A DNA stretch of 38,790 nt, from contig JANXUR010000001.1 of the NCBI GenBank assembly GCA_025356095.1, positions 1 through 38,790 of the forward strand, given 5' to 3'. Shown one piece after another: positions 1 to 38,790 of this stretch. The stretch comes from Acidobacteriaceae bacterium (GTDB lineage: Bacteria; Acidobacteriota; Terriglobia; Terriglobales; Acidobacteriaceae). A program made the translations under genes and the position numbers. Numbering within the stretch: position 1 is the first letter of the stretch; each line of letters opens with the position of its first letter. The notes under the pieces were generated by a model that saw only the letters and a list, made by a program, of their open reading frames with translations, did not search any database and was not told the DNA's origin.

Positions 1-1876
1 CGCCGGTATCGCCAGCCTGCCCGCCGGATTCCGCATAAAACGGCGTGTGGTCGAGAATCACCTCGCCAGCTTCGCCAATCGCGAGTTGCTGTACACCCTG
101 TCCATTGGACAGCAGCGCCAGCACCTCACAGTTCGCAGAAGTAGTCTGTGAGTAGCCTTCAAAGCCCGAAGTCGGCAGGCTCTGATACGCCGGATTTGCC
201 GTCTGCTTGGTCGCGCCCTTCCACGAGGCCCGCGCTCGCGTGCGCTGTTCCGCCATCGCGGCGTCAAAACCGACGTGATCGAAGGCCACACCAGCATCCC
301 GCAACGAATCCTCAATGAAGTCCGAAGGTAAACCGAACGTGTCGTACAGCATGAACGCTTCAGCGCCACCCAGAGTCGGCAGGATTGGAAGATGGACCTT
401 CACCTCTTGCACAAACTCATGAAGTCGGTCTACTAGACCATATACCTCAAAAAGCCACGTCTCGCCGCGCGAGATCCTCTCGAACACATGGTCATTGAAG
501 CCTTCGTGATGCACAATTCGAGAAATGCCCTCCACGAGAGTGGAACGGTAGCCATCGGCTTTCCACCTCTCCAACACCTCGGACACTAGCTTCTTGACCG
601 CAGTGATCCTCGATGCGCGTAACAGATCATCAAGCCTCTCAACTCCCAGTTTAAGCGTGCTCGAGAACCTGTTCTCCTCTTGACGCACCACCTTCGCTAC
701 GCGCTCGGCGCTGCCCTGCAGTTCCGGATACGCCTCGCCCATCAAGTCGCGCACCGCGAACACCATCTCCGACAAGAACGGCTTATTCTGTCCCAGCAAT
801 CTTCCATGGCGAATGGCGCGGCGCACGATCTTCTTCAGCACGTACCCGCGACCTTCGTTCGCCGGGATCACGCCGTCGCTTATGAGGAACGTTGCCGCAC
901 GAGCATGGTCGGCGATGACGCGCAGGCTCGCCGCGCTGTGCGTGGCCGATTCCTTTGCCTCTTCCTGCTTGACTTCGACGCCGCACAACTCCGCCGCGCG
1001 CTTAATCAGCGGGGTGAACAAATCGGTGTCGTAGTTCGACACCACGCCCTGCAGCACCGCCGCCAGCCGCTCCAGTCCCGCGCCAGTGTCAATGGAGGGC
1101 TTGGGCAGCGGATTATAGAGCGGGCGACTCTCCACAACGGTCTCGCCCTCGCTCGGGTCCAATGTGAATTTTGAACTCTGCTCTACCTTCTCGGCAACCC
1201 CGCGGTCAAACTGCATAAACACCAAATTCCAAATCTCAACGTAGCGTCCGCACTCGCAAGGGAATTGGCACTGGCCCGCCGCGCACTCGGGCCGCACCTT
1301 GTCGCTCGAAGCGACGCCCATGTCGTAGTGAATCTCGCTGCAGGGGCCGCAGGGGCCGGTGTCGCCCATCTGCCAGAAGTTGTCCTTCATACCCATTTTT
1401 TTGATGCGCTCGGCAGGCACACCTTGCGCCGCCCACAGCGCGAACGCCTCTTCGTCGGCGGGAATGCCATCCGCGCCCTCGAACACCGTGACGTACAGCT
1501 TTGCCGCATCAATGCCGAACCACTCGGGCGAGGTGATCAGCTCCCACGCGTAGGCAATCGCATCCGGCTTAAAGTAGTCGCCGAAGCTGAAGTTGCCCAG
1601 CATCTCAAAGAAGGTGTGGTGGCGATTGGTGAACCCGACATTCTCCAAGTCGTTATGCTTGCCACCGGCGCGCACACACTTCTGCGACGTGGTGGCACGC
1701 AAGTAGTCACGCTTCTCCAGACCCAGGAACACGTCCTTGAACTGGTTCATGCCTGCGTTGGTGAAAAGCAGCGTGGGGTCATTGGCCGGGACCAGCGATG
1801 AGGAATGCACCTCGCGGTGGCCCTTGGAGATGAAAAAGTCGAGGAATTTGCGGCGAATTTCAAAGCCAGTCAGCAT
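1..1876 (-). CDS. alaS: Alanyl-tRNA synthetase, N-terminal part (runs off left edge)
   Basis: Class II synthetase that charges tRNA-Ala in the cytoplasm. The frame opens at ATG 1874-1876 ([15 protein letters not shown]) and stays open to base 1, giving about 625 residues; the C-terminal part lies outside. Visible landmarks are the N-terminal aminoacylation signature ([20 protein letters not shown]), the [17 protein letters not shown] segment, the [10 protein letters not shown] segment, and [15 protein letters not shown] at the start of the editing domain at the window edge. Between RLDDLL and [11 protein letters not shown] there are about 80 residues (about bases 380-615) where typical AlaRS have only a short linker; see findings. 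recX lies upstream on the same strand, a common pairing. The family call is certain; how the protein ends cannot be seen. Confidence 0.96.
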
Positions 1877-1943
1877 AGGAGTCTCATTCAAGTTTAGCAG
1901 TCGGGGGAAGGGGGTGTAGCCGACGGGCAAGAACAAGAGCCCG

Positions 1944-2139
1944 AACCGCAGAGGACGCGGAGTATCGCAGAGGAACGAAGCAAATATCGAAACCACAGAG
2001 TACACAGGGTTTCACAGGGTGAGGCGGTCTAAAACAAAAAGAAATGTATTTGCTCTACCCTGTGCGACTTGGTGCCCTCCGTGGTTGGTCTTTCTTCTTG
2101 TTGGTTTTTCCTCTGCGGTGCTCTGCGTCCTCTGTAGTT
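1944..2139. repeat. Nested imperfect inverted repeats between recX and alaS
   Basis: Two pairs of arms are nested. The outer arms are 1944-1973 and 2110-2139, the inner arms 1992-2020 and 2057-2085. All are built from variants of CCACAGAGG / CACAGGG / ACGGAG. The right outer arm reaches into the recX stop codon (2138-2140). A transcript of either strand could fold into one long interrupted hairpin. A second element of the same sequence family lies on the other side of recX. It resembles dispersed palindromic intergenic repeats; no coding content was seen. Confidence 0.75.
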
Positions 2140-2707
2140 AATGCTCGTGCTCTTGTGGTTCCTCTTGCGCTTCCTCTTCCACAACGCCCAGCGCCTCCAC
2201 GTCCACATCCCACTGCTTGAGCACGGCGAAGATCGTTTTGGCCCCAAAGCCGGCGCGAATCAGTCTACGGAAGATTCTTGCCGTCTCTTTTTCATTGGTG
2301 GGTTTCTTCATTCGCTTGCGGCGCACGTAATCCCGCGCCTGCTGCTCGTCGTTCACCTCTGCGTAGGTTTCACCCAGTGCAGAGTCAATCACCTCCGCCT
2401 TTACGCCCTTGGATCGCAAATCATTCTGCACCCGGCGTTTGCCAAACTTTTCGTTATCGCGGCGGTAGGAAGAAAAAATCTCGGCAAAGCGTTCGTCGTC
2501 CAGCAGTTTCTGTTCGCGCAGCCGGGCCATCACGGTCTCTACCAGCACCTCGCCATACTCGCTGCGGTCGGCCACCTTGCGCCGCAGCAGTAAACGCATC
2601 TGCGAGACGGTGCGCATCCGCCGTCCCAGCGCGCCCAGCGCATAGTCCCACAGCAGCGGCTCGTTGTACTCGGTCTTGACCCGCTCTTTACGCTTGCCGA
2701 AGGCCAT
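2138..2707 (-). CDS. recX: RecX-family regulatory protein
   Basis: Predicted modulator of RecA filaments, 189 residues, within the usual range for the family. It shows the helical-repeat pattern of RecX: YALGALGRRMRTVSQM near the N-terminus, then LREQKLLDDERFAEIFSSYRR and GKRRVQNDLRSKGV, and a third repeat near residues 130-165. The last 20 residues are rich in Glu, Gln and His and are probably disordered. The ATG at 2705-2707 is the first in the frame. It lies upstream of alaS in the same direction. Both flanks carry CACAGAG-type inverted repeats, and the stop codon sits in the edge of one of them. Confidence 0.88.
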   Translation of the reverse strand: MAFGKRKERVKTEYNEPLLWDYALGALGRRMRTVSQMRLLLRRKVADRSEYGEVLVETVMARLREQKLLDDERFAEIFSSYRRDNEKFGKRRVQNDLRSKGVKAEVIDSALGETYAEVNDEQQARDYVRRKRMKKPTNEKETARIFRRLIRAGFGAKTIFAVLKQWDVDVEALGVVEEEAQEEPQEHEH

Positions 2708-2781
2708 ATGAGGAAAGCCTAGCGCAACTGGTTCTTACCTTAGAGTGTCCGGAGAAAAGCGGAGTAGAAGCAAAAGCTGGA

Positions 2782-2870
2782 ACCACAGAGGCCACGGAGT
2801 TACACAGAGTGAAAACCCAGAACGAGGTTGGTTTTGACTTTACTCGGTGCGACTCTGTGGCCTCTGTGGT
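2782..2870. repeat. Imperfect inverted repeat upstream of recX
   Basis: Arms 2782-2810 and 2842-2870 match at 25 of 29 positions as reverse complements, with a loop of about 31 bases. Both arms begin or end with ACCACAGAGGCCAC. This is the same repeat family as 1944-2139. It lies between ilvE (stop at 2922) and recX (start at 2707), so it could also act as a transcript-stabilising or terminating hairpin after ilvE. No T-run typical of an intrinsic terminator directly follows the stem. Confidence 0.75.
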
Positions 2871-2921
2871 TCACGTACTTGTTGCTGAAACCCGACCTCC
2901 AACCTGCAACCCGAACTGCTC

Positions 2922-3872
2922 TTAAGCCCCTACCACTTCCGCCACCGGCACTGGCGTGAGCCAGTTAAACCGATCAGCCTTGGTGCCCTTCACGATGCCA
3001 AAGTACTCGTCGTAAATCGTCCGCGTAACCGGGCCAACGTTGCCGCCGCCGACGCTGATGCGATCCACCGACTTCACTGGAGTGATTTCCGCGCCGGTAC
3101 CGCAGAAGAACAGCTCTTCCGCAATGTAGAGCATCTCGCGGGGGATCACTTGCTCAATCACTTCGACGCCCAGGTCTTGCGCCATGGTAATCACCGAGTC
3201 ACGCGTAATACCCGGCAATACCGAGTTGCCAATTGGCGCAGTAATCAGCTTGCCCTTGCGCACCAGAAACAGATTCGCACCCGGGCCTTCGCTCACATAC
3301 CCGTTCTTGTCCAGCGCAATGCCTTCGGCAAAGCCGTTAACGGTTGCTTCCATCTTGATCAGTTGCGAGTTCATGTAGTTCGCGCCAGCCTTGGCCATCG
3401 CGGGCAGCGTGTTGGGCGCAATGCGCGTCCAAGTGGAAACGCAGGCGTCAATGCCCACCGGGCCCTCTTGCGCACCGCTGGCCAAAAAGTTACCCCACTC
3501 GTAGTTGGCCATATAAATTTCAATGGGTGAATTCATCGGATTCACCCCCAAGTCGCCATAGCCGCGCAGCACCAGCGGGCGAATGTAGCAGGGGGAAGTC
3601 TCGTTGACCGCCACCAAATCCAGCATCGCATCCACCAGTTCCTGCCGCGTGTAGGGCAGTTCCATGCGGTACACGTGGGCGGAATCAATCAGGCGTTGCA
3701 TGTGCTCTTGAGCGCGGAAGATGGCCGGGCCGCTCGGCAACTGATAGGCGCGAATCCCCTCAAACACGCAGCTACCGTAGTTCACCACGTGCGACATCAC
3801 GTGCAGGGTGGCATCGCTCCAGTTGATCAGCTTGCCATTGTGCCAAATTTTGGCAGTTTCTTTGATGGGCAT
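2922..3872 (-). CDS. ilvE: Branched-chain amino acid aminotransferase
   Basis: Class IV PLP aminotransferase that interconverts Leu, Ile and Val with their 2-oxo acids, cytoplasmic, 316 residues (normal length). Visible motifs are HVVNYGSCVFEGIRAY (27-43), YIRPLVLRGYGDLGV (96-110), the PLP lysine K161 in AMAKAGANYMNSQL, EGPGANLF (195-202) and LPGITR (219-224). The start is ATG 3870-3872, with GAGG upstream (GCGAGGTTCTT before the ATG). It appears to be a single-gene unit with no ilv or leu neighbours. D-amino-acid transaminase or ADC lyase belong to the same fold, but the combination of motifs favours IlvE. Confidence 0.95.
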   Translation of the reverse strand: MPIKETAKIWHNGKLINWSDATLHVMSHVVNYGSCVFEGIRAYQLPSGPAIFRAQEHMQRLIDSAHVYRMELPYTRQELVDAMLDLVAVNETSPCYIRPLVLRGYGDLGVNPMNSPIEIYMANYEWGNFLASGAQEGPVGIDACVSTWTRIAPNTLPAMAKAGANYMNSQLIKMEATVNGFAEGIALDKNGYVSEGPGANLFLVRKGKLITAPIGNSVLPGITRDSVITMAQDLGVEVIEQVIPREMLYIAEELFFCGTGAEITPVKSVDRISVGGGNVGPVTRTIYDEYFGIVKGTKADRFNWLTPVPVAEVVGA

Positions 3873-4369
3873 AAGAACCTCGCTTTACGATTGCGGACTG
3901 CCGCAGGAATCACCGCAAGTGATGAAAAATGGCTGACTAGAAGGCAGACTATGACGGCGGAATGTGCACTTCGTTGCGCAACTTCGCACCTCGAATCTTC
4001 CGCCGATTCCACTGCTAGATGAATTATAGATGACGCAACCAGCCGCGCGGCTGCCATGGTCCATTGGTACCGCTCCGAAGGTTACCCCCGAACGTGACGC
4101 TTGGCTAGGCTGTTCCCGCAACCCGAACCGCGCGAAAAGATGTGCAACGCGATGCAATATTTTTCGCGCAGAGTATCGCAGAAAACCCCGCAAAAACCCC
4201 AGTAACGTACATCTAAAACCGCAGTCACTCACTCTAACGCGAGTAAGAAGGCTTGGCTGGTTAGTTGCTCCTTACAGGGAATCCGCCCGAGGGAGCAATC
4301 CACCGGCGGCAAGCAGCAAGACGCCCGGCTTCACTGCCGGGTGCCCCAGAGAGGGGAAGAGGCGGCAAA
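3873..4369. other. Intergenic region between divergent ilvE and clp-like gene
   Basis: About 500 bases with no convincing gene; the open frames here are overlapping shadows without family resemblance. It must hold the promoters of two divergent genes. A small GC hairpin (CCCGG, ACTG loop region, CCGGG) sits near 4322-4345, just before the ribosome-binding site of the AAA+ gene. No T-box, tRNA or riboswitch signature was recognised. Confidence 0.5.
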
Positions 4370-5530
4370 ATGAAATCAGGTCTGTGTTTGGCACTGGATC
4401 CCACCCTTCGCAGCAACGATGCAGAGCAGTTTGAACAGTCGCTCCGCCGGCAAGTTGCCGGCCAGGATGAGGCAATCGAAAAAGTCGCCGAAATCTACCA
4501 GATGTTTCTCGCCGGGCTTAACCCCGTGGGGCGTCCCGTAGGCAACCTGCTCTTTCTTGGACCTACCGGCTCCGGCAAAACCCGCGTGGTGGAAGCGGTA
4601 GCCGAAGCCCTCTTTGGCGATTCTCATGCCTGCGTCAAGATTGATTGCGCTGAATTTCAGCACTCCCATGAGATTGCCAAACTCATCGGCTCGCCTCCGG
4701 GATACCTCGGCCATCGCGAAACTCATCCCCTGCTCACGCAGGAGGCGCTGAATCAGTGGCACACCGAGACTTGCAAGGTTTCGATCCTGCTATTTGACGA
4801 GATCGAAAAGGCCAGCGACTCACTGTGGCAACTCTTACTCGGGATTCTAGACAAAGGCACCCTCACGCTTGGCGACAACCGCCGCGTTGACCTTTCCCAG
4901 TGCCTCATCTTCATGACCTCGAACCTGGGCGCGAATGAGATGAATGGTCTGGTGGATGGTGGCATGGGCTTCAACCGCAAGGTTGCTACCATTGACACGC
5001 GCGTGGATGAAAAGATGGGCCACACCGCGATGGAAGCAGCACGGCGCAAGTTCTCGCCCGAGTTCATGAACCGCATTGACAAAATTGTGGTCTTCCGCTC
5101 ATTACGCCACGAGCATCTGGAAAAGATCCTCGACATGGAGTTGGGCCAGGTACAGCAGCGAATTCTGAAGTCGGCGGCTGGTGTGCCGTTTGTCTTCCAG
5201 TGCTCGCAGCGCATCAAGGAGCATTTGCTGGCCGAAGGCACAGACGCAAAGTACGGGGCGCGCCACCTGAAGCGCGCCATCGAGCGCAACCTCGTCTTTC
5301 CGCTGGCGAATCTGGTTGCCACCGGCCAAGCCCGGCCCGGCGACCTTATTAAGGTGGATTTCGACGATGCCGGCAAAATGACCTTTGTCCGCGAAGCCGA
5401 AAATGCGCTACCAGTCACGCCGTACTTGCCGGAGAAAGCATCGGAAGCGGCGATGGCCCAGTCGGCAGCAATGCGCTCTGCTCGGGTTGGCACCGGTCGT
5501 GTGCCCGCAACGGGCGATCGCCGAAGCTGA
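4370..5530 (+). CDS. Single-ring Clp-type AAA+ unfoldase subunit (ClpA/C D2-like)
   Basis: ATPase of 386 residues that consists only of one AAA+ module of the Clp second-domain type plus the C-terminal small domain; there is no Clp N-domain and no first AAA ring. Residues counted from ATG 4370 (preceded by GAAGAGGCGG): Walker A GPTGSGKT 64-71, pore loop GYLG near 111-114, Walker B ILLFDE 139-144, sensor 1 ending at N185, arginine finger in FSPEFMNR (R235), sensor 2 GARHLKR (R298). An MGF tripeptide (199-201) sits where ClpC has VGF and ClpA has IGL, the ClpP-docking loop, so it may dock on ClpP (inference). A longer frame starts at 4265 but has no ribosome-binding site. An intrinsic terminator follows directly. 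Confidence 0.85.
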   Translation: MKSGLCLALDPTLRSNDAEQFEQSLRRQVAGQDEAIEKVAEIYQMFLAGLNPVGRPVGNLLFLGPTGSGKTRVVEAVAEALFGDSHACVKIDCAEFQHSHEIAKLIGSPPGYLGHRETHPLLTQEALNQWHTETCKVSILLFDEIEKASDSLWQLLLGILDKGTLTLGDNRRVDLSQCLIFMTSNLGANEMNGLVDGGMGFNRKVATIDTRVDEKMGHTAMEAARRKFSPEFMNRIDKIVVFRSLRHEHLEKILDMELGQVQQRILKSAAGVPFVFQCSQRIKEHLLAEGTDAKYGARHLKRAIERNLVFPLANLVATGQARPGDLIKVDFDDAGKMTFVREAENALPVTPYLPEKASEAAMAQSAAMRSARVGTGRVPATGDRRS

Positions 5531-5557
5531 TGCGTCCGGTTTAGGACTCCTCCACTC

Positions 5558-5592
5558 GGGCAGTGCCAGCGGTTTCGGCACTGCCCATTTTT
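5558..5592 (+). terminator. Intrinsic terminator after the clp-like gene
   Basis: Perfect 10-base-pair stem GGGCAGTGCC / GGCACTGCCC (5558-5567 and 5577-5586) with a 9-base loop, followed by ATTTTT. It lies 27 bases after the stop codon. Confidence 0.85.
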
Positions 5593-5702
5593 CGTCACCC
5601 CGGAACGTTTGCTGGCAGCCACCTTCAAACCACCCTCGCTCTTGTGGTAAAACGGATGCGTTCGGCGGCGACCGCCTTTTCGGCACCGCTGGGAGGAAAA
5701 GA

Positions 5703-7073
5703 ATGACGTCCGCATCCCGTTCCATTGCGGCCATTGCGCTGTCGCTATCGCTCGCTGCACCCCAGGCTGCGCAAGCCCGTTTCACCCCCACTCATGGTTC
5801 CAATCATTGGACGGTAGATCAGGAGGTTCAGCTTGGCCAGAAAACCGCTAGCGAAGAAAATCGCAAGATGCCACTCTTGGCGGAGTCTGACCCCGTAACC
5901 CAGTATGTGCAACGCCTCGGCGCTCGCCTCGCCGCCCATGCCCCCGGCTATCAATGGCCGTACTCGTTTCATGTGGTCAATCAAAAGGAGATCAATGCCT
6001 TTGCCCTGCCGGGTGGGCCGATCTATGTGAACCTCGGCACCCTGAAGGCGGCGGACAACGAAGCTGAACTCGCCGGAGTGATTGCCCACGAAATTTCGCA
6101 CGTAGTGCAGCGTCACGCCACCCGTGCCGCTACTACCCAACAGAATGCGCAAGGCGCGCTTTCTTTACTGGGCGCGCTTTTGGGCAACGGAATCCTCGCG
6201 GAAGCGGCTTCGTTCGGCGTCGGTTCCATCTTTCTGAAGAACTCACGCCGCTCTGAAAGTGAAGCCGACCTGCTGGGCACCGACATCCTCTACGACTCAG
6301 GCTATAACCCCAAGGCGATGGCGGACTTCTTCAAAAAACTGGAGGCGCAAGGGGGCAATCCGCCGCAGTTTCTAAGTGACCACCCAAACCCCGGCAACCG
6401 CTACGAGGCGGTGATTCGTGAGGCCTCCACTCTGCCCAGCAAAACCTATCCGGCAGACGTGGGTCAGTTTGCTGCCATTAAGCAGGCCATTGCTGGCAAG
6501 ACGCCCCCCTCTGCGCAAGAGATCGCACAAGCGCAAGGCAATGGGAATGGCGGCGCCGGGATTGGGCAAAGCAGCATCTATCCCAGCGGCCGATTCGCCA
6601 CCTTCCGGCACGATGTCTATGACGTTTCCTACCCCGATAATTGGCAGGTTTTCGGTGACAACTCCTCCGATGTGACGATTGCGCCGCCACAGGGTGTCAG
6701 CCAGAATTCCATTGCCTTCGGCGCCATTATTCAGGAGTATCAAACCGAATCCGCGTCCGACACTCTCGATCAGTCCACTCATGAGTTGGTGACCTTTCTG
6801 CGCCAGCGCAATGCCGATCTTCGTCAGGTAGGCCACGATGAGAGCATCCGCGTCAATGGTCTGCCAGCCAAGTCTATTCAACTATTGGGTACCTCGCCTA
6901 TCCAGCGAAATGGCCAAACTGTGGCGGAGCGCGATTGGCTGGTGACACTCAAACAGCGTAACGGCGACTTGCTGTATCTGATATTCGTAAGCCCCGAACC
7001 CGACTATCGCTCGCTGGAGCCTGCCTTCCAGCAGATATTGAACTCGCTGCATCTGCGAAAAACGGGAGCATAA
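5703..7073 (+). CDS. Secreted M48-family zinc metalloprotease
   Basis: Zn-dependent peptidase exported by a signal peptide (residues 1-26, ending APQAAQA), 456 residues. The HEXXH motif is H129-E130-I-S-H133, and the third ligand is probably E187 in SESEADLLGTD, as in the M48 (BepA/LoiP/HtpX-like) family. The N-terminal two thirds is the peptidase; residues from about 290 form a separate C-terminal domain (FRHDVYDVSYPDNWQVFG onward) of unknown role. The start ATG 5703 has GGGAGGAAAAGA in front of it; the frame is open from 5385, but that start has no such support. A periplasmic quality-control role at the outer membrane is inferred from family knowledge. No TPR repeats, unlike BepA. Confidence 0.9.
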   Translation: MTSASRSIAAIALSLSLAAPQAAQARFTPTHGSNHWTVDQEVQLGQKTASEENRKMPLLAESDPVTQYVQRLGARLAAHAPGYQWPYSFHVVNQKEINAFALPGGPIYVNLGTLKAADNEAELAGVIAHEISHVVQRHATRAATTQQNAQGALSLLGALLGNGILAEAASFGVGSIFLKNSRRSESEADLLGTDILYDSGYNPKAMADFFKKLEAQGGNPPQFLSDHPNPGNRYEAVIREASTLPSKTYPADVGQFAAIKQAIAGKTPPSAQEIAQAQGNGNGGAGIGQSSIYPSGRFATFRHDVYDVSYPDNWQVFGDNSSDVTIAPPQGVSQNSIAFGAIIQEYQTESASDTLDQSTHELVTFLRQRNADLRQVGHDESIRVNGLPAKSIQLLGTSPIQRNGQTVAERDWLVTLKQRNGDLLYLIFVSPEPDYRSLEPAFQQILNSLHLRKTGA

Positions 7074-7084
7074 CTCTATGTCTC

Positions 7085-7109
7085 AAAGCGGCGCACCCCG
7101 CGCCGCTTT
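7085..7109. terminator. Hairpin after M48 protease gene
   Basis: Perfect 10-base-pair stem AAAGCGGCGC / GCGCCGCTTT (7085-7094 and 7100-7109) with the loop ACCCC, 11 bases after the stop codon. The T-stretch is only the CTTTG at the stem end, so termination may be modest. Confidence 0.6.
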
Positions 7110-7267
7110 GTACATCCCGCAATCTGTAGTAACTTTCGACCTGCCTTCGAGATTACTAACTGCACGTTTCCTTAAGGCATCTCCATTCGTTAGTCTGGGT
7201 TTGTAGCCAAGCCCGACTATGGGCTGAAACGCACTATCGCATGCCCCCGCGAATGTGAGGTTCCATC

Positions 7268-8434
7268 GTGGGTGCTCTCGCGCCGGGGTACGGCATGATC
7301 AGTGGTGCGGCGGCCACCGCCACCGTCGCCGCCGCAGTGGCCCCGCCACTGCCCGTGCTAACCGCTGCTCCAACGTGGTCTGAGTTAATGGCTAGTGACC
7401 TTACCGCGTGGGATCGCAGCCTGCTGCGCACACCTACGGACTTACATCAATTTCCCATGTGGAATGAACCCCTGCGCAGGTTGGGTCTAACTCCTCGCTA
7501 TCTTGTTTGGGGAACAGCCGGACGCCATCAAAGCTATGTGTGTGTACTTACCGCAGGCCCACAGTGGGCACGGGTTGGCCTAGTGTTTCGCGGACCCACT
7601 TCGCTGCATTCCCATGAGCCATTACCCCGCGCGGCGCTAGAAGAACTTATGGAGTGGGCATATTGGGAGCGTTATTGCTTTCTCCGCTTCACCTCAACTG
7701 ACGAACGTACGCTCAATCAGCTGGCGACACTGCCGTATGCTTTGCCGGAGGATGCCTTTCCGTTCTTTCAAGACTATTCCGTCATCTCGCCCGACTATCG
7801 GGTCGAGCAGTCTGCTGACGAGCAGCAGACGCTCGCTAGTCTGGACCGCGAAGTGCGTCGCAAGGTCAGAAGGGCAGAAGAGAGTGGCTGTGAATTCCGC
7901 GCACACAATGCGATAGCTGACTTAGCTGCCGTCTGGCCTATGTTCGTAGAGTGTGCCCGGCGCAAGCAATTTAAGCTAGAGCGGCCTCGTAGCTTCTATC
8001 AAGACTTAATGCGTCGGGCCGCGGCCTGCGATGCCGTGCGGCTCTATTCGGTAAAGCAGAGCCAGCAAACCGTTGGCAGTGCTTTAGTCTTGCGGGATGG
8101 TAGCACCGCGCACTGTCTGCTGGCGGCGTTTGGGCCTGAGCATCGCTACACGGCGGCCTTCTTGCATTGGCGCGCGATGCGCGATATGTACGCCCAAGGC
8201 GCGCATACCTACAACCTTGGCCCCGGCCCCGGTGATTTAGCGCGCTTCAAGCGTCAGTTTACTCGGAACACGGCAGCTCCCCCTCGACCAGTGACTGTGG
8301 TGCTCAACGAAGATCAGTTTCGCTTGTGGTCTAAGTTGTTGCTGCCGCTTGCCAGCAAAATGCGGCCGTGGTTGCGCGCGGCGGCTTGCTTAAGTTATCA
8401 AATGACGTGGAGGAGGCGGCAGTCATGGCTATGA
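7268..8434 (+). CDS. FemAB / GNAT-like aminoacyl- or acyltransferase
   Basis: Protein of 388 residues with the features of the GNAT-like FemAB (peptidoglycan-bridge or lipid-linked aminoacyl transfer) superfamily. It has a basic segment REVRRKVRRAEESGCEF (about 195-210), a central region AVWPMFVECARRKQFKLERP typical of these transferases, and a C-terminal YNLGPGPGDLARFKRQF (about 315-331). No signal peptide; the N-terminal 35 residues are Ala/Val/Pro-rich. The GTG start at 7268 has TGAGG about 8 bases upstream; a start at ATG 7388 is possible. The substrate is unknown: cell-wall cross-bridge, exopolysaccharide or lipid modification all occur in the family. Neighbours give no further clue. Confidence 0.7.
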   Translation: MGALAPGYGMISGAAATATVAAAVAPPLPVLTAAPTWSELMASDLTAWDRSLLRTPTDLHQFPMWNEPLRRLGLTPRYLVWGTAGRHQSYVCVLTAGPQWARVGLVFRGPTSLHSHEPLPRAALEELMEWAYWERYCFLRFTSTDERTLNQLATLPYALPEDAFPFFQDYSVISPDYRVEQSADEQQTLASLDREVRRKVRRAEESGCEFRAHNAIADLAAVWPMFVECARRKQFKLERPRSFYQDLMRRAAACDAVRLYSVKQSQQTVGSALVLRDGSTAHCLLAAFGPEHRYTAAFLHWRAMRDMYAQGAHTYNLGPGPGDLARFKRQFTRNTAAPPRPVTVVLNEDQFRLWSKLLLPLASKMRPWLRAAACLSYQMTWRRRQSWL

Positions 8435-8499
8435 GCGAGATGCAAAAAACTGTGGCGAAGCCGCTGGCTCCGCCACAAGAATAAGCCAGAGGAACTGTA

Positions 8500-9720
8500 C
8501 TATCGCTTCGGGCCGAAGAATGCCACCACCCCGAAAGATACCGTATGCTGGCTCTTGGAAATTGCCAGGGTATCGCCCCGGTCAAAAAACGGCTGGTCTG
8601 AGAAGTCACCGCGATACTCCAGACGCGCCAGCAACCCTTCGAGCATCTTGTATTCCGCCGTCATGGTGAACTCTTTTAAGGTTTGCGCCACGCCGGTGCT
8701 AAAGCCGTCCCGATCCTTAAACCACTCACCCCGTGGCGTAAACGACCACTTGGCGTTCGGTTGCAGGTGCAACGCGCCAGCTACACCATACCATTCGCTT
8801 GCAGTGGGTGTCGTGCCCGGAGCATTGTCGTTATGTCCGTAGTCCACGTTAACGTACGCACTCCACTTCGCGCTCGGCGGCGTAATCAGCAGCACAGAAT
8901 CATACAGATGCCTTACTCCTTGCCCCTTGGGATTGGCTGAGTTTTTGTCATTCTCCGGGCCTACATAGTAAGTATTCGTCCAGGCCAACCACTTAGCGGT
9001 GTAAGTGCCGGTAACACCGATGGTCTTACCGTTATTGTTGTCGCCGACGTTGTTCCAGCCATTTACAATCTGCGCGCCTGCGGTAAAGTGCTTGCCGAGC
9101 GGAGCAGAAGTGCGGATGCCAAAGTGGTAGTAGGGAATCGCCCAGGAAAACAGCAACGATCGCGAATAGTTCCAATTCGATTGCGACTCGATTACTTCCG
9201 CTCCCGCAGTGGTGACGAATTTGCCAAAGTCCACCTGAAAGCCCTTTGCCTTGGCAGGTTTCAGGCTGACGTATGCCTGTTCTACAAAACGAAAGCCGTC
9301 TGACACCTTTTCACTCGCTTGGCGGTTGAAGATGTCAAAGGCTCGCCCGAAACCCACGTCCAACTGAAAGCCTACAGGGTCGGCGGTGTGCGACAAGCTC
9401 AACTTTGCCTCATTCAGGCTGAATTGGTTGGCCTTGTCGTTAAAGTTGTACAGGTTATTGGTCTGCGAACCGGGGTGGTTGAAGTTGTAGTTGTAATACA
9501 CATCCACGGACCCGGCAAAATCAATCGGGCCAACGGACCAGGTGGGCACCGCAGGGGCCGCTGCCGCAGCAGCATCGGGCGCGGGTGCCGGTGCCGGTGT
9601 TTGCACCGCCGCAGTGGTAACCGGAGTCGGTGCCGCAGGGGGACTACTTTGGGCCGCCGCAGCCACGCTTAGAACCGCCGTAAGGGCAAGAGCACTCATC
9701 ATTAGGGTGAATTTAGACAC
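8500..9720 (-). CDS. Outer-membrane beta-barrel porin (BBP2/OmpL-like)
   Basis: Protein of 406 residues with a signal peptide (cut near VAAAAQ), a Pro/Ala-rich stretch (25-58), and then alternating amphipathic strands rich in Tyr, Trp and Asn. The opening DFAGSVDVYYNYNFNHP, the FGKFVTTAGAEVIESQSNWNYSRSLLF block and the closing TVSFGVVAFFG are typical of the BBP2 (OmpL-like) porin family. The start is GTG 9718-9720, 7 residues before the first ATG, with AAGGAG closely upstream. It should sit in the outer membrane as a passive pore; the substrate is unknown. It ends convergently with the FemAB-like gene. A perfect 14-base palindrome lies 31 bases before the start. Confidence 0.88.
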   Translation of the reverse strand: MSKFTLMMSALALTAVLSVAAAAQSSPPAAPTPVTTAAVQTPAPAPAPDAAAAAAPAVPTWSVGPIDFAGSVDVYYNYNFNHPGSQTNNLYNFNDKANQFSLNEAKLSLSHTADPVGFQLDVGFGRAFDIFNRQASEKVSDGFRFVEQAYVSLKPAKAKGFQVDFGKFVTTAGAEVIESQSNWNYSRSLLFSWAIPYYHFGIRTSAPLGKHFTAGAQIVNGWNNVGDNNNGKTIGVTGTYTAKWLAWTNTYYVGPENDKNSANPKGQGVRHLYDSVLLITPPSAKWSAYVNVDYGHNDNAPGTTPTASEWYGVAGALHLQPNAKWSFTPRGEWFKDRDGFSTGVAQTLKEFTMTAEYKMLEGLLARLEYRGDFSDQPFFDRGDTLAISKSQHTVSFGVVAFFGPKR

Positions 9721-9751
9721 ACGATCTCCTTCACGGTGGAGCGAGCATTAG

Positions 9752-9765
9752 AGCGTTGCAACGCT
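9752..9765. promoter_or_regulatory. 14-bp perfect palindrome upstream of the porin
   Basis: AGCGTTGCAACGCT equals its own reverse complement, centred between 9758 and 9759. It lies 31 bases upstream of the porin start and about 186 bases upstream of glnB. Its size and position suit a dimeric repressor or activator site; the regulator is unknown. Confidence 0.45.
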
Positions 9766-9920
9766 GTTTGATTGCGACTGTACGTGGTATGCAGATGAAA
9801 GGCCAATTAACATTTCTAATCTTGCCTATAACGAATTTGTCATTGGCTCCAACACGGCGTAGTGTGCATTATTGATATGCAACGCAATCCGGTTCTGGCC
9901 AGCCCTGCGGAATCCGGTAG

Positions 9921-10289
<369 letters not shown>

Positions 10290-10313
10290 CAGCGTAGGTA
10301 GAAGGTGCGGATG

Positions 10314-10339
10314 TGGCCGCCGCTAGCGGGCGGTGGCCA
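10314..10339. terminator. Hairpin between convergent glnB and VWFA gene 1
   Basis: 10-base-pair stem (one G-T pair) 10314-10323 / 10330-10339 with a 6-base loop that contains the TAG stop of the minus-strand gene. It could serve both converging transcripts; no clear T-run on either side. Confidence 0.45.
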
Positions 10340-11777
10340 CCGGGTAGTAGCCTTCCTTGGCGTACACCTGCACGTTCGGCCGCTTCACCCGCACTTCAAT
10401 CTCGCGCTTGCCGCCACCGGCTGATGCCTTGGCGACATACCCCAGTGTGTATTGATTCCGCGCTTCGGAGGTGAGCTTGGCGTATGCGGTTTCAATCGCC
10501 TGCCGGGAAAACTCCGTGTACAACTGCCCCGCCGTAGCATTCACATATTTCGGCAGGATGTTGCCATAGCCGTAGCGTGGTACCTTGATGCGCTGCAAAC
10601 GTCCGTAGCCGGGGATGGCTGCCGAATCCACCGCTACCCCGTACACCGCGATATCGCGCGTCAGCAAAACTTTCAGCGCGTCACTGAAGCTGGCCTTGCT
10701 GCCATCTTCACGGCCATCGCTGATTACAAAGACCACGCGTCGGCGATCTTTCTTGCGCCGCCCCAAGTCCAACGCAGCTGCCACAATGGCATCATTCAGC
10801 ACATGCGATTCCTTGGGCACCGAGTTCACAATCGGCCCACCCGTATCCAGCGGATGACCATTCACCGTCGGCCCGCTGGCCATAGGGCCGCTTACCACCG
10901 CTGGGCCACCGGTTCGCCCGTGCTCGGTGTTTTTCATCTCCTGCATAATCGCGTCCAGCGACTGCGGATTACGAAAATCCGTAATCTTGCGCACCGTGCC
11001 GCTGTAGGTATAAATCGCCACTTCGTCATAGGGCGCGAACGCTCCCTGCAAAGCGGAAAACGTCTCGTGCACCCGGTTTACCGCGATATCCGGCAAACTC
11101 AGGTCCAGCACCACTGCTATTGACATGGCAAACGGATCACTGGTGAAGAATGAAATCTTTTGCGGAACGTTATTTTCCAGCACCGTAAAGTCCTTCGGAA
11201 GCAACCCATCCACCAGATGGCCGTCACTGTCCTTCACAATCACAGGCACTTGCACAAAATTGGTGTTCACTGTGATCTTGTACAACTCATCCTGTCCTGA
11301 CGAGGGAGGTGTGGCAGGCGGTGCGTCGCCTTCTTTCACCGTTTTCACGTCAAACTGCGGAGGCGGAGGCAGATTGTCGTTCCTGAAGCTGCGCGGTGAA
11401 TCGCCTAGGGGTGGATCGCCTGCGGGCGGCCCGCTCGCGGGCGGTTCGCTGTTCGCACCCGGTTTCGGCCCCGGCAAGGTCGCTGGCAGGGGTTCCACTG
11501 GCTGCGGTGGACGTACTGCCGAAGGCGCGTCAGGAATCTCCTGCGGTGGCGTCGTGGCCTTGGTTTGGGCGTGGACCACCGCCAGGCCGGCAGGCAACAA
11601 GTAAAAGCCGCCAATCGCAATCAGGCCGCCCAGCAGTAGCCCAGTGGCACCAACCCGCAAGCCACGGCCATGGTTCCACTGGCCTTCGCCGCTCGACTTC
11701 GAGCCAAAAGCAAAGCGCCTTAAAGATTGGGCAATTTTTTGCACCCGTCGTGTCATATCCCGCCCGTAATTCCGCAT
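10323..11777 (-). CDS. VWFA-related secreted protein 1 (degenerate MIDAS)
   Basis: Protein of 484 residues of the acidobacterial VWFA-related family. A hydrophobic segment (42-70) is followed by a Pro-rich linker (72-160), a conserved entry domain (VNTNFVQVPVIVKDSDGHLVDG), the von Willebrand A domain, and the family's closing pattern RNQYTLGY ... KEGYYPV. The metal site that normally reads DxSxS is D225-L-S-L-P, so the second serine is lost; metal binding may be altered. IPDAPSA directly after the membrane segment recurs as LPDSPSA in VWFA protein 3. The start could be ATG 11777 or ATG 11756; only about 40 bases separate it from the divergent neighbour. Function of the family is unknown; extracellular or periplasmic protein binding is inferred. 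Confidence 0.87.
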   Translation of the reverse strand: MRNYGRDMTRRVQKIAQSLRRFAFGSKSSGEGQWNHGRGLRVGATGLLLGGLIAIGGFYLLPAGLAVVHAQTKATTPPQEIPDAPSAVRPPQPVEPLPATLPGPKPGANSEPPASGPPAGDPPLGDSPRSFRNDNLPPPPQFDVKTVKEGDAPPATPPSSGQDELYKITVNTNFVQVPVIVKDSDGHLVDGLLPKDFTVLENNVPQKISFFTSDPFAMSIAVVLDLSLPDIAVNRVHETFSALQGAFAPYDEVAIYTYSGTVRKITDFRNPQSLDAIMQEMKNTEHGRTGGPAVVSGPMASGPTVNGHPLDTGGPIVNSVPKESHVLNDAIVAAALDLGRRKKDRRRVVFVISDGREDGSKASFSDALKVLLTRDIAVYGVAVDSAAIPGYGRLQRIKVPRYGYGNILPKYVNATAGQLYTEFSRQAIETAYAKLTSEARNQYTLGYVAKASAGGGKREIEVRVKRPNVQVYAKEGYYPVATAR

Positions 11778-11816
11778 CTAAGGATTAGACTACCAAAGCC
11801 GAGGAATTGTTTTCTC

Positions 11817-12851
11817 ATGCCCCAAAGAAATCGTGCCGCCTACGCCCTGTCCGACGCGGTTTGGCGTCGTCCGTTGCTGTGCCTCGTGGTGCTGGCAGGG
11901 CTGGCGACTTTCGCCACAGCTCAGCAGGCACCCCCGCCCAGCGACTCACAAGACGAGCCAGTGACCACCCTGAAGGGTGGCATTGACGTAGTTAATGTCT
12001 ATTTCAACGTTAAAGACAAGAAGGGTGGGCTCATTCCGGCGCTAACCAAGGACGAGTTCGACGTCGAAGAAGACGGCACCCCGCAGTCCATCCGCTACTT
12101 TACCGCTGAGACCAACCTTCCCCTGACTCTAGCCATTTTAATTGATAGCAGCCCCAGCCAGGAGCGGGTTCTGGAGATTGAAAAACAGGTGGGCGGCCAG
12201 TTTCTGCGCGAATTCCTTAAGGAAAAGGACGAAGCGGCGATTATCAGCTTCGACTCCACGGTTGACCTGCTGCAGGATTTCACCAATTCCACGCGAATGC
12301 TGTCACGCGGCCTGGAGAAGGCACGGGTTGGCGGTGGGGGTGGTGGATCCATGCCCGGCCTTGGTGGCGGCCCAGTGCCCACCTCCCGGCCCAAGGGCAC
12401 GGTGCTCTACGACGCAGTCTATGTCGCGTCGCATGAAAAACTTTCCAGCGAAGCCGGACGAAAAGCCATCATTCTGCTGACCGATGGCGAAGACCAGGGC
12501 AGCGATCTAACCATCAAAGAGGCCGAAGAGGCCGCCCAGAAGGCTGACACGATTTGCTACGTGCTGCTGATTGCGGATCGCGGTTTTTACGGCGGATTTG
12601 GCTACCACGGCGACTACGAGATGCGCCGTCTGACCGAGGAAACTGGCGGGCGCGTGATTGTGGTGGGTAACAAGCAAGACAAACTCAAGGAAGCCTTTGA
12701 CCAGATTTCCGCCGAATTGCGCAGCCAATACAGCGTTGGATACGTGCCAACCAACCGCAAAAAGGACGGCAGCTATCGCAAGCTTTCAGTCAAGTCGAAG
12801 CAGGGTTACAAGATACAGGCCCGCAAGGGTTACTACGCCACCGGCGAATAG
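11817..12851 (+). CDS. VWFA-related secreted protein 2 (intact MIDAS)
   Basis: Protein of 344 residues of the same family as its divergent neighbour. It has a signal or anchor segment at residues 19-36 (ending TFATAQQ), then GGIDVVNVYFNVKDKKGGLI, and the A domain with a complete metal motif D110-S-S112-P-S114. A glycine-rich loop (GGGGGGSMPGLGGG) lies in the middle, TDGEDQG follows, and the protein closes with LRSQYSVGY and RKGYYATGE. The start ATG 11817 has GAGGAA about 11 bases upstream; an upstream in-frame ATG at 11727 overlaps the divergent gene. It is likely a periplasmic or surface protein. The strong two-way terminator at 12989-13020 ends its transcript. Confidence 0.9.
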   Translation: MPQRNRAAYALSDAVWRRPLLCLVVLAGLATFATAQQAPPPSDSQDEPVTTLKGGIDVVNVYFNVKDKKGGLIPALTKDEFDVEEDGTPQSIRYFTAETNLPLTLAILIDSSPSQERVLEIEKQVGGQFLREFLKEKDEAAIISFDSTVDLLQDFTNSTRMLSRGLEKARVGGGGGGSMPGLGGGPVPTSRPKGTVLYDAVYVASHEKLSSEAGRKAIILLTDGEDQGSDLTIKEAEEAAQKADTICYVLLIADRGFYGGFGYHGDYEMRRLTEETGGRVIVVGNKQDKLKEAFDQISAELRSQYSVGYVPTNRKKDGSYRKLSVKSKQGYKIQARKGYYATGE

Positions 12852-12988
12852 GTTTGCGCTCTTCTTGTTCGAGCTCGCGATCAGTGACGGGTCGTCCACC
12901 ATGGCGGCAACAGTCCGCAGGCATTGACCCTGACTGCGACCGGTGCCTCGGGGCAATAGCTCGACCCAACTGTTCCTCGAATCAACGC

Positions 12989-13020
12989 AAAGAGCCCGCC
13001 GGGAATCCGGCGGGCTCTTT
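12989..13020. terminator. Bidirectional intrinsic terminator
   Basis: Perfect 14-base-pair stem (12989-13002 / 13007-13020) with a GAAT loop. It begins AAAGAGCCCGCCGG and ends CTCTTT, so both strands have A/T-rich stem ends. It lies between the converging VWFA genes 2 and 3, and would also end the long minus-strand cluster. Confidence 0.85.
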
Positions 13021-13048
13021 GCTTGGCACACGCTTTCCAGATTGACTG

Positions 13049-14350
13049 CTACTTCACAATGCCACCCTTGCTCTTCTTCACCGGCTGAGCCGAGGCCGCA
13101 CTCGGTGCATAGTAGCCTAGCCGCGCCCGCACTTTGATGTTCTTCCGCCCCGGCGCGTCAATCGAAATCTTGTGGTATCGGCCATCCAGTTGGAAGTTCA
13201 CTGGCCGGTACGATACCCGATACTGCGACCGCAGCTCATCTTGAATCTCAGTAAACGAATCGGCCACATCCTCCAGCTTGAAGGGGAAAAAGGCGCGCCC
13301 GCCCGTGGCGTCAGCGATGCGCTCCAGTATCTTGTCGTCGAGCCCCTTGCTGCCGGTGATATTGGTGCTGATTACGTAGATGATCACTTCGGCGCGTTCC
13401 GCCATATCAATTGCTTCTTCGCGGGTCACGTGGCTGGCCGTGTCGTGGCCGTCGGTCAGCAGAATAATGGCGCGCCGTACCGCCGTCTTGGCTGGCGGAG
13501 CTTTCAGTAACTTGTCACGGCAGGCAAAATACAGCGCGTCATACAGCGCCGTACCGCCGCCGGGCTTCAGCATACGAATGCCTTTGCTCAGCGCCTCTGT
13601 GCTGTCTGTAAAGTCTTGGGTTACCTCAGGCGTTTCGTCGAAGCCGATCACAAACGCCTTGTCCGTTGAAGGCCGCACAATCTGGCTCAAAAATTCAATC
13701 GCCGCTTCCTGTTCAAACTTGAATCGGTCGCGGATGGAGTTGGACGCGTCAATCATCAGTCCCACTTGCAGCGGCAGGTCAGTCTGCGCCGCAAATACAC
13801 TGACGCGTGCCGGGGGCTTGCCATCATCCAGAATGCGGACTTCGTCCTTGGCTAAGTCCTTCACAAAGCGATTGTGCTTGTCCGATGCCGTGAAAATCAG
13901 GTTCACTTCATCTACTGTTACCCGCAGGATCGTATTCTCGCCTTCAGCAGTGTTGTCTTCCGCTGTGCGCGGCGGAGGGTTGCCCGAGTTGTCCAGCTTG
14001 TCGTCAGCGGCATCGGATGCCTTGGCCTCAGACGCGGCAGAGGGCGATTGGCCCGCAGGGGCGGTCGCCTTGGAGGCACCCGCAGTGCTTGTCTGCTGCG
14101 CAGCCTTGGCCTTGTCGGATGCTTGCTGCGCCGCTTGTTGCGCCGCTTGCTTTGCCGCAGCTTCTTTATCCGCAGCCGCCTTGGCGGCCGCATCCTGCGC
14201 TGCCTGCGCGGCCCGCTGTTTTTCCGCGAGGATGGCGGAAGGTGAGTCTGGCAAGTCTTGGGTTGGGCTCTGCGCTTGCGCTGACGCAACCACAAAGCTT
14301 CCAAGAGCCACTGCCAGCAACGCAGTTGCGGGTACGGTTAACAATTTCAT
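13049..14350 (-). CDS. VWFA-related secreted protein 3 with Ala/Lys/Gln-rich helix
   Basis: Protein of 433 residues. A signal peptide (1-26, ending ASAQA) and the motif LPDSPSA (33-39) are followed by an Ala/Lys/Gln-rich stretch (about 42-95), probably a long helix or coiled coil in the style of TolA linkers. Then come a short acidic/Pro stretch and the VWFA-related domain with intact D201-A-S203-N-S205, LLTDGHDTASHVT, LRSQYRVSY and LGYYAPS. The start ATG 14350 has GGAAG five bases upstream; ATG 14362 has none. It follows rluD by 27 bases on the same strand, so it probably sits at the end of that operon. Family role unknown; the helix may span the periplasm or mediate oligomers (inference). 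Confidence 0.88.
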   Translation of the reverse strand: MKLLTVPATALLAVALGSFVVASAQAQSPTQDLPDSPSAILAEKQRAAQAAQDAAAKAAADKEAAAKQAAQQAAQQASDKAKAAQQTSTAGASKATAPAGQSPSAASEAKASDAADDKLDNSGNPPPRTAEDNTAEGENTILRVTVDEVNLIFTASDKHNRFVKDLAKDEVRILDDGKPPARVSVFAAQTDLPLQVGLMIDASNSIRDRFKFEQEAAIEFLSQIVRPSTDKAFVIGFDETPEVTQDFTDSTEALSKGIRMLKPGGGTALYDALYFACRDKLLKAPPAKTAVRRAIILLTDGHDTASHVTREEAIDMAERAEVIIYVISTNITGSKGLDDKILERIADATGGRAFFPFKLEDVADSFTEIQDELRSQYRVSYRPVNFQLDGRYHKISIDAPGRKNIKVRARLGYYAPSAASAQPVKKSKGGIVK

Positions 14351-14377
14351 AGATACTTCCATTATAGGATGAAGCCC

Positions 14378-15394
14378 TCAGCCTGCCCGCAGGCTCGTAG
14401 CAAACCGCTCCAGTTCCGGCGGTAGCGGAGCGCTAAACTGCAAAGCCTCTCCGGTGGTTGGATGCACAAACTCCAGCCGCGCGGCGTGTAAAAAGTTGCG
14501 CCCCAGTGTGGGCTGGCTCGCCACCCGCATCTGGGAGCGCGACGGGTTACGAGAAAGCTGCTTTAATTCCTCGGGCGCACCGTACAGCGTGTCTCCTGCC
14601 ACAGGATGCCCCAGCGAACTCATATGCACCCGGATCTGATGGGTTCGCCCGGTATCAATCTGCACATCCACCAGCGAAAACACCCCGAACGGAGTTTCCA
14701 TCTCCTCGCGCACCGCATAATGTGTAATCGCCGCCCGCCCCTCTGCCAGCCGCGAAGTCATGCGGGTGCGATGCACCGGGTCTCGCGCGATAGGAGTCCG
14801 AACCGTACCGCTCGCCTGCTTGAATCGTCCATGTACCAGCGCCACGTACTGCTTCTTCACCTCGCGCTTGGCAAACTGTGCCGCCAGTTTACGGTGCGCC
14901 GCGTCTGTTTTGGCCACCAGAATAAGCCCGCTGGTTTCGCGATCCAGCCGATGCACAATCCCCGGCCGCAACTCACCGCCCACACCAGAAAGCGCCGCAA
15001 AGTGATGCAGCAGCGCATTCACCAGCGTGCCGCGATTGCGCAGGCTCTCCGTGGCACCCGCACCGGCGTGCACCATCATCCCAGCCGGCTTGTGGATCAC
15101 CGCCAACTGGTCGTCTTCATACACAATGTCAAGCGCAATGTCTTCAGCAAACGCACGCAACGGAGCGCGCTGCAGCGGCTCCAGCACTTTTACCAACTCG
15201 CCTCCCCGCAGCTTTTGCGACACCTTGGCGGGTTTGCCGTTCAGCAAAACCTTGCCTACGCTGATGTGCTCTTGCACCAGCGTGCGTCCCGCGTCAGGAA
15301 GGTGCGGCGTCAGAAAAACGTCCAGCCGCTGCCCCGCAGCAGAATCAGGCACCGCAATCGTGAAAGGGTAGGTAAGAGCCGCAGAGGTAGGCAT
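14378..15394 (-). CDS. rluD: RluD-family pseudouridine synthase
   Basis: Makes pseudouridine in rRNA (RluD acts on helix 69 of 23S). It has an N-terminal S4-like RNA-binding domain (GQRLDVFLTPHLPDAGRTLVQ, KVLLNGKPAKVSQKLRGGE) and then the catalytic domain with GIVHRLDRETSGL, which carries the catalytic Asp, followed by VDVQIDTGRTHQIRVHMSSLGHPVAGDTLYG. About 338 residues from ATG 15394; ATG 15409 is equally possible. The frame is open up to 15565, but that start would overlap lgt by 43 bases. Which of RluA/C/D it equals cannot be proved; the S4 domain and length fit RluD or RluC. Lies between lgt and VWFA gene 3 on the same strand. Confidence 0.9.
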   Translation of the reverse strand: MPTSAALTYPFTIAVPDSAAGQRLDVFLTPHLPDAGRTLVQEHISVGKVLLNGKPAKVSQKLRGGELVKVLEPLQRAPLRAFAEDIALDIVYEDDQLAVIHKPAGMMVHAGAGATESLRNRGTLVNALLHHFAALSGVGGELRPGIVHRLDRETSGLILVAKTDAAHRKLAAQFAKREVKKQYVALVHGRFKQASGTVRTPIARDPVHRTRMTSRLAEGRAAITHYAVREEMETPFGVFSLVDVQIDTGRTHQIRVHMSSLGHPVAGDTLYGAPEELKQLSRNPSRSQMRVASQPTLGRNFLHAARLEFVHPTTGEALQFSAPLPPELERFATSLRAG

Positions 15395-15522
15395 GGTGGT
15401 CTCTACCATGCTATCAACTGCGATATCTAGCAGCGCGATTGGTGGGAGGGGAATTGTGACCTGTGACCTGAACCCCGCTATGGCCAAGTCGCAACGCGCG
15501 CTGCGGCGACCGGTCTGCCAGC

Positions 15523-16317
15523 TTAGGCGGAGACGGTTGACGCCCGCGCGGGCCGACGAATCCACATCAGCCCGCCCACAATCACCAAGCCAATCGAAAT
15601 CGCCTGCGTCGTGGTCAGGGCACCGCCGAGCAACTCTCCCCGGCCAGGATCGCCGCGTAGGAACTCGATAAAGAAGCGCTCGATTCCGTAAAGCGCCATG
15701 AAAGTGCCAAACACCTGACCGTTAAAGGTCTTGCGCCGGAACAGCCACAGCAGCAAAAAGAAATTTATCAGCTCGGCTGCGCCTTCAATCAATTGTGTGG
15801 GATGCAGATGCACACCCAGCGGCACACCCGTCTGCGCATTGGCAATCACGCTGTTAAAGGTCACTCCCCAGGGCAAGTCGGTGTGTTTGCCATAACAACA
15901 TCCGGCAGAAAAGCAGCCCATCCGCCCCAGCACATGGCCAAAGGCCAGCCCCGGCGCAAAGCAATCCAGCGTTTTAAGCAGCGGCATCTGGTGCGCCCGC
16001 ATATACCAGACGCCCGCCAGCAGCGCTCCCAGCAGGCCTCCAGAAAACACTCCTCCCGATTGCAACGTGGCTAGGCTGAAGATTTCGCGCGGGTTCTGCG
16101 AGTAGTGTGCCCAATCGTTCACGATGAGCAGAATCTTCGCGCCCACAATGCCGCTCAGCACCATCAGAATGCCGAGGTTCCACGCATCATCTTCCAGAAT
16201 GCCTTGCGTCCGCGCCAGCCGGGCGCAAATGTACATCCCAATGAGCACGCCCATGGCCACCAGAAATCCGTAGGTGGGCAGGGAAAACGATCCGATTTGC
16301 AACAAGCGGGGAAACAT
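15523..16317 (-). CDS. lgt: Prolipoprotein diacylglyceryl transferase
   Basis: Inner-membrane enzyme that moves diacylglycerol from phosphatidylglycerol to the lipobox cysteine of prolipoproteins. 264 residues with several membrane segments. It has PTYGFLVAMGVLIGMYICAR at the start, then LQSGGVFSGGLLGALL, and GRMGCFSAGCCYGKHTDLPWGV, the cysteine-rich variant of the family's GR-G-N-F-N-E signature. The His of the proteobacterial HGGL motif is Ser here (FSGGLLG). It ends YGIERFFIEFLRGDPGRGEL and then a last helix. A substrate is in this window: the cytochrome lipoprotein at 31401. Directly upstream lie two copies of a roughly 30-base repeat that may regulate it; no strong ribosome-binding site is seen. 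Confidence 0.93.
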   Translation of the reverse strand: MFPRLLQIGSFSLPTYGFLVAMGVLIGMYICARLARTQGILEDDAWNLGILMVLSGIVGAKILLIVNDWAHYSQNPREIFSLATLQSGGVFSGGLLGALLAGVWYMRAHQMPLLKTLDCFAPGLAFGHVLGRMGCFSAGCCYGKHTDLPWGVTFNSVIANAQTGVPLGVHLHPTQLIEGAAELINFFLLLWLFRRKTFNGQVFGTFMALYGIERFFIEFLRGDPGRGELLGGALTTTQAISIGLVIVGGLMWIRRPARASTVSA

Positions 16318-16329
16318 AGTTGGGAGAGC

Positions 16330-16389
16330 TAATTTCTTTCTGGTGCGAACTGGTCCGCACTAATATCTTTCTGGTGCGAACCGGTGCGA
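16330..16389. promoter_or_regulatory. Tandem ~30-bp direct repeat in the lgt upstream region
   Basis: The block TAATTTCTTTCTGGTGCGAA at 16330 recurs at 16361 with one change (TAATATC...), a period of 31 bases, starting only 13 bases from the lgt start codon. The core GGTGCGAAC occurs in both copies, GGTGCGAG follows at 16383, and its inverse TTCGCAC is at about 16407. This is the pattern of a multi-site operator, or of a duplicated translation-initiation region read on the minus strand. Confidence 0.5.
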
Positions 16390-16504
16390 GTGTCCGGTCA
16401 TGCTAGTTTCGCACTATTACTTAGATGCGTCTCGCGCACCACGCCTTCATCGCGCAGCGAAGATCGCTGCAACGCCTACAAAGCCACAAAAACTAAAGCC
16501 GACC

Positions 16505-16686
16505 CACGCGGCCGTGCAGCGGGCCGAAACTGAACCCGTCCTTCGACGGCGGTAACCCACCGCCACCCATTAGGCATTTCCGTCTGGCGGAACCTTGCAC
16601 ACAGGATGACGAGCAGAGCTCCCTGTTCATTGAATGTTGGTTCAAATTTCGGTGTCCGCCGTCACCAACTTGGCAGGCCGACTTCG
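16505..16686 (-). ncRNA. Candidate structured RNA (possible 6S RNA) between zapA and lgt
   Basis: The gap 16318-16881 contains no plausible gene. Its minus strand can be folded by hand. An outer stem joins 16673-16680 with 16509-16517 (CGGCCTGC with GCACGGCCG, one bulge). An inner long-range stem joins 16639-16652 with 16524-16536 (CCGAAATTTGAACC with GGTTCAGTTTCGG, 13 pairs, one bulge). Within it are hairpins at about 16601-16625, 16578-16592, 16548-16564 and 16536-16549; the last two overlap slightly and cannot both form fully. A promoter-like TTGTGC-N17-TAGCAT precedes the predicted 5' end. In many bacteria 6S RNA lies right after zapA, as here, but the hand fold is more branched than textbook 6S RNA, so the family is uncertain. 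Confidence 0.4.
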
Positions 16687-16881
16687 AATTCGATGCTAAA
16701 AGGTGGAACGGGTTTGCACAAGCCCAAGACGCAAATTTTCAGCAAATCTGTGTCACGAAAGTTTCTATGCGCAGAATCAGCGACTGCGAAGGTGGGTGTT
16801 TTCAGACGATTGCAGGGACTTCCTTAGCGTGAGCCAGCACCAAAAGAAATGTGGGTGCAGAGCAGAATCTTCGCGCGAAAA

Positions 16882-17238
16882 CTATCCAGCCTTGCGCTCC
16901 TCGCTCAATAAGGCGTCCAAAACGCTCATCAGGCGCTCGGTCTTTTGGACGACTTCTTGCGAGGTGCTCTGGTGCTGCGTCCGCAAAATAAATAATTCGT
17001 CGGCAATATTCAGCGCGGCCAGCACCGCTAAACGGCCCAAATCCACCGTGTTCGTCTGCCCCGCGACGGCCCGAATCTTCGAGTCCACATACTCCGCCAA
17101 CCGCTCGATGTAGGCCGGGTCGGTGCCCCGCAAATGGTAGGCTTGGTCGAAGATGCCGACGCGCACACTGCGCGATTCCCCGGCGCTTACTGCCGAGGCT
17201 GGAGCTTCATTCCGCATCTTTGCCGACCGTTCTGCCAT
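16882..17238 (-). CDS. zapA: Cell division protein ZapA
   Basis: FtsZ-associated protein that bundles Z-ring filaments, 118 residues (normal size). The N-terminal VRVGIFDQAYHLRGTDPAYIERLAEYVDSKIR is the ZapA globular domain, and LGRLAVLAALNIADELFILR starts the dimerising helix, which ends in a coiled coil. ATG 17236-17238 is preceded by GAGG (GGCGAGGTCCT); the frame extends to 17316, but that part overlaps the neighbour upstream and lacks similarity. It follows the zapB-like gene by 19 bases, and pheT lies further upstream, an arrangement that supports the call. Confidence 0.92.
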   Translation of the reverse strand: MAERSAKMRNEAPASAVSAGESRSVRVGIFDQAYHLRGTDPAYIERLAEYVDSKIRAVAGQTNTVDLGRLAVLAALNIADELFILRTQHQSTSQEVVQKTERLMSVLDALLSEERKAG

Positions 17239-17257
17239 AGGACCTCGCCTCCCCTGC

Positions 17258-17599
17258 CTACTGCCCAGCTTCGTCCAGAGAATCCATCTCGTGTAGCATC
17301 TTTTCCACGCGCACACGAATCTCGTCGCGATCGCGATGCAACAGCGCCAACTCTTTCCGCATGGCTTCCGCTTCGCCGGCCCCCGCGTGCAACTGCGCGA
17401 CCTCTTTGCGCAGCGTTTCTACTTCCGCATCCCGCAAAATTAGGTGTTCGCGCAGTTGCTGGGCTTCGCGCTCAGCCTGCATGCGCGCTTGCCGCGCCGT
17501 GCGGTACATCTCGATGGTGCGCAATATCTTCTCTTCCAGCGACTGAAATCTTTGCGTCGCTGGAATGAGGCCGATCTGTTCCTGTGCTTGCGTTGCCAT
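17258..17599 (-). CDS. Coiled-coil protein, ZapB-like
   Basis: Protein of 113 residues, nearly all helical heptads (about 20-105: ARQARMQAEREAQQLREHL, EVETLRKEVAQLH, MRKELALLHRDRDEIRVRV). Small coiled-coil proteins next to zapA are usually ZapB-type cell-division factors, so the context carries the call; sequence alone shows only a coiled coil. The start ATG 17597-17599 has AGGAG about 11 bases upstream. A 190-base gap separates it from pheT; that gap has a -10-like TATACT (minus strand, 17701-17706), so zapB-zapA may have their own promoter. Confidence 0.7.
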   Translation of the reverse strand: MATQAQEQIGLIPATQRFQSLEEKILRTIEMYRTARQARMQAEREAQQLREHLILRDAEVETLRKEVAQLHAGAGEAEAMRKELALLHRDRDEIRVRVEKMLHEMDSLDEAGQ

Positions 17600-17790
17600 G
17601 GGGCGCGGGGTCTCCTGATTCAGCGTGTCGTGTGCTTCTGGGGATCAAAAATACCCCAAGCGGGCGAAATTGGCAGCCATAAATGCTGCATTTGAAGGGC
17701 AGTATAACCTGCCGGCTTGAGGAAAGTGCGAAAAATACGACTTTGGAGTGCGCGCGACGGTACGTGTGACAAAACCGCAGCACCGGGTCT

Positions 17791-19854
17791 CTAGCTCCGC
17801 AACACCCCGCCCAGCTTTGCCATGGCACCCACAATCGCCTGCGCCCACTGCGCTACTTCCTCCTCGCGCAGCGTCCGTTCCGCCGATTGGAATGTGGCTC
17901 GCAGCAGTACGCTCTTACTGCCTTGCGGCACGCTCGCAACCGTCCCGCCAGCCAGCACTTCCACCGGTTCCAGTTGGCGCAACTCAGCAATCCCGAGCCG
18001 CACAATTGCGGCGTGCACCGGTTCAAAGCACGTGGCATCGGTGTTGGGGAAGAGCAGCGAGAAATCGCGCTCCACCGCAGGATACTTTGGCAATGCAACA
18101 TACTTCACACTGCGCAAATTCTGCTGGTACAGCCGGTCAAGAAATATCTCGGCGACAAATACGTCCTGCTTAATCTTCCGTGCCGCCGCCATCTCCGGAT
18201 GCACCTGCCCGAACTGAGCGACCGTCGCACCATTCAGTACCGCCCGTGCCGAGCGCCCCGGATGATAGTGCGCGGCGGTATGCGAATCGTAGTAGAGGCT
18301 ATTTGCGGCAAACGGTGCCAGCAGCGCCTCCACGTCGCCCTTTACGTCAAAAAACGAATACGCTTTCGCCGCTTGGTGCACTCCGCCCGCCAAAGCCTCG
18401 CCTGCTGCGCCCAAAGCGATACGCTTGGTCTCGCGAACCATGCCGCCCGCCTCCTTGAATACGTGACCTGCTTCGAACAGCCGCACACTCTGCACACCCC
18501 GGTTCAGGTTGTAGGCCAGCATATCGAGCATCCCCGGCAGCAGGGAACTGCGCATCATGCGCGCTTCGTCGCTCATGGGATTTTCGAGCGCCAGCGGGAT
18601 CGCCGGAGAAAATCCCACTGCGTCCGCCGACGAAATGAACGTCAGTGAAATCGCCTCGTTGTAGCCCAGCGCCAGCAACCTGCAGCGCAGTCGCGCATCC
18701 TTCTCTGCGTCGGCCAACTCCACCACCGCCCCTACGTAGGGCGGAAGCGAATTTTCAAACTTGTCGTATCCGTGGACTCGTGCCAGCTCTTCAATCAGAT
18801 CAATCTCGCGCTCCACATCCAGCCGCCACGAGGGAATCTCTACGGTGTAGTCGTCCCCGTTGGCAGTTAAGCCAAAGCCCAAACGGCCAAGAATTCGCTG
18901 AAATTCCCGGTTCGGCAACACCTTGCCCAGTATGCGCTTCACTTCACTGCAGCGCAGCAGAATCGGAGGCCGCGACATCTCCCGTGCGATGGTGTCAATC
19001 GGAGCGCCCACCAGCTTGCCGCCCGCAGAAGCCAGAATCAGCTCTGCCACCCGATCCGCCGCCAGCAGCGTTGCCCCAAAATCGGCGCCCCGCTCAAAAC
19101 GATGCGAAGCATCGGTGTGCATGCCATGGCGCTTGGCCATCTTGCGCACCACCACCGGCTCAAACCATGCAGCTTCAATCAGCACGTTGGTGGTGGCTTC
19201 GGTAATCATCGAATCGAAGCCACCCATTACGCCTGCCAGCGCTACCGGCTTCACCGCATCTGCAATCACCAGATCTTCGCGCGTCAGCTTGCGTTCCACT
19301 CCATCGAGCGTCTTCAGCGTTTCGCCATCGCGCGCGCGACGCACAATAATCTTCGCGCCTTCCAGTTTGTCCAAATCGAAGGCGTGGGTCGGGTGGCCCA
19401 CCTCCCACAGCGTGTAGTTGGTCGCGTCAGCCGCGTTGTTAATCGCACGATGGTCGAGACTGTTCAGCTTCTGTGCAATCGCCGCAGGCGATGGCCCTAT
19501 CTTGACTCCGCGAATCACCCGCCCGGTGTAGCGCGCACAACCGGTGCCATCTTCAATCGCAATGGTCACTCCCGACGGGGCCGACTTATCAGACAGCGCC
19601 GGCAGTTTCGGCGCGATGGGCTTCAGAGGCACGTCATACAGCGCAGAAACTTCCCGCGCCACACCGTAATGATTCATGTCATCAGGTCGGTTGGTGGTGA
19701 TCTCCATCTCGAAGATCATGGAGTAATCAGCGCCGTCACCAGCGGCCACCGTGTTTTCCACGGCAGTGCCAGTGAGCGTCAACTCTTCTGCGAGTTGAGC
19801 GTTGCTCACCTTTACATCTACGAATTCGCGCAGCCATTGCGGAGAAAGCTTCAT
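17791..19854 (-). CDS. pheT: Phenylalanyl-tRNA synthetase beta subunit, short form
   Basis: Partner of PheS in the alpha2-beta2 enzyme, 687 residues. It contains the B3/B4 editing region (ADATNYTLWEVGHPTHAFD, ASHRFERGADFG), the B5 domain (RILGRLGFG, EIPSWRLDVEREIDLIEELARVHGYD), the catalytic-like domain (NPMSDEARMMRSSLLPGMLD, LFEAGHVF) and the C-terminal anticodon-binding fold (KYPAVERDFSLLFP to LREEEVAQW). The N-terminal EMAP/OB tRNA-binding domain of the roughly 795-residue long form is missing: TGTAVENTVAAGDGADYSM passes straight into EMEITTNRPDDMNHYG. 24 bases separate it from the pheS stop, so the two are co-transcribed. Confidence 0.96.
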   Translation of the reverse strand: MKLSPQWLREFVDVKVSNAQLAEELTLTGTAVENTVAAGDGADYSMIFEMEITTNRPDDMNHYGVAREVSALYDVPLKPIAPKLPALSDKSAPSGVTIAIEDGTGCARYTGRVIRGVKIGPSPAAIAQKLNSLDHRAINNAADATNYTLWEVGHPTHAFDLDKLEGAKIIVRRARDGETLKTLDGVERKLTREDLVIADAVKPVALAGVMGGFDSMITEATTNVLIEAAWFEPVVVRKMAKRHGMHTDASHRFERGADFGATLLAADRVAELILASAGGKLVGAPIDTIAREMSRPPILLRCSEVKRILGKVLPNREFQRILGRLGFGLTANGDDYTVEIPSWRLDVEREIDLIEELARVHGYDKFENSLPPYVGAVVELADAEKDARLRCRLLALGYNEAISLTFISSADAVGFSPAIPLALENPMSDEARMMRSSLLPGMLDMLAYNLNRGVQSVRLFEAGHVFKEAGGMVRETKRIALGAAGEALAGGVHQAAKAYSFFDVKGDVEALLAPFAANSLYYDSHTAAHYHPGRSARAVLNGATVAQFGQVHPEMAAARKIKQDVFVAEIFLDRLYQQNLRSVKYVALPKYPAVERDFSLLFPNTDATCFEPVHAAIVRLGIAELRQLEPVEVLAGGTVASVPQGSKSVLLRATFQSAERTLREEEVAQWAQAIVGAMAKLGGVLRS

Positions 19855-19878
19855 AGATATTTATGCACCTACCTGACG

Positions 19879-20991
19879 CTAGGCAAACTGTTCCAAAAAC
19901 CGCACGTCACCGTTATAGAACAGCTGAATGTCATCCACGCCATACTTCATAATCGCGATGCGCTCCACGCCCATGCCAAAGGCAAAGCCGCTCACCGTGG
20001 TCGCGTCATAGTCCACGAAGTTGTACACGTTAGGATCCACCATGCCGCAGCCCAGCAGCTCAATCCATCCGCTGGATTTGCAGTTCCGGCAAGGCCCGCC
20101 ATCGCGCTGGCCCTTGCCGTTGCAAAAGATGCAACTGATCTGCATGTCGGCGCTGGGCTCGGTAAACGGAAAAAATGACGGGTAAAACCGCGTCTTCACA
20201 CTCGAACCGAACAGCATCTTCATCGCATGATCGAGTGTGCCCTTCAGGTCGCAGAAAGTAATGTTCTCATCCACGGCCAAGCCTTCCACTTGATGAAAGA
20301 CCGGCGAATGCGTGGCATCGGCTGCGTCATTGCGATGAACCTTGCCCGGACACAGCACCCGAATCGGCGGCTTCTGCTGCATCATCGAACGAATCTGCAC
20401 CGGCGAAGTATGCGTGCGCAGCAGCAGTCGGTCGCGCAGCGCTTTGCCTTCTTGCCCGGCGATGAACAGGGTATCTTGCGTATCGCGCGCAGGGTGGTTC
20501 GGCGGAAAGTTCAGCGCCTCAAAATTGTAGAAGTCGGTCTCAACCTCTGGCCCTTCGGCAATCGAGTATCCGAGATTGCGAAAGACCGAAGCAATCTCGT
20601 GCATCGTCCGCATCACGGGATGCTCGGCACCCAAAGGCTGGCGAGTCCCCGGCAGGGTGACGTCGAGATGGTCACCATACAGTTGCCCTGCTGCACTTGC
20701 GGACTGCATTCGCTGCTCGGTCGCCTCCACGTGCGCGGTCACCAGCTTATTCAGCTCGTTCACCCGCTGTCCGGCTTCACGCTTTGCCTCTTTCGGAGAG
20801 CCCTTCAGCCAAAGTTCATTTACCTGGGTCAGGATGCCATTCTTGCGCGCCATCCAGCGGTTGCGGAATGCTTCCAGCTCAGCCGCCGTAACGGCAGCCG
20901 ATTCCTGCATCAGCGCAGCCTGCAACTCGGCAGCCGCAGCGGCCAGCGCTTCCGGCGAAAAATCTGTTAGTGGAGGAACGGTGTAGGCCAT
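19879..20991 (-). CDS. pheS: Phenylalanyl-tRNA synthetase alpha subunit
   Basis: Catalytic subunit of PheRS, 370 residues, slightly long. The N-terminal coiled coil (about 1-95, ALAAAAAELQAALMQESAAV onward) binds tRNA-Phe. The class II core has HPVMRTMHEIASVFRNLGYS, HTSPVQIRSM, KVHRNDAADATHSPVFHQVEGL, SFFPFTEPSADMQ and FGMGVERIAIMKYG. A Cys cluster CIFCNGKG ... CRNCKSSGWIELLG sits just before motif 3, seen in many bacterial PheS and likely a zinc site. Starts at ATG 20991. A terminator-like hairpin separates it from rplT. Confidence 0.97.
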   Translation of the reverse strand: MAYTVPPLTDFSPEALAAAAAELQAALMQESAAVTAAELEAFRNRWMARKNGILTQVNELWLKGSPKEAKREAGQRVNELNKLVTAHVEATEQRMQSASAAGQLYGDHLDVTLPGTRQPLGAEHPVMRTMHEIASVFRNLGYSIAEGPEVETDFYNFEALNFPPNHPARDTQDTLFIAGQEGKALRDRLLLRTHTSPVQIRSMMQQKPPIRVLCPGKVHRNDAADATHSPVFHQVEGLAVDENITFCDLKGTLDHAMKMLFGSSVKTRFYPSFFPFTEPSADMQISCIFCNGKGQRDGGPCRNCKSSGWIELLGCGMVDPNVYNFVDYDATTVSGFAFGMGVERIAIMKYGVDDIQLFYNGDVRFLEQFA

Positions 20992-21027
20992 AGCGTGTCA
21001 CCATCATAAACAAACGTGCGTCGAACC

Positions 21028-21062
21028 AAAACAATCAGCCCACCGCAATCCGCGATGGGCTG
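21028..21062 (-). terminator. Hairpin with T-rich tail between rplT and pheS
   Basis: On the minus strand, CAGCCCA (21056-21062) pairs with TGGGCTG (21036-21042) around a 13-base loop, followed by ATTGTTTT. It would end or attenuate the infC-rpmI-rplT transcript before pheS, allowing separate control of pheST. Confidence 0.55.
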
Positions 21063-21087
21063 ATGAAAACTGCGAAGCACTCCGCCC

Positions 21088-21465
21088 TTACGCGGCCTTT
21101 TTTGGCTTCGCGGCGATTGCAGTCTTGGCCTGCTCGCACAGGTTGGCAAAACCCTTGGGGTCATGCACGGCGATGTCGGCCAGAATCTTGCGGTCAAGTT
21201 CGATCTCGGCCAGATTCAGGCCGTGGATGAACTGGTTGTAGCTGAGGCCAGAAAGCTGGGTGGCGGCGCCAATGCGCACAATCCACAGTGAGCGGTATTG
21301 CCGCTTTTTCTGCTTGCGGCCAGAGTAAGCGAACTTCAGTCCGCGCTCGACCGCTTCTTTTGCGGCCCGATAAAGTTTTGATTTGGTTAAGAAATATCCA
21401 CTGGCGCGCTCAAGAATCTTTTTGCGGCGCTGGCGGCGTTTCGTTCCACGTTTTACGCGAGGCAT
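21088..21465 (-). CDS. rplT: 50S ribosomal protein L20
   Basis: 23S rRNA-binding assembly protein, 125 residues. It begins [25 protein letters not shown] with the basic N-terminal extension and then [29 protein letters not shown], diagnostic for L20; it ends in a Lys/Ala tail. Third gene of the infC-rpmI-rplT set. The 276 bases between it and rpmI (21466-21741) are longer than usual and hold no gene I can support. L20 represses this operon in other bacteria; I could not identify a binding site by eye. Confidence 0.98.
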
Positions 21466-21741
21466 GGCAACTGCTCCTTTTTGAGTGTGGCGGCGAAGAC
21501 TCCAGCATTGCTACCGGGCTTCTTCCGCGTTTCAGAACCCTCAGCACCTGCTTTTGGCTTGTCACCAAAGTGCATTTGCGGGGCCTACGATGGCTGGAGG
21601 CAGGATTTTAGGTCGGCCTCTTTACTCACCGTGCGCCGGATTTCTTGCAACCTCAACCGTCCGGCGGCTTTTACTGCTGTTATTGCTACTGCCTGCTACC
21701 GCCGCGCCGTAATCATTCGCAAACCCGGCGCGGGAAAATGT

Positions 21742-21939
21742 TTATGCGTAAGGAATCATCCGCTTGATGACGGGCGTATCGGCGTCCGAAGCCAGCACAA
21801 TTTGGCTGAGCTTGTTCTTCCGTTTCCGCGCCTTCGAGGTCAAAATGTGCCGCGCGCCTACCTGCCCGCGCTTTACTTTGCCCGTCGCCGTCAGCTTAAA
21901 GCGCTTGGCTGCGCCTTTATGTGTTTTGATCTTTGGCAT
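21742..21939 (-). CDS. rpmI: 50S ribosomal protein L35
   Basis: Small ribosomal protein, 65 residues: [25 protein letters not shown] at the start, then [18 protein letters not shown]. The frame is open upstream to 22137, but that extension has no ribosomal similarity and includes a tandem repeat, so ATG 21937-21939 is the start. Confidence 0.97.
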
Positions 21940-22060
21940 AACGTCCTTCTTGCTTGTTTGAAAAACTACCGCTACCGCACTGCGCGGCCCATCGCAGACT
22001 ACTACCGCACAGCAAACTTGTAGAACCGGACAAGCCCTCAGGCCATCGCCCGCTTCATTC

Positions 22061-22114
22061 TTGTCATGCTCGGCATACTTGTCATGCTCGGCATACTTCT
22101 CATGCTCGGCATGC
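22061..22114. repeat. Three tandem 18-bp repeats in the infC-rpmI gap
   Basis: The unit TTGTCATGCTCGGCATAC occurs at 22061-22078 and 22079-22096, and a third copy with two changes at 22097-22114. It lies in the 294-base gap between infC and rpmI (21940-22233). Read in the rpmI frame it would encode a repeated AEHDKY, but that frame is not thought to be translated. Each unit contains GCATG/CATGC pieces that could pair. Confidence 0.85.
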
Positions 22115-22233
22115 GCACAATTGCTGCGCAAACCCAACGTGCCTTTTCGTCGCTTACCGCGCCCCGGTTGGCGAATCCCCCGGCGCAGCTTCTTTTCGAG
22201 AAGTGCAGGAAAAGAAAAAGCCCTACGAGGACA

Positions 22234-22923
22234 CTACGACGTCGTTGCCGCTGGCGGAACTTCCGCCACTACTGGTTTTGCCGTTTCCACTGCGGGCGGC
22301 GCGGCTGCTTCCCCCTGCGGTGCAGCTGCTTCCCCCTGCGGTGCAGCCGGCTTGGCCGCTGCTGCATCCGCCAGCGGAGGCCGTACCGTCTTCGGAACCT
22401 TGGTCGGCTCAGTCTTATGCGGGGCCAGAATCACGTGCAGGGTATTGCCTTCCTGCCGCGCCCGGAACTCCACAATCGCCTGGTTGCCAATATCTTTAAT
22501 CAGCCGGTCTAGAATCCCCAGCCCCAAACTTTGCCGCGTCATTTCGCGACCGCGGAAGAAGATGGTTGCCTTCACCTTGTCGCCTTCGCCCAAAAACCGC
22601 AGCGCGTGGTTCTTTTTCGTCTCGTAGTCGTGATCGTCCACATTGATGCGGAACTTCACTTCTTTGACGATGATCTGCTTCTGGTTCTTCTTGGCAACCC
22701 GCTCCTGCTTTTCCTGCTGATACATGAACTTGCCGTAGTCCATGATGCGGCAAACAGGGGGTTGAGCCGTAGGCGAAATCTCCACCAAATCCAAGTTCTT
22801 TTCCCGGGCCAACTTCAGCGCTTCAAACGGGACCATGATCCCAACCTGACCGCCTTCGTCGTCAATCACGCGCACTTCGCGTGCCCGGATGCGCTCATTG
22901 ATGCGTGTAAACCGCTTATCGAT
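22234..22923 (-). CDS. infC: Translation initiation factor IF-3, probable ATC start
   Basis: Controls fidelity of start-codon choice and subunit dissociation. The conserved IF3 N-terminus RINERIRAREVRVIDDEGGQ is encoded only if translation starts upstream of the first GTG (22875). Between that motif and an in-frame TAG further upstream there is no ATG, GTG or TTG. ATC at 22921-22923 lies 5 bases after GGAGG (22929-22933) and gives (M)DKRFTRINERIR, 229 residues. The rest is standard (MDYGKFMYQQEKQ, KEVKFRINVDDHDYETKKNHALRFLGEGDKVK) apart from an Ala/Pro-rich C-terminal tail of about 50 residues with a doubled PQGEAAA. ATT/ATC starts are known for infC in E. coli and Myxococcus and allow autoregulation by IF3. 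Confidence 0.93.
   Translation of the reverse strand: MDKRFTRINERIRAREVRVIDDEGGQVGIMVPFEALKLAREKNLDLVEISPTAQPPVCRIMDYGKFMYQQEKQERVAKKNQKQIIVKEVKFRINVDDHDYETKKNHALRFLGEGDKVKATIFFRGREMTRQSLGLGILDRLIKDIGNQAIVEFRARQEGNTLHVILAPHKTEPTKVPKTVRPPLADAAAAKPAAPQGEAAAPQGEAAAPPAVETAKPVVAEVPPAATTS
22304..22345. repeat. 21-bp exact tandem duplication in the infC tail
   Basis: Two identical 21-base units (22304-22324 and 22325-22345), starting GCTGCTTCCCCCTGC. They keep the frame and add one seven-residue PQGEAAA-type repeat to the disordered C-terminal tail of IF3. Confidence 0.9.
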
Positions 22924-22983
22924 ACAATCCTCCGTGCGCTTGCCTAAATAAAAGGCTGCAAAACGCAGTGAAACGCACTACAA

Positions 22984-22992
22984 AGTATAGCA
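22984..22992 (-). promoter_or_regulatory. Extended -10 promoter of infC
   Basis: On the minus strand TGCTATACT (22992 to 22984) matches an extended -10 (TGnTATAAT-like). No good -35 is visible; a run of C precedes it. It would give a leader of about 50 bases before the infC ATC, containing a small AGTG/CACT hairpin. Confidence 0.5.
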
Positions 22993-23065
22993 CGGCAAGG
23001 GGGGGCTTCCCCAGCTTCCGTACCCACTCCACCCCTCGTCACCAATCAAGCGATATCCCGGCACG

Positions 23066-24499
23066 TCAGTGCCGGGAGGCGGCAGTTACCAGATCACCAG
23101 CGCCGCCCTGCGGGACGGCACTGCCCGCCAACACTAACGCGTCGGCGACATCTACCTTGACCCTTACCCACCGGTTGGCCTCATGTTCCCCCGCCAGCCG
23201 CATTTTCAGATAGTTGTCTGTGAGTGCCTCGGTGCTCTTGCCATCAAAGCCGCCCAATGTAATCGCCTCCAGCGTGTGCCCTACAAACGACCTGCGAAAC
23301 GCCTCGCCCTTTGCCGTCGCCAGTTCGCGCAGCGCGCGGTTGCGCTCCCGCGCCACCGCCATCGGCACCTGCCGCATCTCCGCCGCGGGCGTGGTGGGCC
23401 GCGGCGAATAAGTAAACACGTGCAGATAGGTGAACGGCAGATCCTCAATCATGCGCCGCGTCTCTTCAAACTCCGCATCGGTTTCGCCCGGAAAGCCGAC
23501 CATCACATCCGCGCCAATTGCCGCCGTCGGCATCGCGGCGCGAATCGCTTCCAGCCGCCCGCGATAATGCCACGGCCGGTACTTGCGATGCATCCGCCGC
23601 AGCACGGCGTCGCTGCCCGATTGCATCGGTATATGCGCGTGCTTCGCAATGCGCTGCGAACTCGCCATCCGCGCAATCAGGTCGTCCGACCAATCCATCG
23701 GCTCAACCGAACTGATGCGAATCTTCGCCATCGCGGTCTCATCCAGAATCGCCCGCAGCACGTCAGTGAGCCGCAGTTGGTTGCGCGTGCCCCCGGCAAA
23801 GTCCCGTCCCCAGCGCCCCAAGTTGATGCCCGAAAGAACCACCTCCTGATAGCCCGCCGCCGCCAGCGCTCTTACTTCCCCCACAATCCGCTCCAGCGGC
23901 ATCGAACGGCTTTGCCCGCGAGTGAACGGAATAATGCAGAATGAGCAGCGGTTGTTGCAACCATCCTGAATTTTGAGGTTGGGGCGCGTCCGGTCGCCGG
24001 CTGCATCCAGCACCGGCGCGGTCAGTAGTTCGCTGTGGGCAAAAATGTCGCTGATAAAAATCGGTGCGGCATCCAAACGGTCGGAGGCACCCAAGGCGAG
24101 CGTAGTGAGGGGCACAAAATTCGATGGGCGTGCTTCCACTTCTTGCACGCCAGCAAACGCCAGCATTCCGCTGGTGGCGATCTCGGCGAGGCTCTGCTTG
24201 TGCGAGTTGCCCACCACCCAGGTGACGCCCGGCAGGGCTGCCACTTCTTGCGGGGCGCGTTGCGCGTAGCACCCGGTTACCAGTACCTTGCTGAGCGGAT
24301 GTTGACGCTGAATGCGCCGTACTGCGGCTCGGGCATCTTGATCAGCAGCGGCGGTCACGCTGCAGGTGTTCAGCACCACCACTTCGGCGTCGGTTGCGGT
24401 TTCGGCGCGGGCCCAGCCGCGTTCCAGAAACTGCTGCTCTATCGCGGCGCCATCTGCCTGCGTGGCGCGGCAACCGAAATTTTCCACGTAAAACCGCAT
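23066..24499 (-). CDS. mtaB: tRNA t6A37 methylthiotransferase (MtaB type)
   Basis: Radical-SAM enzyme that adds a methylthio group to t6A at position 37 of tRNA, 477 residues. The UPF0004 domain carries C10, C46 and C77 for the auxiliary 4Fe-4S cluster (VENFGCRATQADG, LNTCSVT, VTGCYAQ). The radical-SAM motif is C181-NNR-C185-SF-C188, followed by GINLGRWGRD and GADVMVGFPGETDAEFEET; the TRAM domain closes the protein. FGCRxxQADG at the start separates the MtaB group from MiaB and RimO. The stop codon lies in the loop of a GC hairpin (23057-23064 / 23069-23076). It lies upstream of infC and downstream of the zinc-ribbon gene on the same strand. Confidence 0.9.
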   Translation of the reverse strand: MRFYVENFGCRATQADGAAIEQQFLERGWARAETATDAEVVVLNTCSVTAAADQDARAAVRRIQRQHPLSKVLVTGCYAQRAPQEVAALPGVTWVVGNSHKQSLAEIATSGMLAFAGVQEVEARPSNFVPLTTLALGASDRLDAAPIFISDIFAHSELLTAPVLDAAGDRTRPNLKIQDGCNNRCSFCIIPFTRGQSRSMPLERIVGEVRALAAAGYQEVVLSGINLGRWGRDFAGGTRNQLRLTDVLRAILDETAMAKIRISSVEPMDWSDDLIARMASSQRIAKHAHIPMQSGSDAVLRRMHRKYRPWHYRGRLEAIRAAMPTAAIGADVMVGFPGETDAEFEETRRMIEDLPFTYLHVFTYSPRPTTPAAEMRQVPMAVARERNRALRELATAKGEAFRRSFVGHTLEAITLGGFDGKSTEALTDNYLKMRLAGEHEANRWVRVKVDVADALVLAGSAVPQGGAGDLVTAASRH

Positions 24500-24575
24500 A
24501 TTGCCAGTTTACCAGCGGCACCAGTGCCGGGCTCTCCACTCACCGTACTGGATGCCTCAATGGATGCCTTAATCG

Positions 24576-24920
24576 CTACTGAGGTAGCTCGCGGAGCGAA
24601 TTCCCAGTTTCGCCAGAGAGTTGAGCCTGTCGAGAGTTCCAGAGGCATTCACGGCACAGCACCGGGCGGCCTTGAGTCGGACGGAAGGGAACTGTGACGG
24701 GCTTGGCACACTCACGGCACTCCAGCGTTGTCTTAACCGGCGTGGCGCTTTGCATGGAAATGCCTCTTCGCGCCAGATAATTCCGCCGTTCTTTGCAAGG
24801 CCGGCAGCGCTTGGGTGCATTCTTGAACTGCTTATCGTGAAAGAAAAGTTGTTCCCCGGCAGAGAACACAAAATCCTCTCCGCAATCGAGGCAAGTTAGA
24901 ATCCGGTCGACAAAATACAT
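24576..24920 (-). CDS. Double zinc-ribbon protein
   Basis: Protein of 114 residues with two four-cysteine sites. The first is C10-LD-C13 with C39-RP-C42 in the pattern seen in probable zinc-ribbon proteins (LTCLDCGEDFVFSAGEQ, FFHDKQFKNAPKRCRPCKE). The second is C68-RE-C71 with C89-RE-C92. The C-terminal 20 residues are polar. Function unknown; it could bind nucleic acid or act as an adaptor. It starts at ATG 24920 and lies between rpsU and mtaB on the same strand. The 276-base gap upstream (24921-25196) holds short repeats of TGCTGCACT and a GC hairpin near 25170, but no gene. Confidence 0.82.
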   Translation of the reverse strand: MYFVDRILTCLDCGEDFVFSAGEQLFFHDKQFKNAPKRCRPCKERRNYLARRGISMQSATPVKTTLECRECAKPVTVPFRPTQGRPVLCRECLWNSRQAQLSGETGNSLRELPQ

Positions 24921-25196
24921 GGCACAGGCCCCCCAGGCCTACAGCCTTGGCCGGAGTAGCGAAAGCAGTGCGAGGGCACGTGGGCACCCTGCACCGTATT
25001 TCCGCGAAGGAAATCCGGCCAGTTTGTGACCACCCCTTGTCGTAGATATTCCAGTAACGGCGGCGCTCTTTGGCACCTGCCGCTTACAGCGGACAAAAAT
25101 CGCTTGCTGCACTTTGTTACAATCTGCTGCACTCTGATGCACTCTGCGGGGAACAGAGGTAGTAGCGGGCCACTGTTGCCAGCGGCCCAGCCCAGA

Positions 25197-25394
25197 CTAG
25201 TCCTGCTCTTTGCGAGCCTTTTTCCGGCTCCGCTTGCGAGCCAGAGCTTCTTTCACGCGTTTCTTCTCACCCGGTTTCAGATAAAAAGAATGACGCTTCA
25301 CTTCCTTGATGATGTCCTCGGTCTGCACTTTACGCTTGAAACGACGCAATGCATTCTCGAGAGGCTCACCCTCTTGGAGACGTATCTCCGCCAA
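25197..25394 (-). CDS. rpsU: 30S ribosomal protein S21
   Basis: Small-subunit protein near the anti-Shine-Dalgarno end of 16S rRNA, 65 residues: LENALRRFKRKVQTEDIIKEVKRHSFYLKPGEKKR and then a basic tail KEALARKRSRKKARKEQD. The start is TTG (25392-25394) with GGGGGTG about 10 bases upstream; no ATG lies nearby in the frame. A sigma-70-type promoter lies just upstream. Separate from the other ribosomal genes of the window. Confidence 0.96.
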   Translation of the reverse strand: MAEIRLQEGEPLENALRRFKRKVQTEDIIKEVKRHSFYLKPGEKKRVKEALARKRSRKKARKEQD

Positions 25395-25433
25395 TGTGAC
25401 ACACCCCCAAACTCGTCCAACCGGACATCTTTA

Positions 25434-25462
25434 ATTCTTGGTCAATTCGCCCGCTAAGTCAA
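25434..25462 (-). promoter_or_regulatory. Sigma-70-like promoter of rpsU
   Basis: On the minus strand TTGACT (25462-25457), a 17-base spacer and AAGAAT (25439-25434) stand 40 bases upstream of the TTG start of rpsU. Confidence 0.55.
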
Positions 25463-25533
25463 GCAAAGAACGCGCGTGCGGTGTTGAAAGCGGGTTCGCG
25501 ACTGTCCCCAGCCCGTACTTATGCCGCCGCACC

Positions 25534-28500
25534 CTAGAAAATGAGTTTCAGCGCCAATTGCATTTGCCGTGGTGCATAAGAGCTATCAGGGTGGCGATAA
25601 TCGCTCGCCACCTGAAATTGCGCGGGGTAGGCTTTGCCCTTGGCTGTGGTGCTAAGTTGCACAAAATTAACGGTTTGGCTCTGCAAACCATTTTGTGTGA
25701 TGGTGAATCGCCGGTTGTTGCGGTTGAACAGATTAAACGCCTCACCTAGCGCTTCCAGATGCCACTTGTCGTTCTTCCACTGAAAGTGCCGGCTCAGGCG
25801 GAAGTCGAAGGTCGAGTAGGTGGGTCCAGTGAGGCTGTTGCGAGAAATTCCCGGAATCCGGTCGTTGATCGAGTTGCCGTCTTGATTGGCGTCGCCACTG
25901 ACCTTGGCATCGTAGGGCCGGCCGCTGCCGTAAGTGAAGATGCTGGCCAGCTTCCAGTGATTCGCCACGTAAGCCAGGGCGCTGGTGCTATCGGAAATCA
26001 GGTGAGGCTCGGCCGTCCAGGCCAGCACCAGCCTTTGTCGTTGGTCGGTCACGCTCGAAGCACGCTCCCGTTGCGTGGCGAAGGTGTTTTGCACCGTCGC
26101 GGGCGTGCCCGCCACCAGCGCATCCTGAACGTTGTCAATGGCATGAGCAAAGGTATAAGCTGCCCGCAAATACATCCCATGATGCACTCGCCGTTTCAAC
26201 TCGATGGTTGCACCGTGATATTGGCTCACCGCTACTGTCTCGAAGACGTTGATCGCACCAATCTGCGGAATCGGCCGCGCCAGATCGTTGATGCAAGGCG
26301 GAAATGGACAACTGATGGTTTGCGTCAACTGCCAGTTGGCAAAGGAATCCACGGTGTAATAGCCGAGCAGGTTTGCGCCCGTACCGTTGAACACGGGATA
26401 GGTGAGCGCGGTGGGTTTGGGCAAGTTCACGTCGCGCGCCCGTATCAGATTCTCCCCTCGTGTGTACAAGTACGAAACCGTGGCGACCACATGGCCGCCC
26501 ACGTCGCGTTCCGCACTGAGGCTCGCTTGATGCACCCTAGGGGTGCGGAAGTTTGAGGCAAACGACGAAATCTGCGTGGTCAAGTAAGGCTGCACTGCCG
26601 CCGGAATGGGACAAGAGGCGGTACCAATCGCGCAGTTCGAAAGCGGCACAGGGAATTCGGGGAAAACCTGCTTCTGATAAAAATTCGAGTGATCCAGTTG
26701 CAAGTGGAACTGGTTCAAGCCGTTGTCCAGTTCCACCTGCGAGGCATAAATCTGCGGAATACGGGCGAAAAACACGCCGTAGCCACCGCGAAATGCAACG
26801 GGGTTTTTGTCGCCTAGCGCAAAGGCGAAGCCTACACGTGGAGCAAAGTTCAAGGCTCGCGAGGGTAGTTTGCCCGAATCGGGCCAGAGCGGGTTTGATA
26901 CCAAGTGGCCGCTAGCGAAGGTCTGGCGATCGTAGCGCAGCCCCAGATTCACGTGCAGGCGCTGTGAGAGCCGTATCCCATCCTGCACAAAGCCGGCGTA
27001 TTCAATGGAACTGGGGCGGGTCGCGTCCAAGCCAAAGTTTTGGTCGTAGTAGCGCGGCACTTGATGGGCATAGGCCCGCAGCGGCGTCAGCTTAAGCCCT
27101 CCCGGCTGTGGCTCGAAAGTGAAGGGATTTACCCGCACTCCGGCAAAAATGTAATAACCGCCGCTGAGCGAAGGGAAGTAGTTGTAGAGGTTGTTCACCA
27201 ACAAATCCCCGCCAAACTTCCATTGCTGGCGGCCGTGCGTAAGCGAGATCGTTTCGCTCTCCTGAAATTTGTTTTCGTGGGTCTGGCGGGGCAGAATAGT
27301 GGAGCGGCCCAATCCGGCCAACACCGTGTCTATGCGCTGGCTGGGTTGCAGCGTATTGGAGTAGCTGCGCTGGTCGTCCAGCGAATACTTGACCGTCAGC
27401 TTACTGATCAGCCCGTGCGCCATGCTGCTGGTAAGCGATGCAACCGCGCTTTCCGTTCGTACGTCTTCTTCGCCATTCGCCGCCAGTGAATAGTTGGTGA
27501 TAGGGCTGGCAGGATCGAAAAACACGTTGTTCAGCCCATAGTACCGCGAGGTGCTGACCCGCAGAGAAAGCTGATGGTGCGCGGAAAGGGTGTAGTCCAA
27601 CTTGAAGAATCCAGTATTGCCGTTCAGGTGCGAACGCTGCGTGCCGGCCAGAAGGTCGAGTTGGCTGGCGGTATAGAACACCAGAGCCTTGTCACTTTCT
27701 TCGTAATCGCCGGGGGTGAAGGGCTGCGATGGTAGGGGCGTGACCACGGACGAGCCATCTTCAAAGCGCACCACCGTGGGGACGTCAAACAAATGTTGGT
27801 CAAAGCCTGCCAGAAAAAACACCCGGTTCCTCTTGATCGGACCGCCGATGGTGCCGCCAAACTGGTGCTGGCGGTCGCCGGGCTTAAAGTCGAGTCCTGG
27901 GGGGGTGGCGCCAAACTGGCTGGCACGCAGATAGTAAAAAGTGCTGCCGTGCCATATGTTCTCGCCCGACTTGGTGACCACATTGACGACTGCGCCGCCG
28001 GAGCGCCCCTGCTCTGCACCATAGGAGTGGGAGGAGACCCGGAACTCCTGCACCACTTCGTTGGAGAACTGATAGGGTGCGCGATAGCGTCCGGTGGCTT
28101 GCGAGAAGAAGGCGTTGTTGTTGTCCGCGCCATCCACCACAAAGCTGGTTTGGAAGCCGCGAATCCCGCCAAATGACAGGTCGCCATTCGAGGCGGAAGT
28201 AAGGTCGCGCGGATCCTGCGTCACGCCGGGAGTGAGGAGCGCGAGGTCAGTAAAGCGGCGACCGTTCAGGGGCAACTCGCGAATCGCGTGCTCGTCAATC
28301 ACCGATGAGACTTCGCTGGTCTCTGGATTCGCACTGGGCGCATCCGCCGAAACCGTAACGATTTCGGTGTGGCCTTCCACGGTCAGCTTAAGATCCACTT
28401 GCACGGATGCGCCGACTTCCACCCGCACGCCGGTACGGAGCGCTGGGGTGAGTCCCGGTGACGAGGCCCCCGCCAGATATTCGCCGGGGGGCAACGCCAG

Positions 28501-28791
28501 CGCCGCAAAGCGGCCCTCGGAATCGGTGATCGCGATATGGGTAACCCCGGTAGCTGCGTTCACCACTGTGACGGCAGTTTGGGCAATGCGAGCGCCGCTG
28601 GCATCGAGCAAAGTACCGCGCAAAGCCCCAGTGGAAGCATCTTGCGCCACCGAGATGCTTCCACAAACCATGAGCATACCCGCCCTGAGCAGGACTGCTG
28701 GGCGCCACCCACGCCACCCGCGCCGCTCACGACGGCGAACTCCACGGACGAGGAGTATCAACTGCGGCAGGGGAGAGCAATGTCGCTCCAT
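25534..28791 (-). CDS. Oar-type TonB-dependent receptor
   Basis: Outer-membrane receptor of 1085 residues. The signal region ends near GSISVAQ (about 49). A carboxypeptidase-regulatory-like domain follows (about 52-140: GALRGTLLDASGARIAQTAV, ITDSEGRFAALALPPGEYL). The plug domain has VIDEHAIRELPLNGRRFTDL and SGGAVVNVVTKSGENIWHG. The large barrel closes with the terminal Phe (LALKLIF) recognised by the BAM machinery. Acidobacteria encode many such proteins, probably for uptake of large carbohydrates or other polymers; the substrate is unknown and no SusD-like partner is nearby. The first ATG (28789-28791) precedes a long basic n-region; ATG at residue 39 could also be used. Confidence 0.93.
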   Translation of the reverse strand: MERHCSPLPQLILLVRGVRRRERRGWRGWRPAVLLRAGMLMVCGSISVAQDASTGALRGTLLDASGARIAQTAVTVVNAATGVTHIAITDSEGRFAALALPPGEYLAGASSPGLTPALRTGVRVEVGASVQVDLKLTVEGHTEIVTVSADAPSANPETSEVSSVIDEHAIRELPLNGRRFTDLALLTPGVTQDPRDLTSASNGDLSFGGIRGFQTSFVVDGADNNNAFFSQATGRYRAPYQFSNEVVQEFRVSSHSYGAEQGRSGGAVVNVVTKSGENIWHGSTFYYLRASQFGATPPGLDFKPGDRQHQFGGTIGGPIKRNRVFFLAGFDQHLFDVPTVVRFEDGSSVVTPLPSQPFTPGDYEESDKALVFYTASQLDLLAGTQRSHLNGNTGFFKLDYTLSAHHQLSLRVSTSRYYGLNNVFFDPASPITNYSLAANGEEDVRTESAVASLTSSMAHGLISKLTVKYSLDDQRSYSNTLQPSQRIDTVLAGLGRSTILPRQTHENKFQESETISLTHGRQQWKFGGDLLVNNLYNYFPSLSGGYYIFAGVRVNPFTFEPQPGGLKLTPLRAYAHQVPRYYDQNFGLDATRPSSIEYAGFVQDGIRLSQRLHVNLGLRYDRQTFASGHLVSNPLWPDSGKLPSRALNFAPRVGFAFALGDKNPVAFRGGYGVFFARIPQIYASQVELDNGLNQFHLQLDHSNFYQKQVFPEFPVPLSNCAIGTASCPIPAAVQPYLTTQISSFASNFRTPRVHQASLSAERDVGGHVVATVSYLYTRGENLIRARDVNLPKPTALTYPVFNGTGANLLGYYTVDSFANWQLTQTISCPFPPCINDLARPIPQIGAINVFETVAVSQYHGATIELKRRVHHGMYLRAAYTFAHAIDNVQDALVAGTPATVQNTFATQRERASSVTDQRQRLVLAWTAEPHLISDSTSALAYVANHWKLASIFTYGSGRPYDAKVSGDANQDGNSINDRIPGISRNSLTGPTYSTFDFRLSRHFQWKNDKWHLEALGEAFNLFNRNNRRFTITQNGLQSQTVNFVQLSTTAKGKAYPAQFQVASDYRHPDSSYAPRQMQLALKLIF

Positions 28792-28852
28792 ATGCCCAAA
28801 AGTTATGCACCTAAAGGGCCATGCCCAAATTGGATAAACCCTTTATTGTCAT

Positions 28853-28869
28853 ATTCCTAGAATGGGAAT
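28853..28869. promoter_or_regulatory. Inverted repeat in the receptor / carbonic anhydrase divergent region
   Basis: ATTCC (28853-28857) and GGAAT (28865-28869) form an inverted repeat with a 7-base centre, about 60 bases upstream of the receptor start in a 273-base divergent gap. It is AT-rich against its surroundings. A possible operator; no more can be said. Confidence 0.3.
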
Positions 28870-29021
28870 TTCGACCTTTGTGACCATAGGTGGGCAGGTG
28901 CCAAGCCGATTGGCACCAGCGTTTGGCAGGGGGAGGCATAAACAGGGTCGTGCGTGTCTGGAAGATGCCTCCGTGGTATGTTCGGAATCGCGGCACGATA
29001 CCGGTCTTGGGCAAGTGGCCC

Positions 29022-29060
29022 AGGAAAGTTGCACAGGAAAGTTGCACAGGAAGGTGGCAC
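29022..29060 (+). repeat. Three 13-bp repeats carrying ribosome-binding-site motifs
   Basis: AGGAAAGTTGCAC occurs at 29022-29034 and 29035-29047, with a third copy AGGAAGGTGGCAC at 29048-29060. The carbonic anhydrase ATG follows four bases later. Each copy starts with AGGA, so the last (AGGAAGG) serves as the ribosome-binding site, and copy-number changes could alter the leader. Confidence 0.85.
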
Positions 29061-29064
29061 AGCG

Positions 29065-29598
29065 ATGATTCGTTCCTATCAGGGCAAGACGCCCGTAGTT
29101 CCAGAATCCTGCTACATAGATGATTCGGCGCAGCTGATTGGCGATGTCGAACTCGGCGAGCACTCCAGCATTTGGATGTGTGCGGTGATCCGTGGCGATG
29201 TCAGCTCCATTCGCGTTGGGCACTACTCGAATGTGCAGGATTGTGCGGTGTTGCATGGCATGAAGAACCAATACAGTGTTACGGTTGGCGACTATGTAAC
29301 GGTGGGCCACTCGGTGACTCTGCACGGCTGCGTGGTAGAAGACCGCTGCCTGATTGGCATGGGCTCGACCATCCTGAACGGTGCGGTGATAGGCGCCGGC
29401 TCGATTATTGCCGCAGGTACGCTGATCCCGGAGAAAACCATCGTCCCTGCTGGCACCCTGTGGCTGGGCTCGCCCGGTAAGCTGCGCCGCCACCTAACCG
29501 AAACCGATCAAGAAATGATTCTGCAATACGCGCGCAATTACCTGGGCTATACCGCCAATTATCTGGAGCAGCGAAAAGAGTGGGTGGCAGGAAGGTAA
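29065..29598 (+). CDS. Gamma-class carbonic anhydrase-like hexapeptide protein
   Basis: Left-handed beta-helix protein of 177 residues in the gamma-carbonic anhydrase / YrdA family. Hexapeptide repeats run from about residue 15 to 140 (IGDVELGEHSSIWMCAVIRGDV, VTVGDYVTVGHSVTLHGCVV, CLIGMGSTILNGAVIGAGSIIAAG). The likely zinc histidines are in VGHYSNVQ, VTVGHSVTLHG and the following turn. The C-terminal helix includes DQEMILQYARNYLGYTANY. Start ATG 29065 directly after the 13-base repeats; an upstream in-frame ATG at 28954 would put the repeats in the protein and is rejected. Many family members have no measured anhydrase activity, so the reaction is a family inference. Cytoplasmic. Confidence 0.9.
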   Translation: MIRSYQGKTPVVPESCYIDDSAQLIGDVELGEHSSIWMCAVIRGDVSSIRVGHYSNVQDCAVLHGMKNQYSVTVGDYVTVGHSVTLHGCVVEDRCLIGMGSTILNGAVIGAGSIIAAGTLIPEKTIVPAGTLWLGSPGKLRRHLTETDQEMILQYARNYLGYTANYLEQRKEWVAGR

Positions 29599-29612
29599 CG
29601 AAGAGATATAAA

Positions 29613-29670
29613 AGTATATTTTACTATACAAAATGCTTGTAAGTGATGATGATGTATAGTAGTATGTACA
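29613..29670. promoter_or_regulatory. Operator/promoter region of hipBA
   Basis: An AT-rich stretch with repeated half-sites: AGTATA (29613), TACTATAC (29622-29629), GTATAGTA (29654-29661, exact inverse of the former) and AGTATGTACA. TATAGT (29655-29660) could be the -10. This fits an autoregulated toxin-antitoxin promoter bound by HipB dimers (inference). Confidence 0.6.
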
Positions 29671-29671
29671 A

Positions 29672-29941
29672 ATGATGCCACTCGCCGAGATTGGCCACCG
29701 CATCGCGGAGGCCCGCCAGTTCCAGCACCTGACCCAGCAGGAGCTGGCGCAACGTGCTGGAATTACGCGCGCTACGCTCTCCCGGCTGGAGAATGGGCAT
29801 CTCGGTGAAATGGGCTTTACCCGCCTCAGCAAAATTCTGTTCATCCTAGGCTTGGAGTTGACCCTTCGCACCTCGAATCGTGGCCGACCGACCCTCGCAG
29901 AGCTGTTAGCCGAGCAGGCGGAGGAGGACTACGATGATTAA
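29672..29941 (+). CDS. hipB: HipB-like XRE-family antitoxin
   Basis: Helix-turn-helix DNA-binding protein of 89 residues. The XRE fold covers about 6-62, with LTQQELAQRAGITRATLSRLENG as the recognition region. The acidic C-terminal tail (LAEQAEEDYDD) overlaps the start of hipA by 8 bases, so the two are translationally coupled. There are two ATGs in a row (29672, 29675) and no Shine-Dalgarno sequence; since TATAGT lies 12 bases before the ATG, a leaderless message is possible. It should bind HipA and repress the operon. Confidence 0.88.
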   Translation: MMPLAEIGHRIAEARQFQHLTQQELAQRAGITRATLSRLENGHLGEMGFTRLSKILFILGLELTLRTSNRGRPTLAELLAEQAEEDYDD

Positions 29942-31205
29942 AATCTGGACCGCCAGCCAGCCCGCCGGACTGCTGGACCGCCCGCCGCTCTCCGAAGACC
30001 CGCGGCAGGAAGGCAGCATCTTCCGCTACTTTGCCGATACCCGACGCGAGAGCGCCATCTCGCTGACCATGCCCACCCGACTCGAAAGCTACAACACCCG
30101 CTATGGTCTGGCACCGTTCTTCGAGATGAACTTGCCAGAAGGCCGTTTGCGCGAGGCTCTGCGCCTGCGCTTCGCGCGGCAGGTTGGGCGGTTTGACGAC
30201 CTCGATCTCCTTGCCCTCACCGGGCGGTCACAGTTGGGGCGCGTCCGCTATACCGGCAATGACGATTCGCTGCAGCACGATGTTCCTTTTCAAAAGGTGG
30301 ACGAGATTCTCGCCATGCGGCGGGGTGGAAACCTGTTCCACGAACTGGTCGCGCAGTTCGACCGCTACTCGGGCATCAGTGGTGCGCAACCCAAGCTTCT
30401 TATCCGGGATGCGGCGGCCTCGGTCACGCTTTCCGGCGGTGGAGGACGTGCGTCTGAAACCTTCAAGAGTGCCACCCATATCGTCAAATTCTGGGAGCAG
30501 ACTGAGTTTCCGCAACTTGCCGCCAACGAGTTTTTCTGCATGACTGCGGCGAAGGCTGCGGGGCTGGAGGTTCCCCCGTTCCAGCTCAGTGAGGATGCCA
30601 TGGCGCTTGTGGTTGAGCGCTTCGATATTTTGCCCGATGGCAGCTTTCTCGGCATGGAGGATTTTTGCGTCTTGAATGCACGGCGTACCGGCGACAAATA
30701 CCGCGGCAGCTACGAGACGGCGATCATGAAGCGGTTTGCCGATTTTGCGCGTACCGGCCCGCTACTGGAAGACTTGGAGCGCCTGTTCGCGCTGATTGCG
30801 CTGAACTGCGCCCTGCGTAACGGCGACGCCCACCTGAAGAACTTCGCGGTCACTTACCGCGAGGTCGAGGGCGAAGTCCGGCTCGCGCCTGTCTATGATT
30901 TGGTCACTACCAGCGTCTACCCGGGACTGGAAGGCGGGCTGGCGCTGACGCTGAACGGCAGCACCCGCTGGCCGGACGCCAAGGCGTTGCAAAAGCTGGG
31001 CGAAACCCGCGCCCACCTGACGCCATCGTCGGTCAAGGCCATCTTGCAACGGCTGGAACACGGCATGGAACAGGCGGCGGGAGAGTTGCGTGCCTACGTC
31101 GCGAGCCATGCCGAGTTCGCGGATATTGGCAGGCAAATGCTCGGCGAGTGGGAAGCTGGAATCCAGCATTCGCTGGGAGGAACGTCGAGGCAAGCGTTGA
31201 AGTAG
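29934..31205 (+). CDS. hipA: HipA-family Ser/Thr kinase toxin
   Basis: Kinase-fold toxin of 423 residues. The N-terminal HipA coupling domain (MIKIWTASQPAGLLDRPPL to QLGRVRY) is followed by SGISGAQPKLLI, the ATP-binding THIVKF, VVERFD, the catalytic-loop ALRNGDAHLKNFAV (Asp and Asn ligands) and the metal site VYDLVTT. In E. coli HipA phosphorylates GltX and induces persistence; the target here is unknown. All catalytic motifs are present, so it is probably active. Overlaps hipB. Three 11-base tandem repeats follow the gene. Confidence 0.93.
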   Translation: MIKIWTASQPAGLLDRPPLSEDPRQEGSIFRYFADTRRESAISLTMPTRLESYNTRYGLAPFFEMNLPEGRLREALRLRFARQVGRFDDLDLLALTGRSQLGRVRYTGNDDSLQHDVPFQKVDEILAMRRGGNLFHELVAQFDRYSGISGAQPKLLIRDAAASVTLSGGGGRASETFKSATHIVKFWEQTEFPQLAANEFFCMTAAKAAGLEVPPFQLSEDAMALVVERFDILPDGSFLGMEDFCVLNARRTGDKYRGSYETAIMKRFADFARTGPLLEDLERLFALIALNCALRNGDAHLKNFAVTYREVEGEVRLAPVYDLVTTSVYPGLEGGLALTLNGSTRWPDAKALQKLGETRAHLTPSSVKAILQRLEHGMEQAAGELRAYVASHAEFADIGRQMLGEWEAGIQHSLGGTSRQALK

Positions 31206-31240
31206 CCGCCGGAGTGAGTGCGCTTCGATGCGAAGAGACG

Positions 31241-31273
31241 CGCATCTCCGGCGCATCTCCGGCGCATCTCCGG
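31241..31273. repeat. Three exact 11-bp tandem repeats after hipA
   Basis: CGCATCTCCGG occurs three times without interruption, followed by a partial unit CGTCCG. The repeat lies 36 bases after the hipA stop, in the leader of the cytochrome gene. Confidence 0.9.
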
Positions 31274-31400
31274 CGTCCGTTCCTGAGGTGGCGCTTGACA
31301 TGCTCGTGGGGTCGAATTAAGGTTCGCAGTGGCGATTGCCGGGTGCGGCTGGCTCCGCCTAGACTCTTTTCGTTTGGACTCTTGGAACCGAGGTGGCCTC

Positions 31401-33161
31401 ATGCAGAAGCGCGTTGTCGCTCTTGTTTTACTTACTTTCACCCTCCTGAGCCTCACGGCCTGCCAAAAGGTACGGCAGGTATCGCAATTGTTCCAGTCGC
31501 GGCCGGGGCAGCACTTGCCCGCCTATCAGCCGGTGGCGAACGTTATGATTCCTGGCCAGAATTGGCCGGTGGGTCAACGGGAGTGGTTCTACCACACCGG
31601 GCAGGGCACGATTTTGCTTCCCTATAGGTGGCTTTTGGCGCTGGAGCAGCCCAAGTTTACCTTGTTCAGTGCGGCACCCAAGTTCAGCGAAACATCCTAT
31701 TTGGCCCGCTTTGGGTTTTTGCCCGACGCCGCTGGTCCGCAGAATCCTGACGGCTTTCCGGTCGGTTTTGCCCGCAGCACGGTGGTGGATCCCAAATCGG
31801 GCAAGTCGCAGGAGATTGTCGGCTTTACCTGCGCGGCCTGCCATACCGGTCAGGTGGAATATCACGGCAAGGCGGTGCGCATTGATGGAGGTGCCTCGTC
31901 GGTGGATTTGGACGATTTACAGATCGAGCTGGGTTACGCCGTTGCCTACACCAAGGTACTGCCGGGACGCTATGCGCGGTTCGAGAAAATCGTGTTGGGC
32001 GAGAATGCCAGCGAGGAAGCCAAACAGCAACTGAAGCAGGAGTTTGACGCAGCCGTGGCTGCGGGCGAAACTGAAGCGCACTATACCCAGAGCATGAACT
32101 TGTTGCCGGTGCGCGGCGGCTTTGGCCGGACTGATGCACTGGGCCGTATTGGCAATTTTGTGTTTGGCACCGAACTCGACCCACAAAACTATCGGGTGGC
32201 GAACGCCCCGGTCAGCGTGCCGCCGTTGTGGTATGCAAGTTGGTTTGCCTGGGTGCAGTACAACGCCTCGATTCAGCAGCCCATGGCGCGGAATATTGGG
32301 GAAGCCATGGGGGTTCGGGCGCGGGTGAATCTCACTGACAAAGACCGCTTGTTCCAATCCACGGTTAACGTGAAGAACTTGCATGAGATTGAAGACCTGC
32401 TGGCCGGGCCGACTGCCTTCAGCGGATTGAAGGCTCCTCAATGGCCGGAGCAGATGCTGGGGCCGATTGATCAGGCCAAGGCGGCGCGCGGCAAGCAGAT
32501 CTATGAGCAGCATTGCCAGCACTGCCACCTGCCCCCGCTCGATTCACCGGAGATTCAGCAGGATCGCTACTGGGAGGCGGGACTGGAAGGCCGTCGCTTC
32601 CTCAAGCTCAACGTGATTCCCCTAGACGAGATTGGCACGGATCCGCTGACTGCCACCAACTTCAACCAGCGAACCGCCGTCACCGGGCCGGTGCTGGGGT
32701 TGGGCACGGCCGCAGCCAAAGACGGGCTGAAGTATATTGGTGCCAAGATCGCCGAGACCAACTATGCGCAACTTGGCGTCTCCCCAGCAGAGCAGGTGGA
32801 GTGGAACGGCTATCGCGAAGACAACATCGTGGCACCGCTGGCCTATCGCGCGCGGCCTTTGAGTGGTATGTGGGCCACGCCGCCGTTTTTGCACAACGGT
32901 TCGGTGCCCAACCTCTATCAAATGCTGCTCCCCGCCGAAAAGCGCGACAAAACCTTCTACACCGGGAGCCGCGAGTTTGACCCGCTGCATGTGGGCTACC
33001 AGGCGGGGAAATTCGAAGGCGGATTCCTGTTCGACACCTCCCAGCAGGGGAACTCCAACGCTGGCCATGAGTTCAGCAACCGGGAAGGCAAAGGCGTGAT
33101 TGGCCCCGAGCTGACCGACGAGGAGCGCTACGCGATCATCGAATACTTGAAGACGATGTAG
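31401..33161 (+). CDS. RoxA-like di-haem cytochrome c lipoprotein
   Basis: Exported protein of 586 residues with a lipobox LTAC (C21), so it is lipid-anchored. It has two c-type haem motifs: C144-AA-C147-H148 and C372-QH-C375-H376. The segment PPLWYASWFAWVQYNASIQ and then QPMARNIGEAMG, and the late YRARPLSGMWATPPFLHNGS, are shared with the RoxA / cytochrome-c-peroxidase-related family, which includes rubber oxygenases. The substrate is unknown; a peroxidase-like or oxygenase role is a family inference. The start ATG 31401 fits the signal peptide; the frame is open from 31329. Lgt in this window would attach the lipid. No electron partner gene is adjacent. Confidence 0.82.
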   Translation: MQKRVVALVLLTFTLLSLTACQKVRQVSQLFQSRPGQHLPAYQPVANVMIPGQNWPVGQREWFYHTGQGTILLPYRWLLALEQPKFTLFSAAPKFSETSYLARFGFLPDAAGPQNPDGFPVGFARSTVVDPKSGKSQEIVGFTCAACHTGQVEYHGKAVRIDGGASSVDLDDLQIELGYAVAYTKVLPGRYARFEKIVLGENASEEAKQQLKQEFDAAVAAGETEAHYTQSMNLLPVRGGFGRTDALGRIGNFVFGTELDPQNYRVANAPVSVPPLWYASWFAWVQYNASIQQPMARNIGEAMGVRARVNLTDKDRLFQSTVNVKNLHEIEDLLAGPTAFSGLKAPQWPEQMLGPIDQAKAARGKQIYEQHCQHCHLPPLDSPEIQQDRYWEAGLEGRRFLKLNVIPLDEIGTDPLTATNFNQRTAVTGPVLGLGTAAAKDGLKYIGAKIAETNYAQLGVSPAEQVEWNGYREDNIVAPLAYRARPLSGMWATPPFLHNGSVPNLYQMLLPAEKRDKTFYTGSREFDPLHVGYQAGKFEGGFLFDTSQQGNSNAGHEFSNREGKGVIGPELTDEERYAIIEYLKTM

Positions 33162-33234
33162 CGGAACTGGCGGGCAGCAAGCCTTTGCGTTGCATCGTTC
33201 GGATGCCTGACCAAGCCGTGAAACCTGTGACTGC

Positions 33235-33268
33235 GCCAGTTGGAGCCGAATCGCAAATTCCAACTGGC
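33235..33268. terminator. Inverted repeat after the cytochrome gene
   Basis: Perfect 10-base arms GCCAGTTGGA (33235-33244) and TCCAACTGGC (33259-33268), extendable with mismatches by a GCGC pair outside. A second perfect 8-base stem GGCGGGGA / TCCCCGCC lies at 33315-33334. Neither has a T-run. They fill the 222-base gap between the cytochrome gene and hisS. Confidence 0.45.
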
Positions 33269-33383
33269 TGCGCCGACAAAGACCACGAATACATCGGCTG
33301 TTGCGCCCAAGAACGGCGGGGATCGTTCCCCGCCCGCAGCCGCCCAACTTGAATCCTGAAGCGCAAAACCTGAAACTAGACAG

Positions 33384-34688
33384 ATGATTAAAGCTGTAAG
33401 AGGAACGCGCGACCTGCTGCCGCCGGAGACTGGCGTGTGGAACTTTGTCGAAGCCACGGTGCGCGAGGTCTTCCGCGCCTACAATTTTCACGAAATCCGC
33501 ACGCCTATTTTTGAATCCACCGAACTGTTTGCGCGGGGCGTGGGTGAAGAGACCGACATCGTCAGCAAAGAGATGTACACGTGGGAGGACCGGGGCCGCG
33601 CGGAGAGTGACAAGGGGCAGTCCCTAACCCTGCGCCCGGAAAACACGGCTGGCGTCGTCCGCGCCTACGTGGAGCACAAGCTGGGCGACCGCGGGCTGCA
33701 GAAGCTGTACTATATCGGGCCGCAGTTTCGGCGGGAGCGTCCGCAGAAGGGGCGCTACCGGCAGTTTTACCAGATTGGTGCTGAGGTGATTGGGCCGACT
33801 GCGGCGGGGAGCGAATCGCCAGCGCGCGACGCCGAGGTGCTGACCATGCTGGCCGATTTGCTGGACCGCCTCGGTGTGCGTGAGTGGCGGCTGGAGTTGA
33901 ACTCGGTCGGGTGCAAGGATTGCCGCCCGCGGTTTAATGAGGCGCTGCGGCGGGCACTGACCGAGCCGGATGAGAACGGCGTGACGCTGGCTTCGCAGAT
34001 GTGCGGGGATTGCCAGCGGCGGGCGGTGACCAATCCGCTGCGCGTGCTGGACTGCAAGGTGCCGGAGGATCAGCCGATGATCGCAACGCTGCCGCGGCTC
34101 AGCGACTATCTGGATGACGGCTGCCGCACCCATTTTGCCGGGGTGACCGCTGTGCTGGATGCGCTGGGCATCGCGTACACGCGCAATGAGCGACTGGTGC
34201 GCGGGCTGGACTACTACACCCGCACGGCGTTCGAGTTCACCCACGGCGCGCTGGGGGCGCAGAACGCAATTCTGGGCGGCGGTCGGTATGACGGCCTGAG
34301 CGAGGCGATTGGCGGGCCGCCCGCGCCGGGCATCGGCTTTGCCATTGGCGAAGACCGGCTGGTGATGACGCTTGCCGAATCAGCGGCCGCAGCCGGATAC
34401 GCGGCGGTCGCGCCGGTGGCGTACGTGGCTCCGCTGGGCGCGGGCATGAACGCCCCTGCCGCAAAGCTGGTGCGCGAGCTGCGCGCTGCCGGGCTGGTGG
34501 TTGATCTGGGCGATGAGACGTTCAAGATCAAGAAGTCGTTTGAAGGCGCGGAACGAGTAAGTGCGAAGTACATTGTGATTTGCGGCGAACGCGAGTTTGC
34601 CGCTGACGCGTTCAATGTGAAAGAGCTTGCCACGGGCGAGCAAGTAACCGTGCCGCGCACGGAGTTGGCGGGGAAGCTGCGGAGGTAG
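33384..34688 (+). CDS. hisS: Histidyl-tRNA synthetase
   Basis: Class II enzyme that charges tRNA-His, 434 residues. Motif 1 region RGTRDLLPPETGVWNFVE, TLRPENTAGVVRAYVEH, motif 2 QFRRERPQKGRYRQFYQ, the HisRS-specific LVRGLDYYTRTAFEFTH, and motif 3 ILGGGRYDGL with GIGFAIGEDRL. The anticodon-binding domain starts near residue 345 (VAYVAPLGAGMNAPAAKL) and ends KLRR. The last 255 bases (34434-34688) are repeated in diverged form at 36591-36846 beyond the next gene, so this 3' end may have been exchanged. The gene is complete and looks functional. Confidence 0.97.
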   Translation: MIKAVRGTRDLLPPETGVWNFVEATVREVFRAYNFHEIRTPIFESTELFARGVGEETDIVSKEMYTWEDRGRAESDKGQSLTLRPENTAGVVRAYVEHKLGDRGLQKLYYIGPQFRRERPQKGRYRQFYQIGAEVIGPTAAGSESPARDAEVLTMLADLLDRLGVREWRLELNSVGCKDCRPRFNEALRRALTEPDENGVTLASQMCGDCQRRAVTNPLRVLDCKVPEDQPMIATLPRLSDYLDDGCRTHFAGVTAVLDALGIAYTRNERLVRGLDYYTRTAFEFTHGALGAQNAILGGGRYDGLSEAIGGPPAPGIGFAIGEDRLVMTLAESAAAAGYAAVAPVAYVAPLGAGMNAPAAKLVRELRAAGLVVDLGDETFKIKKSFEGAERVSAKYIVICGEREFAADAFNVKELATGEQVTVPRTELAGKLRR

Positions 34689-34785
34689 GGGCATGGCGAT
34701 CAGTGCGATGATGTGCGATAGCCCTCGCAAGCGAATGTCGCGCTTCAGTGTCGAGAGAGCGAACCCAGACAAAGGAGATTTCCCG

Positions 34786-36588
34786 GTGAGTCGTCGCGAT
34801 AATCACGTCACATTTCGGCGGGTGTTGGAGCTTTGTCTTCTATTGCCAATAGTCACGACCCTTCTGTATGCGCAAGAAGCATCGTCCACTTCAATTGAGG
34901 GGCTGTGGGGTGCCGAGACGCGCCTGGGCTTGCCCGTTTCCGGAACGCTCACACTCGACGGAACCAGCGACAACTGGAAGGCTACGATCGCTGGCTATGA
35001 GGTGCCGGTAACACGCGATGGTATTCGCCTAGGCTTCAGTCTGCCACATCACCGCGGCTCTTTCCGCGGCCGTTTCGACATTGCTTCCCACTTCTTGCAG
35101 GGGGAGTGGATACAGCCGGGCGGATTGCTGCTGGACGCACGGTACGCGACACCTCTTCACTTCAACCTCGCGTCGGCTGGAATCTGGCGGGCGGAGGTAG
35201 TTCCGCTGGAGGAGCGCTTGTCGGTGTACGTCCTCATTTCTGCGGGCAATGGCGCGCTCCGTGCTGTAGTCAGCAATCCGGAAGCTAACTTGTTTCGTAG
35301 GCGCGTATACGTCGTGACGCAGGACGGAAATCACATCACCTTCGAAGCGAACGGCAAGCGATTCGAGGGCGTCTATGACAAATTGGCTGGGACGTTGACT
35401 ACTCAACTCGTGGACTGGCTTCCCGCCTTCACCCTCACCCGAAGGGATGCCGATGACGCTGCGGGATTTTACCCCCGCGTACCATCCGCCCGACAACATT
35501 GGACGTACGCCGCCCCTATCGACGGTCACGATGGCTGGTCTGTATCCACACTAGCGCACCAAGGCGTAGATCGAGAACCCATTGCAAAGCTCATCAACCG
35601 TATCCTTCAGGCCGATCCAACGGATTCGTCTCTGAGGATTCAAAGTCTCCTTATCGCGCGCCACGGCCACTTGTTACTCGAGGAATACTTCTACGGCTTT
35701 AGTCAGGACCGCGTGCACGACATGCGCTCGGCGGGTAAGACATTCGCACCCGTTCTGGTAGGGCTGGCCAGAGCGCAAGGATCGAAGCTGGGGCCGACGA
35801 CGCCGGTATACCGGCATTTCGGGGAATTACCACTCAAAAATCGCGATGCGCGCAAAGAGCGGATGACACTGCTGGATCTGATGACGATGACCGCTGGCAA
35901 TGCATGCGACGACAATGACGATGCATCGCCGGGCAATGAAGACCGTATGCAGAGCGATGGCCAAAAGATGGACTGGTACAGCTACACGCTAGATCTGCCG
36001 ATGCTAAAGGAGCCGGGCGGCGAGAATGCGATTTACTGCTCCGGCGATCTGAACCTGGTGGGTGGCGTCGTGGCGGCGGCCAGTCATGTCTGGCTGCCGG
36101 AGTTCTTCCAAGACCGCCTCGCACAACCACTCCAGTTCAGTAGGTACTACCTGAACCTGATGCCGAATGGCGAGGCTTATATGGGGGGCGGCGCTTATGT
36201 GGAACCTCGGGATCAGTTGAAGTTGGGCCAGCTGTACTTGTCGGGCGGCGTTTGGAATGGCAAACGATTGGTTGGTGTAGATTGGGTGCGGGACTCTACC
36301 GTCTTGCATGCCAGGTTCTCGCCCGAGAGCAGCCTCGGCCAAGAGCACGGGTACGGATTCGGATGGCACCTCCACACGTTGAAAAGCGGCGGCAAGGCGT
36401 ACAAAGTCTTTGCTGCGGAGGGCAATGGCGGACAGTTTATTTTGGTTGTTCCTGCTTTGGATATGGTGATTGGGATAACGGGCGGCGCTTACGGCGAGTT
36501 CTCACAATGGTACAAGTGGGAACTGGAACTGGTACCTCAGTTCATCATCCCGTCCGTCAAGAGAGACCACCGTAGTGCACCCCGCTAG
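34786..36588 (+). CDS. Secreted serine hydrolase, beta-lactamase class C-like
   Basis: Protein of 600 residues. It has a signal peptide (about 1-30, RRVLELCLLLPIVTTLLYAQ), a beta-rich N-terminal domain (about 38-220) without a clear family, then a penicillin-binding/beta-lactamase fold with S315-A-G-K318 as SxxK, Y417-C-S as the second motif, and GNGGQF near the C-terminus in place of KTG. The GTG start at 34786 has AAAGGAG 8 bases upstream; the frame opens at 34693, just after hisS. Probably periplasmic; the substrate may be a peptide, ester or D-amino-acid compound, not necessarily a beta-lactam. It sits between hisS and a second copy of the hisS 3' end, so it looks like inserted cargo. Confidence 0.85.
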   Translation: MSRRDNHVTFRRVLELCLLLPIVTTLLYAQEASSTSIEGLWGAETRLGLPVSGTLTLDGTSDNWKATIAGYEVPVTRDGIRLGFSLPHHRGSFRGRFDIASHFLQGEWIQPGGLLLDARYATPLHFNLASAGIWRAEVVPLEERLSVYVLISAGNGALRAVVSNPEANLFRRRVYVVTQDGNHITFEANGKRFEGVYDKLAGTLTTQLVDWLPAFTLTRRDADDAAGFYPRVPSARQHWTYAAPIDGHDGWSVSTLAHQGVDREPIAKLINRILQADPTDSSLRIQSLLIARHGHLLLEEYFYGFSQDRVHDMRSAGKTFAPVLVGLARAQGSKLGPTTPVYRHFGELPLKNRDARKERMTLLDLMTMTAGNACDDNDDASPGNEDRMQSDGQKMDWYSYTLDLPMLKEPGGENAIYCSGDLNLVGGVVAAASHVWLPEFFQDRLAQPLQFSRYYLNLMPNGEAYMGGGAYVEPRDQLKLGQLYLSGGVWNGKRLVGVDWVRDSTVLHARFSPESSLGQEHGYGFGWHLHTLKSGGKAYKVFAAEGNGGQFILVVPALDMVIGITGGAYGEFSQWYKWELELVPQFIIPSVKRDHRSAPR

Positions 36589-36590
36589 AA

Positions 36591-36846
36591 CTGGGCACGG
36601 GCATGAACGGCCCCGCCGCAAAGCTGGTGCGCGAGCTGCGGGCCGCCGGACTGGTGATTGACCTGGGCGATGAGAGTTTCAAGCTGAAAAAGTCTTTTGA
36701 GGCGGCCGAGCGCGCCGGGGCGAAGTACATTTTGATCTGCGGCGAGAACGAGGTGAAGGCCGACGCCTTCAACCTGAAGGAGCTTGCCACCGGCGTGCAG
36801 GTGACGCTGCCGCGCGGGGAATTGGCTGGGAAGCTGGGGGGGGTAG
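36591..36846 (+). pseudogene. Detached second copy of the hisS 3' end (anticodon-binding domain)
   Basis: Starts 2 bases after the hydrolase stop codon. It encodes MNGPAAKLVRELRAAGLV and on through ELAGKL: 63 of 80 residues equal the HisRS C-terminus, including the same end point. Lengths are 256 versus 255 bases; the single extra base is a G in a run of eight Gs (36836-36843) that pushes the frame past the stop equivalent (TAG 36844-36846) to 36857. Most changes are conservative, so both copies evolved under selection before they came together. No catalytic domain and no good ribosome-binding site: a remnant rather than a gene, though a free-standing 84-residue domain cannot be excluded. Confidence 0.88.
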
Positions 36847-36917
36847 GGAATGGGTAAGAGATTCTCTGTGCACTATGATCGGGCCGCACATGGTGAGCGC
36901 CGATCGGAGGTTCAACC

Positions 36918-37802
36918 GTGATCCCCAAATTCGAAGCAGTTTGGAACTGGATTACAACGCTAAGCCTGTGGCGGCTGGCTGTGCTTGTATTCTGTTCATT
37001 CTTGGGGTTTCGCGCTGGCACAATCGCGACGCGCTCCCTGTCCGATTGGTATGAGCGCCGCCCTATTGCGGCACACAAATGGCCGGAGACCGATCTTGAT
37101 AGCGCAGGGATGAAAGTCAGGCTCAAGACGGAGTGGAGTGACCTGCTCAGGTATCAATTCGAGGCGGTTCCGAGATCGGATGACTACGCATTCGCGTTCG
37201 ATTTGTCGGCGAGCACGGATCCATCGGCGTTTAGGTTTTATGTTCACTTGCTGGATGAGTCCGGGTTCGAGCTATGCTCGCTAAAGATCTCACCGCAAAG
37301 GGGCGTCAATGGTTCCGGCAAGATCACTCGTCTTAGTTTCAATGGTAGCGATACCGCCTGTGAGCGGAAACTCTACAAGCGAGTAACGAAGTGGAGCGTC
37401 AGTTGGGTGGCGCCGCCGCTGCTCGCCATCAAATCCACCGACATTGACAAAACGCCGAAGCCGGAAGAAAAGACGCCTGCATCCCACCCCAAAACAACCC
37501 CGATTCCTTCTCAACGCAAGAGTGCGCATCAAGCCGCAATTGTGCCTGCGCCTGGCGACAGCAATGGTCAAAACGCAGCCGAACAAGCGTTGGATGAGCT
37601 GTTCACGGGGTACGACTACGTTGAAACACACACTCTGGAGACCCGGTCTGGGATGTCTTTCACAATTCGCAGGAAGGGGGAACAAGATGTTCCGCTGTAC
37701 TGGCGCAACGGCGACAAGCTGCACATCGAATGTCAACCGCACGCGGAGTGCTTAATCGACAACTCGAGGAGGGGTGAGTCGGTCCATGCGACTCCGCACT
37801 AG
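36918..37802 (+). CDS. Unknown membrane-anchored protein
   Basis: Not recognised. 294 residues from GTG 36918, with CGGAGG 7 bases upstream. One membrane segment at about 14-34 (SLWRLAVLVFCSFLGF), so most of the protein is probably periplasmic. Residues 50-165 form a beta-rich domain with two Cys (FELCSLKIS, DTACERKL) that might pair. A Lys/Pro/Ser-rich linker (about 170-215) leads to a small C-terminal domain (LDELFTGYDYVETHTLETR, FTIRRKGEQDVPLYWRNGDKLHIEC) with two more Cys. It follows the hisS remnant and belongs to the accessory stretch. Confidence 0.75.
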   Translation: MIPKFEAVWNWITTLSLWRLAVLVFCSFLGFRAGTIATRSLSDWYERRPIAAHKWPETDLDSAGMKVRLKTEWSDLLRYQFEAVPRSDDYAFAFDLSASTDPSAFRFYVHLLDESGFELCSLKISPQRGVNGSGKITRLSFNGSDTACERKLYKRVTKWSVSWVAPPLLAIKSTDIDKTPKPEEKTPASHPKTTPIPSQRKSAHQAAIVPAPGDSNGQNAAEQALDELFTGYDYVETHTLETRSGMSFTIRRKGEQDVPLYWRNGDKLHIECQPHAECLIDNSRRGESVHATPH

Positions 37803-37804
37803 TC

Positions 37805-37822
37805 GGTATATTTGGGTATACC
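37805..37822. promoter_or_regulatory. Inverted repeat before the small Cys protein
   Basis: GGTATA (37805-37810) and TATACC (37817-37822) with a 6-base centre, three bases after the previous stop and 64 bases before the next start. Could be an operator or part of a promoter. Confidence 0.35.
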
Positions 37823-37886
37823 TTCCGATTGCGTTAAGCTCTGTCTAAGGGCTGCAGCTGGGCCCCCGAAAGGAGATACTCTATTT

Positions 37887-38081
37887 ATGACCGACATGAA
37901 TTGCGCACACACAGAGCGTGCTGACGCGTTCCTCGAAGTAAGAGTTTGGACGGAATGTCGTGGTGGCAGTCTGGACGGCACCATGATGTCCCCCAGTGCG
38001 GCGCCTGTCTCAATCTGTCGTAAGTGTGGGATGGCGGAATTTCAGGTGCCGCTCGGCCCATACGGCACGTATACGCTTTAG
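37887..38081 (+). CDS. Small Cys-containing protein of unknown function
   Basis: Protein of 64 residues, not recognised. It starts at ATG 37887 with a strong AAAGGAGAT about 10 bases upstream (the frame opens at 37812 without such support). It has C6-AH, C24 and the pair C44-RK-C47, which together could form a zinc site (CxxH ... CxxC). A clean intrinsic terminator follows, so it is a one-gene transcription unit. Good translation and termination signals are the main reason to accept it. Confidence 0.65.
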   Translation: MTDMNCAHTERADAFLEVRVWTECRGGSLDGTMMSPSAAPVSICRKCGMAEFQVPLGPYGTYTL

Positions 38082-38110
38082 CATTCATCATTCATATTGA
38101 ACTAATCACT

Positions 38111-38142
38111 CCGAGGCTGCCTTCGAGCAGCCTCGGCTTCTT
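38111..38142 (+). terminator. Intrinsic terminator after the small Cys protein
   Basis: Perfect 10-base stem CCGAGGCTGC / GCAGCCTCGG (38111-38120 and 38127-38136) with a CTTCGA loop, then CTTCTT. It lies 29 bases after the stop codon. The following 170 bases to vapC hold nothing I can identify. Confidence 0.75.
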
Positions 38143-38310
38143 AGTGGGCTGGCGGCCCATTCAAGTGGGGTTCGCTTGAGTGGGGTGCGGCCGGCAACCT
38201 TGCTGCCATCGGGACGACCGGCATGCCAAGGCAAGCGGATGCCCATCCATCGTCGCCATCCCTTCCCAAAGCCCCCGGTGTGCTGATTCAAGCGAAAAGC
38301 TCGGCTACGG

Positions 38311-38742
38311 CTAGAACAGCGACAGCCCCGCCGCCTTGGCGAGTTTTGCTTGCCGCGTGTCGAGCGTCCAAAACTGTCGTGCGCCGAGTTCGAGTGCACT
38401 GGCAACGTGGAGTGAGTCCAGGCTGCGTCCGCCGATCTTCCAGACGTGATCTCGTGCCAATCGCTCGGCGGTGGCATAAGTCAACTCCGGCAGGTCGCCC
38501 TTGGTCCACACTTGCGCCGCATCCACGTCGAAGTGGCTGCGCGCCGCGTCAGCATGGGAACCAGCGATTCGCCGGGTCAGCAACTGCTGCGCCACAGCAT
38601 GTTCCCACTCCACTTGATGCAGAGGCGTAACCCACAGGCGGATGCCTTGAGAGAGCCTGTTCCACACTGCCGCGCTGTGCCCATCCGGCAGGTAGGCTGC
38701 GACCAGGACCGAGGTGTCCGCATAGATTAGGCGCGAATTCAT
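38311..38742 (-). CDS. vapC: PIN-domain toxin, VapC family
   Basis: Predicted ribonuclease toxin of 143 residues with the PIN acidic residues: D9 in IYADTSVLVA, E45/E47 in QVEWEHA, D109 in GRSLDSLHVASAL and D128 in FWTLDTRQ. In the family the toxin cuts tRNA or rRNA. The ATG at 38742 overlaps the stop of an upstream frame (ATGA), the usual coupling with an antitoxin gene, which is cut off by the window edge. Confidence 0.9.
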   Translation of the reverse strand: MNSRLIYADTSVLVAAYLPDGHSAAVWNRLSQGIRLWVTPLHQVEWEHAVAQQLLTRRIAGSHADAARSHFDVDAAQVWTKGDLPELTYATAERLARDHVWKIGGRSLDSLHVASALELGARQFWTLDTRQAKLAKAAGLSLF

Positions 38743-38790
38743 TCGTCGCGATGGCGCGTCTGCAGGAACAGCGCCACACTGTCGAGTTTA
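38739..38790 (-). CDS. C-terminal end of the VapC partner antitoxin (partial)
   Basis: The minus strand from the window edge reads KLDSVALFLQTRHRDE and stops with TGA at 38739-38741, overlapping the vapC start codon by 4 bases (ATGA). Only the last 16 residues are visible, so the antitoxin family cannot be named; position and coupling support the role. Confidence 0.6.
   Translation of the reverse strand, partial: KLDSVALFLQTRHRDE

Follow-up and report, generated by a model that had tools for sequence, protein, structure and literature searches.

When part of a gene is duplicated in tandem and one copy becomes a pseudogene, the gene end is left as a direct repeat. Two other described systems come close to the locus reported here. 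Homology-facilitated illegitimate recombination (HFIR) is reported to leave orphan 3' regions in T6SS effector and Rhs loci (PMC5361080, PMC3240628), and PMC3240628 also describes such events as rare in experiments. In an HFIR event foreign DNA is inserted, one side joining by homologous recombination and the other where homology is lacking, frequently at a microhomology of 3-10 bp; competence or another form of DNA entry and RecA dependence are features of the process. According to PMC4129442, phage 21 swaps 165 bp at the 3' end of icd for an alternative end. Among open-licence papers, none was found to combine hisS, attB, integrase and integration site; PMC8616872, which came up under histidyl-tRNA synthetase, genomic island and integration site, is concerned with CRISPR in the part at issue and was set aside as irrelevant.

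The window that we analysed (the whole stretch of DNA, 38,790 nucleotides) comes from a soil Acidobacterium and, as read from its sequence, shows two diverged hisS 3' ends together with an intact cargo gene. The arrangement resembles HFIR in T6SS and Rhs loci in that the 5' part is constant, the 3' part is replaced, cargo lies behind it and the old 3' end is displaced downstream, the insertion being about one gene in size; it differs from them in that hisS encodes an essential housekeeping enzyme, the scar spans 82 codons, and a single step stands in the place of an array. As in insertions of the icd type, incoming DNA would supply a 3' end and the housekeeping gene stays complete, but here the segment is of 2.2 kb with one cargo gene, and no recombinase or other element genes were seen between the ends. 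In contrast to partial tandem duplication, the downstream hisS copy is the one less changed at codon positions 1+2, and the cargo is single. We consider it probable that the downstream copy, hereafter the remnant, is the scar of one recent DNA exchange with a near relative via HFIR.

Structure of the hisS locus

The gene hisS (33384-34688, plus strand) is an open reading frame for an intact, full-length histidyl-tRNA synthetase of 434 aa, with matches to the Pfam families tRNA-synt_His and HGTP_anticodon above cut-off; its working 3' end, the anticodon-binding domain of codons 351-434 (34434-34688, plus strand), is distinguished by the repeat, by branch lengths and by residue comparison. The original prediction had this end recurring behind a hydrolase gene with one extra G, and the recurrence is real: the repeat search returned an ungapped direct repeat of 34434-34696 against 36591-36853 (79% identity, spacing 2157), and a DNA search of the own genome with the hisS end found two places only, the second with E 1.7e-59, which rules out chance. 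In alignment, hisS codons 351-432 (34434-34679) recur at 36591-36836 with 80% DNA identity and 66 of 82 residues, and because all 16 residue differences lie within the first 76 codons, the 63 of 80 identical residues counted previously are nearly correct but off by one, the count here being 64 of 80. The longest identical stretch of the copies measures 26 bases (34458-34483 and 36615-36640) and the next 13, while a scan of the whole window for repeats of at least 40 bases gave only one further direct repeat, a 48-base pair at 71%.

The remnant (36591-36846, plus strand) is stop-free over codons 351-432 and then carries its extra G within the terminal G run, an 8-G run; owing to this extra base, hisS ends at its TAG (...CGG AGG TAG) whereas the remnant runs past its own TAG and stops at the TAA at 36855-36857. 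The list of open reading frames holds an 84-aa frame here (36603-36857, plus strand), its ATG corresponding to an internal Met of hisS, which matches HGTP_anticodon with 51.5 bits (cut-off 21) against 54.1 in working hisS and scores far under the cut-off of TIGR00442 hisS. On the right flank of the remnant, an open reading frame for a 294-aa protein without family (36918-37802, plus strand) has no match in Pfam or NCBIfam and was found in 1 of 150 family genomes, namely its own.

Between the two hisS ends lies a single complete serine-hydrolase gene (34786-36588, plus strand), defined by its open reading frame, profile matches and an alignment of homologues, and preceded by a spacer of 97 nt (34689-34785, plus strand) in which AAAGGAG can be read at 34771-34777 and no unusual fold was found (z -0.05). 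The start is probably the GTG at 34786, the frame being open from ATG 34693, and the N-terminus looks, by eye, like a signal peptide. From its PF00144 domain (E 6e-23, residues 318-595) and its SxxK motif, which is SAGK at residue 346 of the 631-aa frame and aligns with SA[GSA]K in ten of ten hydrolase homologues, the cargo is assigned by prediction to the class C beta-lactamase-like serine hydrolases; its C-terminus is complete. The hydrolase is patchily distributed, with a homologue of at least 45% identity over nearly the whole length in nine others of 398 family genomes, and its codon usage differs from that of core genes. Its stop codon (TAG, 36586-36588) is followed two bases later by the start of the repeat, within a right-hand joint zone (36559-36591) that extends from the last conserved hydrolase codons to the first clear hisS homology, as set by the hydrolase tails and the repeat start; the C-terminal tails of the 10 homologues vary in this zone. 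On four contigs, chosen because search rows placed a hydrolase homologue and hisS on one contig, the homologue (35-46% identity) is no more than about 9 kb away from hisS, either past aspS or on the upstream side of the gene preceding hisS, and these cases were rejected as instances of the same arrangement. In the hisS loci of 109 relatives, many with less than 2 kb downstream, neither the hydrolase nor the 294-aa protein was matched. The genes neighbouring hisS are conserved in relatives.

Selection on the two ends and their ancestry

That the divergence of the copies argues against a duplicate decayed in place had been proposed from the sequence, and both the dN/dS ratio and the branch lengths by codon position bear this out. 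Pairwise dN/dS of the two ends is 0.195 (Sd 27.5, Nd 21.5), which falls among the values of 103 relative pairs of comparable pS (median 0.22, with 59 of 103 at or above 0.195); in simulations that let the remnant evolve neutrally from the split onwards, 0 of 300 runs were as low, and 9% reach that value at omega 0.5 and 39% at omega 0.3. Branch lengths, based on 29 of 99 relatives (the set that remained after removal of five too-partial hisS loci and five duplicates), are similar at codon position 3 (intact 0.389, remnant 0.480), whereas at positions 1+2 the working end has 0.144 and the remnant 0.020. Tajima counts with five outgroups, which are not independent, gave p 0.005-0.059 at positions 1+2 and p 0.05-1.0 at position 3, and a rough bound puts the neutral share of the remnant branch at no more than 10-13%. 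In dN/dS, simulation, branch lengths and Tajima counts alike, then, the downstream copy does not behave as the unconstrained copy of a decayed duplicate; judged by its codons, it is almost undamaged and has not decayed in place. Since positions 1+2 barely changed in the remnant despite similar silent divergence, the copies diverged as working genes, and the substitution patterns show both ends under selection during most of their separate history. Two genes under selection diverge in this way, so the most economical view is that one of the hisS ends came from a different lineage: most simply, the copies would have diverged in two related genomes and then met recently. The remnant matches the hisS ends of relatives better in 85 of 114 loci, the working end in 22, with 7 ties (83, 19 and 7 of 109 once five own loci are subtracted), and at 11 of the 16 differing sites its residue is the commoner one.

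As to which end is native to the gene body, the evidence is mixed, with identity profile, rare residues, body tree, placement, AU test and window ratios pointing different ways. The two ends are sisters in the tree (100/94) and have in common four residues that are rare in relatives; clustering of the copies had been named beforehand as a sign of old duplication, and they do cluster, but the pattern equally fits two congeners, since the tree set has no close relative. The identity profile over relatives leans to the remnant (rho 0.36 vs 0.18 for the intact end), and AU tests at the body's best place, with p-values read at 11 chosen attachment branches of 195, gave 0.154 for the intact end and 0.21 for the remnant. 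Window-wise ratios against 12 chosen of 99 relatives were 1.75 for the body, 2.04 for the intact end and 1.69 for the remnant, with overlapping intervals. Placed on the relatives' tree, the intact end comes closer to the body, with dlnL -4.1 against -9.2 for the remnant, neither being rejected; this nearness of the intact end runs contrary to a simple reading of the remnant as native to the body. Placements of body, intact end and remnant are not significantly different and single out no crossover point, and hisS is complete and homologous throughout. In the integration model put forward in the original prediction, the data favour the arrival of a hisS end from a different lineage but give no backing to a foreign origin of the working end, as the body fits neither end significantly better.

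Base composition was dropped as evidence. The stretch 34518-34643 of hisS has a GC of 0.52 against 0.66 in the body, which might be taken as a sign of foreign DNA, but the codon usage of the intact end is ordinary and lies within the range of neighbouring windows: among 189 overlapping 82-codon windows drawn from the hisS body, aspS and the gene upstream, 33% are at or below the intact end and 68% at or below the remnant, so codon usage does not separate the two ends.

Recurrence, competing explanations and meaning

The notion of the hisS 3' end as an integration hotspot or the target of an element finds no backing: 358 family genomes matched the hisS end at 1e-7, and in the other 357 no adjacent second hisS end was found, in a search blind to heavily degraded ends and to sites where a contig breaks off; the hydrolase, moreover, is the sole long gene lying between the copies. 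Where another genome gave two hits, these are hisS pieces truncated by a contig end (G085, G170), distinct hisS genes located on different contigs (G035, G084), or hits on two contigs of which one is at a contig start (G379). A scan of 106 loci for 3'-end-only repeats up to 8 kb downstream (1.10 Mb; 2229 ORFs of at least 120 aa, many of them not genes; E 1e-8) returned nothing but the own hisS, in sense orientation and as an antisense shadow. No donor or empty site was found, because no close relative is available, the genus being represented by one genome; apart from the two copies, the hisS ends that came closest to the remnant share 77-78% identity with it.

This lack of recurrence weighs against the view that a small element, mobilised by itself or in trans, inserted site-specifically at the 3' end of hisS and brought an alternative hisS end along, the 26-base identical stretch serving as crossover core, which we regard as distinctly unlikely. 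The geometry is indeed of the icd type (complete gene, cargo, displaced native end), that stretch lies near the repeat start, the first 27 codons are less changed (8 changed, p 0.02 by shuffling), and four tyrosine-recombinase domain matches occur elsewhere in the genome (on contigs C56, C17 and C6); yet neither the ORF list nor a Pfam scan of the hydrolase yields a recombinase in the interval (one may act in trans), the longest identical-codon run is ordinary (p 0.16), the remnant protein has no match in 50,697 phage records and the interval DNA none in 72,556 plasmid records. A chimeric contig, in which the ends of two co-occurring strains were merged in the assembly of a metagenome bin, is very unlikely: the zone before the right joint (36541-36590) shares words of at most 7 bases with hisS codons 1-350, with no clear homology left of the joint, and listed contamination is 0.01, against an assembly of 120 contigs and 26 identical bases that might, at small word sizes, have linked two alleles. 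Within-genome tandem duplication with decay in place would explain why the two ends are mutual closest relatives in the set, but it is contradicted by dN/dS, by codon-position branch lengths and by the stop-free reading and would also call for the loss of a second hydrolase copy, which makes it extremely improbable.

An old duplication within the lineage, with selection maintaining its downstream copy as a separate peptide of the anticodon-binding domain or as an RNA or peptide regulating HisRS, perhaps with translation coupled to the hydrolase stop 14 bases before ATG 36603, would account for a remnant stop-free over 82 codons with positions 1+2 nearly frozen, for the sister relationship of the ends, and for an 84-aa frame with its ATG at the domain edge and HGTP_anticodon above cut-off. 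We nevertheless hold it to be unlikely, for the remnant would need tighter constraint than the working enzyme, no clear ribosome-binding site is visible by eye before ATG 36603, no promoter of the sigma-70-like type, the one type covered, was found in 33100-38790, and no adjacent second hisS end occurs in the 357 other matching family genomes. Quite improbable, too, is that the remnant is a working stand-alone HisRS anticodon-binding domain of 84 aa while the 3' end of the enzyme's gene was exchanged and evolves fast; if true, labour would be split between an essential synthetase and a detached tRNA-reading domain, the remnant being held tighter than the same domain within the enzyme.

Under the HFIR exchange that we favour, a linear fragment of a near relative (at congener level, with hisS ends 80% identical) would have entered the cell with either the end or the entirety of hisS and, behind it, the hydrolase gene. 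On its left side it would have undergone homologous recombination with the resident chromosome, in hisS or upstream, and on its right side illegitimate joining would have linked the vicinity of the hydrolase stop to resident hisS codon 351, so that hisS would remain complete and working, the hydrolase would be gained, and the final 82 codons of the resident gene would persist as a scar. We infer the between-genome transfer, its direction, the one-sided homology and the entry by competence or another route; dprA, though present in the genome, says little on DNA entry because 10 of 14 control genomes likewise have it.

This kind of event is already known; here it would lie in an essential tRNA-synthetase gene. 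The hisS scar would illustrate how cargo can settle beside an essential gene that stays unbroken, with the interrupted gene end mended by the incoming DNA itself. The gain of new toxin modules in T6SS and Rhs loci is linked to this geometry, and its occurrence in a tRNA-synthetase gene suggests that the process is general and merely more visible where arrays accumulate. Weighing silent against replacement changes in a copy presumed dead, moreover, offers a simple test for telling scars from decayed duplicates that could be used across many genomes.

The hisS end and the hydrolase gene

The window, which spans contig C39 completely (38,790 bases of a 3.53-Mb genome in 120 contigs), carries a complete hisS at 33384-34688, recognized as an open reading frame and by Pfam, and a remnant at 36591-36846. 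The original prediction that the last 255 hisS bases recur after a hydrolase gene, with one extra G, is borne out: a repeat search aligns the two ends ungapped over 263 bases at 79% identity, 66 of 82 residues are identical, and a genome-wide search returned no further copy of the hisS end from this genome. The 82 codons of the remnant are stop-free; the former TAG has been shifted out of frame by the extra G, which lies in an 8-G run. The one long gene between the copies encodes a beta-lactamase-like serine hydrolase (PF00144) with SAGK at residue 346; an NCBIfam search with it gave matches far under cut-off only, and the solved structures that match it best are those of Lsa45, a class C beta-lactamase-related hydrolase, and 6-aminohexanoate-dimer hydrolases. 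Because its C-terminus resembles those of its homologues, whose tails differ in length, sequence comparison places the joint between hydrolase gene and remnant no more than about 30 bases from the stop codon of the former.

Divergence and kinship of the two ends

The original prediction also held that the divergence speaks against a duplicate decayed in place, and this origin is contradicted by the dN/dS of the two ends and by their branches at separate codon positions. The former, 0.195, is in keeping with the median of 0.22 among 103 pairs of relatives at similar silent distance; with a simulated neutral branch and the working branch (that of the intact end) at 0.12 the mean was 0.56 and none of 300 runs reached 0.196, while values of 0.3 or 0.5 for the remnant branch are compatible with this test taken alone. 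With 29 relatives and a fixed topology, third-position branches are alike (working 0.389, remnant 0.480), whereas those at positions 1+2 measure 0.144 and 0.020, respectively; of five outgroups, four give a significant difference in the counts at positions 1+2 (p 0.005 to 0.039; fifth p 0.059), and four give none at position 3 (the fifth, L073, is at p 0.050). As a rough bound, with the silent rate taken as neutral, at most 10-13% of the remnant branch was free of selection. Scored against relatives, the remnant surpasses the working end in 85 of 114 loci, a count that includes the genome's own loci, and of the 16 differing sites it carries the commoner residue at 11. At the other five, including E419 and V423, the common residue is in the working copy, so some drift of the remnant may already have set in.

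In a protein tree of 82 columns, its bootstrap not settled, the two ends are sisters (100/94), and four residues rare in relatives are common to both, which together suggest a closely related genome as the other parent. Relatives with equally similar ends have hisS bodies (codons 1-350) about 84% identical (355 pairs); the bodies found here reach at most 80%, below that value, the genus being represented by one genome in the searched set. Measures of which end belongs with the body diverge: the identity profile over relatives tracks the body more closely for the remnant (rho 0.36 against 0.18), whereas likelihood placement at the best branch of the body favours the working end (dlnL -4.1 against -9.2); neither is rejected, and site-bootstrap intervals of scaled distance overlap.

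Gene order around hisS

The order in relatives is a hexapeptide-repeat gene (PF00132), which we take to be gamma-carbonic-anhydrase-like, then hisS, a DUF4440/SnoaL-like gene (43 of 109 loci) and aspS. Among fetched loci, some of which overlap, aspS lies downstream of hisS on the same strand in 96/96 with both (51 to 5340 bases, median 646), and the hexapeptide-repeat gene upstream, likewise on the same strand, in 74/74 (median 170 bases; up to 600 in 64, more in 10). In the window, a HipBA-like helix-turn-helix and HipA pair and a di-heme cytochrome c peroxidase gene (NF040606) occupy 29672-33161, between the hexapeptide-repeat gene and hisS, and behind the remnant come a gene for a 294-residue protein (36918-37802), which belongs to no Pfam or NCBIfam family and, among 150 family genomes searched, matches nothing in the other 149, and a PIN-domain gene (38311-38742) near the right contig end; the locus has thus acquired several genes.

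The aspS of this genome sits on a separate 3488-base contig (C22, locus L115), with a second PIN-domain gene upstream (L115:2853-3287) and, beside it, a transposase-like fragment (L115:2965-3486; PF01527 HTH_Tnp_1, barely above cut-off) running off the contig end. The two PIN genes share 83% over 125 bases, a 929-base query having no other match in the genome, and may bracket one enlarged hisS-aspS interval. Elsewhere in the window, an inverted repeat (12465-12523 / 13413-13471; 59 bases, 75% complementary, 889 bases apart) possibly represents two related genes in opposite orientation.

Origin of the interval

That the hisS 3' end may be an integration hotspot, as had been proposed, finds no support in the genomes searched. 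In a draw of 398 family genomes from a larger group, 358 gave hisS-end matches at 1e-7 and six gave two, which are adjacent in the window's genome only and on separate contigs in the other five, in a search that would miss strongly decayed ends and sites cut by contig ends; no repeated gene end besides the window's hisS was found among 106 loci. As far as searched, the adjacent double end is a one-off. No recombinase turned up between the two copies, the four integrase-domain matches of the genome being on other contigs, and neither the interval DNA against plasmid records nor the remnant protein against phage records gave a match. The proposal of integrated DNA stands in part, two selected and diverged ends speaking for it, but a targeted element gains no support, with neither a recombinase seen in the interval nor recurrence in the genomes searched. 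The phage 21 insertion that supplies an alternative icd 3' end (PMC4129442) has the same geometry, but the recombinase that is its feature is not seen here.

Homology on one side with an illegitimate joint on the other would explain every part of the locus: the complete hisS, the whole cargo gene, the abrupt start of the remnant, and a young remnant with old divergence. Incoming DNA would have joined in these two ways, and a crossover within hisS would have made its end the only foreign part of that gene; alternatively, a whole hisS with the hydrolase gene would have entered and resident codons 1-350 been lost, resembling the products of homology-facilitated illegitimate recombination described in PMC3240628, where insertions of ~1 kb are paired with deletions of ~1 kb. 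For either course, we infer the direction of transfer, the donor and the entry route. One-sided homology with an illegitimate joint has also been proposed (PMC5361080) to account for the orphan 3' regions of T6SS clusters and of Rhs loci; the event at hisS is of a known kind, at an unusual gene.
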